Below, one piece after another: positions 1 to 64,000 of a stretch of DNA of 64,000 bases (the stretch's first letter is position 1; each line of letters opens with the position of its first letter). Origin of the DNA: Candidatus Peregrinibacteria bacterium (lineage in GTDB: Bacteria; Patescibacteriota; Gracilibacteria; UBA1369; LOWO2-01-FULL-3); contig JABILX010000004.1 of NCBI GenBank assembly GCA_018654255.1, positions 1-64,000 on the forward strand. Direction: 5' to 3'. The notes beneath the pieces are model-generated. The model searched no databases. It worked only from the letters and a program-made list of their open reading frames with translations, and was not told the origin of the DNA. The position numbers and the translations under genes are program-made.

Positions 1-175
1 ACGCATCGTCTTCGGGCTCGGTGGTGTCGTGTCCGTTGTGCACGTCCGCGATGGACGCGGCCTTGTCGGAGGGGATGTCATCGACGCAACCGCCGATGGT
101 CAGACATCCCAGGGTGATGATCAGGGCCAGAACCAGGCCCGCCTTAGAAACAAAGAGACTCGTGAGCTTTGCCAT
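1..175 (-). CDS. Putative lipoprotein, 5' part only (runs off the window)
   Basis: Not in the ORF track, but clear on the minus strand. An ATG at 175 is preceded by a strong Shine-Dalgarno (AGGAGG, 185-190). The reading frame stays open to the window edge (58 codons). The N-terminus is MAKLTSLFVSKAG, then a hydrophobic segment and a lipobox-like LTIGGC, so the Cys would be lipidated and the acidic remainder (VDDIPSDKAASIADVH...) exported. The function is unknown. The coding sequence is GC-rich and has a canonical Shine-Dalgarno, unlike nearly all genes right of 2.7 kb. It matches the gene at 1180 in this and may come from a different genome or be transferred. Confidence 0.7.
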   Translation of the reverse strand, partial: MAKLTSLFVSKAGLVLALIITLGCLTIGGCVDDIPSDKAASIADVHNGHDTTEPEDDA

Positions 176-719
176 TTCGAGTTTCCTCCTCAATTGGCGT
201 GTCCAAAAAAAGACAAGGTGTATCATCAAAGCGACTAGCTTTATAAGCCGCTGAAAAAGGGGGGAGGGTGGTGGGGTGGTAAGGTGAGACAATTAGGCAG
301 GATTGGGAGATAGCAGTCAGAAAAGACTGCAAGACTATATATCCAATGCGAAAACCGTATACAGGCTCGCGTTACCATGGTTAATAGATAGCTTATTGAT
401 TCTTGTTAAGCCACCAATCATGGAGACAAAACCCTTTTGCCCGCTTGAAGCAGAGAATTATCTCCACGGTAGGCAGCTTAAAAGAATACAAAATTATCCA
501 GTCGAGTTTTCAAAGATCGTCCTATGTTTGTTGCAGATACCATGAAGGTAGGGCTTTATCGGCCCAACCAAGCGATCCGCCTTGGTGTCCTAATGAATAC
601 GGGCATATTGCGAGCATCCTATTAAGAAACAAAAATAGGAAGCGAAATATACATGAAACAGATGAAACTGTCAAGGAAATTCGGGCAGAAACCGCTAGCC
701 GAAAACAAAACTAAAAACC

Positions 720-748
720 TTGACAAAATCACTAGTAGCATGTAGAAT
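720..748 (+). promoter_or_regulatory. Sigma70-type promoter for a candidate small RNA
   Basis: TTGACA at 720-725, a 17-nt spacer, then TAGAAT at 743-748. Transcription would begin near 755, a few bases before the long stem that starts at 758. No start codon with coding sequence follows. Confidence 0.5.
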
Positions 749-754
749 TCCGTA

Positions 755-960
755 CCTGGCCACTTTATAACCTAATACAATGCTATTTTTGCGCGTTAGT
801 TATCGACCCTGCTACAGGTTAGCACTGTCATGCTAATGTTTTTGTTTTAGGAAAAAGAAGGTCAGTGATCTTTTACAAATAGGCATTACGGTATAAGTTA
901 TTCGACTTATTTGTAGTGGCAAGACTAGGGGATAACAGGTTGTAAAGTGGCCTTTCTTCC
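755..960 (+). ncRNA. Candidate structured ~200-nt RNA closed by a 16-bp end-to-end stem
   Basis: The segment 758-773 (GGCCACTTTATAACCT) pairs with 937-952 (AGGTTGTAAAGTGGCC) over 16 bp, with a single G-U wobble. A consensus promoter ends 9 nt upstream of the stem and a pyrimidine-rich run follows it. Internal hairpins include TTAGCA/TGCTAA (about 820-836) and ATAAGT/ACTTAT (about 893-910). Promoter plus terminal closing stem suggests an independent RNA gene rather than a leader. Size and the paired ends recall 6S RNA, but no 6S sequence signature is claimed. A second possible fold pairs TAGTGGCAA (914-922) with TTGCCACTA (975-983). Confidence 0.4.
877..892. repeat. 16-bp inverted repeat, left copy
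   Basis: AAATAGGCATTACGGT at 877-892 is the exact reverse complement of ACCGTAATGCCTATTT at 2565-2580. The two copies flank the GC-rich gene. The left copy lies inside the candidate RNA at 755-960. The pair could be ends of a mobile cassette or an RNA-RNA pairing site. Confidence 0.55.
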
Positions 961-1082
961 TTTGTCCCCTGATTTTGCCACTATAGAAAGTTAAGATAAC
1001 TTCTGTAGATTATACATACATACCCCAAACAGCCGCTCAGGAGAAATTAGAGCGTTTGCAATATGGTTTCCACACCCCCCTT

Positions 1083-1115
1083 TTGACACCTCCACTTAAC
1101 AGAGGTGATTATAAT
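1083..1115 (+). promoter_or_regulatory. Promoter-like element with a dyad, upstream of the 1180 gene
   Basis: TTGACA (1083-1088) and TATAAT (1110-1115) are separated by 21 nt, longer than the optimal 17. The interval contains the dyad CACCTC-N9-GAGGTG. A long spacer holding a dyad is what activator- or repressor-controlled promoters show. It is 65 nt upstream of the GC-rich gene. Confidence 0.35.
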
Positions 1116-1179
1116 AGATAGTTCACTTTGAACGAGAGTTTCTCTTTTTCCCTTTTTTCCTTTCAAGGAGGAAGTGTCG

Positions 1180-2475
1180 ATGAAAACCATCACACAGCTG
1201 ATCGTGGCGATCCTGATCGCCTGGGCTCCCGTGCAGATTGCGCGGGCAACCGACAACCCCAACCCCTGTGGTGACAAGGAGATCTGCATCAAGGTCCCCG
1301 GAGTCAACCAGGACTGCTTCAAGGTCTGCTGCGGACAGAAGAACAAGATCGTCGAGGACGACGACGGCACCACCACCCAGGACTGCTCCTGCGACGCCGG
1401 CGAGTTCTGTCAGCGCATCCGCGGCAAGGAGATCTGCCTGGATTCCGTGCAGCTCGAGACCTACAGGGCACACAAGGCTAAGCGGGCCGCCGCCGCACAT
1501 CGCGCGCGGCAGAAGGCCAAGCTGGCCGACCTGGAATCCAAGGCCGCAGAGCTCGAGAAGGTCAAGGGCGACGTCGAAGCGACACGCCTGGCACACCTGC
1601 AGATGCTCCAGTCCCAGGCCACCCTGCTCAGCGACACGGAAGGCTGGGCGCGTGAAGAGCTGACCGAGGCCAAGAAGGTCCTCGAGGACAACCAGAAGCA
1701 TCATGACGACATGAAGCTCAACTGGCTTAAGCTCCGCGACGACATCACCGCGTTCGAGAAGTACCTCGCCGAGACCCACGACCCCGCGAAGACCAGGGCT
1801 ACCACGATCATCTCGAATCCCGATATGACCAAGGACCACCCTGAGCTGCTCACGGACTCCATCACTGAGCTCCAGACCGTCGACGCAACTCTCTCCACCA
1901 TGACCTCAGCACTGATCGCCTCACGCGAGATGATCTGGAAGGCCGAGGAGAAGGACGTCAAGGCCGAGCTCAAGCGCAAGGTCAAGGAGATCAAGAAGCT
2001 CAAGAGGAAGGCCAAGAAGCCGAAGCATTTCGAGGTTTCCGGTGGGACGACGATCATCATGACCGACGACAAGAAGACGATGTCGGGAGGACAGCTCTCG
2101 GCGCGCTACCGGTTCCTGGATGGCGTCTTCCAGCCCACTCTCGGTCTCCGGCTCGCAATGGGCCAGTTCCCCAATTCCCGCTTCTACAACGGAGTGCTCG
2201 GGGAGCTCGGCGCGTACGTTCGGGTTCACAAGAACTTCGAGCTGGTATTCCTGGGACACGGCGGTGGTTACTGGGGCTTCTACAAGTCCACCGGTTCCGG
2301 CCCGGCGGCAGGTGCACGTGGCGGCATCGTGATCCGCTTCAACCAGGAGTCGGCGATCACCCTGGCGTACAACTACGAGGGGATCATCCCGATGAAGAAC
2401 ACGGAGACGTACAGCGATTCGTGGAAGTACAGCTCCCACGGCTTCGTCCTCGAGTTCAACGGCGGGATCTTCTAG
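1180..2475 (+). CDS. Exported Cys-rich / coiled-coil / barrel-like protein, GC-rich
   Basis: 431 aa from the ATG at 1180, chosen over the GTG at 1174 because AAGGAGG (1165-1171) is 8 nt upstream. Signal peptide MKTITQLIVAILIAWAPVQIARA. Residues ~25-85 are Cys-rich (several pairs such as CCG and CSC). Residues ~85-275 are charged, Lys/Glu/Ala-rich helix with coiled-coil character. The last ~150 residues alternate aromatic and polar residues with many Gly (for example SARYRFLDG, GGGYWGFYK) and end in Phe, as outer-membrane barrel domains do. This suggests a surface protein of a Gram-negative cell with a periplasmic coiled coil. GC content and the Shine-Dalgarno differ sharply from genes right of 2.7 kb. 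No family is recognised. Confidence 0.7.
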   Translation: MKTITQLIVAILIAWAPVQIARATDNPNPCGDKEICIKVPGVNQDCFKVCCGQKNKIVEDDDGTTTQDCSCDAGEFCQRIRGKEICLDSVQLETYRAHKAKRAAAAHRARQKAKLADLESKAAELEKVKGDVEATRLAHLQMLQSQATLLSDTEGWAREELTEAKKVLEDNQKHHDDMKLNWLKLRDDITAFEKYLAETHDPAKTRATTIISNPDMTKDHPELLTDSITELQTVDATLSTMTSALIASREMIWKAEEKDVKAELKRKVKEIKKLKRKAKKPKHFEVSGGTTIIMTDDKKTMSGGQLSARYRFLDGVFQPTLGLRLAMGQFPNSRFYNGVLGELGAYVRVHKNFELVFLGHGGGYWGFYKSTGSGPAAGARGGIVIRFNQESAITLAYNYEGIIPMKNTETYSDSWKYSSHGFVLEFNGGIF

Positions 2476-2491
2476 CGTCCACCTCCAACCA

Positions 2492-2521
2492 GGATCCAGC
2501 ACAACACGCTGCTGATGATCC
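2492..2521. terminator. Stable hairpin after the GC-rich gene
   Basis: GGATCCAGCA pairs with TGCTG-AT-GATCC: a 10-bp stem with a 2-nt bulge, 16 nt past the stop. There is no T run after it, so it may protect a 3' end rather than be an intrinsic terminator. Confidence 0.35.
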
Positions 2522-2564
2522 GGGGGAATAGGTGTTCAATCACCATGTATAACCATTGTCTACA

Positions 2565-2580
2565 ACCGTAATGCCTATTT
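2565..2580. repeat. 16-bp inverted repeat, right copy
   Basis: ACCGTAATGCCTATTT, 16/16 reverse complement of 877-892. It lies 90 nt after the stop of the GC-rich gene, close to where composition changes to that of the rest of the window. Confidence 0.55.
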
Positions 2581-2704
2581 CCCTTACAAAAAAACGCCAA
2601 AACAAGCCTATCTTAGACCTTTTATTACAAAAAGGGGAATTTGCCAAACCTCAAACAAAAAACCTCTCAAACCGCAACGGGACAACGAAAAAGGAGTATG
2701 TCAA

Positions 2705-3223
2705 CTAGGTACGCTCAATAAAACCAGTTCCACCAAAAATCTCATCAATACGGGCTCGAGTAATAGAGAATAGCCCAATCGGCGGCATATCAGACAAAAT
2801 ACGATTAACCATGCTTGGAACACAACGCGAAAATGCAAAAGGAGACATTCTTTCTAGGGCATCCCTGTCGGAAGCTGAAGTATCAGATAATTGATCCAAA
2901 CCACCCAAATCCATCAAACGAGTCGGTCGAGGAGGATAATCTTCCCACATAAGTCCCAATAAACGCTCAAATATTAATTCTGGAGACATTCCTTCTCTAA
3001 ACCAAGCACCGATCATTTTTAAACGAAATGCAAGGTTATCATACTCTGTTAGTCCATCCTCAGTCCGCAAATCATCAGTTGTAAAAGCATTTAAACGTTC
3101 AGTCCATAACTCAGCTAGTGAGGATAGAACACCTAAAGCTTGTTGAGGAGTAGGAGTGTGAACAATATGATTGTCTTCCAAGTCACGATCACCCATAAAT
3201 TCAAGGTTAAATTTTTTAAACAT
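2705..3223 (-). CDS. Hypothetical protein
   Basis: 172 aa from ATG 3223. The track's upstream TTG (3238) is inside the promoter -10 and is rejected. The product is soluble, acidic and mostly helical by eye, with no signal peptide or membrane segment and no motif I recognise (features: TPQQALGVLSSLAELW, PPRPTRLMDLGGLDQL). A strong promoter (TTGACA-17-TAATAT) sits directly upstream and gives a leader of only ~8 nt. It stands alone between the GC-rich gene and the S-layer genes and is the first gene with the AT-rich composition of the main genome. Confidence 0.6.
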   Translation of the reverse strand: MFKKFNLEFMGDRDLEDNHIVHTPTPQQALGVLSSLAELWTERLNAFTTDDLRTEDGLTEYDNLAFRLKMIGAWFREGMSPELIFERLLGLMWEDYPPRPTRLMDLGGLDQLSDTSASDRDALERMSPFAFSRCVPSMVNRILSDMPPIGLFSITRARIDEIFGGTGFIERT

Positions 3224-3237
3224 AAATATGGAGGACA

Positions 3238-3266
3238 ATATTACAACACGGAGCCCAGCTTGTCAA
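3238..3266 (-). promoter_or_regulatory. Consensus promoter of the 2705-3223 gene
   Basis: On the minus strand, TTGACA (3266-3261), a 17-nt spacer and TAATAT (3243-3238). The expected start is near 3231, 8 nt from the ATG at 3223. Confidence 0.6.
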
Positions 3267-3307
3267 CCCCTCCCACCCCCCCCCTAAACCAACCAACCCC
3301 CCACAAA

Positions 3308-3341
3308 GCAAAAACCCCCCGCTTGCGCGGAAGGTTTTTGC
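3308..3341 (-). terminator. Intrinsic terminator of the S-layer gene 3475-5799
   Basis: GCAAAAACC ... GGTTTTTGC arms with an inner CCGC/GCGG stem; read on the minus strand the hairpin ends in a T run. It lies 135 nt beyond the stop. Two further hairpins are in the 3' UTR: AGGCC/GGCCT (3440-3460) and GGTCC/GGACC (3402-3438). Confidence 0.65.
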
Positions 3342-3474
3342 CCCTCATTCCTATGAAAATGTCTAATCGTATGAGTGTGTGGTGGTGCTTGTTTTGCGGG
3401 CGGTCCTGTTCGTCGACTCGAGAGTCAGCGAGTGGACCAAGGCCTCAGCACCCATGGCCTCTATATCAATCGGT

Positions 3475-5799
3475 TTATAGTAAACCAGCTTGAGATAATC
3501 TGTAGAGTAGTAGAGCTACTTCACCTCTCATAACTTTGTTACCTGGGTAGAAGTATCCAGAATATGTGTTGTATAGGTCATAGTCATGAGCTAGACAAAC
3601 ATAATCTTGGTACCAATCACCTTCAGCATCTGCGTAGTAGTTAACGTTACAAACAGGAACGTTGTATCCGTTTACTGTTTCAGCAGACTCAAGTGTGAAT
3701 TTAAGTAGTTCAACTCTGTTGATTTCTTCTTCAGGTTGTACAAGAGTAGTACCTCCGTATCCAGCAACTAGTCCGTAAAACTTACCAGTTCGTAGATATT
3801 TCATATACCAGCTTCCTGTAATAACATCAGTGAAACCAAGGTTTGTATAATCATCAGGTAGTACAGGAACATCAAACGCTTCAACGATTACCTTCAAAGC
3901 TTCAGCTCTGTTGATAAAGTCGTATTGTCTGAATGAACCATCAGTGTACCCACCGAATACTCCACTATCTTTTGCCCAAAGGATTGCTTCGCAATAGTTT
4001 GAGTTAGTAGTTACATCCCAGAATCCACAGTTTTCAGTTGGATCTGGTGTTGGGCCTGGAGTAGGACCTGGTGTAGGTTCACCTCCGATTGTTCCTTCGT
4101 TACCGATAACAAAGAATCCTCTTTCTTTATCAGTTTTGCTGTTTTTACCATCAACTCTTGATGTTACTCTGTATGAGTACTTGTCGTTTTTGTCCAATTT
4201 CTTTCCATCTTCGTCACGACCATCCCAACTGAAAGTGTAACTTCCAGCTTGTAGAGTTTGGTCGTCCAATAGAACAACTTCTGAGTTTGAAGATTTATTA
4301 CCCTTGAAGATTTCAAGAGTAACTTCTGCTTCTTCATCGATTGTGAAATCGATATCAACAGTATCTTCAGTGTTCTTTGAAACGATTACTGGGAAGATAG
4401 AGTCGTTAGTAACGTTTGATTCACCAGTTGATACTTCGTCTTCTTCAACCTCAACATCAATTTCGCTAACTGACTCAATGTCGTCGTTAGCTATGTTCAT
4501 AGCTGTAACTCTGAATTCGTAAGTATCTTCATCAGCTTCATCATCGTCATCATCCATTCCGTCCCATTGAACTGCATACCAGTCATTATCTGAAACTTCT
4601 TCTTCGTCCATTAAAGTAACGACTTCGTTGTTGCCGTCCATTACTTCAACAGTAACGATAGCATCAGCATCAACACGGAAAACTACATATGTAAATTCTC
4701 CGATTGTGTTGTCGAAAGACTCTTTAGTAACAAACATGTCGTCCATTACTTCAGGTTGATCATATTCAACTTCAACGTAATAAGTAACTGTATCATCGTC
4801 AGCTTCGAATACTAGAGCCCAAGTTCCTTCTTCTATATAATCATCGTCATTATCAAGACCGTCCCATTCGATTTCGTAACGGTCAGAATCCATCTCTTCG
4901 TCTTCCCAAAGTTCAACGTCGTCATTCTCACCAACTAATTTAGCGTGAAGTGAAAATTCTTCAACGTCTTCTTCAAGTTCGAATTCGATGTCTAATTCAT
5001 CGTCTGAAGGATCCCAAGGGTTTGGAGAAACTTCAACGTTAGTAATTAGGTCTGAATCAGCAACACCGTCGTATTTAACTTCAACAGTTACAGACTCAGT
5101 ATCTGTATCGTCAGCTGTAGTAGCTACAACTGTAAGAGTGTAGTCACCAGCTTCAACTAGGTCACCGCTATCATCACGAGCATCCCAAACTAATGTTCCA
5201 GATGTTACGTCATTAAGAGCAGCGAAAGTTTTAACTTCGTCACTATCTTCGTTTTCGATTACAGCTACAACGTCAGCTTCCATATTCAACTCGAAAGTGA
5301 ATGTAGCAGAATCAGTAGTAGTTGTTGGATCAACAACTGAAGTATCAGCTTCTAGAGTAGAAACAGACAAACCTTCAGGAGTACTAGTAATAGTAAGAGT
5401 AGTATTAACAATACCACCTTCTGAACCATCAACTGCTGAAGCAACAGTTCTAATCATGTAGTCACCGTCAGCCAATGGAGTGTTCTCTTGAAGCATCCCA
5501 TCGATATCCCAAGAGTCAGGAGTGTTAGCTGTTAGTTCCTCATCCTGGAAAACTACAATGTATGTAATACCTGTAGCAGGATCCATCAAGCGACTAGTCG
5601 CTACAGAATCCTTCGCAACCTCTATAGTTAGGATTGCAGTATCACCTTCGCTTGGATTGATTGAATCAACATCAAGGTCATATCCAATAACCAAAGGTTC
5701 AACTTGATCAGGATCTTCATCACCAACACCTCCTGCTACTGCAGTCTGTGAAGTAAGAAGACCTGTGATTGCCATTACGGCTAGAAATTTTTTCCACAT
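3475..5799 (-). CDS. S-layer-like protein: signal peptide, FlgD/Ig-like repeats, three SLH domains
   Basis: 774 aa, very acidic. Signal peptide MWKKFLAVMAITGLLTSQTAVA. Residues ~30-570 hold repeated Ig-like modules of the FlgD type, each ending in a W-D-G-x-D-(D/E)-x-G turn followed by a beta strand (for example WDARDDSGDLVEAGDYTLTV). A Pro-rich linker (PTPGPTPGPTPDP) precedes three SLH domains (CGFWDV..., NLGFTDV..., CNVNYYADA...), the last with MRGEVALLLYR. SLH domains normally bind pyruvylated wall polysaccharide, so the protein is probably part of the outer coat. It is paralogous to 6071-8836 and 36286-38277. It has its own promoter and terminator and shares a 5' hairpin leader with the neighbouring paralog. 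Confidence 0.9.
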   Translation of the reverse strand: MWKKFLAVMAITGLLTSQTAVAGGVGDEDPDQVEPLVIGYDLDVDSINPSEGDTAILTIEVAKDSVATSRLMDPATGITYIVVFQDEELTANTPDSWDIDGMLQENTPLADGDYMIRTVASAVDGSEGGIVNTTLTITSTPEGLSVSTLEADTSVVDPTTTTDSATFTFELNMEADVVAVIENEDSDEVKTFAALNDVTSGTLVWDARDDSGDLVEAGDYTLTVVATTADDTDTESVTVEVKYDGVADSDLITNVEVSPNPWDPSDDELDIEFELEEDVEEFSLHAKLVGENDDVELWEDEEMDSDRYEIEWDGLDNDDDYIEEGTWALVFEADDDTVTYYVEVEYDQPEVMDDMFVTKESFDNTIGEFTYVVFRVDADAIVTVEVMDGNNEVVTLMDEEEVSDNDWYAVQWDGMDDDDDEADEDTYEFRVTAMNIANDDIESVSEIDVEVEEDEVSTGESNVTNDSIFPVIVSKNTEDTVDIDFTIDEEAEVTLEIFKGNKSSNSEVVLLDDQTLQAGSYTFSWDGRDEDGKKLDKNDKYSYRVTSRVDGKNSKTDKERGFFVIGNEGTIGGEPTPGPTPGPTPDPTENCGFWDVTTNSNYCEAILWAKDSGVFGGYTDGSFRQYDFINRAEALKVIVEAFDVPVLPDDYTNLGFTDVITGSWYMKYLRTGKFYGLVAGYGGTTLVQPEEEINRVELLKFTLESAETVNGYNVPVCNVNYYADAEGDWYQDYVCLAHDYDLYNTYSGYFYPGNKVMRGEVALLLYRLSQAGLL

Positions 5800-5846
5800 A
5801 TTTGTGAGTGGTTAAAATCTAATTATTTGAAATATATATATATAAA

Positions 5847-5902
5847 GTCTCGGTTTCTTGAGACAGGTCGTGAATATTAAGTGTTAATTGACATATTGTC
5901 AA
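5847..5902 (-). promoter_or_regulatory. Promoter and 5'-terminal hairpin leader of the first S-layer gene
   Basis: Minus strand: TTGACA (5902-5897), a 17-nt spacer, TAATAT (5879-5874). Transcription would start near 5867, within a few nt of the hairpin GTCTC-AAGAAACC-GAGAC (5864-5847). The other tandem S-layer gene has an equivalent hairpin with a different stem. Confidence 0.6.
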
Positions 5903-6007
5903 GTAATTTAACGACTTTTTTCATAGATTGTTACGCAATATGCTATTTAACAGGTTTAAGCTTGTGGAAGAAAATAATCTGCGAAAGTTAATTACGACAC
6001 AAAAAAG

Positions 6008-6036
6008 ACCCTCCGCGTTACCACGGAGGGCCTTTT
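6008..6036 (-). terminator. Intrinsic terminator of the S-layer gene 6071-8836
   Basis: CCCTCCG ... CGGAGGG stem; on the minus strand it is followed by TCTTTTTTG. It lies about 35 nt past the stop codon. Confidence 0.8.
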
Positions 6037-6070
6037 TAAATTTTCAATTCATCGGCCGAAGCCTATGAAA

Positions 6071-8836
6071 CTAGTTTCCAAGAAGTCTATAAATTGCCTC
6101 AGCAACTTCAGCTCTTGAAGCTTGAACGCTTGGCAAGAATAGGTCACCTATTACTGTGAATAGGTTGTCCAATTTAGATTGGCAAACGTAACCTGTGTAC
6201 CAATTACCAACGCTAACGTCAGCGTATGGATTGTATTGACAAGCAGGAACAACAGTTACTCCAGCAAGCTTTGCTCCTTCATAAAGGAATTTCAAGAACT
6301 CAACTCTCTTAACTGCGTCTGAAGGTCTAACAGTGTTTGAAAGACCGTCTCCTGATAGAAGTCCGTATAGTTTACCACTTCTAAGGTAAGACATGTACCA
6401 AGCTCCAGGGATAACGTCATTCCATCCTAGAGTTGTACCATCGTCAGAGTAAAGGTTAAGGTCAAAAGCTCTCATAGCTACAGCTAGAACCTCTGCTCTA
6501 TTGATACTAGCATAAGGTCTGAATTCTCCTGAAGGATCACCTTCGAAGATTCCTTCTGAAGCCACCCATTGGATTGCGTCATAGTTTGGATTGCTTGGAA
6601 GTACGTCAACGAATGAATAGTCATCATTGTCGTTAGAACCAAGGTTAGATCCAGAATCATCGTCATCATCATCACCACCTATTTGAACTAGGTAAGGATT
6701 ATCAAGCAAGCTTGAACCATTGTCATCGTCGTTTGATGAACCTGTTTCAGATGGTCCTCCGAACACGTCTCCAAGATCGTCAGTAATAACAAATTTACCA
6801 GTTTCAGTTTCAGTGCTGCTTGAACCTTCTTTTTGTGTGTAGATCTTATAACTGTAGTAACCATCGTCCATTACATCTCCATCTTCCTCTCTTGTATCCC
6901 AAACGAATTTATAATCACCTTCTGGTACGAGAGTGTAATCCATAAGAATTACATCAGGTGAACCACTTGCAGTTCCTCCTTCCCAGATAGCAACTTTTAC
7001 TTCAGCATCGTCTTCGATTTCAAAAGTAAGTTCAACCTCACTATCTTCTTCAGTTACAGGTGGAATAAGCATATCCATAGTGATGTTTGATTTTGAACTT
7101 GAAACATCATCTTCGTCTAGATCAACAGTAACACTTTGAGTTTCACAATCATCATCACTACCAAGGCTACAAGCCTCAAGTTGGATTTTGAATGTGTCAT
7201 CATAATCAAAGTCATCACCATCATCCTCTAGACCATCCCAGTAAACTGCGTACCATTTATCTTTTTCAACTTCTTCTTTCTCATCTTCACCAAGAAGATC
7301 AACTTTTGAGCTGCCATTCTTCAGAACAACAACACTTACATTTGCATCTGTTTCAAGCATGAATCCGAAATAAACACCTTCTCCAAGATCAGGATCGATT
7401 TCTTTCTTTGTAACGAAAATTTCGTCGATTTCAGGACTTTCATATTCAACTGTGAAATCAGTCTCTACATAGTAAGTAGTCTCATCAATATCACCAAGGA
7501 AAAGAAGTGTCCATTCTCCTGGTTCAATGTATTCATCATCTTCATCTTTACCATCAAAATCAGTGTCATACACTTTGTCGCTAAGGTCATCTTCTTCATA
7601 TATTTCAACTACTTCACCTCCTTTTCTAGCTTCGATTTTTATTGTGTCAAAATCAACATTAAGTTCCCATTCAATATCAAGTTTTTCTTCTAATGGATCC
7701 CAATCACCACCTGGATCAAGGTCAATATTTTTGATCTTAGATCCACCAGGGTGATAGTTAGAACCTTCAGAAGTTACGTCAAGAACAATAGTGTCATCAA
7801 CAGCAACACCTAGATCATTTCTTGCAGTAATTACAACAGCGTAAAGACCTTCATCGACAACGTCTCCGATACCTTTTGTACCATCCCAGTCGAAATCAAG
7901 AACTTCGTTCTCGTACTCATCAGATCCATCGAAATCAGAAGGAATAAATACAACAGTTCCTTCATCCTCACCTTCAACATCAAATACAACGATTTCTACA
8001 GTGACATAAGCTGTACCATCCAAATCAAAAGTAACAGTTACGTCTTCATCCTCAGCAGTGAAAGCCTTATCTGCTGCATCCGCATCAGCAGCAGGGCTTG
8101 TAACTACAAGTTTTGGTGCTGAAGGATCTTCGTATTTAACAAAAAGATCAATAGTAACAGTCTCTACAAGAAATGTTAGTGGATAACTCTGTACCTTAAT
8201 TTCTAGTTGGTAATCACCAGGGAGAATATAATCACCTGAATCATTCCCATCCCAAGCAAAACTTCCTTCATAATTCTCATCGTCAGTAGCAATAACATCA
8301 TTAAAAGTTTTTACTTCTTCATCATCTAAGAGAAGTGCAAAAGATACTCGTGCACTAGTTGAAACTTCGAAATCAAGAACAAGGTCTCCGTCAAGAGATG
8401 GATCCCACAACATATCAGGTTCGAAATCATCAATGTCGATCCAAAGATCATGAGAAATTTCAAGATCTGTCTCAAAAGTTACTGCATCAAGTACCAAGAC
8501 AACTTCATAGTCGTCAGTAGGTAATTCAAGACCATCAGCATCAACGCCTCCCCAACTTACAGAACAATCTATGTCATTTTCACAAGTGACACCAGTCGTC
8601 AAATCAACGAGAGTATCTCCATCCCCATTGATAGTTAGAGAAGTAAAAACGGAAGCAACCTCTTTAGTAAAAGCAATGTCCAATGTTGGCTGATTATTTT
8701 CAACATAGACATACTCGTCTGTAGTCTCACCGTCAACGGACAGAGTAATATCTCCGTTGTCAGCAAAAGCCGCAGGAACTACCAATGTAGATAGAATCCC
8801 TACAACTCCCAAGAGTGAAATTAGTTTTTTCACCAT
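6071..8836 (-). CDS. S-layer-like protein, larger paralog: FlgD/Ig-like repeats and three SLH domains
   Basis: 921 aa, extremely acidic. Signal peptide MVKKLISLLGVVGILSTLVVPAAFA. Residues ~30-690 contain serial FlgD/Ig-like modules with WDG turns (SWGGVDADG, AWDGNDSGDY, DWDGTKGIGD, YWDGLEDDGDD). An Asp/Asn/Ser-rich linker (GGDDDDDDSGSN) replaces the Pro-rich linker of its paralog. Three C-terminal SLH domains follow (SINRAEVLAVAMRAF, VKRVEFLKFLYEGA, QASRAEVAEAIYRLL). It is likely a major coat protein anchored to wall polysaccharide. The order, spacing and shared leader with 3475-5799 indicate a tandem duplication that has since diverged. Each gene has its own promoter and terminator, so they can be expressed separately. 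Confidence 0.9.
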   Translation of the reverse strand: MVKKLISLLGVVGILSTLVVPAAFADNGDITLSVDGETTDEYVYVENNQPTLDIAFTKEVASVFTSLTINGDGDTLVDLTTGVTCENDIDCSVSWGGVDADGLELPTDDYEVVLVLDAVTFETDLEISHDLWIDIDDFEPDMLWDPSLDGDLVLDFEVSTSARVSFALLLDDEEVKTFNDVIATDDENYEGSFAWDGNDSGDYILPGDYQLEIKVQSYPLTFLVETVTIDLFVKYEDPSAPKLVVTSPAADADAADKAFTAEDEDVTVTFDLDGTAYVTVEIVVFDVEGEDEGTVVFIPSDFDGSDEYENEVLDFDWDGTKGIGDVVDEGLYAVVITARNDLGVAVDDTIVLDVTSEGSNYHPGGSKIKNIDLDPGGDWDPLEEKLDIEWELNVDFDTIKIEARKGGEVVEIYEEDDLSDKVYDTDFDGKDEDDEYIEPGEWTLLFLGDIDETTYYVETDFTVEYESPEIDEIFVTKKEIDPDLGEGVYFGFMLETDANVSVVVLKNGSSKVDLLGEDEKEEVEKDKWYAVYWDGLEDDGDDFDYDDTFKIQLEACSLGSDDDCETQSVTVDLDEDDVSSSKSNITMDMLIPPVTEEDSEVELTFEIEDDAEVKVAIWEGGTASGSPDVILMDYTLVPEGDYKFVWDTREEDGDVMDDGYYSYKIYTQKEGSSSTETETGKFVITDDLGDVFGGPSETGSSNDDDNGSSLLDNPYLVQIGGDDDDDDSGSNLGSNDNDDYSFVDVLPSNPNYDAIQWVASEGIFEGDPSGEFRPYASINRAEVLAVAMRAFDLNLYSDDGTTLGWNDVIPGAWYMSYLRSGKLYGLLSGDGLSNTVRPSDAVKRVEFLKFLYEGAKLAGVTVVPACQYNPYADVSVGNWYTGYVCQSKLDNLFTVIGDLFLPSVQASRAEVAEAIYRLLGN

Positions 8837-8873
8837 AAAATTTTGGGTTAAATTTATTTAAATATATTTTAAA

Positions 8874-8929
8874 GCGCGAGTTTTCTTAGCGCAGGTCTGG
8901 TATAATAGTACAAATTTAATATTTGACAA
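8874..8929 (-). promoter_or_regulatory. Promoter and 5'-terminal hairpin leader of the second S-layer gene
   Basis: Minus strand: TTGTCA (8929-8924), a 16-nt spacer, TATTAT (8907-8902). The leader begins near 8895 with GACCTG, then the hairpin GCGC-taagaaaactc-GCGC (8892-8874), then TTTAAAATATAT. The pattern GACCT / stem / AAGAAA loop / stem / TTTA matches the leader at 5847-5870, although the stem sequences differ. Confidence 0.55.
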
Positions 8930-8944
8930 CCTTTTATTACGGCA

Positions 8945-8975
8945 AAAAGGCAAAATTATTACATAATCACCTTTT
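8945..8975 (-). terminator. Terminator downstream of the HAD gene
   Basis: AAAAAGG ... CCTTTTT arms around an inner ATTAT/ATAAT pairing, about 35 nt past the stop of the 9008-9892 gene. The symmetry would let it act in both directions. Confidence 0.5.
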
Positions 8976-9007
8976 TAATCAAGTTGCCAGCTAGCCCAAA
9001 AAGATGT

Positions 9008-9892
9008 CTAAACAACAATTTCCTTCAACAAATAAACCACGCCATCGCTATTCAAAAGCACCTCCCCATCAGCACCCAGAACCTGTTTCGGAAACTTAAC
9101 GCCTTCATCAATTTCTTCTCCCACAGAATATGGAGTGCCATATCTACCATTCAAAAAATAATAATCATTTCCACCAGTCATCCCACTATCACCAACGACC
9201 AAAATTTCTCGACACCCACCCTCTTCACACCCATCGGCAAATTCAAAACCACGATCTTTCAACAATTTATGAAAAATAGGAACAGAAGAATCTTTGTCGC
9301 CATTGACCGGGACGACCAGGCATCCCAATCCAGAATTCCCAAGCCTCAAATAATCCAAAGCATTGCCTCCACCAACAGCCTCAAACTCCTTCATATACTT
9401 CAAAGCAAGATCATACAATTCATCAGAAAGCTCATAAACATCCTCAATCTCCATTTCCATCCTACCAATCGGAGCTATAACTATCGGAACCAAATGCGTA
9501 AGAAACTCAGCCTTATCTTTCAACAGATCAATCAACCCAGACTCAAACTTCTCCTTTGGAACTTCTGAAGGCCAGTCGGCCAAATAAAATTGCTTCCAAG
9601 AAGTTCCATCTTCACCACCACCAACTCCAGCATACTCGTACCCAACAGATCCATTTTCACCAAAATAATAAAAATTCTTAAAAACTTCTTCCCCAAAATG
9701 CTCTTTCAAGTAATTGGAAGCCTTCGTAAACCTCTTATCAAAAGAACTCAATTGCCTTCCAGTACAAATCGCAATCGGAAAACCGCCATCCAATAACCGC
9801 CCAAACTCAGACACGACTTTAGGATCAGGTTCCCAAAGACCTTTTTCGGTGATAGTCCCATCAAAATCGAACATTGCTGCTTTGAATTTCAT
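9008..9892 (-). CDS. HAD-superfamily hydrolase (phosphatase)
   Basis: 294 aa from ATG 9892; the track's start at 9895 is a TTG. HAD motif I is FDFDGTITEKG, with the nucleophilic Asp near residue 8. Motif II is the CTGRQ region. Motif IV is VVGDSGMTGGNDYYFL near residue 235, the acidic pair that binds Mg2+. The long insert between motifs II and IV fits a C2-capped, Cof- or phosphomannomutase-like HAD. The substrate cannot be read from the sequence; a sugar phosphate is plausible. It lies 36 nt downstream of thyX in the same direction, probably as the last gene of that transcript, and is followed by a hairpin terminator. Confidence 0.8.
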   Translation of the reverse strand: MKFKAAMFDFDGTITEKGLWEPDPKVVSEFGRLLDGGFPIAICTGRQLSSFDKRFTKASNYLKEHFGEEVFKNFYYFGENGSVGYEYAGVGGGEDGTSWKQFYLADWPSEVPKEKFESGLIDLLKDKAEFLTHLVPIVIAPIGRMEMEIEDVYELSDELYDLALKYMKEFEAVGGGNALDYLRLGNSGLGCLVVPVNGDKDSSVPIFHKLLKDRGFEFADGCEEGGCREILVVGDSGMTGGNDYYFLNGRYGTPYSVGEEIDEGVKFPKQVLGADGEVLLNSDGVVYLLKEIVV

Positions 9893-9928
9893 CAAACATG
9901 GATTAAGTTGAACGTATTCTATCAGAAA

Positions 9929-11581
9929 CTAAAACGGTCGTCTAACCTTGGGGAAATTCATCCAAACAGGAATTCCACACCAATGAGCGCCCTCCGGACA
10001 AGGTCCTTCGCGCAGCATTTCACCATCCTCATCTCCACGAATTCCTCCCTGATGACGAGTCAAACAAGGTGGTCCCAAATAGCGCGCAATCCGAGGATGA
10101 ACCTCAGTAACCTGGGCGACCTCATCTATTGAAGAATTATATATTTCAAGCTGCGCATTGAAACAAGTGCGCAATCTCCATTTGTGTACGAAACCAAGCA
10201 AATTCCCGCTTTGAGTAAACCGAAGATTCAAAGCATTCGGCAAAATATAAACCGCATATTCAGGTGAAACTCCCATATCAATCAGCTCATTCTTCACCGA
10301 CCAAAGCATATCGCAAATTTCACGATACAATGCGGCAGCTTCTGCATTCTTCTCCACAACCTCAGGTACATGATAATCCGGCTTCATAGTATGAACCCGT
10401 GACAGCAAAGGTTTCGACGTCGGAGTAGTTCTATGCCTTTGATCCTGGCTATCCGCAGTATGAGTAATCTTTTTCTTGAATGTATAAGTAATGTGCTGCA
10501 TCGCCCGCATGAGAGGGGAGTGAGCGAAACTATTTAACGTATCGAGGTGATAACGATTTTTCTTGGGGTTCATTACCAAATCGATCGCCTCATCATCAGT
10601 CAGCTCATCACCAGAAATTCCAAGTACTTCACGAACAGCTCCCGCAAGCATCATCTCTCCGCTTCCCTGATAATTAACCAATTTTGAGATGCGACCATCA
10701 AGATCTGCATCAAATTCAGCCGCAAATTTGTCCCCATCAACTTTCGCAGACTCAGGCGTATTCTCGCCCCATTCCAAGGTGTCATTCACCGCCATCGGCG
10801 CCTCACCAATCATCTTCAAAAGGGTAGGGTCAATCTGATTAAGAGCCCCCATCATCCCATCAACAACGCGTTTGGCCTCATAAGGCACATCGCAAGAATT
10901 AACCAATCGAATATATCTCTGAAGTGTTATTGCAGAGACAGTATGATACAGAGTAGTCGAAGCACATATCGGCAAAACATAACGAGCATTTTCAATAGCC
11001 TTTTTCTCAGAATCAACCCTGATCTGTTTATCAGTTTGTCCCTTGATTTTGCCAATCTGACTCATCAACCGGAAATTATCCTCAATCAAAATCTCAGACA
11101 GTCTCTCATATGCTTGATATGCTTTGGTAAAAGCATTTTTATAAAGATTAGCAGCCTTGAATCCATCATATTTCGTGCCTCCAGACCCAGTCGTCCCAAG
11201 TCCAACCCCAGCTCGACCACCACTTCCTTCAGATTCAAATGGCGGAATGAAAACCTCAGGATCATCGAAATAAACATATCTCTGACTCTGTTGTTCGGAA
11301 TTATAAAAAGGATGACTATGCAAAAACGACCAAACAAAATGCCGACTCACCCCTGAAATCCCAAACACAAAAGTCGGATGTTGAAAAGGCGTATGATGAC
11401 CAGCCTCATATATAAGGCCACCGATCCTCTCACGTTGTCCCTCAGTCACCTCATAAGGCTTGATCAAGTTCGCGCTGTAGCAAGTTCGAGCACTCGCAAC
11501 AGCAATATCAAAAGGATCTTTCGTATAAGAAAGAAGTTCTACTTTCGGCTTCAACGGCTTTATTGTTTTTGGCTCTGGCAT
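9929..11581 (-). CDS. thyX: Flavin-dependent thymidylate synthase, tandem ThyX form
   Basis: 550 aa from ATG 11581; the track's start is an upstream TTG. ThyX makes dTMP from dUMP using FAD and methylene-tetrahydrofolate. A usual subunit is 220-250 aa; this protein is twice that. It has two ThyX-like halves: the first has HTPFQHPTFVFGISGVSRH followed by EQQSQRYVYF, and the second has FAHSPLMRAMQHITYTF followed by DSQDQRHRTT and the tail RLRTCFNAQLEIY typical of the family. Neither half shows a textbook RHRxxSxxxxSxR block, so active-site residues may be shared between halves or one half may be structural. folD, tmk and dut elsewhere in the window supply or use its substrates. No thyA is seen. 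Confidence 0.85.
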   Translation of the reverse strand: MPEPKTIKPLKPKVELLSYTKDPFDIAVASARTCYSANLIKPYEVTEGQRERIGGLIYEAGHHTPFQHPTFVFGISGVSRHFVWSFLHSHPFYNSEQQSQRYVYFDDPEVFIPPFESEGSGGRAGVGLGTTGSGGTKYDGFKAANLYKNAFTKAYQAYERLSEILIEDNFRLMSQIGKIKGQTDKQIRVDSEKKAIENARYVLPICASTTLYHTVSAITLQRYIRLVNSCDVPYEAKRVVDGMMGALNQIDPTLLKMIGEAPMAVNDTLEWGENTPESAKVDGDKFAAEFDADLDGRISKLVNYQGSGEMMLAGAVREVLGISGDELTDDEAIDLVMNPKKNRYHLDTLNSFAHSPLMRAMQHITYTFKKKITHTADSQDQRHRTTPTSKPLLSRVHTMKPDYHVPEVVEKNAEAAALYREICDMLWSVKNELIDMGVSPEYAVYILPNALNLRFTQSGNLLGFVHKWRLRTCFNAQLEIYNSSIDEVAQVTEVHPRIARYLGPPCLTRHQGGIRGDEDGEMLREGPCPEGAHWCGIPVWMNFPKVRRPF

Positions 11582-11611
11582 CGCGCACACATTAAATAAG
11601 CGAAGCAAATC

Positions 11612-13006
11612 TTACAAACTCTTTCGCTTGCGACCCGTTTTAACTTGAGGTCTTGTGACATTGTAAGCAACCAAAGCCATCGCTAGAAACACCCAGAACA
11701 TCAGAGAGTTTTCTTCCATAGCATAAGGCAGGTCAAGCAGCCCATGCGCTAGGAAATATCCAACCACTACGAAATATTCATTTCTTTCAGGACGGAAAAT
11801 CCCAAAGAACGTCATCGCGTAAATCATCAAAATCGCCAAGAACCCAAAGATCCCCAAATCACTCCACCAAAAAGTTGCCAAATTATGCGGATGCGGTGGA
11901 AGCTCAATCTCAGGAATCCCATGCTCAGGCAAAATCTCATCAACATTCTCCCGGAAAAACGCCTGATAATTACCAGGCCCAATCCCTTCAAGGGGATACA
12001 TCTTGAAAGCTTCATAATTAAAAGTATAAATCTGCGAACGCCTGTTCAACGATGTCTCCTGCGAATCATTTCCAATCAAAATCTGAAACTTACGAGTATT
12101 ATATTGAGTTACAACAAATCCAATCATCAAAACCACAACTCCCGCAACAATATATTTTTTCCAAGTACGAGGAACATTAATAAACAAAAGATACAAACAA
12201 AGAAGCCCCGTCACTGCCAAACCAGTATATGACTTCGTCAAAAGCAAAATCAACCCTGCTATCAAAACAAAAACACCTTCCAGCCACAAGCTTTTCCAAG
12301 CAACCTTCTTTGCCGCAAAAATCTTCTTCACTCCTCTCAAAACAGCAAGAACCAAAGTAGGCCCAAAAATATAAGACAACCAATTTGCACTTTCAGCCTT
12401 CATTTCAAAAAAGGGATCAATATAAGGCCAAGCCAACCTGTCCAGATAATCGACCGATCCACCCGGCAACACACCCAAAAAGTATTTGAACAAAATCGTC
12501 AGTCCAAACAAACCAAACACAATCAAAAAACTTCGCTGAAATCTCTCGAAAAGTTTCGCACGACCTTCCCGACCTTCACCACCTTTGCCAGAGAGCCCAA
12601 AATACAAAACCAAAAACATCAACACAGGACTTATATAATTGATATAAACCTGAAAATAAAACGAACGGATAACAGGTTCAAGTCCGACATAAGAAACCTT
12701 CGAAACTACAACTCCAGCCGCCAAAAATATCAAGACCAGATAAATCCATCGAAATCCCAACCGAGGTCGAATCTCCCGAACAAACAAAGCCGCCACCAAA
12801 TACACAGCAACTAAAAACCAAACAAAAAGCGACGCCACCGAAAACAAATCAAACATCGCCAAACTCCCCAGCGGGCGCAAAGCATCCAACCCAGGCCAAA
12901 AATAATCATGAAATCTGAAATCAATTATCCCAGCCACGATAAACACAGGTAGCAAACAAAGCGACCAATCAAAAACAAACTTAAATCCTCGAGAAACTTT
13001 ATTCAT
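11612..13006 (-). CDS. O-antigen ligase / polymerase-like membrane protein (Wzy_C type)
   Basis: 464 aa with about ten to twelve hydrophobic segments spread over the whole length. The large loop near residues 325-395 contains PLEGIGPGNYQAFF and PPHPHNLATFWWSDLGIFG, the pattern of the Wzy_C/O-antigen-ligase family, which transfers or polymerises lipid-linked glycans outside the membrane. Here it may build the surface polysaccharide that SLH proteins need, but this is inference. The start codon overlaps the stop of pflA by 8 nt (ATGAATAA), implying translational coupling to an unrelated metabolic gene. Confidence 0.75.
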   Translation of the reverse strand: MNKVSRGFKFVFDWSLCLLPVFIVAGIIDFRFHDYFWPGLDALRPLGSLAMFDLFSVASLFVWFLVAVYLVAALFVREIRPRLGFRWIYLVLIFLAAGVVVSKVSYVGLEPVIRSFYFQVYINYISPVLMFLVLYFGLSGKGGEGREGRAKLFERFQRSFLIVFGLFGLTILFKYFLGVLPGGSVDYLDRLAWPYIDPFFEMKAESANWLSYIFGPTLVLAVLRGVKKIFAAKKVAWKSLWLEGVFVLIAGLILLLTKSYTGLAVTGLLCLYLLFINVPRTWKKYIVAGVVVLMIGFVVTQYNTRKFQILIGNDSQETSLNRRSQIYTFNYEAFKMYPLEGIGPGNYQAFFRENVDEILPEHGIPEIELPPHPHNLATFWWSDLGIFGFLAILMIYAMTFFGIFRPERNEYFVVVGYFLAHGLLDLPYAMEENSLMFWVFLAMALVAYNVTRPQVKTGRKRKSL

Positions 13007-13829
13007 TTAACAGAACTTTATGACCTTCCTTTTCTAACATTTTTTTGATCCGTTGAACAGATGCTTTTGAAGGCGCTTTCACACCTTCGAGCGAATATCG
13101 GAGCCCAAGCTCTTCCCACTTATAAACCCCATGCGTGTGGTAGGGGAGCAATTCAATCAATTCAAATTTAACCTCGCGGAGAAACTTCCTCAACGCAGAC
13201 AAGTTCGACCTCGTATCTGTATATCCAGGCAAAATCAAATATCGCAACCGCAACTTCGCCTTAGGGCGCTTCGCAGTGCCAACATACGAGCTCAAATAGC
13301 GCAAATTCTCCAAAATCTGCTCATTAGGCACGCCAGTCAAACATTTGTGAATACCAGAGTCGAAATGCTTCAAACTCACCATAAAGGTATCAACATAAGG
13401 CAAAATCGAATCCAAAACTTTCTGTGAAGTAAAAAGCGAAGTGTCGACAGCAGTATTGATCCTATCTTTTTTGCAAAGCTTCAAAAACTCCAACAAAAAC
13501 TTAGGCTGAAAAACAGGATCTCCTCCACTCACAGTCACTCCACCTTTGCGACCAAAATATGGTTTGTAGTCTCGAACTTCCTCGAGCAATTCACGCGCCG
13601 TCATCATAGAGTGATCCACCAAATCTAGCATATCCCGATTGTGACAATACACACATCTCAGAGGACAACCTTCGAAGAAAACAACAAACCTCACCCCAGG
13701 ACCATCCAAAGCCCCAAAAGTCTCAAAAGAATGTATCATCCCGGTCAATTTGTGAACCGGTTTCACCTTTTTTTGCTCTGAAGGTGTCAAAGTCTTGCAG
13801 AATCTTCTATTTTTGAGAATTTTAAGCAT
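12999..13829 (-). CDS. pflA: Pyruvate formate-lyase-activating enzyme (radical SAM)
   Basis: 276 aa. The radical-SAM cluster motif CPLRCVYC (C-x3-C-x2-C) follows GPGVRFVVFFEG, as in PflA. GGVTVSGGDPVFQPKFL is the SAM-binding GGE-like region. The enzyme generates the glycyl radical on PflB anaerobically. There is a ~30-residue N-terminal extension before the conserved MIHSFETFGALDGPG; an internal start there cannot be excluded. It lies 12 nt downstream of pflB and overlaps the next gene, so the three are co-transcribed. Confidence 0.92.
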   Translation of the reverse strand: MLKILKNRRFCKTLTPSEQKKVKPVHKLTGMIHSFETFGALDGPGVRFVVFFEGCPLRCVYCHNRDMLDLVDHSMMTARELLEEVRDYKPYFGRKGGVTVSGGDPVFQPKFLLEFLKLCKKDRINTAVDTSLFTSQKVLDSILPYVDTFMVSLKHFDSGIHKCLTGVPNEQILENLRYLSSYVGTAKRPKAKLRLRYLILPGYTDTRSNLSALRKFLREVKFELIELLPYHTHGVYKWEELGLRYSLEGVKAPSKASVQRIKKMLEKEGHKVLLNE

Positions 13830-13841
13830 GGTAGAAAATTT

Positions 13842-16160
13842 TTAATAGAATTTTTTGTGGAAAGTCCGGCTGATGACTTCTTTCTGCTGTTCTTTCGTAA
13901 GTTTAATAAAATTCACCGCATATCCAGAAACTCGTATCGTGAGCTGCGGATATTTCCAAGGTTTCTTCATCGCATCTTCCAAAACCTCTCGATTCAAAAC
14001 ATTCACATTGATGTGATGCCCACCTTTTTTGAAATAGCCATCTAGCATATTGCTCAAATTCTCAATACGCATTTCTTCGTTTTTGCCGAGAGTTTGTGGT
14101 GTTATCGAGAATGTGTTTGAAATCCCATCTCGACAGAAGTTGTAAGGCAATTTCGCAACTGAGTTCAAAGAGGCGAGTGCGCCGCACTTGTCACGGTTAT
14201 GCATAGGGTTCGCACCAGGCGCAAAAGGCTCATGAGCTTTTCTACCATCTGGAGTAGCCCCAGTATGTTTTCCATAAACCACATTTGCAGTGATAGTCAG
14301 CAAGCTCAAAGAATGCTCCGCATCCTTATATGTTGGATACTTGCGCAGAGACTTTGTAAATTTTTTGCACAACTCTACTGCAATTGAGTCGACCCGCGCA
14401 TCATTGTTCCCAAAAGCAGGCCAACTACCCACAATCTTGAAGTCCTTAGCAATACCAGTCTTCTTATCCCAAGTAGGTCGCACCTTCGCATGTTTGATCG
14501 CAGACAAGCTGTCCGCCACAATACTCATCCCCGCCATCCCAAACGCCATAAACCTGTGAATATCAATATCGTGCAAAGCCATCTGGCTATTTTCATAGTG
14601 GTAATTGTCGTGGGAGTAATGGATGACATTCATCGTCTCGACATATTTCTTTGCCAACCAATCCATCATCCCAAAAAATCGAGTACTTACTTCCTTGTAG
14701 TCGAGGACAGCCCGATTCTTCAAAGGCTTTACCCCATCGAGAACAAGCCCTCCAGTTAGTTCATTCCGGCCCTGATTAATCGCGAGCAAAAGAAGCTTTG
14801 GCAAATTGCATCTAGCCCCAAAAAATTGCATCTCCTTCCCAATAGCCATCGCAGAAACACAACAAGCAATTCCATAATCATCTCCGTGATAAGGCCGCAT
14901 CAAATCATCATTCTCAAACTGCAAAGACGAAGATTCGATGGCAATACGAGAAGAGTAATCCTTGAACCCTTCAGGCAAATCTTGAGACCAAAGAACAGTC
15001 AGATTTGGCTCAGGTGCAGGTCCCAAATTTTCCAAAGTATGCAACATTCGGAAAGAAGTCTTCGTCACCATCGATTTACCAGCCTTCCCCCGAGGACCAA
15101 CAGCGGTCATCCCACCGAGAACACAAGTGATCCAAGTCGGATCTCCAGCAAAAAGAGCATTGTATTCAGGATGCCTCAAATGCCGCACGATCCTTAATTT
15201 GATAACAAAATCATCAACAAATTGCTGAATTTCATCTTCGCCATAGCGCCCATCGCGCAAATCCCGCTCCGCATAAATATCAATAAACGCATCAATTCTG
15301 CCCATACTCATCGCAGCTCCATCCTGCTCTTTCACAGCAGCCAAATATCCGAAATAAAGCCATTGGATAGCCTCCTTGGTATCACGCGCTGGTTTCCCAA
15401 CATCGAATCCATAAGACGCAGCCATTTTCTTCATATCTTCAAGCGCACGAATCTGTTTATGCAAAAATGTCCGTGCTCGCATATTCTCCTCATTCATGTA
15501 GTCAAACTTCTTGTTTTCAGCAGCTTTTCGCTCTTCCACAAGTCGATCAATTCCATACAAAGCAACCCGCCTATAATCACCAATAATCCGTCCACGTGAA
15601 TAATTATCAGGCAGCCCAGTAATCAAACCCTCTTTTCGGAAAAGATTTTTATCAGCAGTAAAGAAATCATCCCAACTATAATACATATCAAAAACCGCAT
15701 CATTGTGAGTAGTAACATCCTCGGTATAAATCTTGTGAATTTCAGGACTGATTTTGTAGCCGAGATCTTCAAGAGATCGCTCAACCAACCTGATACCACC
15801 ATGCGCCTTCAAGGTCCTCACAAGTGGTTTGTCTGCCTGCACTCCCACAATCGATTCATTTTTCTGATCAATATATCCAGGCTTGTGGCTCGTGATTGTC
15901 GAGACCGTCTTGGTGTCGACCCCGAGTAAACCTCCTTTTTTCAACTCTTTACCGAGAAGTTGCTTCGTTTTGCCCCAGACTTTAACAGTTTTCTTTGTCG
16001 GCTTCACCAAAAAAGACTCATCTCCATTGTATACAGAGTAATTCTTCTTGATGAAATTACTGACATCGACGGCTTTTTGCCAGGTGCCAGGTTTGAATTT
16101 GCGATAAGGAGTGAGTGCTTTCTTCTTTTGCGCCGCTCGCGACGAAATATTCTTAGACAT
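13842..16160 (-). CDS. pflB: Formate C-acetyltransferase (pyruvate formate-lyase)
   Basis: 772 aa from ATG 16160; the track start 16190 is a TTG lying next to the promoter. It converts pyruvate and CoA to acetyl-CoA and formate in anaerobic fermentation. The adjacent catalytic cysteines are in [13 protein letters not shown]. The glycyl-radical site is [10 protein letters not shown], 26 residues from the C-terminus. Length is close to the usual ~760 aa. pflA follows directly. A promoter with TTGAAC-17-TATAAT lies in the divergent intergenic region shared with the L,D-transpeptidase gene. With no respiratory genes in view, this fits a fermentative lifestyle. Confidence 0.95.
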
Positions 16161-16195
16161 TTTAAAGGTTTTTAAGGATGAGGAATTCAAAAGCG

Positions 16196-16224
16196 ATTAT
16201 ACTGCAAAAAAGAGAAGGGTTCAA
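16196..16224 (-). promoter_or_regulatory. Promoter of the pfl operon
   Basis: Minus strand TTGAAC (16224-16219), a 17-nt spacer, TATAAT (16201-16196), 36 nt before the pflB ATG. Confidence 0.6.
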
Positions 16225-16270
16225 ATTTTCGAAGGAATTGGGAAGAAAGATCATTTGTTCACGTCTAGCC

Positions 16271-16299
16271 TTGACGAAAAAGCAAAAAGATGTTATAGT
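16271..16299 (+). promoter_or_regulatory. Promoter of the L,D-transpeptidase cluster
   Basis: TTGACG (16271-16276), a 17-nt spacer, TATAGT (16294-16299), 29 nt before the ATG at 16328. It is divergent to the pfl promoter. Confidence 0.6.
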
Positions 16300-16327
16300 C
16301 AACGCCTTTTCTAAACTATAAATAAAA

Positions 16328-17221
16328 ATGAAAGGAAGAAATATAATTCCGGCTGCATTACTCTTAGCAAGTGCCATTTTGGCGCCAGCTACAGTAAACG
16401 CACAGGAAAAACCATCAAAAAAAGCAGAGCAAATAACCCTGTCTACAAGAGGAGAAATCGGCAAGGAATTATCAGGAGCAGAATCACCAGAAAAACTGCC
16501 AGAAATAATGTACATAACAGCAAAATCTACAAGAGTTAGAAAAGCACCAAAAACATCAGCCAAAGAAGTATTTAAGCTATTTGCAGGAATGGAAATTCAT
16601 CCAATTGAAATAAAAAAAGTAAATGAACAATCTTGGATGAAAATAAGCGTTCAAGGAGAAGATTATTGGATATTTGAAGATGATCTAGCCGAAGAGAAGG
16701 CCCCAGAGCCCAAAGAAAGGGTGAAAGGATACAAATTAGTAATTGATAAAGAAGACCGCACAATTACTCTGCTAAAAGCAGATAATGGAAGCTGGTCAGA
16801 AGAAAAAGTCTATCCAATGGGAATAGGTGGTAGTGGAGACACTTCTCCAAAACAGGTTGAAGGAGATGGACTTACTCCTACAGGTAAATACTACATTGCA
16901 AATATAAACCCAAGGAGTAATTTCGGGGAACATCCAGATACAGGAAACCCTATCCCATCGTTGCAAATCGGTTATCCAAACAGATTTGATGCATGGCGTG
17001 GACTACAAGACGGCATAATAGACACCAGACGATATAAAGAAATTGCACGAGCGATAGGTAAAAAAGGTCTACCCAGACAAAGGAGAGACCTAGGTACATA
17101 CATCATGATCCATGGTGGAGGAGCATCTGACTGGACGATAGGCTGCATTGCAGTAGATAACACCGACATGTTAGAGCTTTCAAGGTTAATAAAACTAGGT
17201 ACGCCGGTTGAGATAAAGTAG
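16328..17221 (+). CDS. Exported L,D-transpeptidase with SH3-like domain (YkuD family)
   Basis: 297 aa. Signal peptide MKGRNIIPAALLLASAILAPATVNA. Residues ~58-120 form a bacterial SH3-like domain (TAKSTRVRKAPKTSAKEV...SWMKISVQGEDYWIF). The YkuD catalytic domain starts near residue 137 (YKLVIDKEDRTITLL) and contains the active-site block IMIHGGGASDWTIGCIAV, with the nucleophilic Cys at about residue 273 and the His at ~263. Such enzymes make 3-3 peptidoglycan cross-links or attach proteins to peptidoglycan. It is first in a plus-strand cluster with a 1558-aa unknown and a putative protease, so a role in mounting those gene products on the wall is possible. Confidence 0.88.
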   Translation: MKGRNIIPAALLLASAILAPATVNAQEKPSKKAEQITLSTRGEIGKELSGAESPEKLPEIMYITAKSTRVRKAPKTSAKEVFKLFAGMEIHPIEIKKVNEQSWMKISVQGEDYWIFEDDLAEEKAPEPKERVKGYKLVIDKEDRTITLLKADNGSWSEEKVYPMGIGGSGDTSPKQVEGDGLTPTGKYYIANINPRSNFGEHPDTGNPIPSLQIGYPNRFDAWRGLQDGIIDTRRYKEIARAIGKKGLPRQRRDLGTYIMIHGGGASDWTIGCIAVDNTDMLELSRLIKLGTPVEIK

Positions 17222-17245
17222 AAAACATGGTATAATAAACATGTT
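17208..17245 (+). promoter_or_regulatory. Internal promoter with dyad operator after the L,D-transpeptidase
   Basis: TTGAGA (17208-17213), a 17-nt spacer, TATAAT (17231-17236); the -35 lies in the end of the ldt gene. The -10 is enclosed by the perfect dyad AACATG-N10-CATGTT (17224-17245), which looks like a repressor operator. It would drive the unknown genes from 17277 separately from the transpeptidase. Confidence 0.5.
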
Positions 17246-17276
17246 GAAAATACAAAAATAAATAACAAAAACAAAA

Positions 17277-17720
17277 ATGCCACCAAAAGAAAACTTTGAT
17301 CCATCAAGAGAAGAATCAGCCGAAAACCATGAAGGAGATGCCGAAAAAATCCTAAAAATCTCTGTTGACGGTCTTGTAGAGGATGGAGTAATAAACCAAG
17401 GTTATGCAAACGAGCTTTTACAAGCACCAGCCAAAGCAGCAATAGCTGAAATAATGTTTGGCTTATCAGAAAACCTAGGAATACTAGAAACACAAGCAGA
17501 AGATGAGGGAAGAGAAATAGATCAAGGAGAAAGAGCAAGATTGATCCGAGAAGCAACAGGGAGAGCGAGCGCACATCTCATAAGAGATACGCTTCTTGTT
17601 AAATTTCTAAGAGACGGAAAACTAAATGAGGAAGAAGCAAAACAATACGTGGAAATGGAAAACATAGCAGCGGCAGCAGAAAGATTGATGGCACTAGACA
17701 ACGAGGAAGAAAATTCATAA
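17277..17720 (+). CDS. Hypothetical protein
   Basis: 147 aa, acidic and helical, Ala/Glu-rich, with no signal peptide or membrane segment. No domain is recognised. The start lies ~35 nt after the internal promoter's expected transcription start. It is 4 nt upstream of the next gene and so belongs to the cluster running into the 1558-aa protein. Confidence 0.65.
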   Translation: MPPKENFDPSREESAENHEGDAEKILKISVDGLVEDGVINQGYANELLQAPAKAAIAEIMFGLSENLGILETQAEDEGREIDQGERARLIREATGRASAHLIRDTLLVKFLRDGKLNEEEAKQYVEMENIAAAAERLMALDNEEENS

Positions 17721-17724
17721 AAAA

Positions 17725-18354
17725 ATGACAAAAACACAAACAAAACCAAAAATCTTTACAGATGAAGATCTTCTGGAAATGATAAGAAAATCCTTTTTTC
17801 TTGAAAGGAAATTCAAGGAGCAGTACGAAGGAATGCTAACAAGAGGCATTTTTTCCGAGGAACAAAAAGAGCACCTCCACAAAATCCTGATCAAAGAAAA
17901 AGAAGGCCTCAAACGCATCCTCCAAAACCCAAAATTTGAAGAAATAAAAGAAAAAATATCCCCAATCTCAAAAGAAGAAATTTGGGGAGAATGCAAAAAA
18001 ACTCTAATTAAAAAAGTAAACGAGGAAGAAGTAACAGAAGAGGAGGTCAAAACCCTGATACCAGCAGTAAGACAAGTTATTAACAACTCAGAAAACTTAA
18101 GAGAAGCAATTACTTCAATATCAGATAGATACAAACCTTTAAAATCAGTAAAACAAAAATTCGAACTACAAGAAAACGCTAAATTAGAAGACGTAGTTCA
18201 ACGCTTCGTAGGTTTGATAATGGATGAAAAAGGTATTGAAGAATTCGAGCTAGTAAGAAAAGAGATGCAGAATGTTGAGACAGAAGAATACATAACAATA
18301 CTAATGGAAAAATATCCAGAGCTATTTAATAAAGCAGTAAATGGTACACAATAA
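17725..18354 (+). CDS. Hypothetical protein
   Basis: 209 aa, Lys/Glu-rich and helical (FTDEDLLEMIRKSFFLERKFKEQYEG at the start), cytoplasmic by appearance. No family is recognised. Its last 14 nt overlap the start of the 1558-aa gene, so translation of the two is probably coupled, and the small protein may be a partner or chaperone of the large one. That is inference from layout only. Confidence 0.65.
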   Translation: MTKTQTKPKIFTDEDLLEMIRKSFFLERKFKEQYEGMLTRGIFSEEQKEHLHKILIKEKEGLKRILQNPKFEEIKEKISPISKEEIWGECKKTLIKKVNEEEVTEEEVKTLIPAVRQVINNSENLREAITSISDRYKPLKSVKQKFELQENAKLEDVVQRFVGLIMDEKGIEEFELVRKEMQNVETEEYITILMEKYPELFNKAVNGTQ

Positions 18355-21300
18355 AAAAGTAGAAAGACAGAAAGGTGGACCAACTAAGTCACATTCAGTA
18401 GGTGATACTATTAACAAATTAAAACTTGTTGAATTTATTGAGGAATCAGAACTAGATTTTGACAATAGAAAAGAGGTTAAAAAAGCATTACGAAAACAAA
18501 CTAATCAAGCAGAAGAAGGGATTAAAATATTTGATGAAACTCAGGAGGGAATATTAATGCGGTACAGAGATCATGGCATTGAAAAGACAGGGGGGTATTT
18601 ACGAAGACTAAAAGCAAAAGTAGAAAGACTTGATACCGAAATTAAAAAGGACCAGTTGATAGAATTGTTCACTTCATTCCAAAACGAAGTGTTTCTGTTC
18701 AATGCAACATTGATTGACAAGGTACAAAAGTACGAAATACATCTAGTATTGGAAAAATATCCAAAAATTAAGAATGGCAATATAGCCAAGATAACAAAAG
18801 ATTACGTAACATTAACTGATGGTGAAAAAGTTGTATTTTCTGAAGAAGACAAAGAGAATCTTGAAAAAATTGATAGTGCAATATTTGATGTAAAAAGAGA
18901 ACAAAGATCAGGATTTGGAAATTATGATGCATTGATTGAAACGGATTCTAGGTTTGTTGAAGAAGAAATGAAACTTATGATTGAAGAGATAGAAAACGAA
19001 GGGGATTTGAAAAAAATTCTACATTTACTAGCAAAAAACATTAGAGAAATAGGATTGGATAACAATGATTTGGAAAAATTGGCAAAGATTGCAATACAAA
19101 GTAAATCCTATACAAAAACACTAATTGAAACAATTACACAATATGAAGAGTCAAATCCCATATTCAACATAATTTTAGCACTTGCCAAAAAAGCAAATCA
19201 AAAACGAGTTGAGGAAGCTATCAGAGAATTAGAATCGGGATTATCGATTAGCATTGAAGACCTAAAGCACCCTACTACCGGATATGGTAAAAATATAAAG
19301 TTTGCATTGAAAAAATTATCGGAAATTGGAGTAATAAGATTTCCAAAATCGAAAGATGAATTAAAAGCAGTATTAAATTCTAAATACAGTGTGATAATTA
19401 AAAATATCGGTTTGTATTTAACTCCTCAAAATAAGGGTATATTTACATCGATTTTTGAAGGATTTAACAAACAAGATTATGTTAAACCGGAGGTGCAAAA
19501 ATTTCTGTTAGCATACTTGAAATTGGTATTTCAACCTGACCTCGGTCCAGAAGTTGTTATTGATTACTACAAAAAAGGCAAGCTCGCTGAAATAACTGGA
19601 ATTATCTCTGGTAACAAAGAATTCCGACAAGTAAGCGATGAAATCTCTAGAATCAACTATGGTTTAATTGCAGAAAAACTGTCTGGCGAAGCAAAAGCAA
19701 ACTTCAAAAAACTCAACCAACAAGAAAAAGAAATATTATACGGAATTGCAAAAAACCAGCTTACTTCACATGAACACTTTGCAAGATTGTTAGGCGGAAG
19801 AACATTCCAAGATATACGTCAAAGCATCAAAGCAGCAAAAAAATTCCTTCCAGTATTTACAGAACAGGAAGCAGGAGAAAATGTAGCATCTTTATCTTTT
19901 AGGACGGTAGAGAAACTAGAAAAAAATAGAGTTAATCAGGACTACTTAAAACGAATTAAAGAAGAAAATATTAATATGAATGGAAACCCCGGAGTGATTA
20001 TTGATCTAATCTTATACAAACACAATTTAGAGCCGGACACACTTGATTTATTCATTGATGTAGTGAAAAAATTGACACAAAGAAGAGGCTATGGGTGTGC
20101 TTATCTTATTGGGAAACTAAGAAAAAACGAAAAAATTGGACCAAAGGATCTTGAGATCCATAAAAAAATAAATGTTATTGAGGATAGTAATGTGCTAAAT
20201 GCCATAGATAATTCGATAGCAAGAGAAGGAAGAAGCAAAACTGGGAATTTCGAAATGATCTCAGACGGAGGAATAGCATTCCTAAAAGAATTAAGCTTAC
20301 TGAAAGGCACAATAATTAAAGAAAAAATTACAAGATGGTACCTCCATGAGAGGGAAATCCCAGATGAGAAGAAAATGGAAGCCATAAAAAAAGTTGCAGG
20401 AATTGAAAATCCATTTATACAGAAACAATACCTTGATCTTGTGCTTTTTGGGAAAAAAGAGATCAACATTGATCTAACGAAACTAAATAAGATCAAAGCT
20501 TTTGAATACGGGATGATTAGGGGCTACAGGTCTTTAATAGAAAACATGTGCTTGGATAATAAATGTCTAACAGATCTAACAATAGATCATCTCGAAAAGA
20601 TCCAATCGCTTGATAGAGAATTGCAAGAGTTGACTTTTAAGAATTTCAAGAAAGGAAAAGAAGTAGATGAAAAGCAACTAACACTATTTAAGAAAATTTC
20701 TAAAATAAATGATAGACAATTAAGAAATATTATTCTGGGCAGAGTGCTGGACAAAAAGATTGGATTAAAAGAAGTTAATTATTGTTTATATGTGGCCAAT
20801 AGCATTCTAAAAAAACACAGTGGGAGAAAAAATGCAGCAGTATTAAAAATTCATATTCAAAGTTATCTAAGCAAGCCGGAAAATGAGAGAAGTGCAATTG
20901 AACTTGGACAAACTGAAATAAATTATCTTTCGAGAGCATTAGCAGATAAAAGAAAAAGCATATTTATAAGCATCAAATTAAAAGAAGCAAAATACAATAA
21001 TGATATTAAAAAGATAATGTTGGATTATCCAATTGAAAAATTAGAAATTGGAATGAAAAAGCTAGCCCAAATAGAATCTGACCTATATTTTGTTTCCAGA
21101 AAGATAGGTGATGTTCTTAGCAAATATGGAACATTAGAAGATCTAGAGAAAAAGAAGCTGCCAACAAAAGAAAAAGAAATAATAATTAAATGTTATAGGG
21201 AAATTCAAGAACTACTAGATGCAGTGGACGCGGAATTCCTGGAATTTGCAATTACAGATGGAGGGTTTCAACAGATAGCAGATGGCAGCGTGTATATACT

Positions 21301-23017
21301 AAATGCACTACACGACAAAAGTCCTGGAGCTAGAAAAGAAATTAGAGACGCCATGCCACCCATACTATTGATGGCAGGGGTAAAGAGAAATATGGGCAAT
21401 TACAGCGCTACTGATGAAAATACAGGAGCACTAAAAATGAATGGAGGAATGTTGCCATCAACTGTTCAGTATTCAATAGACTTATTGTTAAGCAGCCTAG
21501 AAAAGGATGATGGAACCATGATGACAATGGAAGAAGTTGCAAAAAAGTACAAACTTTCACATGAATTTATAATTCAATACATAACCTTAGCAATAAATTC
21601 CACGGGAGAAAGTGATATGTTCGAAAAATTGTTTACAGGTAATTCAAAAGAGTTTAATAAAAAGCTGATGGATGGTTTGATAATAAGTATTAGCGGAATA
21701 GATGATTTAATAACAGCAGAAGAATACTTTGAAGAGGAAATGTTCAGACAAAAAAATGAAATAACCAAAATCCTAGGTAATGGTCTTACAAAAATCATTG
21801 AACTCTCACGAAAAATACCAGAGATGCAGTATATTGTTGATCACATAGTAAAAGAAATTGAGAAAAAATATGATAACTTAGACAAGGTAAGCCGAGATGA
21901 GGTCAAAACAGTTTACAAAATACTACTACAGGCTGAAGACATGCTTCCAGAAAACCTAAAAGCTAAGTTAGCTAAAGATAAAGTTTTCCTAGCAATTAAA
22001 GAGGACGTAAAAGCTACAAAAACAATAAATTTCAATGTAGAGGACGTAGAAACAAAAGAAGAATTGGAAAAAACTAAATGGTATCAAGATCTACAAAAGG
22101 AGGAATGGTTCGTAAAGGCAAAAGCAGCAAGAAAAGGAAAACCATTGTTTTCACCAAGAGATTTCTTACGTGGAAACCCGAAAAAGTACAAACAACCAAT
22201 CATAACGAAAATATATGACGTTCAACACGGTGCTAATATCTCTATGAACGTAGCTAGATACACAGGTGATGAAAGATTCACAAGACATTACAGTAAATAC
22301 AAAGGAATGGGGTATCGCGTAAACTACATACATGGTGGTAATAGGAAAACGTATCCCGCAGAACTAGTTGTATTATCAAAAAGAACAAGAGATGGAAGGC
22401 TAATGATTAGAGTTGAACAATACAAGCAAGATAAGGACAAAAAGCCTGTCCCAGTCGATCTAACACAAGATTTGAAAAGTAGTTGTGTCCACAAGATAGA
22501 ATTAGCAGGACATGTTCAGAGTACCTACGGAGCTTTGGTAAGAAATACAGGTACAGAAGCAAATCCAGACATGACAAAATGGATAGCAGATAGAGGATGT
22601 GGTAATGCACACAAATCACATGGAGAAGGACGAAAAATGGGGCCTAAAGTTCAAATAGTTGCAACAAACATAAAAGGTGAAAACTACAAACAAAACGTAA
22701 TATTTGCAATTCAAGAACAAATATTAGCAGAAAACGCAGGAAGACAAATGACTCATGTAGAGTTGAAAGCAGAAACAGAAAAAAGACTTATTGCAAAAGG
22801 GTATGACAGAGGGAAAAAGAGTATTTTAGGATATTATAGAGGAATGCTAGTTTACGGAGACTCTAGAGCGGCACAAGCACAAAGAGCAGATGTGATCATT
22901 GATCAAATGCTATTTCAGTCAGGTCCAGAATTAGCACAAAAAACTGGAGGAGCTAGAGGTATGAGCATGACAGATGAAGACCTGGCTAGGATTAGAGAGC
23001 AGTTTGAAATCAACTGA
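18341..23017 (+). CDS. Giant hypothetical protein (1558 aa), helical body with a distinct C-terminal domain
   Basis: 1558 aa, Lys/Glu/Ile/Asn-rich. No signal peptide or clear membrane helix is seen. Residues 1-~1270 are almost continuous amphipathic helices that look like solenoid or coiled-coil material. From ~1285 the character changes to a compact domain with conserved-looking blocks: IYDVQHGANISMNVARYTGDERF, KIELAGHVQSTYGALVRNTG (His ~1389) and WIADRGCGNAHKSHGEGRK (Cys ~1418). A His/Cys pair in Gly-rich loops after beta strands could be a cysteine-protease-like site, but I cannot assign it. The gene follows an L,D-transpeptidase and two small unknowns and precedes a putative metalloprotease. 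No frameshift is evident. Confidence 0.8.
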   Translation: MVHNKKVERQKGGPTKSHSVGDTINKLKLVEFIEESELDFDNRKEVKKALRKQTNQAEEGIKIFDETQEGILMRYRDHGIEKTGGYLRRLKAKVERLDTEIKKDQLIELFTSFQNEVFLFNATLIDKVQKYEIHLVLEKYPKIKNGNIAKITKDYVTLTDGEKVVFSEEDKENLEKIDSAIFDVKREQRSGFGNYDALIETDSRFVEEEMKLMIEEIENEGDLKKILHLLAKNIREIGLDNNDLEKLAKIAIQSKSYTKTLIETITQYEESNPIFNIILALAKKANQKRVEEAIRELESGLSISIEDLKHPTTGYGKNIKFALKKLSEIGVIRFPKSKDELKAVLNSKYSVIIKNIGLYLTPQNKGIFTSIFEGFNKQDYVKPEVQKFLLAYLKLVFQPDLGPEVVIDYYKKGKLAEITGIISGNKEFRQVSDEISRINYGLIAEKLSGEAKANFKKLNQQEKEILYGIAKNQLTSHEHFARLLGGRTFQDIRQSIKAAKKFLPVFTEQEAGENVASLSFRTVEKLEKNRVNQDYLKRIKEENINMNGNPGVIIDLILYKHNLEPDTLDLFIDVVKKLTQRRGYGCAYLIGKLRKNEKIGPKDLEIHKKINVIEDSNVLNAIDNSIAREGRSKTGNFEMISDGGIAFLKELSLLKGTIIKEKITRWYLHEREIPDEKKMEAIKKVAGIENPFIQKQYLDLVLFGKKEINIDLTKLNKIKAFEYGMIRGYRSLIENMCLDNKCLTDLTIDHLEKIQSLDRELQELTFKNFKKGKEVDEKQLTLFKKISKINDRQLRNIILGRVLDKKIGLKEVNYCLYVANSILKKHSGRKNAAVLKIHIQSYLSKPENERSAIELGQTEINYLSRALADKRKSIFISIKLKEAKYNNDIKKIMLDYPIEKLEIGMKKLAQIESDLYFVSRKIGDVLSKYGTLEDLEKKKLPTKEKEIIIKCYREIQELLDAVDAEFLEFAITDGGFQQIADGSVYILNALHDKSPGARKEIRDAMPPILLMAGVKRNMGNYSATDENTGALKMNGGMLPSTVQYSIDLLLSSLEKDDGTMMTMEEVAKKYKLSHEFIIQYITLAINSTGESDMFEKLFTGNSKEFNKKLMDGLIISISGIDDLITAEEYFEEEMFRQKNEITKILGNGLTKIIELSRKIPEMQYIVDHIVKEIEKKYDNLDKVSRDEVKTVYKILLQAEDMLPENLKAKLAKDKVFLAIKEDVKATKTINFNVEDVETKEELEKTKWYQDLQKEEWFVKAKAARKGKPLFSPRDFLRGNPKKYKQPIITKIYDVQHGANISMNVARYTGDERFTRHYSKYKGMGYRVNYIHGGNRKTYPAELVVLSKRTRDGRLMIRVEQYKQDKDKKPVPVDLTQDLKSSCVHKIELAGHVQSTYGALVRNTGTEANPDMTKWIADRGCGNAHKSHGEGRKMGPKVQIVATNIKGENYKQNVIFAIQEQILAENAGRQMTHVELKAETEKRLIAKGYDRGKKSILGYYRGMLVYGDSRAAQAQRADVIIDQMLFQSGPELAQKTGGARGMSMTDEDLARIREQFEIN

Positions 23018-23059
23018 TTGTGAGAGGCGCATGTTGAAGTGTTCAAATCTCGAGATGGG

Positions 23060-23088
23060 TTGACAAAAGGGCAAAACAGGCGTAGAAT
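23060..23088 (+). promoter_or_regulatory. Promoter of the 23124 gene
   Basis: TTGACA (23060-23065), a 17-nt spacer, TAGAAT (23083-23088), 35 nt before the ATG. The last two genes of the cluster can therefore be transcribed apart from the giant gene. Confidence 0.6.
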
Positions 23089-23123
23089 CCATCCCTTATG
23101 CATTTTTCTTAAACACAATAAAA

Positions 23124-24263
23124 ATGTCCAAAAGGAAAAGTACGGAAAAAACAGCCGCAAGAGATGTATTAACTCGAGACGGAGGAAAGGAATCAAAAGA
23201 GTCAGAAGGAGCAAGGATTAGACTTCCAAGATTAAGTACACGTAACAAAATAATTGTACTTATTGGACTTGCGTTAGCGGTGGTTGGGACAGAATATTCA
23301 AAAGATGAAGGAAAAAAAGAGTCAAAAACAGTTTCAAGCGCACCAGCAAAACCAGTATCGACCCCAAGAGAATCACCAGAGAAAAAAGAGTCTTTTATCG
23401 TAGACGGAGTTGAAATCAAAACAAGCTCAGTTCCAGAAGCAGATTTTAGACAAGCATACGAAAGAGCCCAATCAATCACAGGAGGTTTGTACTGGGAACC
23501 AAAATCATTGAAGGTAGAATATGGCGATGTGTTCGATTCAAACATAAAAGGAGAAACAGGAGGAAGAGCAAGCTGGACCAGCGATAAACTAGATGAGATA
23601 ATCTCGAATCCAGATATGCTAACACACGAATTGGTACACTTCCTACTAGGGCCAGGCGCAAAAAATTGGCCACTTGCACTACAAGAATTATTTGCATCTA
23701 CAGCAGACGCAATGGAAGAGAATCGGCCAGAAGTTCCGTATCAGGAAATGAATCTGCCTTGGGTACAAATGCCAACAGATGAATCGCTTCACAATCCATC
23801 CCCACTTATAACTTTCAGATATCTTGCTTTGTCACAAGCAGGTGATAAATTCAAGGATAAATTGCCCGAAGTAGCAAGAGATGCAATGGGAAGAACAGAT
23901 ATAAATTTCAAAAACCTAGCAGAATTCTTGGCAAAATACGGGATAAATCATCACATCCTTAGCCCGGGTGAAACAGGAGAACAAGTTGCTTTCGTTAGAT
24001 TTAAAGGAGAAAACGGACCAAACGAATATCAAGATGGATACGTATATGTACGCTACAAACGAGTAAAAGGAGATTCTACGGAATACCCTTATGCAGGTCC
24101 ACATCAAGCAGTTTTCATTGCGGAAGATGGTAGGGAATTCCCACACAACGTAAGACCCATGCAGGGAGTAATATTTCTGCCTCCACCAAACAGAACCAAC
24201 AAATTTGTAAGAGCAATGGTGAACCACCCAGACGGGCAATTCCATGCACAATTGGATAATTAA
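23124..24263 (+). CDS. Membrane-anchored putative zinc metalloprotease (HELVH)
   Basis: 379 aa. A basic cytoplasmic N-terminus is followed by one membrane helix (residues ~42-55, KIIVLIGLALAVVG), then a Ser/Pro/Lys-rich spacer and an external domain. The zinc motif HELVH is at residues 168-172 (DMLTHELVHFLLGPG). ALQELFAS supplies a candidate third ligand, Glu188, in a context like the gluzincin pattern W-x-x-E-x-x-A. The remaining ~190 residues are beta-rich and unassigned. A role in processing surface proteins, such as products of this cluster, is inferred from position. Specific family membership is not established. Confidence 0.65.
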   Translation: MSKRKSTEKTAARDVLTRDGGKESKESEGARIRLPRLSTRNKIIVLIGLALAVVGTEYSKDEGKKESKTVSSAPAKPVSTPRESPEKKESFIVDGVEIKTSSVPEADFRQAYERAQSITGGLYWEPKSLKVEYGDVFDSNIKGETGGRASWTSDKLDEIISNPDMLTHELVHFLLGPGAKNWPLALQELFASTADAMEENRPEVPYQEMNLPWVQMPTDESLHNPSPLITFRYLALSQAGDKFKDKLPEVARDAMGRTDINFKNLAEFLAKYGINHHILSPGETGEQVAFVRFKGENGPNEYQDGYVYVRYKRVKGDSTEYPYAGPHQAVFIAEDGREFPHNVRPMQGVIFLPPPNRTNKFVRAMVNHPDGQFHAQLDN

Positions 24264-24286
24264 AAAAACAACATAACCACCCACCC

Positions 24287-24844
24287 ATGCAATCAGAGCA
24301 ACAATCATACCCAGACAGACATTCAATAGAAACAATACACGCATCAGCCGACACATTGGCACAAGGAGGCGAAAATGATCAAGCGATGGCAGATGAACTC
24401 AGAGAAGATCTCATAAGATTACAACTCACAAGACTCATGGGAGCAATCACTAGAAGAGTTAGAGCTCTACACTTCATGCCAGGAGCACCTAATGACCCAG
24501 TTGCAAGTCCTTTAACAGGTAGTTGGCCCGTTGAAAAAGAAGGGGAACTATCTAGAGTAACTTCAATTACCGATATTTTGATCAAAGATGACAGTCGCAC
24601 ATTGGAAGATGACGATATTCAAGGATGGCACGGAATCCCTCTACACACTACGAGAGAAATCACAGATGTTAAAACAGATGAATTGCTATGGTTAAACCCA
24701 AAAGTAACAGACGATATCCATACACGACTTTCAACAATGTCAGATGATGAGATCTGGGCACTAAGAAGAGAAATGTTCGGTTCTGCAGAAGATCATTTTC
24801 TCTCAGGTAGAGTAAGAAGAGAAAGAGGATTGCTGGAAGACTAA
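24287..24844 (+). CDS. Hypothetical protein
   Basis: 185 aa, acidic and soluble, with no signal peptide or recognised motif. It begins 23 nt after the putative metalloprotease and ends just before the tRNA-like remnant that marks the left edge of the genomic island, so it is the last gene of the 16.3-24.8 kb cluster. Confidence 0.6.
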   Translation: MQSEQQSYPDRHSIETIHASADTLAQGGENDQAMADELREDLIRLQLTRLMGAITRRVRALHFMPGAPNDPVASPLTGSWPVEKEGELSRVTSITDILIKDDSRTLEDDDIQGWHGIPLHTTREITDVKTDELLWLNPKVTDDIHTRLSTMSDDEIWALRREMFGSAEDHFLSGRVRRERGLLED

Positions 24845-24870
24845 AGAATCATATTAATCCCCAAAAACTC

Positions 24871-24885
24871 CTCTTTCGCAAAGAG
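24871..24885 (-). terminator. Hairpin with T run, minus strand, beside the tRNA-like remnant
   Basis: CTCTTT-CGC-AAAGAG hairpin. On the minus strand it is followed closely by GAGTTTTTGG. It lies 16 nt beyond the CCA end of the tRNA-like remnant, where the terminator of a minus-strand tRNA gene would be expected. Confidence 0.5.
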
Positions 24886-24900
24886 ATGGCGGAATCTTTA

Positions 24901-24942
24901 ATGGTGGGCCTGTTGGGTTAGATTTTGAACCAACCATCAGGG
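24901..24942 (-). repeat. Degenerate tRNA-Ile 3'-end copy (probable attachment-site remnant)
   Basis: ATGGTGGGCCTG at 24901-24912 repeats exactly the acceptor/CCA end of the tRNA at 34309-34320, and TTGAACCAAC also matches its T-arm. The sequence between has a small insertion, and no D-arm or anticodon arm follows, so this is not a working tRNA. It is best read as the displaced 3' end of the tRNA gene left when the 24.9-34.3 kb element integrated. Confidence 0.6.
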
Positions 24943-24944
24943 CA

Positions 24945-25181
24945 ATAGTATTATACCCTGTAAGACCAAGGTTTAGTAGGATTTTGCAAAAACAAGTTGT
25001 GGAGAAGGAGGCATTTAAAGCAGTTTCGAATTATAACCAAAAAGTCCTTTATTAACCTGAAAATGAGGGGGGTATGACAATCTAATATGATTAACCCGTG
25101 TGAGTTTGAACAAAGGGGTCTCGTGATAGAATTATGTTCTTATGCTATAATCCGGAACGAATAAACCATAAAAGATTAAAA
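24945..25181. other. Intergenic region inside the left edge of the island
   Basis: Noncoding. It holds CAGGG/CCCTG arms around an AT-rich centre (24938-24960), and a TATAAT at 25146-25151 about 30 nt before the small gene. No gene is seen. Part of it may be the element-side attachment arm. Confidence 0.4.
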
Positions 25182-25340
25182 ATGGCAGAAGAAGTAAAAG
25201 GGAATAGGAAAGATCTGGTAAAAGTAATAAAAGCTGTTTCAGGACCAAAACCACCACCAGCCAACGCAGCTGAAAACAAAAAAGGAATGAGAGACGCACA
25301 AGGCGACTTCGTAAGGTTCGACGAGAAGATAAGCGAGTGA
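25182..25340 (+). CDS. Small hypothetical protein
   Basis: 52 aa from the internal ATG at 25182 (MAEEVKGNRKDLVKVIKAVSG). The track's longer form begins upstream of or within the likely promoter (TATAAT at 25146-25151), so the internal start is preferred. It is basic in the first half with a PKPPPANAAE linker. There is no recognised motif. It ends 2 nt from the convergent nuclease gene. Confidence 0.4.
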   Translation: MAEEVKGNRKDLVKVIKAVSGPKPPPANAAENKKGMRDAQGDFVRFDEKISE

Positions 25341-25341
25341 G

Positions 25342-26100
25342 TTAAGAGGATGTTAAGTCATTTACTGCATCCAGGTACGCACAATAATCACATTCTTTGT
25401 CCGCTTTAGGAATTTTTTTACTTCTTAAACATTTGTAAAGATCTTTGAGTGTTCCTTCAACCCATTTGTCACTTCCTTTATACGAAATTAATGTAACATC
25501 GAAGTCTAGCTTTCCATCAAAGGCTTTCCTGTCTGCTTTACCGTTACAATACACGAAATAACCTGTATTTGAGACCTTGTAGCCGTTCTGACGAAGTAAC
25601 CATTGGTAGACTTCCATCTGACGTTTGTAGCCCTCGTGCCAGTCTTTATCAAGCACAGTGATGTCTCCTGCTTTTGCAGTAGCTTTGTAGTCCACAACAA
25701 TAAATTCTCCTTTTGAGTTTTGCCAAAGATCGTCTATAGCCCCGAAAACTAAAAAGTTAGTTTGTTTATGTAGATGTTGTACCCCAGTGAAGTTATGCCT
25801 CCACTTGTCCAGGTCTTCGTGCGGAATTGGCTTTGCGTCTACGCCGTACTTCTTAATCAGTGGATGTTGTTTGCCGTTGTTTCTATGTGTGTCAAATTCT
25901 TGTTTCAACAGAGTGTCTACAGCACTGTTTAACGCAAATGGGAAGCCTGGAGGTCTCCCTGTCCCCAGCCTTCTGTCTATATAAAAACAGCGTGGGCATT
26001 GAGTGAATAGATCGATTTTAGAACGTGATAGGTTGAAAGGCTCTTTACTTTTCGGGTCGTAGAGGTTGCGGGTGCGATGTGGGTTGTAGTATTGAGACAT
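25342..26100 (-). CDS. PD-(D/E)XK nuclease, Cas4/RecB-like
   Basis: 252 aa. The nuclease core is VFGAIDDLW (metal-binding Asp), IVVDYKATAK (the D-Y-K of the E/D-x-K motif) and YKRQMEVYQWLL (motif with the conserved Gln). The N-terminal LSRSKIDLFTQCPRCFY and C-terminal CDYCAYL supply four Cys, an arrangement resembling the Fe-S cluster of Cas4/AddB-type nucleases. There is no Cas gene or CRISPR array in the window. It is the last gene of the minus-strand restriction-modification-like operon, 43 nt after the helicase, so it may be its DNA-cleaving component. Confidence 0.8.
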   Translation of the reverse strand: MSQYYNPHRTRNLYDPKSKEPFNLSRSKIDLFTQCPRCFYIDRRLGTGRPPGFPFALNSAVDTLLKQEFDTHRNNGKQHPLIKKYGVDAKPIPHEDLDKWRHNFTGVQHLHKQTNFLVFGAIDDLWQNSKGEFIVVDYKATAKAGDITVLDKDWHEGYKRQMEVYQWLLRQNGYKVSNTGYFVYCNGKADRKAFDGKLDFDVTLISYKGSDKWVEGTLKDLYKCLRSKKIPKADKECDYCAYLDAVNDLTSS

Positions 26101-26143
26101 ATCTAATTGTTATTTTTTAGACATCATAAGGCTTTCCAAGACA

Positions 26144-28648
26144 TTAACCTTGATTAACAAAACTCTCTTCATAATCTTTCGAGCTCAAAACTGTATCGAA
26201 AAGACCGACGTCTTCGTCTTTATGCTTATTTATTCCTATGTATCGCAGGCTAGAGTCTTCATATCGTTTGAATTTATATACAGCATCATTCATCAACCCA
26301 CTGTTAAAGACTCCAAGACTTACTAATAGTTCAAAATCTCTAACGGAAATCCCAGTAACTTTTTTGAATAATCCTGGTTCAAGTTTAGTGATGACATCTT
26401 TTAAACTACGCTCTCTGTAATCAGTTAAGTACATAAACACGGGGATTCTTGTGGCAAATTTTATTAGTTTTCCCTGAATTTGTTTTCTTTTACTTTTATA
26501 TTCCTTCTCTTCATCGGTGAGTTTTTTCTTTTCGCTTTTAGTCAAATCTCTTTCGTTTGCCTCTTTTTTCATTTTATTAATTGATTCAGTTTTATTAATT
26601 ATTGTTTCAATGTCCTGGTTCAGACTGCGAAACCCTTCAATGCTCATCAAGGCATCCATAGCCTCTTGATTGTTCATCAATTGTTGTAACGTATTATTAT
26701 CAACATTTACTAATAAAGCACTTTCCCAGCGTCTTGCCAGGAGGGTGGCTGTCGTTCCGCTCATTGCAATATCAAGGACCCCAGCTGGGTCAATCTCTTT
26801 CATTGAGCTCCCATCGTAACAAAGTACAGGTAGGAAACGTATAAATTCCGCCACTTTTTTCTCGGGATTGGATTCATTTACATTCAAACGACAACTGTAA
26901 TCAGCAATTTGTCTTAACGCTCTGTCTGGAGCAAAGTCAAATACATAACATTCTTTTTTCATTATTTCTTTCTTGTTGGGCGAAGTGCTGTCTGGATTTT
27001 TTATAGTCCAAGGCGTTTGTACTCTAAATGCAGCTTGGAAGTATGTTTCGGGACTGGATGAATTCCTCAACATAAAAATGCCTGTCCAAGGTGGTACAGA
27101 CACTCCTGTTGTCAGTTTACCGCAAGACAGCGTGATGGTCTTTGATTTCAATGGATTATCCATAGTATTGAATACCGGTGGCAATGCCTCAACGCCAATT
27201 CCTGCCTTTTTTCCAGCTGCGACTATAATCTCATAGTCGTTGTAAAACTTGTTTTGTTTTTGCCTCAATAAATTTTTCATTGCGTAGCAAGAAGCAACAC
27301 TCGGTAAAAACCAAAATGTGTGAGATAACAGGTTCAATAAGCGTACGTCAGAAAATGGCATAGGAGGCTTTTTTGCGCCCAATTTTAAGTTATCAATAGT
27401 AGTTTCTAAAAATCCTCCACGTATTAAATCTAACCATTTTTGGACCTCATTTTCATAAATAAATTTAGCCTTACCACCATCTCCACTGGCTGAAAAGAAT
27501 ACGTTTAAATCAAACTCATTAAACTCTCCTTGCATTGCAATTTCCCGAATGGAATCTGGTAATTGATAAGTGAGCATTACCATTCTTGGTAGGGATTCGT
27601 ATGGGTTTTCCTCTTTTTTCCATTCCGCTTTTGCTTTCTGCTCATCTGAATATGTCCAGTTATATACTTGTTCTTCTATAAATTCACCAGAAGAGATTGC
27701 TCTGAAAGGGGTTCCAGAAAGATAGAGATATGAACCCGTGGTAATAGGCATTATACTTTCGTCGAAATATTCGATCCCTTCACCTTCTCCAAACTCTATT
27801 TCTTCTGCTCCCTCTGCTTCAAAAAGTTCTTTAGCATTTTCGCGCCAAGCACCATAATGATATTCATCAAAAATAATACAATCCCAATTAATAGAATGAG
27901 CCCATTCGTTTTTAAGCTTTATTCCTCCCGCTTTGTTTCTACCTAAAAAATCTTGAAAGGAAGCGAAACAAACAAAAGGCTTACTATTGTCAATATCATC
28001 ATAAATAGAGCTACTCCTAGAAATAAACTGCCACCCCTGAAAGTCAATATGTGACTTCAAATCTTGTTCCCAAGCACTATGTACAGCAGGCTTGAAAGTT
28101 AGTACTAGTATTCTTGACCAGCCCATTTTTTTTGCGAGTTTATATGTAGCAAAGGTTTTACCAAAACGCATTTTTGCGTTCCAGAGGAAATGCGGTGTTT
28201 TTTGCGGATTTTCTTTCTTATAGCTTTTAAAATAAGTTATGGTTTTGTTTACTGCCTCTTCTTGTTCAGGGCGCATTTTAAAATCAAGCACTCTGTTTTC
28301 TTCATTTAATTCACCTCGCTTGACGGCAAGTACAGCAGCTTTAACATCCTTGACACTGCATTTAAACCACTCTCCATCAGGGTTTTTAATGCCTAGCTTG
28401 CGCAAATAGCGATGCACATCGTGATCTGCAAAAGTACTTCCGTCTTTGCGCATTGCTGGTTCCTCCAGAAGAATTTTATAAGGCAATACACCCGGTCTAA
28501 CAGTGGGGTATTGTTGTGAAACACGAGTCTTCACGTCAATAGTTGTGAATCCAACCTTCAACAACCCTTTATATTGTGGATTTGTATCTTCGTAGGCGTA
28601 TATCTTGGGATCTGCCTTTGGTCTAGATGGGAAAAATTGTTTGTTCAT
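26144..28648 (-). CDS. SF2 helicase/translocase with N-terminal GIY-YIG-like (T5orf172) domain
   Basis: 834 aa. Residues ~14-60 (KIYAYEDTNPQYKGLLKVGFTTIDVKTRV) match the T5orf172/GIY-YIG pattern, a possible nuclease or DNA-binding module. A DEAD/DEAH-type motor follows: Walker A NAKMRFGKTFA near residue 165 and Walker B CIIFDEYHYG near 252. A second RecA-like half contains TTGVSVPPWTGI and AAFRVQTPW. The C-terminal ~250 residues are helical. The ATG overlaps the stop of the methyltransferase gene (ATGA), so it is tightly coupled to modification. Expected role: the restriction motor of a helicase-type restriction-modification system. Confidence 0.85.
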   Translation of the reverse strand: MNKQFFPSRPKADPKIYAYEDTNPQYKGLLKVGFTTIDVKTRVSQQYPTVRPGVLPYKILLEEPAMRKDGSTFADHDVHRYLRKLGIKNPDGEWFKCSVKDVKAAVLAVKRGELNEENRVLDFKMRPEQEEAVNKTITYFKSYKKENPQKTPHFLWNAKMRFGKTFATYKLAKKMGWSRILVLTFKPAVHSAWEQDLKSHIDFQGWQFISRSSSIYDDIDNSKPFVCFASFQDFLGRNKAGGIKLKNEWAHSINWDCIIFDEYHYGAWRENAKELFEAEGAEEIEFGEGEGIEYFDESIMPITTGSYLYLSGTPFRAISSGEFIEEQVYNWTYSDEQKAKAEWKKEENPYESLPRMVMLTYQLPDSIREIAMQGEFNEFDLNVFFSASGDGGKAKFIYENEVQKWLDLIRGGFLETTIDNLKLGAKKPPMPFSDVRLLNLLSHTFWFLPSVASCYAMKNLLRQKQNKFYNDYEIIVAAGKKAGIGVEALPPVFNTMDNPLKSKTITLSCGKLTTGVSVPPWTGIFMLRNSSSPETYFQAAFRVQTPWTIKNPDSTSPNKKEIMKKECYVFDFAPDRALRQIADYSCRLNVNESNPEKKVAEFIRFLPVLCYDGSSMKEIDPAGVLDIAMSGTTATLLARRWESALLVNVDNNTLQQLMNNQEAMDALMSIEGFRSLNQDIETIINKTESINKMKKEANERDLTKSEKKKLTDEEKEYKSKRKQIQGKLIKFATRIPVFMYLTDYRERSLKDVITKLEPGLFKKVTGISVRDFELLVSLGVFNSGLMNDAVYKFKRYEDSSLRYIGINKHKDEDVGLFDTVLSSKDYEESFVNQG

Positions 28649-30156
28649 AATTTTACGTCTAATGGGCGGACCATTGATTCAATGAAAGCATTTTCTTGTT
28701 CAGTTAAGCCGTACTTCTTGTTTAACTTCTCGTCCGACCAAGGTTCATCAAAATTTTGCATTGGAACAAAAGAATAAACCTTTTTTGGTACATCTTGAGT
28801 GTTTTTAATTAACAGAACAAGAAACCTAAACAACCTTGTGTGCATATAACTGATTACATTTCTTGCTTGTTTTTCAGATGGATAAGGTCCGACCACGATG
28901 TACGTTTCTGTACAGCACGTTCCAGGTTCCGCAAGGATTGGCCTACTCAATATTTGATGTGGATAAGAATCACCTCCAGGGCTGGCTTTTGGGACTATTA
29001 CTTTAATTTTATCAACTAAATTGTGATTCCTTTCTACCTCCTCAATATTTATATATCCACATTCACCAAACCTAAATAATTTAATATTATTTGTTTCACT
29101 TTTTTGTTTTTTAAAATCGGAGAAATTTGTTCCTAAACCAAATGGTTTTCTTGAACTCACGTCTTTCACAAAGGGGTCTTCTCTAAATGAACGGACTTTT
29201 TTAAATATACTTATGGCCTCGTTATATCTAATAAAAATATCGCTATTCTCCTCTAGCAGCGGTCTTTCAATTGTCTCACCTATCACACCAGATTTATGGG
29301 TCGTAACCTTGCAATGTCCTTTGTGGGATTTATCCCATAAAAAATAACAAATACCTCCTCTTATGTTCAATCCGGGAAAGCAATCAGAGGTTTCCGGGAA
29401 GTCGTGGATTTCAGCTATTCGATCATCATTAAGCATTTCTTTTCTAAATTCATCCAGCCCTTTTCCTCCTGCAAACCAACGAGAAGGGATAATCATCGTT
29501 AAATATTTTGGGTTTAATTTTTTTGCTTGTTGAACAAACTTATGATAAATAGGGGCAGCGCTTGTCCCAAAGCCTCCATCGCTCAATTGATAAGGGGGGT
29601 TTCCAACTATTACATCAAATTTCATATTAAATATTTTTTTAGGTGTGTTTTCGTGTATAAATTTGTAAGCGTGTGTTTCTAGTTCATCGTTACGATCGTA
29701 TACTTCTTTGCTTGCTCCGCAGAAAGTGCATTTTCCATTTTTCCAGGAATGTTTAACTTTTTCATATAAAATGTTTCCCTGTTCAGATTCAAACCCCTCG
29801 CATAAAGAATATATCCCATTAGCTGTTTTGCTACAATATATTGATCTACGAGACATTAGGGAGGTAAGTTCAGTAATAGCTATGCCAAACAATTGGTTTT
29901 TAAAAATATGGTTAATGCGTTCTTGCTTGTCTGGTATTTCTTTCTCTAAACCAATCTCTAATCTTCTGGCTATTTCTCTTAAGAAAATCCCAGATTTAGA
30001 AACAGGATCAAGAAAAGTTGAGGCTTTGTTACTCCACAATTCATTTGGCAATAAATCTAATATTTTATTTGCCAATGACGGTGGGGTAAACACTTCATCA
30101 TTGCTTAAATTTGCAAGGCAGGTAAGGACATCAGGGTTGTAACTAGGCTTGAACAT
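28645..30156 (-). CDS. DNA N6-adenine methyltransferase, Eco57I-like, with catalytic NPPY
   Basis: 503 aa. The start NDEVFTPPSLANKILDLLP is typical of N6-adenine methylases. Motif I, FLDPVSKSGIFLREI, is a weakened form of the usual D/EPxxGxGxF. The catalytic motif IV is FDVIVGNPPYQLSDGG. CTFCGASKEVY suggests a small metal site. The C-terminal part, from about residue 370 on, could be target recognition. The upstream gene encodes a second methylase-like protein with a good motif I but no NPPY, so the two may act as a pair. It overlaps genes on both sides. Confidence 0.85.
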   Translation of the reverse strand: MFKPSYNPDVLTCLANLSNDEVFTPPSLANKILDLLPNELWSNKASTFLDPVSKSGIFLREIARRLEIGLEKEIPDKQERINHIFKNQLFGIAITELTSLMSRRSIYCSKTANGIYSLCEGFESEQGNILYEKVKHSWKNGKCTFCGASKEVYDRNDELETHAYKFIHENTPKKIFNMKFDVIVGNPPYQLSDGGFGTSAAPIYHKFVQQAKKLNPKYLTMIIPSRWFAGGKGLDEFRKEMLNDDRIAEIHDFPETSDCFPGLNIRGGICYFLWDKSHKGHCKVTTHKSGVIGETIERPLLEENSDIFIRYNEAISIFKKVRSFREDPFVKDVSSRKPFGLGTNFSDFKKQKSETNNIKLFRFGECGYINIEEVERNHNLVDKIKVIVPKASPGGDSYPHQILSRPILAEPGTCCTETYIVVGPYPSEKQARNVISYMHTRLFRFLVLLIKNTQDVPKKVYSFVPMQNFDEPWSDEKLNKKYGLTEQENAFIESMVRPLDVKL

Positions 30157-30823
30157 TGTTAGCTAATTTTAAAAAGTGAGTTAAAGGGAATTCCTCAATA
30201 GGTATTGGTATAAACGCTTCATCTCCCAAATCAGAAAATAGATTTGGACCATCTATTGGTTGATTTTCCAGTAAGTTTGCAAGGGTATAATCCCTACGTT
30301 TTATCATACTCCCATTTACGGCTGACCACTCGGAAAAAACAATTGGATGTGAACTTTCGCCCACCGTTTTCAGGGTTAAAGCATCTCCACAAAGAATATT
30401 TCTACTAATTATAAATCGGACAGAGATTCTACATTCTTCTTTGCATTTGTCTCTATAAAGTGCGGTATATTTTTCATCGAATATGTTAAATAGTCTTTTA
30501 CCGCAATCTTGCACATTATCCTCTAGGATATCCACTCCATAAATGCTTGAAATGGCAATAACTGAATACCTTTCAAATTCCAATTGGTTTCTCTTATAAC
30601 GTTTTTCTACTTCTGATAGCTTCCTTTTAAATATTTCAACGAGAAAATTACCTGTGCCACAGGCAGGCTCTAAAAAACGGGAATCGATTCTTTCCGTTTC
30701 TTGTTCCACTAGGTCAAGCATAGCATTTACTTCACGCTCGGCTGTAAATACTTCACCGTGATCAGCAATACGCTCCTTCGATTTAGCCTGGCTGACTGGT
30801 GTATTGTTTTTTCCACTCTGCAT
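30143..30823 (-). CDS. N6-DNA methylase-like protein without catalytic NPPY
   Basis: 226 aa. DHGEVFTAEREVNAMLDLV and FLEPACGTGNFLVEIFKRK give a textbook SAM-binding motif I. ISRNILCGDALTL is the acidic-loop region. Where NPPY should follow, it has IVFSEWSAVNGSM instead. It may be a SAM-binding partner of the next gene or a split half of one ancestral methyltransferase. It is first in the operon and overlaps the next gene by 14 nt. There is no Shine-Dalgarno. Confidence 0.75.
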   Translation of the reverse strand: MQSGKNNTPVSQAKSKERIADHGEVFTAEREVNAMLDLVEQETERIDSRFLEPACGTGNFLVEIFKRKLSEVEKRYKRNQLEFERYSVIAISSIYGVDILEDNVQDCGKRLFNIFDEKYTALYRDKCKEECRISVRFIISRNILCGDALTLKTVGESSHPIVFSEWSAVNGSMIKRRDYTLANLLENQPIDGPNLFSDLGDEAFIPIPIEEFPLTHFLKLANNVQA

Positions 30824-30873
30824 TATCTGGTTGTTATTAGTTGTTGCAAAAATTGGCCAACCAAACTGGTGTT

Positions 30874-30902
30874 ATTCTACAAAGTAAGAGGAGAAACCGC
30901 AA
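30874..30902 (-). promoter_or_regulatory. Promoter of the restriction-modification-like operon
   Basis: Minus strand TTGCGG (30902-30897), a 17-nt spacer, TAGAAT (30879-30874), about 50 nt before the first methylase ATG. Confidence 0.5.
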
Positions 30903-31068
30903 CCCCACCAAGGAGTAATGGAAAGATATATCCAACTTAACTGCGAGGATTTATTAATGTGGACTGATTCATTACAGTAAAGAATAATAAGAAATGGACT
31001 TTTTATTTTTCAACCACCGTCTTATAATAAGGCCACTAAATCAAGTTATTTTTACTTAAAGAAAAAAT

Positions 31069-31287
31069 ATGCCAGAACGCATCAATTTCTATCAAATATT
31101 TCGGATCGGTCCTGACGGAAGTATAGAGCCAATTAAAACCGTTAGGATTGGCGGTGCGCAATTTGGTCCAGGTGTTCGCTTTGGAAAAGGAGTTTCCTTT
31201 GGTGGCATAGATTTATCAAAATACATAGGAAGAGATTTGCGTGTGGAAGAACAAGATGGAGTTTTAATCATTACCGGTATTTATTAA
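31069..31287 (+). CDS. Small hypothetical protein, beta-rich
   Basis: 72 aa, with Gly/Phe repeats (IGGAQFGPGVRFGKGVSFGG) suggesting a small beta-sheet or beta-helix fold. TATAAT at 31023-31028 lies about 40 nt upstream. It is divergent to the methylase operon and 3 nt from the next gene. No family is recognised. Confidence 0.55.
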   Translation: MPERINFYQIFRIGPDGSIEPIKTVRIGGAQFGPGVRFGKGVSFGGIDLSKYIGRDLRVEEQDGVLIITGIY

Positions 31288-31290
31288 ATT

Positions 31291-31644
31291 ATGGCAGACA
31301 AAGTAACTATCGACATACCGAAAGCCTCAAGCAAAGAAGTTGTTATAATACCAATTGGCGATCTTGGAGGAATAAAGAAAAAATTTGAAAAAATTGACCA
31401 GATTTTATTTGTCATAATAACTGTTCTCTTATTTTCTTTGGTCGCAATCATTGTTTCAGTAGTTGGAATATTTTTAGATCAAATGAGGTACAACAATGCT
31501 GCCTATAAAGATTATGCTGAAAAAATAGAAATAGTAGATTTTGGACAGGACGCTAATAATGAATTATTGCAACAGAACAAACAAAATCAGGAATTAATCC
31601 TGCAACAACAAGAAGAATTATTGAAATTGTTCGAAAAGCAATAG
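31291..31644 (+). CDS. Small membrane protein with coiled coil
   Basis: 117 aa. One membrane helix (residues ~37-65, ILFVIITVLLFSLVAIIVSVVGIF) is flanked by a charged N-terminus and a Gln/Asn/Glu-rich coiled coil (LLQQNKQNQELILQQQEELLKLFEK). The function is unknown. A membrane protein beside a small beta protein and a nuclease-like protein in an island is an arrangement seen in defence modules, but nothing here proves it. Confidence 0.6.
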   Translation: MADKVTIDIPKASSKEVVIIPIGDLGGIKKKFEKIDQILFVIITVLLFSLVAIIVSVVGIFLDQMRYNNAAYKDYAEKIEIVDFGQDANNELLQQNKQNQELILQQQEELLKLFEKQ

Positions 31645-31671
31645 GCAAAACAGAATATATGGCAAGAAACT

Positions 31672-32073
31672 ATGAAAAAGATTTCCTACAACAAGCTTTC
31701 TGCAAGGCAAAAAGAGAACTATAATTTCCAGAAGATTTCCGCAATATTAGCTGATTATGGATTCAATACTCTACGCTTGTCGGATGATTGGCAAGGTGCT
31801 GATTTTATAGCTAATCATATTGATGGAAATACTTTTCTTAAAGTTCAGTTAAAGGGAAGGTTCACGATATCAAAGAAGTACATTGGTAAGGAGATTTGGG
31901 TTGGTTTTCCGCACAAGGGCGGGTGGTACCTTTATCCGCACGACATAGTCGTAGAAGAACTACGAGGATACTCAAACTTTGAGAATACACAGTCTTGGAG
32001 AAGGGCCGGGACAATACATAATGCCAATCCATCAAAAAAAGATTTAGAAATTCTGAAGCCATACAAACTCTAG
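31672..32073 (+). CDS. Possible PD-(D/E)XK-like nuclease, small
   Basis: 133 aa. The pattern FQKISAILADYGFNTLRLSDDWQGADFIA ... NTFLKVQLKGRF matches the restriction-like fold: helix, then Asp on a beta strand, then Q/E-x-K. DW(Q)GADF and VQLKGR would be the active site. The rest is short and aromatic-rich (GGWYLYPHD). It could be a homing-type or defence endonuclease. The call rests on this pattern only. Confidence 0.5.
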   Translation: MKKISYNKLSARQKENYNFQKISAILADYGFNTLRLSDDWQGADFIANHIDGNTFLKVQLKGRFTISKKYIGKEIWVGFPHKGGWYLYPHDIVVEELRGYSNFENTQSWRRAGTIHNANPSKKDLEILKPYKL

Positions 32074-32128
32074 TTGTTATAAAAATACTCTTCGATCAAT
32101 AGCTCAAGTAAAACAAATCTCTATATGG

Positions 32129-32134
32129 TATAAT
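32129..32134 (+). promoter_or_regulatory. -10 box upstream of the integrase operon
   Basis: TATAAT at 32129-32134, with a weak -35. The leader carries AAAGGAG about 6 nt before the ATG at 32180, one of very few true Shine-Dalgarno sites in the window. Confidence 0.45.
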
Positions 32135-32179
32135 ACAGCTGTTTTATAGACGCTTAACAAATCTATAAAGGAGTATATT

Positions 32180-32773
32180 ATGACTGTAAAACAGAAGAAA
32201 TTCTTCCAGAGCATCCTTGATTCTCCTAGCTACGCAGAAGCAGCTAGAAAAGCTGGATATAGTGAGAAGTCCTGTAGGGTATCAGCTTGTAGAAATATAA
32301 CGAAGTATAACGAATTCTTCGTGCGTTTAATGAGAGAAGCAGACATAGACACAGATTCGTTAGCAAAGAACCTGAAACAGGGCTTAAATGCAGAAAATGA
32401 AGGCATCAAATTCAGATATACAAAGCTAGCACTAGATCTATTAGAGAAAGTGTTGAATAATGAAAAATTGGAGGAGGAACTCGAGTATGATGAAGAAATT
32501 AAAGAAAAAACTTCAGAAGAGCATATGATAGATAGATTTATGTTTGCCTTAAGATTGGCGAAGTGGACTGAATCAAGTATGGCTTTTATTGATCTCAAGG
32601 ATTTGCCTGAAAATGTACAGATGCTCCAGCCGGAAGAAGTAGTAAAAAGGCTGAAAATAGAGAAGTATTTGACTGGAAAATCCAAAAGAACTCCAAAAGA
32701 AATGAATAGTTGCTTTGTACAGCGCGCGAAAGACAGCCTTCCCTCTAAAGAAAATAATACAACAAAAAAATGA
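32180..32773 (+). CDS. Terminase-small-subunit-like / HTH protein
   Basis: 197 aa. The N-terminus KQKKFFQSILDSPSYAEAARKAGYSEKSCRVSACRNI has the spacing of the helix-turn-helix in phage terminase small subunits. The rest is helical and charged. There is no large terminase nearby, so it may instead act as a regulator or DNA-binding partner of the recombinase, whose start it overlaps (ATGA). A clear Shine-Dalgarno sets it apart from host genes and supports a mobile origin. Confidence 0.6.
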   Translation: MTVKQKKFFQSILDSPSYAEAARKAGYSEKSCRVSACRNITKYNEFFVRLMREADIDTDSLAKNLKQGLNAENEGIKFRYTKLALDLLEKVLNNEKLEEELEYDEEIKEKTSEEHMIDRFMFALRLAKWTESSMAFIDLKDLPENVQMLQPEEVVKRLKIEKYLTGKSKRTPKEMNSCFVQRAKDSLPSKENNTTKK

Positions 32774-34332
32774 CAGATACTTCAGAGTCAGTTACGGTTA
32801 AAAGATGCGTGATATATCTTCGGAAATCGGAAGATGATCCCAAGAAACAAGTAAGATCTATAAAAGACCAGAAGAGGGAGTGTTTGATGTTGGCTGAAAG
32901 GAGTGGGATGAAAGTGAAAAACGAAGACATAATAGAGGAAGAACGATCTGCGAAACGATCGGGGAATAGATCTAAATTCACAAAGTTAATCGAAGATATA
33001 AGAAAAAGGAAAATAGACGGCCTAATTGCTTGGCACCCTGATAGGTTGGCAAGAAATATGAAAGAAGCTGGAGAGATAATAGATTTACTAGATGAAGAAA
33101 TATTAAAAGTTCTAAAATTTGTAGCACATCATTACGAAAACGACTACAACGGCAAAATGGCTTTAGGAATAAATTTTGTTATTGCCAAGCAGTACTCCGA
33201 TAAGTTGTCCGTAGATGTAAAAAGAGGAGTGGTGAGAGCTTTGTCGGAGGGGAAGTCATCAGGACAGTATAAGCCAGGGTATATTAGGAGCGAAACTACT
33301 AAATATTACGAACCGAACGAAGAAATGTGTGATAATAAAATGACTATGTTTGGATTACTTGGAAAAGCTTGGGCAATGAGGATTGATGGCAAGACTTTAG
33401 AAGAAATAGCAGAATATATGAATATAAACGGGTACAAGAGGCGACTTAAAAAGGCCAGGAAATATCAGGAGATTTCTAAACAAAAATTAGCAAAGGTATT
33501 CAAGGACCCATTCTACTACGGGGTACTAATGCAAGCCGGTCAGGAAGTTGATTTAAGAGGGATTTACGAATTTATCCCGATGGTAACGGAAGAAGAATTT
33601 TTGAAAGTTCAGCACTTTAACAGACCAGAATTAGAGGTGCCAAAAAAACATAAATACCCATTCAAGGGGCTAATAGTATGTAATAACTGTGAAAAAAATC
33701 TAACCGCAGGGGCTCCTAGAAGCCGAAGTGGAGAAAAGTATCTTCGATATTGGTGTGCCAACAAAGATTGTGATAATAAAAGCATTCGAGCAAAAGAAGT
33801 AATTGAATATATGGTTGCACTATTTGATAACCTCGAAACAGTAACAAAAGATCATTATGAAGAATATTTAAAAGGGGCAAAAGAATTCATAAGAAAAGAA
33901 GAAGGATCATTGTTAAATGAACAATGTCAGCTACTTAAAAAACAAAAATTTGCAGAAAAAGAATTTGAGGAGATAGTGGTAGTCTTAATGACCAAAGGGA
34001 GAGGGATGCAGACAAATGAAAGAAAGGCACTAGAAAACAAGAAAAATAAGTTAAGTGATAGCATCAAACAGTACGAAAGAAGACTCGAGAAACTAGACAG
34101 ACAGCTTGAAAAAACAATCCCAATGGACTTTGAAAGCTTTTTGAACACCCTAAAAACCTTATCTACAAGCTTTTTAGCAGCAGACGCTACAACAAAAGAC
34201 GAAATTGCTCGAAACATCTTTTTGAACCTAGGTGTGAAGGGTGGAGAAATCGCTACAGTAAGCGTAAAAGAGCCATTTAAAAGTATGGCAGAAAAGGACT
34301 TTGTCCTAAATGGTGGGCCTGGTTGGATTTGA
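32770..34332 (+). CDS. Large serine recombinase (site-specific integrase)
   Basis: 520 aa. The resolvase domain begins CVIYLRKSEDD with the catalytic Ser in YLRKS, and GLIAWHPDRLARN carries the conserved Arg motif. A recombinase domain follows (GKTLEEIAEYMNINGY). A zinc ribbon is made by CNNCEKN and CANKDCDN (residues ~300-340), then a coiled coil. This is the full architecture of large serine integrases. The last nine codons and the stop lie inside the tRNA-Ile 3' exon on the other strand, so the element's own attachment sequence overlaps the integrase gene. Confidence 0.93.
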   Translation: MTDTSESVTVKRCVIYLRKSEDDPKKQVRSIKDQKRECLMLAERSGMKVKNEDIIEEERSAKRSGNRSKFTKLIEDIRKRKIDGLIAWHPDRLARNMKEAGEIIDLLDEEILKVLKFVAHHYENDYNGKMALGINFVIAKQYSDKLSVDVKRGVVRALSEGKSSGQYKPGYIRSETTKYYEPNEEMCDNKMTMFGLLGKAWAMRIDGKTLEEIAEYMNINGYKRRLKKARKYQEISKQKLAKVFKDPFYYGVLMQAGQEVDLRGIYEFIPMVTEEEFLKVQHFNRPELEVPKKHKYPFKGLIVCNNCEKNLTAGAPRSRSGEKYLRYWCANKDCDNKSIRAKEVIEYMVALFDNLETVTKDHYEEYLKGAKEFIRKEEGSLLNEQCQLLKKQKFAEKEFEEIVVVLMTKGRGMQTNERKALENKKNKLSDSIKQYERRLEKLDRQLEKTIPMDFESFLNTLKTLSTSFLAADATTKDEIARNIFLNLGVKGGEIATVSVKEPFKSMAEKDFVLNGGPGWI

Positions 34333-34353
34333 ACCAACGACCAATCGGTTATG

Positions 34354-34976
34354 CATCTCATCCACCACTTTCGTGGCCCCTTTCGGGTTTGTAAGCTGGA
34401 CTATCCCTTCATCCTGCGAAAGCAGGACGTCTACCGTCTAGTCTCTACACCTTCAACCGCCTAAGGCGGAAGCTTGGCTCGGGATTGTCATAGTTCGCTA
34501 GTTGCGAACCTTAGATTTCCCCGAATTTGATAGATTATACTTTAGAGATTACTCTCTAAGCAGCCCTTTGAAGCAAAACCGTATCGTGTTACAATCCAGT
34601 TATGAAAGAAATCATAAACTGTAAAATTTGCGGGTGTAAACTGGAAGGAAAACAGACATTATATTGTAGTACAATCTGTAAAAATAAAGCTCATCAGAGC
34701 TATGAAGCTCAAAAAGATAGGGGTCTTCATAGAAAAATAAAACTAGTGACAGAATCCGGAGGACAATGCTCAGTTTGTGGATACAAAAAGAATCTTGCCG
34801 CTCTCACATTCCATCATAAAGACCCTAGTAAGAAAGAATTCAAATTAGATATGAGATCTTTGTCTAATAGGAAACTTTCTCGGATAAATGATGAGCTCAG
34901 AAAATGTACGCTTATCTGTCATAACTGTCATGCAGAATTACATCACCCACAGCACGACTTAGAATCTACTTCCTTA
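34354..34976 (-). ncRNA. Group I self-splicing intron (IC3-like) in tRNA-Ile(CAU)
   Basis: 623 nt. The 3' half carries the conserved core: CGGGGAAATCTAAGG (P4/P5 side), GACAATCCCGAGCCAAGC, GAAGGTGTAGAGACTAGACG (P7 side), AAGGGATAGTCC (P7 partner), then P9 hairpins and a terminal G before the 3' exon. The order and wording match cyanobacterial tRNA-Leu introns of subgroup IC3. The last base of the 5' exon is U, as group I splicing requires. I could not settle the P1/guide pairing. The 5' half is taken up by an HNH gene on the opposite strand. Confidence 0.85.
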
Positions 34977-34991
34977 AGCCGACTGCTCTAA
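34602..34991 (+). CDS. HNH homing-type endonuclease inside the intron, antisense
   Basis: 129 aa. An N-terminal zinc-finger-like CKICGCKLEGKQTLYCSTICKNK (four Cys) is followed by the HNH core: CSVCGYKKN, LTFHHKDPSKKEF and CTLICHNCHAELHHP. Such enzymes spread introns by cutting intron-less target genes. It is encoded on the strand opposite to the tRNA and intron, so it needs its own promoter. Its last five codons (15 nt) run into the tRNA 5' exon, so the tRNA D-arm sequence also encodes the end of the protein and its stop. Confidence 0.85.
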   Translation: MKEIINCKICGCKLEGKQTLYCSTICKNKAHQSYEAQKDRGLHRKIKLVTESGGQCSVCGYKKNLAALTFHHKDPSKKEFKLDMRSLSNRKLSRINDELRKCTLICHNCHAELHHPQHDLESTSLSRLL

Positions 34992-35030
34992 CCCCTGAGC
35001 TACAGGCCCAAATTTTCAATGTGCAAAAGA

Positions 35031-35366
35031 CTAATTTTCCTCTTTAACAGCCTCCTCCTTTGGAGCTTCAGTTGGAGCCTCAGAAACATGTTTTCCTCCC
35101 CTCTTATCCAACTCGTTCAAAGCTCTAGCGATATTCGATTTCTTGTGATCAGCATTCTTCCCGTGAATTATATTCTTTTTCGCGGCCATGTCGATAATTT
35201 TGTAAGCAAAAGGTAAGAATTTCTTAGCTTCTTCAAGTTTCCCCTCTTTGATCAGTTCAAGAGCTTTTTTATAAGTAGTTTTAAGCTCGCTTCTAACAGG
35301 GAAATTTCTAGCTCTTTTCTTTCGGCTTTGTTGCATTTGCTTTTTTGCAGACTTGATAATTGGCAT
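35031..35366 (-). CDS. rpsT: 30S ribosomal protein S20
   Basis: 111 aa. MPIIKSAKKQMQQSRKKRARN and AYKIIDMAAKKNIIHGKNADHKKSNIARAL are the S20 hallmarks. S20 binds 16S rRNA in the small subunit body. The C-terminus has an acidic extension (EAPTEAPKEEAVKEEN) beyond the usual ~87 residues. The ATG follows ATTAACC at 7 nt with no Shine-Dalgarno. Its promoter contains a palindrome (next entry). Confidence 0.93.
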   Translation of the reverse strand: MPIIKSAKKQMQQSRKKRARNFPVRSELKTTYKKALELIKEGKLEEAKKFLPFAYKIIDMAAKKNIIHGKNADHKKSNIARALNELDKRGGKHVSEAPTEAPKEEAVKEEN

Positions 35367-35403
35367 TACTATAAGGTTAATTGATTTTGAAATTTGCTTG
35401 ATG

Positions 35404-35432
35404 AGTTTAGGTCAGAACTGACCTGAAGTCAA
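35404..35432 (-). promoter_or_regulatory. rpsT promoter with palindromic operator
   Basis: Minus strand TTGACT (35432-35427), a 17-nt spacer, TAAACT (35409-35404). The spacer is nearly filled by the perfect palindrome AGGTCAG-AA-CTGACCT (35409-35424), a likely protein-binding site. Confidence 0.55.
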
Positions 35433-35456
35433 ACAGATTTACCTGGGACTCAAGGT

Positions 35457-35516
35457 TTAATCCGGATTAAAATTAACAGGTTAAAGCCAACAGGTTAAAA
35501 AATTAATCCGGATTAA
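35457..35516. repeat. Palindrome-armed intergenic element, copy A
   Basis: Two identical perfect palindromes TTAATCCGGATTAA (35457-35470 and 35503-35516) enclose two copies of AACAGGTTAAA. Because each arm is its own reverse complement, the two arms can also pair as a 14-bp stem. A second element with the same core but different arms lies at 47096-47150. Another partial arm (GGATTAA) follows at 35525. Confidence 0.6.
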
Positions 35517-35575
35517 CTTGCCACGGATTAATTTGCCACTTTCAAACAAAACCCATCCTATGTTAAATTATCCAC

Positions 35576-36151
35576 ATGCAGATAGTACTTGCCTCAAAAA
35601 GCCCACGCCGAATAGAACTCCTCCAAGAACTTGGCCTTAAATTTGAAACATACAGCCCTGATTTCAAGGAAAGAGAAGGGGAAATAGATGAAGATCCGGC
35701 CGAAATAGCCCTCCACAACGCCCTCGGCAAGGCACAAGAAGCCCAAAAACGCTTCAAAAACGCGATAATTATAGGTGTAGACACGGTTGGATCATCCCAC
35801 GGCCACATCTTGGGCAAACCAAAGGACCGAGAAGACGCTACCCGCCTTATTAGGCTAATTTCAGGCACAACGCACAAAGTTGTCTCAGCAGTGGCGATAA
35901 TTAACACAAAATCAGGCAAAATCATTTCCGCGACCACAGAAACTCTCATAACGATGGACAAAATGGACGAGGCCGAAATCCAAGCCTACATCGATACCGG
36001 CGAAGGCGACGACAAAGCAGCCGCATATGCGATCCAAGGTAAAGGCTCACTCTTCATTAAAAAAATAGAAGGGGACTACTTTAATGTAGTTGGTCTCCCA
36101 ATTTACACACTCAAAAAACTTCTAAAAAAATTCTCTGTAGACCTGTTATAA
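35576..36151 (+). CDS. maf: Maf-family nucleoside triphosphate pyrophosphatase
   Basis: 191 aa. The N-terminal signature LASKSPRRIELLQELGL, the central GVDTVGSSHGHILGKPKDREDA and SGTTHKVVSAVAII match Maf/YhdE proteins, which hydrolyse non-canonical or modified nucleotides (house-cleaning). The usual D-T-V-V is read here as DTVGSS, with a small local change. Length is normal. There is no Shine-Dalgarno, and the region before the ATG resembles a -10 box, so the mRNA may be nearly leaderless. Confidence 0.88.
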   Translation: MQIVLASKSPRRIELLQELGLKFETYSPDFKEREGEIDEDPAEIALHNALGKAQEAQKRFKNAIIIGVDTVGSSHGHILGKPKDREDATRLIRLISGTTHKVVSAVAIINTKSGKIISATTETLITMDKMDEAEIQAYIDTGEGDDKAAAYAIQGKGSLFIKKIEGDYFNVVGLPIYTLKKLLKKFSVDLL

Positions 36152-36225
36152 GGACCCCGAACCCACCCAACGTCCCTCCCGAACTTAAGTAGGGTTTTTA
36201 GTTAAGTCCGAACTCGTCAAACCCC

Positions 36226-36254
36226 TTGACAAAATCCCATGATTAGTATATAGT
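36226..36254 (+). promoter_or_regulatory. Promoter of the third S-layer gene
   Basis: TTGACA (36226-36231), a 17-nt spacer, TATAGT (36249-36254), 31 nt before the ATG. Just upstream, ACTTAAGT and TTAAGT half-sites between CCCGAAC and TCCGAAC form a loose dyad (36179-36213). Confidence 0.65.
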
Positions 36255-36285
36255 CACCTCTTTCCAAAATACTAATCATTTCACT

Positions 36286-38277
36286 ATGTCTAAAAAAATC
36301 GTATCAAAACTACTCACATTAGTGCTGACAACAGCGCTAATCGCAAGCACAGCAGCGACAGCATTAGCTTCATCTGATCTACGAATTTCGTACGATCAGT
36401 TCAGCTCAAACACTCTTTCTTTCTGCATCAACCAAGATGCAGCAATCACAGTCGGAATATATGAATCGACTGACGATGGAAACGAAGCTGTAAAACTATT
36501 CGCAAACGAATCGCAAATAGATAACGGTTGTTATTCATACAACTGGAACGGGACTTACGAAGACGGCGATGAGGTAGATAAAAACGACAAAATTTTCTAT
36601 TGGATCAAAGCAGAAAACCCTAATAACACAGATACGGTCTCAGGCTGGATCGATTTAGAAGAAGCAGACGAAGACAACGAAATCGATGAGGAAGAAACCC
36701 TAATCGACGATTTGGAAGTAAGCGAAGAAAAATACGATCCATGGGATTCAGATGACGAGCTAGAAATCCAATTCGAACTTGAAGACGACGCTGAAGTAGA
36801 CGTAAAAATCTACAAAAAGTCTTCAAACAAACTTATCAAAGAATTAGCAGATGATGTTGATCTTGATGACGATGACCACTATTACGATTGGGATGGTCGC
36901 GACGAAGACGGTGACATGGTAAAAGAAGGAACATATTATGTAAAAGTTGTGGCAGAAGACGACGATGAGAACAAAGACATTGATTCTGTTACCTTCAAAG
37001 TTAAAAAAGGAGCAAACGACGAAACAGACGACCCACGTTTAGAAGATGTTTTCTTGAGCAAAGCATCATTCGACCCAGGACTAGGGGAATATACATACAT
37101 CATATTCACTCTTACATCAGAAGCTGACCTAGAAATAAACGTATACGATGACGAAGAAGTCAAAGTAGCCGATCTCTACGACAAACACGACGTAGACGCA
37201 GGTACTTATGTATACGGTTGGAACGGCGAAAAAGACAACAACTCTATCGTTGACTACAATTCAACATACACTATCGAAATAATCGCTGAGAACTCAAAAG
37301 GCGACGACGATATCGAGGTAGAAGTCGAAGTGAAACAAGACACAGAAACTTCAAAGAAATCAAACGTATACAAGGACAAAACTATGCCAAAAGTTTTTGA
37401 ACCTGACGGTGCAAAAGAAATGGATTTCCTATTCAAACTTTCAAAAGACGCAGACGTAATCATAGAGGTATACGATGACGGTAAAGTTCTTGCGACTTTA
37501 TTCGAAGGAGAACTTGATAGTGGTTCGAACAAAATCGAATGGAACGGACGCACTAACGATGGAGACCTGATCACAGACGGAATCTACGACTACAAAGTCA
37601 CGTCAGAAAACTACAAAGGCAAATCAATTGAATACGGAAAATTCTATATCGAAAACAGCGACGAAAAATTTGTCGCAACGACAACGACAACAACAACAAC
37701 CGGCCAAACATCAAACAAATGTGCCAACTACAAAGATCTAAGTATCAATGATATGTACTGTGAAGCTATCGCTTGGACTTCAGAAAACGACATTTTCGAA
37801 GGCGACAGCACAGGAAACTTCAATGCATACGCACCAATCAACCGTGTTGAAGCAATCAAAGCCATCCTAAACGCATTCGACATAGAAATAATCGAAGGAT
37901 ACCAAAGCAACGTAAACTTCCTAGATGTACAAAACGGAAGTTGGTACGCGAAATACGTTCAAACAGCCGTCCTCAACGGAATTGCTCAAGGATACCAAAA
38001 CAATACATTCAAGCCAGGTGGCCAAGTTGTAAAAGCAGAAGCACTCGTAATGGCTCTGAACACAGCACAAATCAAAGGCAAAGCTAACGTGAACTACTGC
38101 ACGACAAAACCATACGCAGACATCGAAACAAACGTTTGGTACACAAACGCAATATGTTACTCAAAAGCGTACAACTTGCTCCCAGCATATGGAAACAATT
38201 TCTACCCAACAACTGCATTTACGAGAGGGGACATGGCGCAATTGCTTTATAATATGCAAAAAGCAGGTATACTATAG
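36286..38277 (+). CDS. S-layer-like protein, third paralog
   Basis: 663 aa, acidic. Signal peptide MSKKIVSKLLTLVLTTALIASTAATALA. Residues ~30-460 contain FlgD/Ig-like modules with WNG/WDG turns (YNWNGTYEDGD, YDWDGRDEDGD, YGWNGEKDNN, IEWNGRTNDGD). A Thr-rich linker (ATTTTTTTTGQTS) leads to three SLH domains (PINRVEAIKAILNAF, VVKAEALVMALNTA, FTRGDMAQLLYNM). It has the same plan as the two tandem genes at 3.5-8.8 kb, but with its own type of linker and without their 5' hairpin leader, so it is probably regulated differently. It likely sits on wall polysaccharide as a coat protein. Confidence 0.9.
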   Translation: MSKKIVSKLLTLVLTTALIASTAATALASSDLRISYDQFSSNTLSFCINQDAAITVGIYESTDDGNEAVKLFANESQIDNGCYSYNWNGTYEDGDEVDKNDKIFYWIKAENPNNTDTVSGWIDLEEADEDNEIDEEETLIDDLEVSEEKYDPWDSDDELEIQFELEDDAEVDVKIYKKSSNKLIKELADDVDLDDDDHYYDWDGRDEDGDMVKEGTYYVKVVAEDDDENKDIDSVTFKVKKGANDETDDPRLEDVFLSKASFDPGLGEYTYIIFTLTSEADLEINVYDDEEVKVADLYDKHDVDAGTYVYGWNGEKDNNSIVDYNSTYTIEIIAENSKGDDDIEVEVEVKQDTETSKKSNVYKDKTMPKVFEPDGAKEMDFLFKLSKDADVIIEVYDDGKVLATLFEGELDSGSNKIEWNGRTNDGDLITDGIYDYKVTSENYKGKSIEYGKFYIENSDEKFVATTTTTTTTGQTSNKCANYKDLSINDMYCEAIAWTSENDIFEGDSTGNFNAYAPINRVEAIKAILNAFDIEIIEGYQSNVNFLDVQNGSWYAKYVQTAVLNGIAQGYQNNTFKPGGQVVKAEALVMALNTAQIKGKANVNYCTTKPYADIETNVWYTNAICYSKAYNLLPAYGNNFYPTTAFTRGDMAQLLYNMQKAGIL

Positions 38278-38310
38278 TCAACCAAATTTCGAAAGAATAT
38301 TGGAGGGATA

Positions 38311-38351
38311 AAAGAGACTTCTTGAAAATCTATTTTGGGAGGTCTTTTTTT
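38311..38351 (+). terminator. Intrinsic terminator of the third S-layer gene
   Basis: AGACTTC ... GGAGGTCT stem (with G-U pairs) followed by TTTTTTT, 35 nt past the stop. Confidence 0.65.
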
Positions 38352-38422
38352 TATGTTACGATAAGAAAAGCACGGCGTGAAATCAGCGCTCGAAGCTCAA
38401 AAAAAATTTAACCCTCAAAACT

Positions 38423-38890
38423 ATGGGAAGACTAAAAGGAATTTTAACAGGATTAGCATTAGGTGGAGTTGTCGGAATGTTATTTGCTCCAAAAAAAGGA
38501 GCAGAGCTGAGAAACAGTATCAAAAAAGACATTGATGAAGGAAACTACGGAGTAAACGCTTTCAAAGAAGCATTCGCTGGAATGGGCAAAGATGTTGGTG
38601 GATTTGTAAACGAAGCATCTCAACACGACGACGTAAAAGAATATTTGTTAAAAGGTAAGAAATCTGCACAAGACGTTCAAGACAGAGCAGTTCTTTGGCT
38701 AGAGGCAAACTATGGCATCACAGAAGAAGATCTCAGAAAAGCAAAAAAACAAGTAGGACAGAAGACAAAGAAAGCAAAGACGACTGTGAAAAAGACCGTA
38801 AAAAAAGCACACAAAGCAGCAAACAAAGCAGTGAAGGCAGCTAAGAAGACCAAAAAGCCAGCAAAGAAGGCCACGAAAAAGAAGAAATAA
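38423..38890 (+). CDS. YtxH-like protein with histone-like Lys/Ala tail
   Basis: 155 aa. The start GRLKGILTGLALGGVVGMLFAPKKGAELRNSIKKD is the YtxH pattern: a short Gly-rich membrane-inserting helix, then APKKG. The middle is helical. The last ~50 residues are repeats of KKAxK/AAKKTKKPAKK like histone H1 or AlgP tails, which could bind DNA or anionic polymer. The pairing of a YtxH head with such a tail is unusual to my knowledge. The ATG is preceded by TTTAACCC at 8 nt. It is convergent with purD, with a 4-nt gap. Confidence 0.75.
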   Translation: MGRLKGILTGLALGGVVGMLFAPKKGAELRNSIKKDIDEGNYGVNAFKEAFAGMGKDVGGFVNEASQHDDVKEYLLKGKKSAQDVQDRAVLWLEANYGITEEDLRKAKKQVGQKTKKAKTTVKKTVKKAHKAANKAVKAAKKTKKPAKKATKKKK

Positions 38891-38894
38891 ACCC

Positions 38895-40211
38895 TCACCC
38901 CCTCAACTCCTTCATATGATCAATCCTTTTTTGAACGAGCTCGGCCGTCCCAATATCGCGCCGATAAAAAACAGGCCCACTAACTGATCCGACTGCACTC
39001 TGAGCCAAACGCTCCGCCTCTTCCAAACTCTCCGCAATACCAACAAAAGCCACCGCGCGTGATCCACTCAAATATAAACCGTCATCCTTTTGATCGACTG
39101 ATGCATAATAAGCGCGCACGCCATCAGGTACCGAGCCAACTTCAATCTTATCTCCTTTACAAGGATTATCAGGATATCCATCAGGCACAACATATTTGCA
39201 AACAGTAGCTTTTTCTTCAAATTCAATCTCAATCTGATCCAAAGTTCCATGAATCATAGATTCACAAATATCTACAAAATCACTCTTTAACAAAGGCAGA
39301 ACATTCATCGCCTCGGGATCTCCAAATCGCGCATTGTATTCAATCAACTTCACTCCTCTAGCCGTAACGATGAATCCACCATACATTATTCCAACAAACT
39401 TTGTTCCAGTCTCTTCGCGCAAAGCGCCAGCAACCTTCCTAGTGATCTCACGAGCCGCAACGATGTCAGACATGGTCAAGAACGGCAACATGTGATTCGC
39501 GCCCCCATAAGATCCCATTCCACCAGTATTTGGACCCTTATCTCCATCATAAGCTCGTTTATGATCCTGTACGCAAGGCATTTCCACAGTATTCACTCCA
39601 TCACAGAAACTCATCAAACTAAATTCCTCTCCAACCAATTTTTCCTCCAAAATCACACGTCCACCCTCAGCCAAACATTCTCTCGCGTAAGCCAAGCCCT
39701 CTTCGCGTCCGTTCAAATGATCGCCGCTTACTTTCACGCCCTTTCCACCTTTCAAACCATCTGCCTTCACAACAAAATCATCTCCCAACTCATCGAACAT
39801 TTCTTCCAAACCTTTCTCGTCAAAGAAAACTTTGAACTTAGGATTCCCATAGATCGAATATTTCGCGAGCAAGTCACGAGTAAATGATTTCGACGACTCA
39901 AGTCGAGCAACAGTTTTCATCGGCGAACAGGATGGAATCTCATTTTCAAGAAGCATATCAACCACACCAGCAGCAATAGGAGCCTCAGGCCCAACAATAG
40001 CAAAATCAGGTCGCACATCATTCGCGATTCCTTGAATAAATTCCAAATCAGTCACACTTCCAACCTCATATCGCGCAGCTACATCACTAATTTTGGGATT
40101 CAAAGCACTACCAATAACAGTCAACTCAACGTGTTGAGGAGAACGCATCAAAGCTTCAGAAATAGCGTGTTCTCTTGCGCCATTACCTATTAAAAGAACT
40201 TTTTTACTCAT
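38895..40211 (-). CDS. purD: Phosphoribosylamine-glycine ligase (GAR synthetase)
   Basis: 438 aa. The N-domain starts VLLIGNGAREHAI, and GPEAPIAAGVVDML follows. The ATP-grasp region is VVKADGLKGGKGVKV and DHKRAYDGDKGPNTGGMGSYG, with YNARFGDPEAM near the metal site. It catalyses the second step of purine synthesis (phosphoribosylamine + glycine + ATP). Length is normal. It lies 23 nt after purF and is the last gene of a folD-purF-purD operon. Confidence 0.95.
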   Translation of the reverse strand: MSKKVLLIGNGAREHAISEALMRSPQHVELTVIGSALNPKISDVAARYEVGSVTDLEFIQGIANDVRPDFAIVGPEAPIAAGVVDMLLENEIPSCSPMKTVARLESSKSFTRDLLAKYSIYGNPKFKVFFDEKGLEEMFDELGDDFVVKADGLKGGKGVKVSGDHLNGREEGLAYARECLAEGGRVILEEKLVGEEFSLMSFCDGVNTVEMPCVQDHKRAYDGDKGPNTGGMGSYGGANHMLPFLTMSDIVAAREITRKVAGALREETGTKFVGIMYGGFIVTARGVKLIEYNARFGDPEAMNVLPLLKSDFVDICESMIHGTLDQIEIEFEEKATVCKYVVPDGYPDNPCKGDKIEVGSVPDGVRAYYASVDQKDDGLYLSGSRAVAFVGIAESLEEAERLAQSAVGSVSGPVFYRRDIGTAELVQKRIDHMKELRG

Positions 40212-40234
40212 AGAAATATCGGTTACAAAGAATT

Positions 40235-41752
40235 TTAGATAATTGTAAGTTGTTCATCCCCAGGTTCTTCGGAATCAAAAGAATCCTCGACAGATCCACA
40301 AGCCTTTTCACTCAACCTAGATTCAGAAACATCCTGCAAAACTTTCTTATCGACATCTCCAGTCTTATATTTCCCATCAAAACAAGCCATACACAAATCG
40401 TTGATATCAGACTTTTTAACGATACAACTATCGAAAACATTCTTCAAAGTTCCATAAAATAATTTATCAGCATCAATATATTTCCTTATGTCTTCAATAG
40501 AATTATCAGAACCAATCAACTCTTCAGAAGTAGGAATATCAATTCCATAAACACATGGGAATTTCACAGGAGGTGAATAAGATGCAAAATAAAGTTTCTT
40601 AGCGCCAGCCTCCTTACACATCCTGACAATTTCCTTCGATGTATTTCCTCTAACAATACTATCGTCAACCAACAACACCTTCTTCCTCTTGAACTCAAGA
40701 GGCATCGCATTAAGTTTGTATTTAATAGATTTCTTTCTAACAGCCTGTCCCGGCATTATGAAAGTTCGCCCAATGTATCTGTTTTTTATAAGTCCTTCCC
40801 GATAGGGGAGATCAAGTTTCTGAGCCAGAGCCATCGCAGAAGTTCTGCTTGAATCCGGCACGGGCATAATTACATCTATATCAATTTTTGATTTCTTGAT
40901 CTGATCTGCCAATTTTTCCCCCATACGAATACGCGCTTTATAAACAGAAACGTTATCAATCATCGAATCCGGTCTAGCAAAATAAATATATTCGAAAATA
41001 CAAGGAATATGTTTTTTATTAGTCAAAACTTTTGAATGGACCTTACGTTTTTGATCTATCCAAATTACTTCACCAGCCTTTACATCACGAACAGTCTCAA
41101 AACCTAGTATATCCAAAGCAATTTTCTCAGATGCAAAGATATAGTCTTCATACATTCCAACCTTTCTTTTCCCCATAATAAGAGGCCTTATCCCATGTGG
41201 GTCGCGGAAAGCAACCATTCCTTGCTTAGAAATATAAGATACAACGCTATAAGCACCTTTTGACCTTTTGAAACAGCTAGAAGCAGCATTGCATATATGA
41301 TCAAAATTAACATTCCCATTTAATTTTTGCTGGGTTAAAGCTTTCGTAAAGACATTCAAAATTACCTCAACATCACAACTTGAATTCACCAAACGTCGAT
41401 CTTTTTCAAAAAGCTCTTTTTTAAGCTCATGTGAATTAAAAAGATTACCATTGTGAGCCATCGCAACGCCATAAAACGCCTGCGAAAGAAAAGGTTGAGC
41501 ATCAGCAGCACCTCCATCTCCAATCGTAGAATAGCGAGTATGTCCGATCCCAACATTTCCTTGGAGTCGAAGCATATTTTTTGTACGAAAAACATCTTTA
41601 ACCAACCCAAGTCCTTTCTTCATATGAAAAACGTCTCCATCATAAGTCACCATTCCAGTAGCGTCCTGTCCTCTGTGCTGAAGTGTAATTAGGCCGTCAT
41701 AGATATCTTGAGCCACATACTTATGTCCGTAAATTCCAAGTACGCCACACAT
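40235..41752 (-). CDS. purF: Amidophosphoribosyltransferase
   Basis: 505 aa. Cys2 of MCGVLGIYGH is the N-terminal glutaminase nucleophile (no propeptide), and LITLQHRGQDATGM and GHTRYSTIGD are typical. The PRPP loop is KKVLLVDDSIVRGNT. Cys residues in IPCIFEY, KFPCVYG and DLCMAC match those that hold the 4Fe-4S cluster in Bacillus-type PurF. It performs the first committed step of purine synthesis. The ATG follows ATTAACCC at 8 nt with no Shine-Dalgarno. It is 11 nt after folD. Confidence 0.95.
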   Translation of the reverse strand: MCGVLGIYGHKYVAQDIYDGLITLQHRGQDATGMVTYDGDVFHMKKGLGLVKDVFRTKNMLRLQGNVGIGHTRYSTIGDGGAADAQPFLSQAFYGVAMAHNGNLFNSHELKKELFEKDRRLVNSSCDVEVILNVFTKALTQQKLNGNVNFDHICNAASSCFKRSKGAYSVVSYISKQGMVAFRDPHGIRPLIMGKRKVGMYEDYIFASEKIALDILGFETVRDVKAGEVIWIDQKRKVHSKVLTNKKHIPCIFEYIYFARPDSMIDNVSVYKARIRMGEKLADQIKKSKIDIDVIMPVPDSSRTSAMALAQKLDLPYREGLIKNRYIGRTFIMPGQAVRKKSIKYKLNAMPLEFKRKKVLLVDDSIVRGNTSKEIVRMCKEAGAKKLYFASYSPPVKFPCVYGIDIPTSEELIGSDNSIEDIRKYIDADKLFYGTLKNVFDSCIVKKSDINDLCMACFDGKYKTGDVDKKVLQDVSESRLSEKACGSVEDSFDSEEPGDEQLTII

Positions 41753-41763
41753 ATATAATTGGG

Positions 41764-42636
41764 TTAATTGGTTTCTTCTATTCCATGGAGTCTTCGTGCT
41801 GCTTTCACAACATTCAACATAAGAGCTGCAACAGTCATAGGCCCAGCCCCACCAGGTACAGGAGTTATATAAGATGCTTTTTTAGATACCGCATCGAAAT
41901 CCACATCTCCAACCAATTTCCCGTCATCAGTTCTATTTGTTCCAATGTCAATCACCACAGCACCTTCCTTCACCATATCTCCGGTAATCAAACCAGCTTT
42001 TCCAACACCTACACATAAAATATCAGCACGCTTTGTGTGGAACGCGAGATCCTGCGTATCAATATGACAAGTCGTAACAGTCGCATTTCTATTAAGTAGC
42101 ATCGTAGACAACGGTTTCCCAACAATATTGCTATGCCCAACAACAACAGCCTCTTTGCCTCGAGGATCTATTTTGTAATACTCGAGCATCTTGATCACCC
42201 CAAGCGGAGTACACGAAGACAAGTCTTCAAACTCAGTACTCAAAAACATCTTTCCTATATTATATGCAGTGAAGCCATCAACATCTTTTTTTGGATCGAT
42301 TGCTCGAATCACTAGTGGTACATTTACATGTTTTGGAAGAGGTAATTGAACAAGGATCCCGTGAATAGTAGGATCCTCATTTAATTCTTCAACCTTGCTT
42401 ATGATCTTTTCAGTAGTAACATCCGTCTCATAATCAAACTGTTCCCAATCTACAAAAGTCTTGTCACAAGCTTTTTGCTTTTGCCTAATATAAGAAAGGC
42501 TTGCCGGATCTTTACCAACCAAAACAACCGCAAGCTTAGGATGTACACCGTGTCGTGTCTTCATCTTCCTGACATCTTTGCCAAGAGATTTGTACATCTC
42601 ATTTGCTATTTTGCGGCCATCTATTAGTGTTGCCAT
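41764..42636 (-). CDS. folD: Methylene-tetrahydrofolate dehydrogenase/cyclohydrolase
   Basis: 290 aa from ATG 42636 (MATLIDGRKIANEMY), which fits the family N-terminus; the track's upstream ATG 42708 would add 24 unusual residues. SYIRQKQKACDK holds the catalytic Lys, ILVQLPLPKHV and PKKDVDGF are signatures, and VVVGHSNIVGKPLSTMLL binds the cofactor, with PVPGGAGPMTVAAL at the end. It makes one-carbon folates for purine synthesis and for ThyX. First gene of folD-purF-purD. Confidence 0.95.
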   Translation of the reverse strand: MATLIDGRKIANEMYKSLGKDVRKMKTRHGVHPKLAVVLVGKDPASLSYIRQKQKACDKTFVDWEQFDYETDVTTEKIISKVEELNEDPTIHGILVQLPLPKHVNVPLVIRAIDPKKDVDGFTAYNIGKMFLSTEFEDLSSCTPLGVIKMLEYYKIDPRGKEAVVVGHSNIVGKPLSTMLLNRNATVTTCHIDTQDLAFHTKRADILCVGVGKAGLITGDMVKEGAVVIDIGTNRTDDGKLVGDVDFDAVSKKASYITPVPGGAGPMTVAALMLNVVKAARRLHGIEETN

Positions 42637-42741
42637 AATTGAAAAAAATAAGACCAATGGGTTCCTTAAGCGATCAGTAATCTTTTCGTAGTTCCCGCCT
42701 TCCTCCATTGGTACCTGAAATATAGCAAAAAAAGAGGGGAA

Positions 42742-43344
42742 TTACAATGGGAAATCCTTTAAAAATTTACCTGCAGTTTCCCACATCAACCCAGCAGTAT
42801 CATTGATTTCAGCCTGCATTTGGACTTTCTTCCACTTGTACTTGCGTGCGAGCTTTTCGTGAATTTTGCGACACTTCTCAGCGAGAGCATCATCCTGCTC
42901 GTGAATGTGTTTCGCTTCCTTTGCCTGCATATGCCTATGCCCAGACATATAGATAGCGAGATCTTCTTTCAAAAGATTTTTATTGATCGCCTCCATCCAC
43001 TTGAGCTTCAAGCCCTTCGCAACTCCCCAAGCAATCCCGGTCCCAACATAATCTTCAACAACCAAGATTTTTCCTTCGGCAAGCTTACGCTCAATCTCAG
43101 GCTGGAACTGATATCTATTAAGGACAAACCAAAGTTGCAATTCATCTTCAGGAATCGACTGCTTATCGTCGCCACGAAGAATATGGTCGAGAAAAGGCCC
43201 AGTCGGCTCTACAGTATAGTTTGGATATTTCAAGAACTCAGCATCATAGCCCTCGTTTATCAATCGTTCAGTAAGAATCTGGGCATGAGTAGACTTCCCA
43301 ATGTTATTTATTCCGTAGATTGTAATGAATTTTCCTTTTTGCAT
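42742..43344 (-). CDS. tmk: Thymidylate kinase-like protein
   Basis: 200 aa. The P-loop is TIYGINNIGKSTHAQ. ILVVEDYVGTGIAWG corresponds to the DR-Y-x-S-x-x-A-Y-Q-G region of dTMP kinases, in variant form. LAIYMSGHRHMQAKEAK stands in place of the usual LID. It should phosphorylate dTMP from ThyX to dTDP, although the altered motifs leave some doubt about substrate. It is 15 nt after dut and 105 nt before folD on the same strand. Confidence 0.82.
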   Translation of the reverse strand: MQKGKFITIYGINNIGKSTHAQILTERLINEGYDAEFLKYPNYTVEPTGPFLDHILRGDDKQSIPEDELQLWFVLNRYQFQPEIERKLAEGKILVVEDYVGTGIAWGVAKGLKLKWMEAINKNLLKEDLAIYMSGHRHMQAKEAKHIHEQDDALAEKCRKIHEKLARKYKWKKVQMQAEINDTAGLMWETAGKFLKDFPL

Positions 43345-43359
43345 TTTTCTAGCAATGAT

Positions 43360-43812
43360 TTAAGAATCAGTACTCCCAAAACCTCCTCGACTTCCTTCAC
43401 GGAAATCGCCAGAACCATCCTCAGCCCCAGCAACCTCCTCCAACTCAAATTTATCAATCCTAACAAAAACTCCCTGAGCGATCTTATCTCCACGCACTAT
43501 CTCAACATCATCGTCAGTAAAATTATAAACTTGAATTTTTATCTCATCCTCAGGCCCACAATAATCATGATCAATGATTCCAAATCCATGCGGAGTAGAC
43601 AAACCCTTCTTGCGAGGAGTGCTCGACCGTGAAGCGACAACCAGCATATATCCATCCGGCACAGAAACGATCAAGTTTGAAGGAACCAAAGTGATTCCAC
43701 CTACAGGCACGACAGCATTCTCTCTTGCCAAAATATCGAAACCCACAGCTCCGTCAGTTTCATAAACTGGAACCGGCAATCCACTATCTATTCTTTTGAT
43801 TTTGACTTTCAT
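43360..43812 (-). CDS. dut: dUTP diphosphatase
   Basis: 150 aa from ATG 43812 (MKVKIKRIDSG); the track's start is 14 residues upstream and poorly supported. The trimeric dUTPase motifs are visible: AVGFDILA (1), SRSSTPRKKGL (2), GFGIIDHDYCG (3), GDKIAQGVF (4) and GSRGGFGSTDS (5). It converts dUTP to dUMP, the substrate of ThyX, and keeps uracil out of DNA. First gene of dut-tmk, divergent from the DUF1385 gene 58 nt away. Confidence 0.93.
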   Translation of the reverse strand: MKVKIKRIDSGLPVPVYETDGAVGFDILARENAVVPVGGITLVPSNLIVSVPDGYMLVVASRSSTPRKKGLSTPHGFGIIDHDYCGPEDEIKIQVYNFTDDDVEIVRGDKIAQGVFVRIDKFELEEVAGAEDGSGDFREGSRGGFGSTDS

Positions 43813-43870
43813 AGTAAGGGTAAGATAAAGTAAATCGCACAAACGATCAAACAAAAATTACAAGCCTCAA

Positions 43871-44857
43871 ATGCCAAAAAAACAGGAAAAAATTGATTTC
43901 GCAATAGGGGGCCAAGCAGTTATTGAAGGAGTAATGATGCGTTCTCCAAATACGATTGTTATTTCAGTGCGCCGACAAAGCGGAAAAATAAAAACACAAG
44001 AACGTTTTTATACAAACCTAACTCACAAAATCCGAGCACTAAACATCCCATTCGTTCGCGGAATCATAAATCTATTTGAAATGATGGTGATTGGAACCAA
44101 AGCCATCAACTTTTCAGCGAACGAATACGCCGAAGATTTGGAAGAGGAATTCGCCGACAAAAGTAAAAAAGCCAAAGCCAAGGCCAAGGCCAAACCAAAA
44201 AAACAATCGAATGTAGTAAAACGATTTATCGACGCACTCTTGTTTACACTTTCACTCGTTATGGCCCTCGCACTCTCAGTTTTCCTATTCAAATTCCTCC
44301 CGCTCTGGATCACGTCGCTACTAGAAACTCAGTCGCAAACAATCGCAGACAACTGGATCCTGTTCAACTTAATCGACGGAATCCTCAAAACATCAATATT
44401 CATTCTATATATATTTATCCTAAGCTTAGTTCCTAGCTTCCGCAGAATTTTTGAATATCACGGCGCGGAACACAAAGCAGTCTTCAATTACGAAAAATCA
44501 CTTCCACTCACAGTTAAAAACTCACGCAAACAGTCTCGTTTTCACCCAAGATGCGGAACAAGCTTCATATTAATAGTATTCGTGATCAGTGTGATCGTTT
44601 ACACATTCGTACCAAAACAACCAGATTTCTGGACCAACCTTGGAAACCGCCTGCTATTCCTCCCACTCATCGCAGGTATTGCTTATGAATATCTCAAAAT
44701 CTCCGCACGTTTCTGCAATCAAACTTGGACAAAACTATTTGTGGCACCAGGTCTTTGGCTACAAAGGCTCACGACAAAAGAACCAACCGACGACCAAATA
44801 GAAGTAGCGTTGAACTCGCTCAAGCTAGCACTTGAGAAGGAGAAAGCTGCTAAATAG
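43871..44857 (+). CDS. DUF1385 (YqhQ-like) membrane protein
   Basis: 328 aa. GGQAVIEGVMMRSPNTIVISVRR is the family signature; ALNIPFVRGIINLFEMM and EYHGAEHKAVFNYE are further family blocks. There are about four membrane helices (for example residues ~130-155 and 175-198). A Lys/Ala insert (KKAKAKAKAKPKK) lies near residue 97. The molecular function of the family is not established. It ends 1 nt from the convergent rplA stop. Confidence 0.85.
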   Translation: MPKKQEKIDFAIGGQAVIEGVMMRSPNTIVISVRRQSGKIKTQERFYTNLTHKIRALNIPFVRGIINLFEMMVIGTKAINFSANEYAEDLEEEFADKSKKAKAKAKAKPKKQSNVVKRFIDALLFTLSLVMALALSVFLFKFLPLWITSLLETQSQTIADNWILFNLIDGILKTSIFILYIFILSLVPSFRRIFEYHGAEHKAVFNYEKSLPLTVKNSRKQSRFHPRCGTSFILIVFVISVIVYTFVPKQPDFWTNLGNRLLFLPLIAGIAYEYLKISARFCNQTWTKLFVAPGLWLQRLTTKEPTDDQIEVALNSLKLALEKEKAAK

Positions 44858-44858
44858 A

Positions 44859-45572
44859 CTAAGCCTGAGCCTGAGCATCTGCCATATCAACTGGAACGCC
44901 AGGTCCCATTGTTGTAGTCAGAGTGATCGATTTCAAGTAAGTCCCTTTAATAGTGGTAGGTCTTACATCCAAAATTGCTTTTACAACTGCAAGTAAGTTC
45001 TCTTTCAAGGCTGAACCTTCAAAAGAAACCTTTCCGAAAATAGTGTGAACATTTGCAAGCTTATCAACCCTGAATTCGACTTTACCTTTTTTGATTTCTT
45101 CAATTGCATTCACAACATCAGGAGTGATCGTCCCAGCTTTTGGACTTGGCATCAATCCTTTTGTTCCAAGGATTTTTGCGATCTTACTAATCTCTCTCAT
45201 CTGAGATGGATCTGCAACAGCGACATCAAAATCAAGCCATCCTTTTTCAATCTTCTCAATCAAGTCATTTGTACCTGCCTCAGATGCACCAGCTGCTTTC
45301 GCATCTTTTACACCAGCATCATCAACAAAAGCTATAACTCTAACCTCCTTACCAGTTCCGTGAGGAAGGCTAACGGTTGATCGAACATTTTGATCAGCGT
45401 GTTTTGGATTTACTCCAAGTCGAACGTGAACCTCGCAAGTTGAATCAAACTTGGTTGCAGGCGTTTTTTTAATGAGATCAATAGCCTCATCAACAGAGAG
45501 AACTTCTTTTCCCGCAAGCGCACTTTCAACTTGTTCGAGTGCTTCGCGGTATTTTTTACCGTGTTTTGCCAT
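44859..45572 (-). CDS. rplA: 50S ribosomal protein L1
   Basis: 237 aa from ATG 45572 (MAKHGKKY); the longer track start is upstream of the leader motif. FDSTCEVHVRLGVNPKHADQ, LGTKGLMPSPKAGTITPD and RVDKLANVHTIFGKVSF are L1 hallmarks. It forms the L1 stalk of the ribosome and in many bacteria represses its own operon. Several CPR lineages lack L1, so its presence is informative. The ATG follows CTTAACCC at 8 nt. A strongly structured spacer separates it from rplK. Confidence 0.95.
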   Translation of the reverse strand: MAKHGKKYREALEQVESALAGKEVLSVDEAIDLIKKTPATKFDSTCEVHVRLGVNPKHADQNVRSTVSLPHGTGKEVRVIAFVDDAGVKDAKAAGASEAGTNDLIEKIEKGWLDFDVAVADPSQMREISKIAKILGTKGLMPSPKAGTITPDVVNAIEEIKKGKVEFRVDKLANVHTIFGKVSFEGSALKENLLAVVKAILDVRPTTIKGTYLKSITLTTTMGPGVPVDMADAQAQA

Positions 45573-45656
45573 TTTATATTGGGTTAAGTGGTAATGGCGG
45601 CCAGCTCCTTTGATCACATATTGCGATCCAGGGCCGTACCTCCCACTAAAAGTGGA
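45573..45656 (-). promoter_or_regulatory. Structured rplK-rplA spacer, possible L1 autoregulatory site
   Basis: In 84 nt it can form a long stem: TACC/GGTA and CGGCC/GGCCG (45590-45602 with 45632-45640) enclosing GATC...GATC (45612-45628), plus the separate hairpin CCACT/AGTGG (45643-45655). L1 is known to bind its own mRNA in other bacteria; whether this is that site is inference. Confidence 0.4.
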
Positions 45657-46097
45657 TTATCCTTTGACCTCAACGCCCATGCTTCTGCATGTTCCAGAAA
45701 TGATCTGTACAGCGGCGTCTATGTCGTTTGCATTCAAGTCTTCCATCTTTGTTTTCGCGATTTCTTCCAATTGAGCTCTTGTAATTGTTCCAACCTTTTC
45801 TTTGTGTGGAACTCCAGAACCTTTTTCTAATTTGATCGATTTCTTGATCAATGAAGCTGCAGGCTCAGTTTTCGTAACAAAAGTGAATGATCTGTCCTCA
45901 GCAACCTTGATAACTACAGGAACTAGAGCACCTCCCATCTCTTTTGTTTTCTCGTTGAATTGATTACAAAAAGCTTGTATATCAACTCCGTGTTGTCCCA
46001 ACGCAGAACCTACAGGCGGAGCTGGATTAGCTTTCCCAGCTGGAATCTGTAGTTTGATAATGGTTGGTCCTTTTGGTTTTGCTTTATCTTTAGCCAT
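45657..46097 (-). CDS. rplK: 50S ribosomal protein L11
   Basis: 146 aa from ATG 46097; the track start 46112 is a [37 protein letters not shown] is the L11 N-terminal signature, and [19 protein letters not shown] is the C-terminal end. It forms the GTPase-associated stalk base with 23S rRNA. It has its own promoter (46143-46170), and its leader contains the hairpin CAAGT-tatatt-ACTTG. It is followed by rplA. Confidence 0.96.
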
Positions 46098-46142
46098 AAT
46101 AATTTTGTTCAAGTAATATAACTTGAGTGCGTAACGTGGGGT

Positions 46143-46170
46143 ATTCTAGAGAAAATGCGGAAAAAGTCAA
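46143..46170 (-). promoter_or_regulatory. Promoter of rplK-rplA
   Basis: Minus strand TTGACT (46170-46165), a 16-nt spacer, TAGAAT (46148-46143), in the gap after the 46179-47003 gene. Confidence 0.55.
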
Positions 46171-46178
46171 TCGAATTC

Positions 46179-47003
46179 CTACATCCCCAACATCAAATTT
46201 GAAACAAGATTCCTAACCTGAGGATGATATTGTTTCGGATAACTAAATCCAAAGATTTTTGAGCCAAGCCTCACGGTCAAAAAAGCAACACTATCTCGGC
46301 GCGAATCATTCATATAAAAGCTCGCACTTCCAAATTGATTTGTCTCATTCAAAGTAGACTGACCAGTTTCAGAAGCTCTCATTTTCAAGACCTCATAGAC
46401 TTCACCAACTTGAGCCGCATTATCAGGTACGATAGCATAAATTTTTGCAAAAGTAGTCGAACCATTTGTTACAGCATATTTCTTCACATCAATTCCAACC
46501 AAATCTGTCATAGGAATAGACTTATACAGCATCCCATCAGTCTCCTCATCAACCAAATATCCGCCAATAAATCCACTATTAACGATCTGATCATTCCTAA
46601 CATAAGAAACCGGCCCCGCAGAATCATCATAACTTCTCGAAAAGTCTTCGATATCAAAAGTCCCACCATCAGACAACGCAAGTCCAGAATCATCATTACT
46701 CATAAAATCAAAAACATCACCAGAAGAATCAACGATTTCAAGAGGCACATCGGTCGTATCAAGCAATCCAATATCAGCCACAACCTCTTCTTCCACAGGA
46801 TTCCCAATCAAATCAGCTCCAAGAACATTCGACTGAAATCTATCTGACAACTCCAATTCACTTGGCAAATTATATCCTTCCTCAGCAGTAACTCCATCAT
46901 TAGGCCCATCCACAGCCGGCAAATATTTGTTCACAAAAGTTTCAGCAGCCACAACGACTACAACAATAGTGAGCAGAACTGTAAACACAGTGAACTTTTG
47001 CAT
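46179..47003 (-). CDS. Membrane-anchored hypothetical protein between nusG and rplK
   Basis: 274 aa from ATG 47003 (MQKFTVFTVLLTIVVVVVAAETF); the track start at 47030 lies in the leader. One N-terminal membrane helix or uncleaved signal is followed by an acidic external region with no recognised domain (blocks: IPMTDLVGIDVKKYAV, IYAIVPDNAAQVGEVYEVL, VRLGSKIFGFSYPKQYHPQVRNLVSNLM). The last block resembles the end of small lipid- or substrate-binding domains, but I cannot name it. It interrupts the usual nusG-rplK order and has its own upstream region containing palindrome element B. Confidence 0.7.
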   Translation of the reverse strand: MQKFTVFTVLLTIVVVVVAAETFVNKYLPAVDGPNDGVTAEEGYNLPSELELSDRFQSNVLGADLIGNPVEEEVVADIGLLDTTDVPLEIVDSSGDVFDFMSNDDSGLALSDGGTFDIEDFSRSYDDSAGPVSYVRNDQIVNSGFIGGYLVDEETDGMLYKSIPMTDLVGIDVKKYAVTNGSTTFAKIYAIVPDNAAQVGEVYEVLKMRASETGQSTLNETNQFGSASFYMNDSRRDSVAFLTVRLGSKIFGFSYPKQYHPQVRNLVSNLMLGM

Positions 47004-47095
47004 ATGGAATGGGGGATAAGGTCGAAACAAAGATATAATACAACAAACAAAAGTGCAAATTTTTGTTTAGCTTTCCCGGGGAAGAATCCGGTATC

Positions 47096-47150
47096 TCCCC
47101 GGGGAAAAAGTTACAGGTTAAAACAACAGGTTAGGCTCTCTCCCCGGGGA
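47096..47150. repeat. Palindrome-armed intergenic element, copy B
   Basis: Palindromes TCCCCGGGGA at 47096-47105 and 47141-47150 (within the 15-nt direct repeat TCTCCCCGGGGAAAA) enclose TTACAGGTTAAAA and CAACAGGTTAG. The core is the same as element A at 35457-35516, with GC-rich instead of AT-rich arms. A further half-palindrome (TTTCCCGGGGAA) lies at 47072-47083 and TCCCCAGGG at 47163. Confidence 0.6.
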
Positions 47151-47198
47151 AAACCCAAAAAATCCCCAGGGCCGACAACATCCAACTCGCACCCAAAC

Positions 47199-47744
47199 CT
47201 ATTTCTTCTTCACCTGAGTGAAATCCAGCTCAACAGGAGTTTCTCTACCGAAGATTGTGATCAAAACCTTGACCTTACCCTTCTCTTCATCAACAACATT
47301 GATAAGACCTTCGTAATTTGCGAAAGGACCATCCAAAACAGCAACATTGTCGCCCTCTCTGAAGTCGATTTTGAATTTTGGTTCTGATTTACCCATCTGT
47401 TTCTTCACAACATGCCATTCTTCAGGAGAAACAGGGACAGGAATTGTACCTGAACCGACGAAACCAGTAACATTTGGAGTATTTCGGACAACATACCAAC
47501 TATCATCATTTACAATCATATCTACCAAAACATAACCTGGGAAAATCTTCTTTTCCTCAGTTACAGGCTGTCCTTTTTTAATAACAATCTGAGTTTCTTT
47601 TGGAACAACAACATCAAAAATCAAATCTTGCATACCAAGAGATTCAATACGTTGCTGCAAAGCTTCACGTACAGCGTCTTCATACCCACTATAAGTGTGT
47701 ATTACATACCAGTTCCTACCTGTTCCTTCTATTTGCTTTGCCAT
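47199..47744 (-). CDS. nusG: Transcription termination/antitermination factor NusG
   Basis: 181 aa. The NGN domain starts RNWYVIHTYSGYEDAVREAL, with FPGYVLVDMIVNDDSWYVVRNTPNVTGFVG. The C-terminal KOW domain is EGDNVAVLDGPFANYEGLINVVD...VLITIFGRETPVELDFTQV. It binds RNA polymerase and links it to Rho or the ribosome. Length is normal. It is 13 nt downstream of secE. Confidence 0.97.
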   Translation of the reverse strand: MAKQIEGTGRNWYVIHTYSGYEDAVREALQQRIESLGMQDLIFDVVVPKETQIVIKKGQPVTEEKKIFPGYVLVDMIVNDDSWYVVRNTPNVTGFVGSGTIPVPVSPEEWHVVKKQMGKSEPKFKIDFREGDNVAVLDGPFANYEGLINVVDEEKGKVKVLITIFGRETPVELDFTQVKKK

Positions 47745-47757
47745 TAGACTTTACTTA

Positions 47758-47997
47758 TTAAGATGTTGGAGCTGAAAGTTTTGCTGCCCACTCAAGAAGC
47801 TCCGCATAACCTTTATTAGCCAAAAAATCTGTTCCCGCTAAAAATATAGCGAAAACAAAAACAAATCCCAAAACTATAATCGTTAACCTGACAGCTTGGT
47901 TTTTTGTAGGCCAAGTAACTTTTGTAAGCTCTTTCAAGCTATCCTTTACATAATTGGTAAGTTTGTTGTCTTTTGCGATTTCCTTTACGTCTTTCAT
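47758..47997 (-). CDS. secE: Preprotein translocase subunit SecE
   Basis: 79 aa, single-helix form: LKELTKVTWPTKNQAVRLTIIVLGFVFVFAIFLAGTDFL, with the conserved VTWPTK before the membrane helix. It is part of SecYEG, needed for export of the many signal-peptide proteins in this window. First gene of secE-nusG; the promoter is at 48066-48095. Confidence 0.95.
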   Translation of the reverse strand: MKDVKEIAKDNKLTNYVKDSLKELTKVTWPTKNQAVRLTIIVLGFVFVFAIFLAGTDFLANKGYAELLEWAAKLSAPTS

Positions 47998-48065
47998 AGT
48001 TTTTTTTAAACTGTTTACTGCTGATTAATACTCTCAAAAAGCCCGAGGACTTTTATGGTGACAGA

Positions 48066-48095
48066 ATTATACCAACCACACCTGGTAAATTGCAA
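48066..48095 (-). promoter_or_regulatory. Promoter of secE-nusG
   Basis: Minus strand TTGCAA (48095-48090), an 18-nt spacer, TATAAT (48071-48066). Divergent from the surface-locus promoter at 48129-48157. Confidence 0.6.
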
Positions 48096-48128
48096 GTAAA
48101 ATTACATAAAAACACAACCCTTAACAGG

Positions 48129-48157
48129 TTTACACCGAGTCTAAAATATGATATAAT
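48129..48157 (+). promoter_or_regulatory. Promoter of the pilin/PKD surface locus
   Basis: TTTACA (48129-48134), a 17-nt spacer, TATAAT (48152-48157), 24 nt before the ATG at 48182. The -35 overlaps a TTAACAGGTTT sequence like the core of elements A and B. Confidence 0.65.
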
Positions 48158-48181
48158 TTATTAATATTTAAACAAAAATAA

Positions 48182-49216
48182 ATGAAAAAATTCATAGTAA
48201 GTTTCCTCATAGTTTTCAGTATGATCAATCTCGGATTGGGGTTGCAAGTACTGTCAATGAATGAACCTATTTTTGAAGTTGCGGCGGCAGATGACACAGG
48301 AGAAACGCCATCAGGCCACCTCTGGCTTCCGGATTCTTCGAAATATTCAGGCATTCCGACTCCTCCACCAAACAAATCAGGGCAAGAAATAGCGAGAGAT
48401 GCTATTTTTCAAGCAGTGAAGTACGCAAAAGTGTTGTCATCTGTAATCGCAGTCCTATTTATTATTTTCATGGGAGTTCGTTATGTCACTTCTGGAGGCG
48501 ACGAGGAAGCTATCAAGAAATCAACAAAAGGACTTTTATTCAGTTTGCTAGCGCTTGCTATGATAAGTATGTCCCAAGAAATTGCAGAGATAGTCGGCTT
48601 TTATGATTCAAACGCGGCCTTCAATACGCTATCTGATGGAGGAATTATAAACAAAGATAATCTGATAGACAGGGTTACATTATTTGATAGAAGAGTAGAA
48701 GTTATAATGATATTTATTAAATATTTTGTAGCAGGTCTTGCGGTTCTAATGTTGATAATAAACGGCGTGAAATTAGTAGCAGGAGGAGGAGAAGAAGAGA
48801 ATATTAAGAAAGCGAGGAACGGAATAGCCTATTCATTAGGAGGTCTTCTACTTCTTTACTTTGGAAATACATTCGTAACAAAAGTCTTCTATAGAGTAGA
48901 CAAAACTTCATTGCCAACAACAGGCGTAGAACCACAGCTTGACCTAGGACGAGGTGTCCAAGAAATAGTCGGGATCACAAATTTCATTGTAAGTTTCGTG
49001 GGACCACTTCTAATGTTATTGATTCTAATAGGAGGAGTTATGTACCTGACATCAGCAGGTGAAGAAGAGAAAATGAGTAAAGCAAAACGATTGATCATTG
49101 CGGCAGTGCTTGGAGTGATTGTAATTTATGGCGCATTCGCAATTGTTAGTACCGTAACGGCAGGTTCTTTTGCAGAACCAGCTACTATCCAAGAATACGA
49201 TTATCTTAACAACTAA
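48182..49216 (+). CDS. Triple VirB2/TrbC-like pilin-hairpin membrane protein 1
   Basis: 344 aa. Signal peptide MKKFIVSFLIVFSMINLGLGLQVLS. Three copies follow of a two-helix membrane hairpin with a Gly-Gly-(D/E)-E-E turn: FIIFMGVRYVTSGGDEEAIKKS (near residue 100), MLIINGVKLVAGGGEEENIKKA (near 200) and LILIGGVMYLTSAGEEEKMSKA (near 290). This is the pattern of type IV secretion pilins (VirB2/TrbC, and the T4SS_pilin family common in CPR), but a normal pilin has one hairpin. It could be a concatenated pilin or a membrane scaffold. No VirB4 or VirD4 ATPase is in the window. First gene of a seven-gene operon; 6 nt to the next. Confidence 0.75.
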   Translation: MKKFIVSFLIVFSMINLGLGLQVLSMNEPIFEVAAADDTGETPSGHLWLPDSSKYSGIPTPPPNKSGQEIARDAIFQAVKYAKVLSSVIAVLFIIFMGVRYVTSGGDEEAIKKSTKGLLFSLLALAMISMSQEIAEIVGFYDSNAAFNTLSDGGIINKDNLIDRVTLFDRRVEVIMIFIKYFVAGLAVLMLIINGVKLVAGGGEEENIKKARNGIAYSLGGLLLLYFGNTFVTKVFYRVDKTSLPTTGVEPQLDLGRGVQEIVGITNFIVSFVGPLLMLLILIGGVMYLTSAGEEEKMSKAKRLIIAAVLGVIVIYGAFAIVSTVTAGSFAEPATIQEYDYLNN

Positions 49217-49222
49217 TATAAA

Positions 49223-50272
49223 ATGATTAAAAAAATAGCTAAATCATTTCTACTATCCTTCCTGCTCATAAACCTTGGCCTCACGGTTGCGTATGGAGCA
49301 GTCGCATATGGATTTGACGTACCGGACTCACCAGATACATCAGAAGCACCAGCGATATCAAAAGTATATATTGCAGCGTCTCCATTAGGAGATCTGAACG
49401 CAGTTGGTAGCCAAACAGGATTAGAGAGTTTCCAAACAGGCCAACACGCAAAAGCGCCAGTAGATCTAGACACTCCAGGAGTGGGAACTATAGGTAGCGT
49501 GGGATACATGGTAATAGATATAGTTAAATTAGTAATGAGCAGCATAGCGGTTCTGATGATCGTTATATACGGGGTAAGAATGATAGTAGGGGGTAGCAAT
49601 GAAGAAGACATGACCAAGGTCAAAAAAGGACTCGCGGTAGCGGTATTAGGATTAATTGTAATACAATTAGCAGACGTTTTGGTGAAGGAAGTGTTCTTTG
49701 GAGAAGGGGCCCGGGCTGGAGAAGTCTTTGAAAACAAGACAACAGCTGGAGATTACGCAAAAAGAGGCCTTGAACAATTAGACTACATAATAGGAGCTAT
49801 CCAATACCTGCTCGGGTCAATAGCGGTATTAGTTATCATTATCAACGGAATCAAGATAATGATTACAGGTGGGGAGGAAGAAAATAGAAAGAAAGCATTG
49901 AAAAACATCGGTGTGGCTGCGGGAGGACTAATCATAGTACTCCTATCAGAAGTCGTAGTGGTGAAATTTATTTATCCAGAATTTGGCGAAGAGACTCCAG
50001 ATCCAGAAGCGGCAAAAGAACTTTTTGCAATGATTAGCAATTTCATCGCAGGATTCATAGCGACAATCGCTTTTGTGATGTTGCTGGTAGCAGGCTACAC
50101 ATATGTAGTTGCTGGTAGTGAAGAAACAGCTCGAGAAAAAGTCAAAAAACTTCTTCTTGGTGCAGTCATTGGAATAATCTTATCACTCGGAGCATATGCG
50201 ATTACAAACACATTAATTACATTCGAAGAAGAGAACGAATTCATACCGGATACAACAACACAATTGCCTTAA
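49223..50272 (+). CDS. Triple VirB2/TrbC-like pilin-hairpin membrane protein 2
   Basis: 349 aa, paralog of the preceding protein. Signal peptide MIKKIAKSFLLSFLLINLGLTVAYG. Hairpins: MIVIYGVRMIVGGSNEEDMTKV, VIIINGIKIMITGGEEENRKKA and MLLVAGYTYVVAGSEETAREKV, each followed by a second hydrophobic helix. The linker before the last hairpin is acidic (YPEFGEETPDPEA). Two triple-hairpin paralogs side by side suggest a hetero-oligomeric membrane structure. The next gene adds a fourth type, a hairpin fused to PKD repeats. Confidence 0.75.
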   Translation: MIKKIAKSFLLSFLLINLGLTVAYGAVAYGFDVPDSPDTSEAPAISKVYIAASPLGDLNAVGSQTGLESFQTGQHAKAPVDLDTPGVGTIGSVGYMVIDIVKLVMSSIAVLMIVIYGVRMIVGGSNEEDMTKVKKGLAVAVLGLIVIQLADVLVKEVFFGEGARAGEVFENKTTAGDYAKRGLEQLDYIIGAIQYLLGSIAVLVIIINGIKIMITGGEEENRKKALKNIGVAAGGLIIVLLSEVVVVKFIYPEFGEETPDPEAAKELFAMISNFIAGFIATIAFVMLLVAGYTYVVAGSEETAREKVKKLLLGAVIGIILSLGAYAITNTLITFEEENEFIPDTTTQLP

Positions 50273-50315
50273 ATCAACTAATAATCTACAATTTAAAAAA
50301 ATAAACCCTATTCCT

Positions 50316-53300
50316 ATGAAATTAATGAAAAAATTGATTCTGTTGACGTGCGTATTGAGCATTTTGCCTCTTTATTCACTCGCAGCAAATCCGACAACTC
50401 TCGATCAAGTAGCTTTCGCTGCAGAAGACGATTACGAATTCTGTTTTGAACTACCAGAGGATGTAGATTGTAATCCAGATGAGATCTCTTTTCGAAAATA
50501 TCAAGGAGAATTGGTCTCAATTGATCCAACAAACTATGATGACTCCCTAACTCGAACCAAAAGCGTGCGAGAATTCATCGCAAAAATTGTGAATTACGCT
50601 TTGTCATTCCTAGGAATGATAGCAGTTTTATTGATCATATACGCAGGATTCATGTATCTGACAGCCGGAGGTGAAACTGAAAAAACAGACAAAGCAAAAA
50701 AGACGATAGGATTCACCGTAATAGGGCTTTTACTTATTTTGGGATCATATGCAATTGTAAACACAATACTCACCGGGCCATTCGACGGAGACGAAGTCAT
50801 CCAAGGAGAGGTCCAAGGTTGGGCAGCAACAGGATTCAACGCAAATACACAATCGATACTTGAAGCAAATCAAAACATTTTGGAAGGATATGTTTTCTTC
50901 TATGAATCTTTTGAAACAATAAAAACTCTAAAGAGCGAATCAGAAAAATCAAGCTTCCAAGCTGTTAATATTCCAAAACCTTTAGCACTTCAATATCTTT
51001 CAAACGTAAGAGCAAAAATTCAAAATCTCAAATACAAAACATCTCCGTTCTCACAGGCGAATAACAAAATGAATAATATTTTGAGAGCATTGAACAATAA
51101 GATTGATGAGTACGACAATTCTGTGGAGATTTTGGATTTCAGCAACACAATAGCAAGTTTGTTTGCAGGAAGCGGAGAAATGTCATTACCACAATTGCTT
51201 GATTTGATTGTAGTAGATTTTGCAGGCGACGAAAGTCAGTTTACAGGATCATTTGCAGATCTAAATTGTCCGCTTGATCAATTTGGTTCTAACACCCCAA
51301 GTGGCAGTGAACCTTTGGTGAGAGGAATATTAGGTGAAAACGCATGTGCATTAAAGGAGGTCTATGAAGAAGTGAGATTTCTCGAATTAAAAGATACAGG
51401 AATCCCAAATATATATGACAATATCAGCTCTAAATTAGCGGAACTCTCGGGCACAGTATACGATTCGTCCTTCAATATACAGGGAGACTCAGTTCGTGTG
51501 AGCCAGGCTCTCAAAGAACTATTATTCTCAATTGACGATTTGGTGCAGGCTCTAAAAAACGTTGAATTTGTTCAAGCAAAACTTGTAGCAAATAAAGTTG
51601 AAGGACCAGCACCACTTATAGTTAGATTCGATACTTTAGACTCTGTTGACCCATCGGGAGGCAGCATAGTAAGTGACAATATCGAATGGGATTTGCTAGG
51701 GAATGGTTATGACAACGATCCTAACGGTAGCGATTTTGAAGGATGTTATAAAACAGGATACAACCCAAGCGTTGATGACCCAGATTGGCAAAAATATACG
51801 AATTTCTGTGTATATAGAAATCCAGGCTTATACAGAGCATCAGTCAAGATTGAATCTTCTGATCCAGACAAATATGGAGCAGGTGAAAGTAAAATAGACA
51901 TCAAAGTGTTGCCACCTGAGCTTCAGTTGGTTGTAAATGTGAACGGTGACTACGTAAGCAATTATGCAAATGGATTTGAAATAAAATCAAAGAGCATAAT
52001 TTCATTTACAGAAAACGAGCCGATAATTTTTGATGCCAATGAAACAAATAGTGTGCCGGGACAAGATGTAAGTGGATATATCACAAAATATTCCTGGGAT
52101 TTAGGTGATGGTAATATATTAGAAGGAGAAGGGCCACATCCACAATACAACTATGAATCAGAGGGATTATATACCGTAAAATTGGACGTAGAAGCAGCCG
52201 ACGGCAAATCTGCTACGAAAATATTTAAAATCGCGATTGGTTCGCCAGCAGCAAGGATTAATGTACAACCAGAAGGAAAGAAATACCTCGGGCAATCTAT
52301 TACATTTGATGGCTCTGCATCAACCAGTGATGCAGGCGAAATAACAAGTTATATTTGGGCAATTGGGGAAGATGATCAATGTTCTAATCCAATCGATATA
52401 GATGCGTCAAGTAAGGATAAGATTTTTTACCACGAATTTGAAACTTCTGGAGAATATTACGTTTGTCTTGAGGTAGTTGACGCAACCTCGGAAAAATCTG
52501 AGAAAATTTCGGAATTTATAGATATAGATTCTCAACCTCCAGTAGCACTCTTTGACTTTGAAATTGAAGATCCAAAAGACCCATCTCTTGTAACATTTGA
52601 CGCATCAAAATCATATGATCCGGATGGGGAGCAGGACTTGCTTTTATTTGATTGGAAAGTTAAAGGTGAAGATGAACCAGGACTTATTGATTACATGGAA
52701 GCAGAAGATCCGTCGATAGAACCAATAGAGCAAGAAATTTTATTTAGTAAAAAAGGTGACTATGAAGTGACTCTAACGGTTACAGAGAATGGTGATACAG
52801 AAAACATAAGTATACTCACCAAAACAGTCACAATCACAAACACCCTCGACATCTCTTGGGGAGAAGATCTCGAATCAACAGGCACACTCGACGAAGGTGA
52901 GGTTGAAATGGAATTCGAATTTGAAAGCGATGAAGCGGTTGGATATGAAATTGATTTCGGAGACGGAGAAACAGAAACAGGCATAATGGACGGAGGTACA
53001 GCGACAACAAAGCATGTGTACACACAAGCAGGTAAATTCGATGTGACGGTCGAAGTATACGATGAAGAAGACAACAAAAACACACTCAAGAAAAAAGTAT
53101 TCATTGGAGGAGGAGACTCTCCTGTAGCGAGAATTATTTTCTACATAAACGGTGAAGAATACATTGACTACGAAGAGCCGGTTGTTGTTAGTCGGGCAGA
53201 CATGATTACATTCAGTGCAGCAGAATCAAAAAATACAGACGGGTCAAGCGACAGCTTGAAGTATCAATGGGATTTCGGAGACACAAAAAAGAGTTCGAAA

Positions 53301-54884
53301 GTCCAAGCAATGCACAAGTACGGAGAACTAAGTCCAAAAACACCAGGCTATTACACAGTCACATTAAAAGTATATGACGAAGATGATCAAGAACTCACAG
53401 ACCAAACAAGCTTAAAAATAGATGTAGCTCCAATCGCACCAAAATTTTCTTCACTTCAAGCTCTACCACAAGCAGGCCAAAACTTAACAACACCAGTTGT
53501 AATAAATATGGCATTGTTCGGGGCGGTAGATGAGGACGGGAAAATCACACAATACAAATGGTGGTATTTCAACGAAGAAGATCCAGAGGAAATACTCGGC
53601 CTCCAAATCACAGACGCACCATACGCGATCCTAACAATAGGAACAATGGGTGAAGAAGGTGATGACGTAACCTATGGATTTGGAGTGGAGGTAACAGACG
53701 ACGACAACCAAAAAGTATCATCAGAAGATGAGCTTGAACCAGAACAGATTCCAACCCTTGAAGTAACAAACGGAGCAAACGCAGCTCCAACTGCAAAATT
53801 CAACGTCGACAGAACCTCAGTAATAGTAGGTGAAACGGTAAACTTCTCATCTGCTTCAATAGATCCAGATGGAGATATCGTTGAATACGTATGGGACTTT
53901 GAAGGAAATGGATTCTTTGATGACGAACCTACTGCAAACTCAACAGTCTCACACGTTTTCGAAAAGAAAAACCTTAATGGATATAAAGCAAAATTAAAAG
54001 TAATCGATGACAAATTTGGAGAAGCAGTTTCTCCAACAGTAACAGTATATGTTGATTCAAATGCACAGGCTCCAGTAGCAGCTTTCAAAGCTGAAGCTAT
54101 CGGAGGCAAAATTGTAGAATTTACAAACAACTCAACAGCAGACACAGAATTAGGTGTTGAGATAGAAGAATACATTTGGGATTTTGACACAAATTCTCAA
54201 TTCATAACTTCAGACTCAAATGGAGATGGAGTGAAAGACAACGACGAAGATAACAACGAGGTGAATCCAGTTTTTGAATACGATGAGTTTGGAACTTATG
54301 AAGTTAAACTCACAGTCGTGGACACTCACGGCAACGAGAGTTCAGTAATAAATACAGTCTCAGTCTCAGCGCCCGCTACTGCGACTCCAGGAACTCCAAC
54401 GTCAGGCCAAGGAAGCATAATCCCTGGTAATCCAATCACAACAAATCCAGATATCAACATGAATGATACTCAAGGAACTGTCGTGCCATCAGAAGGAGGA
54501 GATCCAAACAACAACTTTGGTCTAGATACAGAACCAGGAGCCTCACAACCAAACGGAACAGTTGTGGATTTGACTCCAGTTCTAGCATCAATTCCAGCTC
54601 CTGAAATTGACGGAGTAGTCAGATTAAATGGGACAGCAGGTTCAGTAACATTCGATTTTTCAAATTCAATAGGAGACATCGCATACTATATTTTTGATAA
54701 AAACATCTATTTTGATACAAACCAAAATTCGATCCCGAACGACGACGAAGACTTTAAAACAAGTCTTCCTGGAATTTGGACAACTAATTTTGAGAAGGTT
54801 TGGGGAAAAACTGTGGTAAAATTAACTTTAGTTGATATTTATGGCAATAAAAAATCAACCGTACAAGAAATCCAATTTAAATAA
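50316..54884 (+). CDS. Giant pilin-hairpin / PKD-repeat fusion protein (1522 aa)
   Basis: 1522 aa. Signal peptide MKLMKKLILLTCVLSILPLYSLA. Residues ~85-150 are one pilin-like hairpin (LLIIYAGFMYLTAGGETEKTDKA...). A helical segment spans ~165-390. From ~430 to the end are about ten PKD-like beta modules with the WDFGDG-type turn (YSWDLGDGNILEG, YEIDFGDGETETG, YQWDFGDTKKSS, YVWDFEGNGFFDD, YIWDFDTNSQF) and DxDGD calcium-type loops. PKD modules form long extracellular stalks. The fusion implies that the hairpin membrane assembly carries a very long external fibre or stalk. The ATG follows AAACCC at 7 nt. Third gene of the operon. Confidence 0.8.
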   Translation: MKLMKKLILLTCVLSILPLYSLAANPTTLDQVAFAAEDDYEFCFELPEDVDCNPDEISFRKYQGELVSIDPTNYDDSLTRTKSVREFIAKIVNYALSFLGMIAVLLIIYAGFMYLTAGGETEKTDKAKKTIGFTVIGLLLILGSYAIVNTILTGPFDGDEVIQGEVQGWAATGFNANTQSILEANQNILEGYVFFYESFETIKTLKSESEKSSFQAVNIPKPLALQYLSNVRAKIQNLKYKTSPFSQANNKMNNILRALNNKIDEYDNSVEILDFSNTIASLFAGSGEMSLPQLLDLIVVDFAGDESQFTGSFADLNCPLDQFGSNTPSGSEPLVRGILGENACALKEVYEEVRFLELKDTGIPNIYDNISSKLAELSGTVYDSSFNIQGDSVRVSQALKELLFSIDDLVQALKNVEFVQAKLVANKVEGPAPLIVRFDTLDSVDPSGGSIVSDNIEWDLLGNGYDNDPNGSDFEGCYKTGYNPSVDDPDWQKYTNFCVYRNPGLYRASVKIESSDPDKYGAGESKIDIKVLPPELQLVVNVNGDYVSNYANGFEIKSKSIISFTENEPIIFDANETNSVPGQDVSGYITKYSWDLGDGNILEGEGPHPQYNYESEGLYTVKLDVEAADGKSATKIFKIAIGSPAARINVQPEGKKYLGQSITFDGSASTSDAGEITSYIWAIGEDDQCSNPIDIDASSKDKIFYHEFETSGEYYVCLEVVDATSEKSEKISEFIDIDSQPPVALFDFEIEDPKDPSLVTFDASKSYDPDGEQDLLLFDWKVKGEDEPGLIDYMEAEDPSIEPIEQEILFSKKGDYEVTLTVTENGDTENISILTKTVTITNTLDISWGEDLESTGTLDEGEVEMEFEFESDEAVGYEIDFGDGETETGIMDGGTATTKHVYTQAGKFDVTVEVYDEEDNKNTLKKKVFIGGGDSPVARIIFYINGEEYIDYEEPVVVSRADMITFSAAESKNTDGSSDSLKYQWDFGDTKKSSKVQAMHKYGELSPKTPGYYTVTLKVYDEDDQELTDQTSLKIDVAPIAPKFSSLQALPQAGQNLTTPVVINMALFGAVDEDGKITQYKWWYFNEEDPEEILGLQITDAPYAILTIGTMGEEGDDVTYGFGVEVTDDDNQKVSSEDELEPEQIPTLEVTNGANAAPTAKFNVDRTSVIVGETVNFSSASIDPDGDIVEYVWDFEGNGFFDDEPTANSTVSHVFEKKNLNGYKAKLKVIDDKFGEAVSPTVTVYVDSNAQAPVAAFKAEAIGGKIVEFTNNSTADTELGVEIEEYIWDFDTNSQFITSDSNGDGVKDNDEDNNEVNPVFEYDEFGTYEVKLTVVDTHGNESSVINTVSVSAPATATPGTPTSGQGSIIPGNPITTNPDINMNDTQGTVVPSEGGDPNNNFGLDTEPGASQPNGTVVDLTPVLASIPAPEIDGVVRLNGTAGSVTFDFSNSIGDIAYYIFDKNIYFDTNQNSIPNDDEDFKTSLPGIWTTNFEKVWGKTVVKLTLVDIYGNKKSTVQEIQFK

Positions 54885-54900
54885 TTAACTTAAATAAAAG

Positions 54901-57027
54901 ATGACATCAGATAACGAAAATCCAAAAATGACATTGGGAGTAAATCCCGAAAACAAACCGCCTTTGACAGATCCAACCAAACAAAAAAAGAAAGGAAAAC
55001 CTTTTCTAATGATAGGTTTGGTTTTTGCTGGAATTGTGGTTTTGTACCTCGCCTTTGCGTTTATAACAATAGCAATGGCAAAAGAAAATCAAGATTTTGC
55101 TCTGACAAAAATGTTCGGAATGCCAGCTGCAACTTTCTTGAACGGACTTGTTACAGGAGTGCATATAGTGATGTTAATCATTACATTGGCAGTCCTAGTT
55201 ATGCTTTCAATCCCACTTTTCAAAATGCTTCTCGCAAAAAAAGCAGAGGTTGAAAAGAAGAAAAAAGCAAAAAAGAAAGTTATCATAACAGGAATAGTTT
55301 TATTTCTATTATTGGTATGCTGGATCGCAGCATTTGTTTATTTGGAAACCAGAAGGGAAGTGTTGAAGATAAATGTGGAAAACCCACCAATTCTTACAAC
55401 TCCAGAACAAACTCTGCAATTAACAGCGCCAATTACGATCAAATTTGACGCAACATACGCACCCATTAATTCTGCTCAATATCAAGTTCTTTCATATGAT
55501 TGGGATTTCGGCGATGGTGAATACGGGACAAGCAAGATTGTAACAAACGAGTACAAAAAGAAAGGTAGATTCGATGTTATTTTGGAAATAACAAAACGAA
55601 ACAAATTAACAGGAGAAGAGACAAAGGACACATACACAAAAACAATAACAATCGAAAACCAAGAGCTAACAGCGACTTTCAAAGCTGATCCTCAAGCAGG
55701 AGAAGCTCCATTGATCGTAAAATTCGATGCATCTGACTCTGTAGACCCAGACGGAATGATCGATACATACGAATGGGATGTCGATGGAGATGGTGAATTT
55801 GAAGACGAATTTGAAGGAGAAGTAGAGATAGAATATGAATATACGAAAATAGGAAGTTATGAAGTAATGCTTCGAGTTACATCACTATCAGGAGACTACA
55901 ACACAACAACAAAGCAAATAGTGGTAGGAGTGACAGAAACACCAGAAGCAGTTATTGAAATAGAAGGAGAGCCTGAAACTTTTGAAAAAGGAGTCTCTTA
56001 TGTATTCAGAGCAGAAAACTCAACCTCTCCAAATGGAGATATAGAGGAGTACGAATGGGATTTCGGTGACGGAAGTGCAAAAGAGGATACAAAAACAGTA
56101 AGTCATAAATTCACAAGCGAAGGAGTCTTCGAAGTCATCCTGACTGTAATAGACGAAGATGACAAAGAAGGAGAGACGATTCTGGAAGTTGTTATCGGAG
56201 ATAAACCAGGAGTTCCAGTAGCAAAAATCAAAACAACACCAATTATCGAAGAAGAAGCACTAGCTATCGAAGGAGAACTGCCATTAACAATACAATTCGA
56301 TGGAAGCGATTCAACAGACTTTGATGACAATATCGTTGAGTATGAATGGGACTTCAATGACGACGGAACCACAGACGAATACGGCAAAAAAGTCAGCCAC
56401 ACATTTCAGACAGAAGGAACTTATACAGTAAAATTAACAGTAGTAGACGCAGACGATAATTACGCTAATGATTCGATCGGAGTAAAAGTTCTTCCACAAG
56501 GAATGAACGCAGTCTTGCAGGCAAGCCCATTGAGTGGGGAAGTGCCATTAACAGTTAATTTTGACGCTTCAAGTTCGTCTCATCCAGGAGCTGAAATATC
56601 AAGTTATCAATGGAACTTTGGAGACGGAACAAACCCAATCCTAGGTTCTGCAAAAATAAACCACAAATACACATCAATTGGTGAATACACAGCTACAGTA
56701 ACAGTTATAGGAACAGACAACGCAAAAAATACCGATGAAGTTCACATAGTAGTTCGAGCAATTCAGGTAAATTCTTGTTTCGAAGCAACTCCAACAAGCG
56801 GAGAAGCTCCACTAACAGTCACATTTGATCCAGACTGTAGTTCAGGAACAATCACAAGTTATGACTGGAATTTTGGAGACGGAGAAAGCTCAACAGAAGT
56901 TAAGCCATCTCACACATTCGAAAATCCAGGAATTTATCCAGTTACATTAGAGGTTCTCGATAACAACAGTACAGTATCAAATACATTTGTGAACGTAGAA
57001 GTTACAGCTCCAGAAGTAGCTGAATAG
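54901..57027 (+). CDS. Three-helix membrane protein with six PKD domains
   Basis: 708 aa. A cytoplasmic Pro/Lys-rich start is followed by membrane helices at ~35-60 (FLMIGLVFAGIVVLYLAFAF), ~80-110 and ~123-147. Six PKD domains then occupy ~165-705, with textbook turns (YDWDFGDGEYG, YEWDVDGDGEF, YEWDFGDGSAK, YEWDFNDDGTT, YQWNFGDGTNP, YDWNFGDGESS). The topology puts the PKD stalk outside. Several modules are nearly consensus (APLIVKFDASDSVDPDG), pointing to recent duplication. It begins 16 nt after the 1522-aa gene. Confidence 0.85.
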   Translation: MTSDNENPKMTLGVNPENKPPLTDPTKQKKKGKPFLMIGLVFAGIVVLYLAFAFITIAMAKENQDFALTKMFGMPAATFLNGLVTGVHIVMLIITLAVLVMLSIPLFKMLLAKKAEVEKKKKAKKKVIITGIVLFLLLVCWIAAFVYLETRREVLKINVENPPILTTPEQTLQLTAPITIKFDATYAPINSAQYQVLSYDWDFGDGEYGTSKIVTNEYKKKGRFDVILEITKRNKLTGEETKDTYTKTITIENQELTATFKADPQAGEAPLIVKFDASDSVDPDGMIDTYEWDVDGDGEFEDEFEGEVEIEYEYTKIGSYEVMLRVTSLSGDYNTTTKQIVVGVTETPEAVIEIEGEPETFEKGVSYVFRAENSTSPNGDIEEYEWDFGDGSAKEDTKTVSHKFTSEGVFEVILTVIDEDDKEGETILEVVIGDKPGVPVAKIKTTPIIEEEALAIEGELPLTIQFDGSDSTDFDDNIVEYEWDFNDDGTTDEYGKKVSHTFQTEGTYTVKLTVVDADDNYANDSIGVKVLPQGMNAVLQASPLSGEVPLTVNFDASSSSHPGAEISSYQWNFGDGTNPILGSAKINHKYTSIGEYTATVTVIGTDNAKNTDEVHIVVRAIQVNSCFEATPTSGEAPLTVTFDPDCSSGTITSYDWNFGDGESSTEVKPSHTFENPGIYPVTLEVLDNNSTVSNTFVNVEVTAPEVAE

Positions 57028-57127
57028 CGCGCCCCGCGTCGATAAAATCTCAGCGTCAAAACGCAAAAAGCGCCCGACGCGCACAACGCCCGACGCGCCT
57101 GACGCTCAAAAAAACAAAAACAAAAAA
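57028..57127. repeat. GC-rich micro-repeat spacer
   Basis: The spacer contains CGCCCGACGCGC twice (about 57073 and 57087) with related GACGC and CAGCGTC units. Arms such as GCGTC/GACGC could fold. No T run and no coding signal are present. It is unusual for this AT-rich genome. Confidence 0.4.
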
Positions 57128-58051
57128 ATGGAAATGGAAAAGTTCAAAAAAATCTCAATTGCTTTAATGTCTGCAGTTCTAACTGTATGGTTCTGCGGCA
57201 TTCTCGAAGGGATTAGCGTTTTTGCCGAGGAAAGCGGAACGGCGGACATGCAAATAGAAGTGACAATTACTCCAGACGGATTGCTAGAAATGAACACAGA
57301 AATCACCTTCCATATAGATATAGTTGGAGAAGGAACGACTCCTTTTGACTACGAGATTGAATACGGAGATGAAATTACAGAAAGCCACACAACAAGCGCG
57401 CTCTCATACGAATTCAAACACACATACGATGCTGCAGGCACATACACGGTCACGGCGCTTGCGATGGACGATGAGTCCGAATGGGGAGTAGTAGAATTTG
57501 AATATGAAGTTGCGGAAGAAGCCCCAACACAATGCGGGGATCTTCTCGATAACGATGGTGATGGACTCGAAGATTATCCATACGATCCAGGTTGTACTTC
57601 AATAGACGACAATAATGAATACAATACGCCAGTCGACGATCCAAATGATGGATCAGGAGACTCAGGAGATACAGGCGATGATCCAGCGGATGATGGTGGG
57701 GATGATGACGGAAACGACGACGGAGGACTGCAATTTTATCAAGACCTAGATAGTTTCTTTGACGATCAAAATGGTACAGGCCAAAGCGGAAGCGACACGT
57801 CAGGAAGCAACACAACAGGTAGTAATAACTCTGGAAGTAGCTTATCTGGAACCACTCTTGGCAATACAACTAACACCTTAAATCAAGGAACTTTGGGGCA
57901 AACGCCTGATTCTCAGGCCCAAGCACAGGCTACTTTAGCCCTCCAAAACGCAACCACGGGCCAATCAGCAGGAACAGGCCCAGAAGCACTAATTTACCTG
58001 GTTTTCCCAGGTTTAGCATTAGCGATTAACAGGTTCAGAGGTCTTGAATAG
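57128..58051 (+). CDS. Surface protein with PKD-like domain and SAGTGP sorting-like tail
   Basis: 307 aa. Signal segment FKKISIALMSAVLTVWFCGILEGISVFA. Residues ~35-130 form a PKD-like domain (EIEYGDEITESHTTSALSYEFKHTYDAAGTYTV). CGDLLDNDGDGLEDYPYDPGC is the Ca-binding-like Cys/Asp motif common in surface proteins. An Asp/Gly then Ser/Gly/Thr-rich spacer follows. The tail TTGQSAGTGPEALIYLVFPGLALAINRFRGLE has the LPXTG-like plan: short motif, hydrophobic stretch, basic end. The same tail is in the next protein. It is probably anchored by a sortase-like enzyme not present in the window. Confidence 0.75.
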   Translation: MEMEKFKKISIALMSAVLTVWFCGILEGISVFAEESGTADMQIEVTITPDGLLEMNTEITFHIDIVGEGTTPFDYEIEYGDEITESHTTSALSYEFKHTYDAAGTYTVTALAMDDESEWGVVEFEYEVAEEAPTQCGDLLDNDGDGLEDYPYDPGCTSIDDNNEYNTPVDDPNDGSGDSGDTGDDPADDGGDDDGNDDGGLQFYQDLDSFFDDQNGTGQSGSDTSGSNTTGSNNSGSSLSGTTLGNTTNTLNQGTLGQTPDSQAQAQATLALQNATTGQSAGTGPEALIYLVFPGLALAINRFRGLE

Positions 58052-58072
58052 ACTCCTGGTTTATGGTATAAT
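58044..58072 (+). promoter_or_regulatory. Internal promoter giving a leaderless mRNA
   Basis: TTGAAT (58044-58049), a 17-nt spacer, TATAAT (58067-58072). The expected start falls on the ATG at 58079, so the transcript would begin with the start codon. Confidence 0.5.
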
Positions 58073-58078
58073 TTAATG

Positions 58079-61060
58079 ATGGAAAAACAAATATATCCGT
58101 TAAATATTGCCCCCGGAGAACAGCCAAAACCGCAATCTCCAATCCCAACCGCTCCAAAAAAGCCAACTTTCAAGGAGTGGATTAAATCTAAAAAGTGGAT
58201 TTTTGCAGGAGTTCTGGGTGTTTTGGTGGTAGGAGGAGGGGTGTATGCGGCATTGACAATGGATTTTGGTGAGAATGTGAAAGGGATGATGCAATTTTCT
58301 GAGGACGGGAAATTAGGAATCGAAATTGAATCAGTCACGCCAGAAGATTGGGCGGTAAAAGGTTTGGATGAAGTTACATTCACTGTAGATTTTGCAGATT
58401 TAATTGAATATACGAGTGATGAAGAGAGTTTGTTAACAAAAATATCAATTGATTATGGAGATGGAACAGGTGGTGATGTAGCGGCTATTAATCATCCGAC
58501 AACATTTAAGCATACATATGATTTTTCGGGATCGAAAACAATCACGGTTTGGATAGTGCCAAAAAATGGTGGATCTGCATCAGATACTATTGATTACGAA
58601 ATCAAAAAACCAGAAGATGTTGACCCATTCACAGACTTCATTGTTACTCCAAGCTGGGAAGAAGGAAATGTTAACATGACTTTAGGATTTGATGTGGAAA
58701 CAACTGGTGGTTTTAATCACATGTTACTTGCAGATTGGAGTGATGGTAGCGATACAGAATATAAAAAACTAATTGGGGGAAAAGGGACTCTGACCCATGA
58801 GTATACACAGGCAGGTGATTATCAAATAACAGTAGTCGCATGTAATAACGTAACCAACCCTGGAGATCCTACTGATCCAAATCAATGTCTAACAAAGCAG
58901 ATTCAATACAAAGTTAATGAAACACAGCCTGAAGGAGGAGAGACAGATCTGTTATCTGTAGAAAAAAACACAATGATACTTACAGATGAGACCTTATCAG
59001 GAAATATAGATTTTACAGGTTTTAATACCTCGGATATAGCCAACTACACATTGAATCTAAAAAGAAATGATGCGATTATAAAAGAAATAATCTCTGGTAC
59101 AGAAGCTGCTGAAAATCAAAAAATTCCGTTCAGCTGGGATGGAAAAATCAATTCAGTTTTTCAAAAACCAGGTGAGTATGTCCTCGAATTAACTGTAATA
59201 CAGCCAGGACCAGCAGGCCCTCAAGATTTAATAATCGATATGTTCGATGAGACTTTTTACACGATACCAAAACTTAAAAAATTGGCCTTTAAAGATAAAG
59301 CGACCCTTGAAGAGGTAGATTACTTGAACATAGATAATAAGAATTTTGATACTGTAGAAATTCAATATGAAGTTGGGGAATTGCCTTTAGCGGTTGGAGG
59401 GAAGGAAAGTGTTGTCAAAGTTGGAATTGTTAAGAAAAATAGTGAAGGGTTTGTGGATGTGGCATTATTCACAAATAAAACCGAAGAAACATTTAATTGG
59501 GATTTTAAAAATATTCTTGATGGAGACGTTGAATATGGTGAATATTTAATTTCTGTATCAGTTGCTAGTGATGAATATCTGGGCTTAAATCCAACGGGAG
59601 TGTTTTCATACGACAAAACAATCGAACTCAAACTAGCTGCACTAGAAGACGCTACTCTGGAAACATTTCAATTTGTAGACAAGAACGGACAGCCACTCAA
59701 CAACCCAGTATACGACAACTACGAACCACCAACAGAAAACGAATCAGACACAGCAGACGAAGTCTTCGTTGAATATGAAATAGAGAACCTAGGATTAGAA
59801 ACTAATGCAGCAATTTTTGTATATGAAGAAGATTCAGAAAGCGCAATTATTGAGAGCCCTTGGATGAGTACCAGCTCATACAAATGGGAGATGACAGCAA
59901 ACGATTTGTATAAATTGGAATTAAACAAAACCTACAAACTAAAAGTAGCAACAACAGATCCTGTATATGGAGATCAAAAATTTGTAGAAGAAATTACACT
60001 AAAGGTAGGAGAGGCAGAGCCAGTCTTGCCAAAATGTAGTGACCTTATAGATAATGATGAGGACGGAACAATAGATCTTCTTGATCTAGGGTGTGAATCT
60101 CCGACAGACAATACCGAAGATCCAGATCCAGTCATCGAAGACCCAATCACTTGCACATACAACAACAAATCATACGCAATTGATGAAACATTCGACGCAG
60201 CAGATACATGCAACACATGTACTTGTGATGACGATGGAGGAATAAGCTGCACCACAGAAGTCTGCGAGCCAGACACAGACACCGGTACAAATACAGATAC
60301 AGACCCAGACCCGGATCCAGACCCAGCCGACGCTCCCCCTACTCTCGACCTTGGTCTCAATGATGCCCCAACTCCAGCTCAATGTGATGACGATCTGGAC
60401 AACGATGATGATGGAGATACAGACTACCCAGAAGATGAAGGATGTACTTCAATCAACGATACAACAGAGAATTCAGAAGGCAGCAGCAACTCACAGAATG
60501 AAACTATAGAAATAACAAAAGTCAGCATTTCAAAAGCGACTTTCAATCCATATATAAACGAAGTCCAAATTCTGTACACAACAAGTGAAGACGCAAATGT
60601 AACGGTATCAATATACAACATGAAAGGAGAGAAGATTGTTGACCTGCTGTCAGAAGAACAAACAAAAGGTGATCACAACGTTTGGTGGACAGGAACCGTA
60701 AACAACAAAACTTTAGGCAAAAAAGTTGATGATGGAAGTTATATTTTCAAAATCACAGCCGCACACAAACAATACCCAACTATAAAAGATACAAAAGAAG
60801 GAACAGTTACAGTGAACACTCAAACATCGACCAACCCAGGAGACTTCGAAGACCTCGATGGAGGAGGAGCAGAACCAGCAGGGGATCCCGAACCTCAGGG
60901 AACATTAGGCTCAACCCCAGTAACTCCAGATCAATTAATAGCAACCCAAACACTACAAAATTCAACAACTGGCCAGTCAGCAGGAACTGGTCCAGGAGTA
61001 CTGATTTATCTATTGATTCCTGCACTTGCTTTACCATTTAAACCTAAAAAAAATGACTGA
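58079..61060 (+). CDS. Large anchored surface protein: PKD/Ig modules, VWC-like, FlgD-like, SAGTGP tail
   Basis: 993 aa from the second ATG (58079), which coincides with the predicted transcription start; the track uses 58076. One membrane helix is at ~37-58 (KWIFAGVLGVLVVGGGVYAAL). PKD/Ig-like modules follow (SIDYGDGTGGD, LLADWSDGSDTEY, PFSWDGKINS). Near residue 685 is CTYNNKSYAIDETFDAADTCNTCTC, like a von Willebrand factor C domain. Two Cys/Asp Ca-type motifs are present (CSDLIDNDEDG, CDDDLDNDDDG). A FlgD/Ig-like domain (VSIYNMKGEKIVDLL...NVWWTGTVNNK) is shared with the SLH proteins. The tail is TGQSAGTGPGVLIYLLIPALALPFKPKKND. Confidence 0.8.
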   Translation: MEKQIYPLNIAPGEQPKPQSPIPTAPKKPTFKEWIKSKKWIFAGVLGVLVVGGGVYAALTMDFGENVKGMMQFSEDGKLGIEIESVTPEDWAVKGLDEVTFTVDFADLIEYTSDEESLLTKISIDYGDGTGGDVAAINHPTTFKHTYDFSGSKTITVWIVPKNGGSASDTIDYEIKKPEDVDPFTDFIVTPSWEEGNVNMTLGFDVETTGGFNHMLLADWSDGSDTEYKKLIGGKGTLTHEYTQAGDYQITVVACNNVTNPGDPTDPNQCLTKQIQYKVNETQPEGGETDLLSVEKNTMILTDETLSGNIDFTGFNTSDIANYTLNLKRNDAIIKEIISGTEAAENQKIPFSWDGKINSVFQKPGEYVLELTVIQPGPAGPQDLIIDMFDETFYTIPKLKKLAFKDKATLEEVDYLNIDNKNFDTVEIQYEVGELPLAVGGKESVVKVGIVKKNSEGFVDVALFTNKTEETFNWDFKNILDGDVEYGEYLISVSVASDEYLGLNPTGVFSYDKTIELKLAALEDATLETFQFVDKNGQPLNNPVYDNYEPPTENESDTADEVFVEYEIENLGLETNAAIFVYEEDSESAIIESPWMSTSSYKWEMTANDLYKLELNKTYKLKVATTDPVYGDQKFVEEITLKVGEAEPVLPKCSDLIDNDEDGTIDLLDLGCESPTDNTEDPDPVIEDPITCTYNNKSYAIDETFDAADTCNTCTCDDDGGISCTTEVCEPDTDTGTNTDTDPDPDPDPADAPPTLDLGLNDAPTPAQCDDDLDNDDDGDTDYPEDEGCTSINDTTENSEGSSNSQNETIEITKVSISKATFNPYINEVQILYTTSEDANVTVSIYNMKGEKIVDLLSEEQTKGDHNVWWTGTVNNKTLGKKVDDGSYIFKITAAHKQYPTIKDTKEGTVTVNTQTSTNPGDFEDLDGGGAEPAGDPEPQGTLGSTPVTPDQLIATQTLQNSTTGQSAGTGPGVLIYLLIPALALPFKPKKND

Positions 61061-61790
61061 CGATAAAAAAACTTTCGAACCAGTAGATTTACAAACAGGA
61101 ACGCCCCCTCCCGCACCTGCGCCTGAGACTCCAGTCGCATCTGCGCCCGAGACTCCTGCTTCAGACATACAAATAACACCACCAGCCGCTGAAGAACCAG
61201 CAGTAGCACCTGAAGCCGCTCCGGCTCCCGAGCTTGCACCAGAAGCGCCAGCCGCTGAAGAGCCAGCAGCAGCACCTGAAGCCGCTCCGGCTCCCGAGCT
61301 TGCACCAGAAGCGCCAGCCGTGGAACCAGCAGCAGCACCTGAAGTCGCTCCGGCTCCCGAACTTGCACCAGAAGCACTGGTCCCAGAAACACCAGTTGCA
61401 CCAGAATCTTCAGAACTCAACGTGAAAACAACAGAGATAGTAAAACCAACAAGCGCAATCCTAGACGGAGAACCAGAAGGACAAAAAACAGCCGACGATG
61501 GATTCTTCAAGAAAAACAAAACGATGATTATGGGAGGAGTAGTAGCACTAATCGTTATAACAGTTATAGTTGGTATAGTTCTAAGTATTGGTAATTCAGA
61601 CAAACTAGAAGGAAGACTAGAAATGCTTAAAAAAGATGTAGAAACAGAAGCCGTACAAGCACCGGCCAAAGAAGAAGAACTTCCAACAAAAGCACCAACA
61701 GTCAATCCAAACGTTACACCAACAACAAGCCGCGCAGAACCAGATACTCAGAATTACCCAAACATCGTTTCACTTTACGCAGTAAAATAA
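61053..61790 (+). CDS. Pro/Ala-rich repeat protein with one membrane helix
   Basis: 245 aa from ATG 61053, overlapping the previous stop by 8 nt; the track's earlier start is in the preceding gene. Residues ~45-115 are three near-identical ~22-residue repeats (EEPAAAPEAAPAPELAPEAP). A membrane helix is at ~165-187 (MIMGGVVALIVITVIVGIVLSI), then a short external part with a coiled-coil start and a Pro/Thr-rich end. A Pro-rich cytoplasmic arm with a membrane helix suggests a spacer or docking protein, TonB-like in appearance only. Last gene of the surface locus. Confidence 0.7.
   Translation: MTDDKKTFEPVDLQTGTPPPAPAPETPVASAPETPASDIQITPPAAEEPAVAPEAAPAPELAPEAPAAEEPAAAPEAAPAPELAPEAPAVEPAAAPEVAPAPELAPEALVPETPVAPESSELNVKTTEIVKPTSAILDGEPEGQKTADDGFFKKNKTMIMGGVVALIVITVIVGIVLSIGNSDKLEGRLEMLKKDVETEAVQAPAKEEELPTKAPTVNPNVTPTTSRAEPDTQNYPNIVSLYAVK
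61183..61375 (+). repeat. Tandem ~66-bp coding repeat
   Basis: Three units of about 66 bp (the third shorter by one codon), sharing GCTCCGGCTCCCGA and GCACCAGAAGC, encode the Pro/Ala/Glu repeats. The high identity points to recent expansion or slippage, so copy number may vary. Confidence 0.7.
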
Positions 61791-61853
61791 TCGCAGCATC
61801 GAGCCGAGAGCCTCGACACCGAGCCGCACCACAACATCACGCGAAACAACACC

Positions 61854-62903
61854 TTATTTCGCTACAAAAACCTTCTGTGTAGGATAAGCAAACTCTATCT
61901 TCTCTTTGTTAAATCCTTCAATCAAAGCAAAGTTTATCTTTTGTTGAATGTCCATATATTCTTCATAGTCATTCGACAAAACATAATAAACCACTTCAAA
62001 ATTCAGGCTAAAATCACCAAGTGCAGCAAAATGCACACGCCCAAATTCAGTTCCCTTAGCACTTTTAACAATCCTTTTAATCATAGCAGGAACCTTCTCT
62101 AATTTAGCCTTCTTAGTTTCATAAGTGACCCCAATGCTAAAAGAAACTCTTCTCTTTTTCATTCTCTTATAATTCTGAATAGTAGACTCAACAATCTCCT
62201 TGTTTGGGATAACAAGCTCTTCACCGTCCAAAGCTGCAATTCGAGTAGTCTTTATTCCAACACTCTTCACAGCTCCACTCAATTTTCCAATCCTAATATG
62301 ATCACCAATCTTGAAAGGTTTGTCCAAATAAATCGAAACCGAACTAAGCAAATCGCTCAAAATATTTTGCACAGCTAAGGCAATTGCAATACCAGAAATT
62401 CCAAGTCCAGTAATCAAGGGAGTGATCTCATAACCAAGATTCGAAACAACAAACAAAATACCAATCGCCCAAATTATAAAATTAATAAACTTAGCAAAAA
62501 TAGGAAGTAAAGCAGATCCGCCTGGGCCAGCTTTCTCACCGAATTTCTTCACAAAGAAATTAACAAGCAAAGTGAACACTTTGATTCCCCAAAAAGTTGC
62601 AAAGACAATCATGAAAATTTTGAGCCACTTATCATATTCGAGAGGAATCATTAAATGAGTTCTAGCGATCCAAAGAACAATAAGCAAACATACAGGCCAC
62701 CTCACCTTCATCAAAATATCAGCTAGCAACTCATCAAAAGTATTTTCCGTCTTCTTGGCAAATTTCTCGAACATACTAAGAGCCAAAGGGACTAAAAATT
62801 TAAAAACGAGATAAAGAATAATCGCGACTCCAAAAACAAGAACGTAGTCCGGAACGATCTCATATTCAGCAACTTCGCGAAACTTTGAAATAATTGAATC
62901 CAT
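61854..62903 (-). CDS. MscS-family small-conductance mechanosensitive channel
   Basis: 349 aa from ATG 62903; the track's start at 62960 is a TTG 19 codons upstream. Four to five membrane helices precede the pore helix ITPLITGLGISGIAIALAVQNILSDLLSSVSI, typical of MscS TM3. The beta domain DKPFKIGDHIRIGKLSGAVKSVGIKTTRI follows, then the C-terminal alpha/beta part. It releases solutes under osmotic shock. The ATG follows TTTAACCT at 7 nt. It is 43 nt downstream of the 62947 gene. Confidence 0.92.
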   Translation of the reverse strand: MDSIISKFREVAEYEIVPDYVLVFGVAIILYLVFKFLVPLALSMFEKFAKKTENTFDELLADILMKVRWPVCLLIVLWIARTHLMIPLEYDKWLKIFMIVFATFWGIKVFTLLVNFFVKKFGEKAGPGGSALLPIFAKFINFIIWAIGILFVVSNLGYEITPLITGLGISGIAIALAVQNILSDLLSSVSIYLDKPFKIGDHIRIGKLSGAVKSVGIKTTRIAALDGEELVIPNKEIVESTIQNYKRMKKRRVSFSIGVTYETKKAKLEKVPAMIKRIVKSAKGTEFGRVHFAALGDFSLNFEVVYYVLSNDYEEYMDIQQKINFALIEGFNKEKIEFAYPTQKVFVAK

Positions 62904-62946
62904 AGGAGGTAGGTTAAAAGGAATTTTCGCCAACAATCCTACCACA

Positions 62947-63981
62947 TTAAACGGGAACAATAAATCTTTTTGATACTTTGCTAATCCTATTCACATCACC
63001 ATTCAACGCAATTAAAATTTCTTCATCAGGGTCAAAAAAATCAAACGAATTAGCATAATGCTCGTATCCCTCAGAAGAAGCATCGACAATATTAAAGAGT
63101 AGGTCAATAAGACCGTCATATTTACGGCCATAGTGGTCAAATTCTATTTCAGTTAAATCCTCAGGCAAACTGTTTTCAGCAGAAAGTAGTTTTTTAATCG
63201 GCAGTAGTACGGGACACCCATCCTCAGTAAATCCACGACGACAATACAATTGGTAGTCGCTAGTATCAGACGGGTCAAGCTTTAAAGAAACATTGTTTTC
63301 TTTTACATAGTCCATGTAATTAGACCAAGAAGCGAATAGTGGAGAACTAGTCTCAAAACGGACGGATCTCAAATAATATCCATTCCCATCATTAGATTCC
63401 AATTTTATACAAAGGTGTGGGTTTGCGGCAAAATATCTTCTGAGATTGGTGAATATGCGATGAAGCCGGGAAACCTTTATTGTAACGCCAAACTTCTCCT
63501 GCATTTGTTTTAGAATTATAGGACAAGTTACTGTGAAATTCGCCTTAGAGAAAGAGGCAAGGGTCTGCAAGACCATTCTCTCCTGAGGAGAAACTGTTAT
63601 TTTTTCCTTTTCACAGCTCCCGTTAATACTCATTTCAAAGTTAGAAATATCGAAATTACAAATGTGCGGACGCGGGTACAAAGAAAGATCATCTTCATGT
63701 TTTGGATTGTAAGCACCAAGAGCAGGAACATGCTCTGCATCAGTTAATTCAAAAGAAAAATTATTTCTACCAACTATTGTAAACCCAAGTAGAGAAGGAA
63801 TTTTCTCATTCAAAGATTCCACAACTTTTAAAAGAGCCCATAGCATATGATAGGTCAGCTCATAACCATCTTCAGAAGCCTTATTTTGAATATCCTCAAA
63901 AGTAGCTCCACCACCAGTTCTCATTTTTGCAAAAATAGTGCCAAAAATAGATTTTACAAGGCCAGGATCTCTTTTGTTCAT
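62947..63981 (-). CDS. Hypothetical protein, possible winged-helix regulator
   Basis: 344 aa, soluble. The N-terminal ~90 residues (DIQNKASEDGYELTYHMLWALLKVVESL) and the segment ~130-210 (VSPQERMVLQTLASFSKANFTVTC...VTIKVSRLHRIFTNLRRYF, then GYYLRSVRF) look like two helix-turn-helix/winged-helix units. The second ends with the beta wing G-Y-Y-L-R typical of such domains. A DNA-binding role is plausible but unproven. Upstream of the ATG is CTAACAGGT, like the core of elements A and B. First gene before mscS on this strand. Confidence 0.6.
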   Translation of the reverse strand: MNKRDPGLVKSIFGTIFAKMRTGGGATFEDIQNKASEDGYELTYHMLWALLKVVESLNEKIPSLLGFTIVGRNNFSFELTDAEHVPALGAYNPKHEDDLSLYPRPHICNFDISNFEMSINGSCEKEKITVSPQERMVLQTLASFSKANFTVTCPIILKQMQEKFGVTIKVSRLHRIFTNLRRYFAANPHLCIKLESNDGNGYYLRSVRFETSSPLFASWSNYMDYVKENNVSLKLDPSDTSDYQLYCRRGFTEDGCPVLLPIKKLLSAENSLPEDLTEIEFDHYGRKYDGLIDLLFNIVDASSEGYEHYANSFDFFDPDEEILIALNGDVNRISKVSKRFIVPV

Positions 63982-64000
63982 ACCTGTTAGGTGGGGAACA

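Follow-up and report, generated by a model that had tools for sequence, protein, structure and literature searches.

The window analysed here, a 64,000-nt stretch of a Candidatus Peregrinibacteria genome (positions 1 to 64000 of contig JABILX010000004.1, assembly GCA_018654255.1), carries two hairpin elements, designated A and B, the first of which lies between the divergent genes for ribosomal protein S20 and Maf. In each element two palindromic arms enclose a core with two copies of the tag CAGGTT:

35456–35516, plus strand: element A, a complete hairpin element (~61 nt) with the CAGGTT tag on the plus strand
35456–35471, no strand assigned: left palindromic arm of A, TTTAATCCGGATTAAA (sequence)
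35476–35497, plus strand: core of A with two tag copies, ACAGGTTAAAGCCAACAGGTTA (sequence and genome pattern matches)
35503–35516, no strand assigned: right palindromic arm of A, TTAATCCGGATTAA (sequence)
47073–47083, no strand assigned: third, imperfect arm beside B, TTCCCGGGGAA (sequence; minus-strand match of covariance model R2 at 47072–47106)
47096–47150, plus strand: element B, a hairpin element with arms unlike those of A (R2 match at 47095–47151)
47096–47105, no strand assigned: left palindromic arm of B, TCCCCGGGGA (sequence)
47113–47133, plus strand: core of B with two tag copies, ACAGGTTAAAACAACAGGTTA (sequence)
47141–47150, no strand assigned: right palindromic arm of B, TCCCCGGGGA (sequence)

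The layout of A is thus TTTAATCCGGATTAAA-ATTA-ACAGGTTAAAGCCAACAGGTTA-AAAAA-TTAATCCGGATTAA and that of B is TCCCCGGGGA-AAAAGTT-ACAGGTTAAAACAACAGGTTA-GGCTCTC-TCCCCGGGGA, with the extra imperfect arm upstream. Re-reading of the sequence bore out the positions and sequences given for both elements in a preliminary description, together with its statement that the two share a core and have swapped arms; the arms it reported for B were right, and the third arm at 47073–47083 had been overlooked. Over 266 kb in contig C1, only at A and B does a perfect palindrome of ≥10 nt recur identically at a centre-to-centre distance of 20–80 nt, and 20 first-order Markov simulations yielded no such pair. Outside B, TCCCCGGGGA occurs nowhere in the genome. 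Folded as single-stranded DNA, A reached −13.7 kcal/mol (z = −5.0 relative to shuffles).

Further features were observed in the window. At 914–983 an inverted repeat, TAGTGGCAA...TTGCCACTA, surrounds AACAGGTTG and has an inner GGGGA/TCCCC pair; it had no match in the R2 search and is possibly another arm type of the A/B family. The heptamer TTGCCAC also occurs twice directly after element A (35518 and 35533). A group I intron lies at 34374–34587 on the minus strand (Rfam RF00028, 69.6 bits), beside a small ORF with HNH-like residues (34602–34991, plus strand) and a tRNA-like sequence near 34980–35010, at which ARAGORN reported no intact tRNA. Possibly a tRNA gene is interrupted here by an intron that carries a homing endonuclease.

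The host genome (1.24 Mb in 9 contigs, 96% complete) holds 14 elements, of which six are A-armed, one is B-armed and seven were found by covariance model. Genome pattern searches, which the preliminary description had proposed as a check, located the five A-armed copies beyond A itself (C1:108004, C2:58498, C2:224563, C6:4203 and C9:64344). The palindromes of the A-type copies are spaced by exactly 46 nt in every case, while the inner spacers vary and the flanks are unrelated to one another; C2:224563 and C6:4203 are identical across the whole element at unrelated loci, and the right arm of C1:108004 has decayed to TCCGGAACAA. One more type in the host genome (G000) has the arms CCCGGTTA/TAACCGGG (L175). 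Elements generally measure ~50–60 nt, with mutually complementary arms, often perfect palindromes centred on CCGG, that enclose the CAGGTT tag, present twice within a longer loop in A and B and once in the other members. Copies are mostly intergenic, as judged by ORF inspection, and occur in both orientations; no target-site duplications were seen at the elements by eye.

The octamer AACAGGTT also occurs on its own. Solitary copies had been reported at three places in the window; those at 48123 and 5949 were confirmed, but no exact 8-mer is present before 63981, where CATACCTGTTAGG corresponds to AACAGGTA on the minus strand. The octamer is overrepresented in the window (12 observed, 2.55 expected) and ~2.5-fold in contig C1 (28 versus 11.2), an excess that the elements explain only in part. 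Most solitary copies in the window stand outside any obvious hairpin. Some solitary copies of AACAGGTT or TAACAGGTTA lie upstream of TATAAT-like sequences (window positions 48123 and 58028, and L004 downstream of its element), and may have a promoter-linked role or be decayed elements.

Since identical palindromic arms pair automatically, A and B alone cannot prove covariation; it is the other copies that prove it, among them some whose arms are not self-palindromic. Model R1, built from eight sequences of the type found beside RAYT2 and the RAYT of genome G018 (see below), showed pairing in 92% of alignment cells versus 70% after shuffling, and a covariation score of 0.698 versus 0.227. When applied to 30 genomes of the family it recovered more members, many with perfect palindromic arms centred on CCGG (e.g. 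CTCTCCGGAGAG, TTTTCCGGAAAA and AATCCCGGGATT). Model R2 comprised 19 members, with A and B excluded, in an alignment fitted to the structure. Pairing across these 19 elements was 92.3% versus 67.9% shuffled, double-sided changes were present in 9 of 11 pairs, and the covariation score was 0.759 versus 0.265, a value reached in none of 500 shuffles; it dropped to ≤0.25 once the partner columns were slid. An automatic MAFFT alignment of 20 elements contained end gaps and was left out of the pair counts.

An alignment-free comparison of 27 elements, anchored at their ends and bearing 18 distinct left arms, gave the same picture: on average 10.26 of 11 arm positions were paired, versus 6.82 ± 0.35 when right arms were swapped between elements (maximum 8.11 in 2000 swaps). 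The covariation of the arms that had been suspected from A and B is therefore confirmed by the other copies. Moreover, R2 recovered B, on which it had not been trained (E = 1.3e-4, 288 kb searched), and three A-type copies (E = 7e-4, 0.023 and 0.026); element A itself was not reported by this search. All seven elements tested folded better as single-stranded DNA than their shuffles (z = −2.3 to −5.9). The same inner tag is found with no fewer than 12 distinct perfect palindromes and with non-palindromic arms too. Its conservation is in part a product of the search, since the models that gathered the members contain the tag. Where arms are palindromic, self-folding of each arm and arm-to-arm pairing are indistinguishable (in elements whose two arms differ, 123 positions paired within arms and 113 between them); since arms of the RAYT2 type are not palindromes in themselves, the only form shared by every element is one long stem. 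The two tags and longer loop of A and B, compared with one tag elsewhere, leave room for A-type and model-type elements to be sister families rather than one.

Two genes for REP-associated tyrosine transposases (RAYTs) were identified in the host genome. RAYT1 (L005:1528–1986, minus strand, 152 aa) matched NCBIfam NF047646, 'REP-associated tyrosine transposase', with 85.8 bits (cut-off 80), as well as Pfam Y1_Tnp, while RAYT2 (C3:208166) scored 43.2 bits against NF047646, below the cut-off. The HuH histidines (H60 and H62) and the Y---NP residues (Y120, N124 and P125) are invariant in 12 aligned RAYTs, and Y120 of RAYT1 aligns with Y115 of Escherichia coli TnpA-REP (4er8), the catalytic tyrosine, whose Y115F substitution yields the catalytic mutant (PMC8266576). 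A loss of the catalytic tyrosine in RAYT1, considered on the basis of LQASHSRHFN where its relatives have LQxSYAxYFN, was rejected, since by the 4er8 alignment Y120 in NYVINNP is intact.

Elements adjoin both genes. The C6 copy overlaps the RAYT1 stop codon, such that the C-terminal end of the protein, INPD*, is encoded by the palindrome itself (ATT-AAT-CCG-GAT-TAA), and an element of the form TTTCCCGACATT-TCGTTTTCTTCAGGTTCGGAATTTG-AATGTCGGGAAA lies ~90–140 nt upstream of RAYT2. RAYT1 has an element on its 3' side only and RAYT2 on its 5' side only, with no complete flanked unit. The flanks of RAYT2 offered no source for B's CCCCGGGG arms, and no RAYT with such arms was found in the host genome; B is therefore probably an older copy or derived from another RAYT's set. 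A plain scan for pairs of identical palindromes reported none beside RAYT2 or the RAYTs of genomes G018 and G007, a silence that means little because the C6 pair was missed as well owing to its distance and core settings.

The RAYT2 locus has a likely ortholog in G018, a genome of a related genus, since both genes lie between mfd and EF-P (neighbours identified by eye) and the two RAYTs share 45% identity. At the corresponding upstream position G018 carries TTTTCCACGGC-CGGATTTTTTACAGGTTGGGTTTCTGGA-GCCGTGGAAAA: both arms have been exchanged for others (TTTCCCGACATT versus TTTTCCACGGC), with pairing intact and the loop tag kept. Dispersed copies carry the arm type of their own genome (three in G000, four in G018). 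An apparently orthologous RAYT locus is thus found in two genera with its arms replaced in step.

The same association extends to further genomes. Run with stricter filters on 353 genomes of the class, R2 matched at least twice in just four of them, G000 (7), G018 (14), G007 (2) and G033 (15), and gave a single weak match in eight others. RAYT matches were obtained in G000, G018 and G033, and a broken RAYT-like gene in G007. RAYTs were surveyed in the order alone, where either search found them in 20 of 89 genomes, so the scope of the association of RAYT and element is the order. Elements lie within ~150 nt of RAYT2, its G018 ortholog and the truncated RAYT of G033; overall, an element accompanies four of the six RAYT genes or remnants of the type, versus a chance of ~0.4% each as estimated from copy density. 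G033, from a different family within the order, has arms of its own (e.g. TGGTCCGGACCA and AATTCCGGAATC). The open frame of its RAYT (L248 1026–1336) starts inside the element and is without the first ~36 residues; it looks as though the element had taken the place of, or cut off, the 5' end of the transposase gene it belongs with. The exact core pattern had no matches in 98 relatives because arms and loop spacing vary; the covariance model alone reached these genomes. RAYTs from the rest of the order and from other phyla are flanked by varied inverted or palindromic repeats (e.g. AAACCTCCGAGGTTT in Ignavibacteria), some of them in pairs ~40–50 nt apart, and several more distant RAYTs have repeats on both sides, with GGGGWSAS around some.

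Other arrangements were seen in G018. Its second RAYT has an ~80-nt direct repeat on both sides (L035 1326–1410 and 1920–2001), TTCCGGAAGG...TTTTTAGGTGT-TGTCCGGGG...CCGGACAA...TTCCGGGAA, a related but different element without an R2 match. At L209 501–683 several arms and tags stand in tandem, resembling a REP cluster.

Because the elements sit beside REP-type transposase genes, miniature mobile DNA is the most likely explanation for them, rather than RNA. Our favoured reading, to which we assign a probability of roughly 80%, is that A and B are low-copy, REPIN/TIR-like, non-autonomous miniature elements dispersed by a RAYT/TnpA-REP (HuH-Y1) enzyme encoded elsewhere in the genome. Mobilisation would take place in single-stranded form. 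When the strand becomes single, the arms would fold as one long stem or as one small hairpin each; the RAYT would bind the hairpin, nick it with its catalytic tyrosine and paste it elsewhere. The CAGGTT tag would confer strand and position specificity, like GTAG in classical REPs, and arm sequence could drift as long as pairing is kept, giving rise to the same core with swapped arms. As arm types outnumber RAYT genes, the RAYTs of some elements may have been lost, leaving these elements as relics. More tentatively, and with rather less than even odds, the RAYTs of this lineage may recognise the inner CAGGTT (probably a guide or cleavage motif) and arms that are merely paired, each genome rapidly evolving its own arm sets; such recognition would leave arm sequence nearly free.

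Among the alternatives, the one that fares best, though improbable, is that these are immobile REP/TIR relics which now act as transcription-termination or mRNA-stability hairpins. The degenerate state of some copies (C1:108004, with its right arm TCCGGAACAA) and the want of a cognate RAYT for B in the genome fit this idea, and REPs elsewhere have been credited with such roles (PMC3733652, PMC8266576). However, the sequence has no T-tract 3' of A or B, and the two identical A-type copies imply recent spread.

A structured RNA with a conserved loop and variable stem (a regulatory leader, small RNA or 3'-end stabiliser) is slightly less probable still. Strong compensatory arm changes around a conserved loop are the usual signature of RNA structure, and some copies directly follow a gene or precede a start codon; stem covariation of this kind is, however, not peculiar to RNA and can arise in mobile single-stranded DNA. 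Gene orientation is inconsistent, with copies in both orientations and B, C6, L172, L209, L215 and L221 antisense to both neighbours (gene calls by ORF length). Neighbouring genes likewise have no common theme, an Rfam search matched neither A nor B, and the element is not conserved across relatives, nearly all of those that have no RAYT being without it. Identical copies stand at unrelated loci, one of them adjoining a transposase. Of the two readings left side by side in the preliminary description, structured RNA or mobile miniature element, the latter is supported by the RAYT linkage, the identical copies, the mixed orientation and the near-restriction to RAYT-bearing genomes; the former gains no independent support, and antisense copies and the RAYT-less relatives speak against it. 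Paired operator sites of a DNA-binding regulator, i.e. identical palindromes ~46 nt apart around direct repeats, would suit the perfect dyad symmetry, the exact 46-nt spacing of A-type copies and the divergent S20 and Maf genes beside A, but are the least credible reading given at least 12 different perfect palindromes plus non-palindromic arms around the same tag, copies at 3' ends and within the RAYT stop codon, and neighbours unlike a regulon.

As miniature mobile DNA, the elements can be compared with several known systems. What is known of RAYT/REP systems comes mostly from proteobacteria, where the repeats are GTAG-tagged and high in copy number; our literature search turned up nothing relevant on RAYT or REP in CPR/Patescibacteria. 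Classical GTAG REPs usually number >100 copies per genome, whereas ~14 are present here in 1.24 Mb; the elements share with them the extragenic, hairpin-forming palindrome, but GT[AG]G, which in those REPs stands 0–2 nt 5' of the hairpin, was found at an outer foot in only one of 39 elements. The proteins have the HuH and Y---NP motifs of RAYT/TnpA-REP enzymes and, for RAYT1, the family score, that of RAYT2 being below the cut-off. As in REPINs (Bertels and Rainey 2011, PMC3116915), inverted or palindromic units are paired around a spacer, fold as single-stranded hairpins and are extragenic, and the RAYT gene has copies of the same element in its flank, each RAYT with its own set. Unlike REPINs, which occur in hundreds of copies, the present elements number ~14 and lack the GT[AG]G foot; moreover, REPINs conserve their ends while the spacer varies, whereas here the spacer CAGGTT is strongly conserved and the arms vary.

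TIRtrons, or TIRYT (Di Nocera et al. 2013, PMC3733652), are alike in that their RAYT-like genes are accompanied by inverted repeats that bear no relation to GTAG REPs. These repeats occur in dimers; some are wholly self-complementary, and some overlap the 3' end of the gene. The varied RAYT-flanking repeats in the order and in other phyla agree with that picture. They differ in that inverted repeats lie on both sides of the RAYT, as opposed to one side here, and in GGGGWSAS, reported there in the majority of TIRs and absent on inspection of our element sequences; a conserved tag inside the dimer does not appear in the available part of the description. TnpA-REP subclass 2.6/class 3 (Quentin et al. 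2018, PMC6006769) likewise has RAYT-like genes with atypical flanking secondary structures that are without GT[AG]G and, in the available part of the report, have no inner CAGGTT tag. The ends of IS200/IS605 elements (IS608, ISDra2) share the HuH-Y1 enzyme and hairpins near the ends; unlike an IS, A- and B-type elements hold no transposase gene.

Low copy number, a missing GT[AG]G foot and a conserved tag between the arms are the features of this variant that are new here. They are combined in a 1.24-Mb genome that has a pair of RAYT genes and around twelve hairpins, in which arms change completely while pairing and inner tag stay fixed. These hairpins offer a ready-made series of compensatory arm variants that could show what a RAYT reads (arms, structure or tag). 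If recognition is indeed based on the tag, the layout would be inverted with respect to classical REPs, with their conserved foot and family-specific stem.
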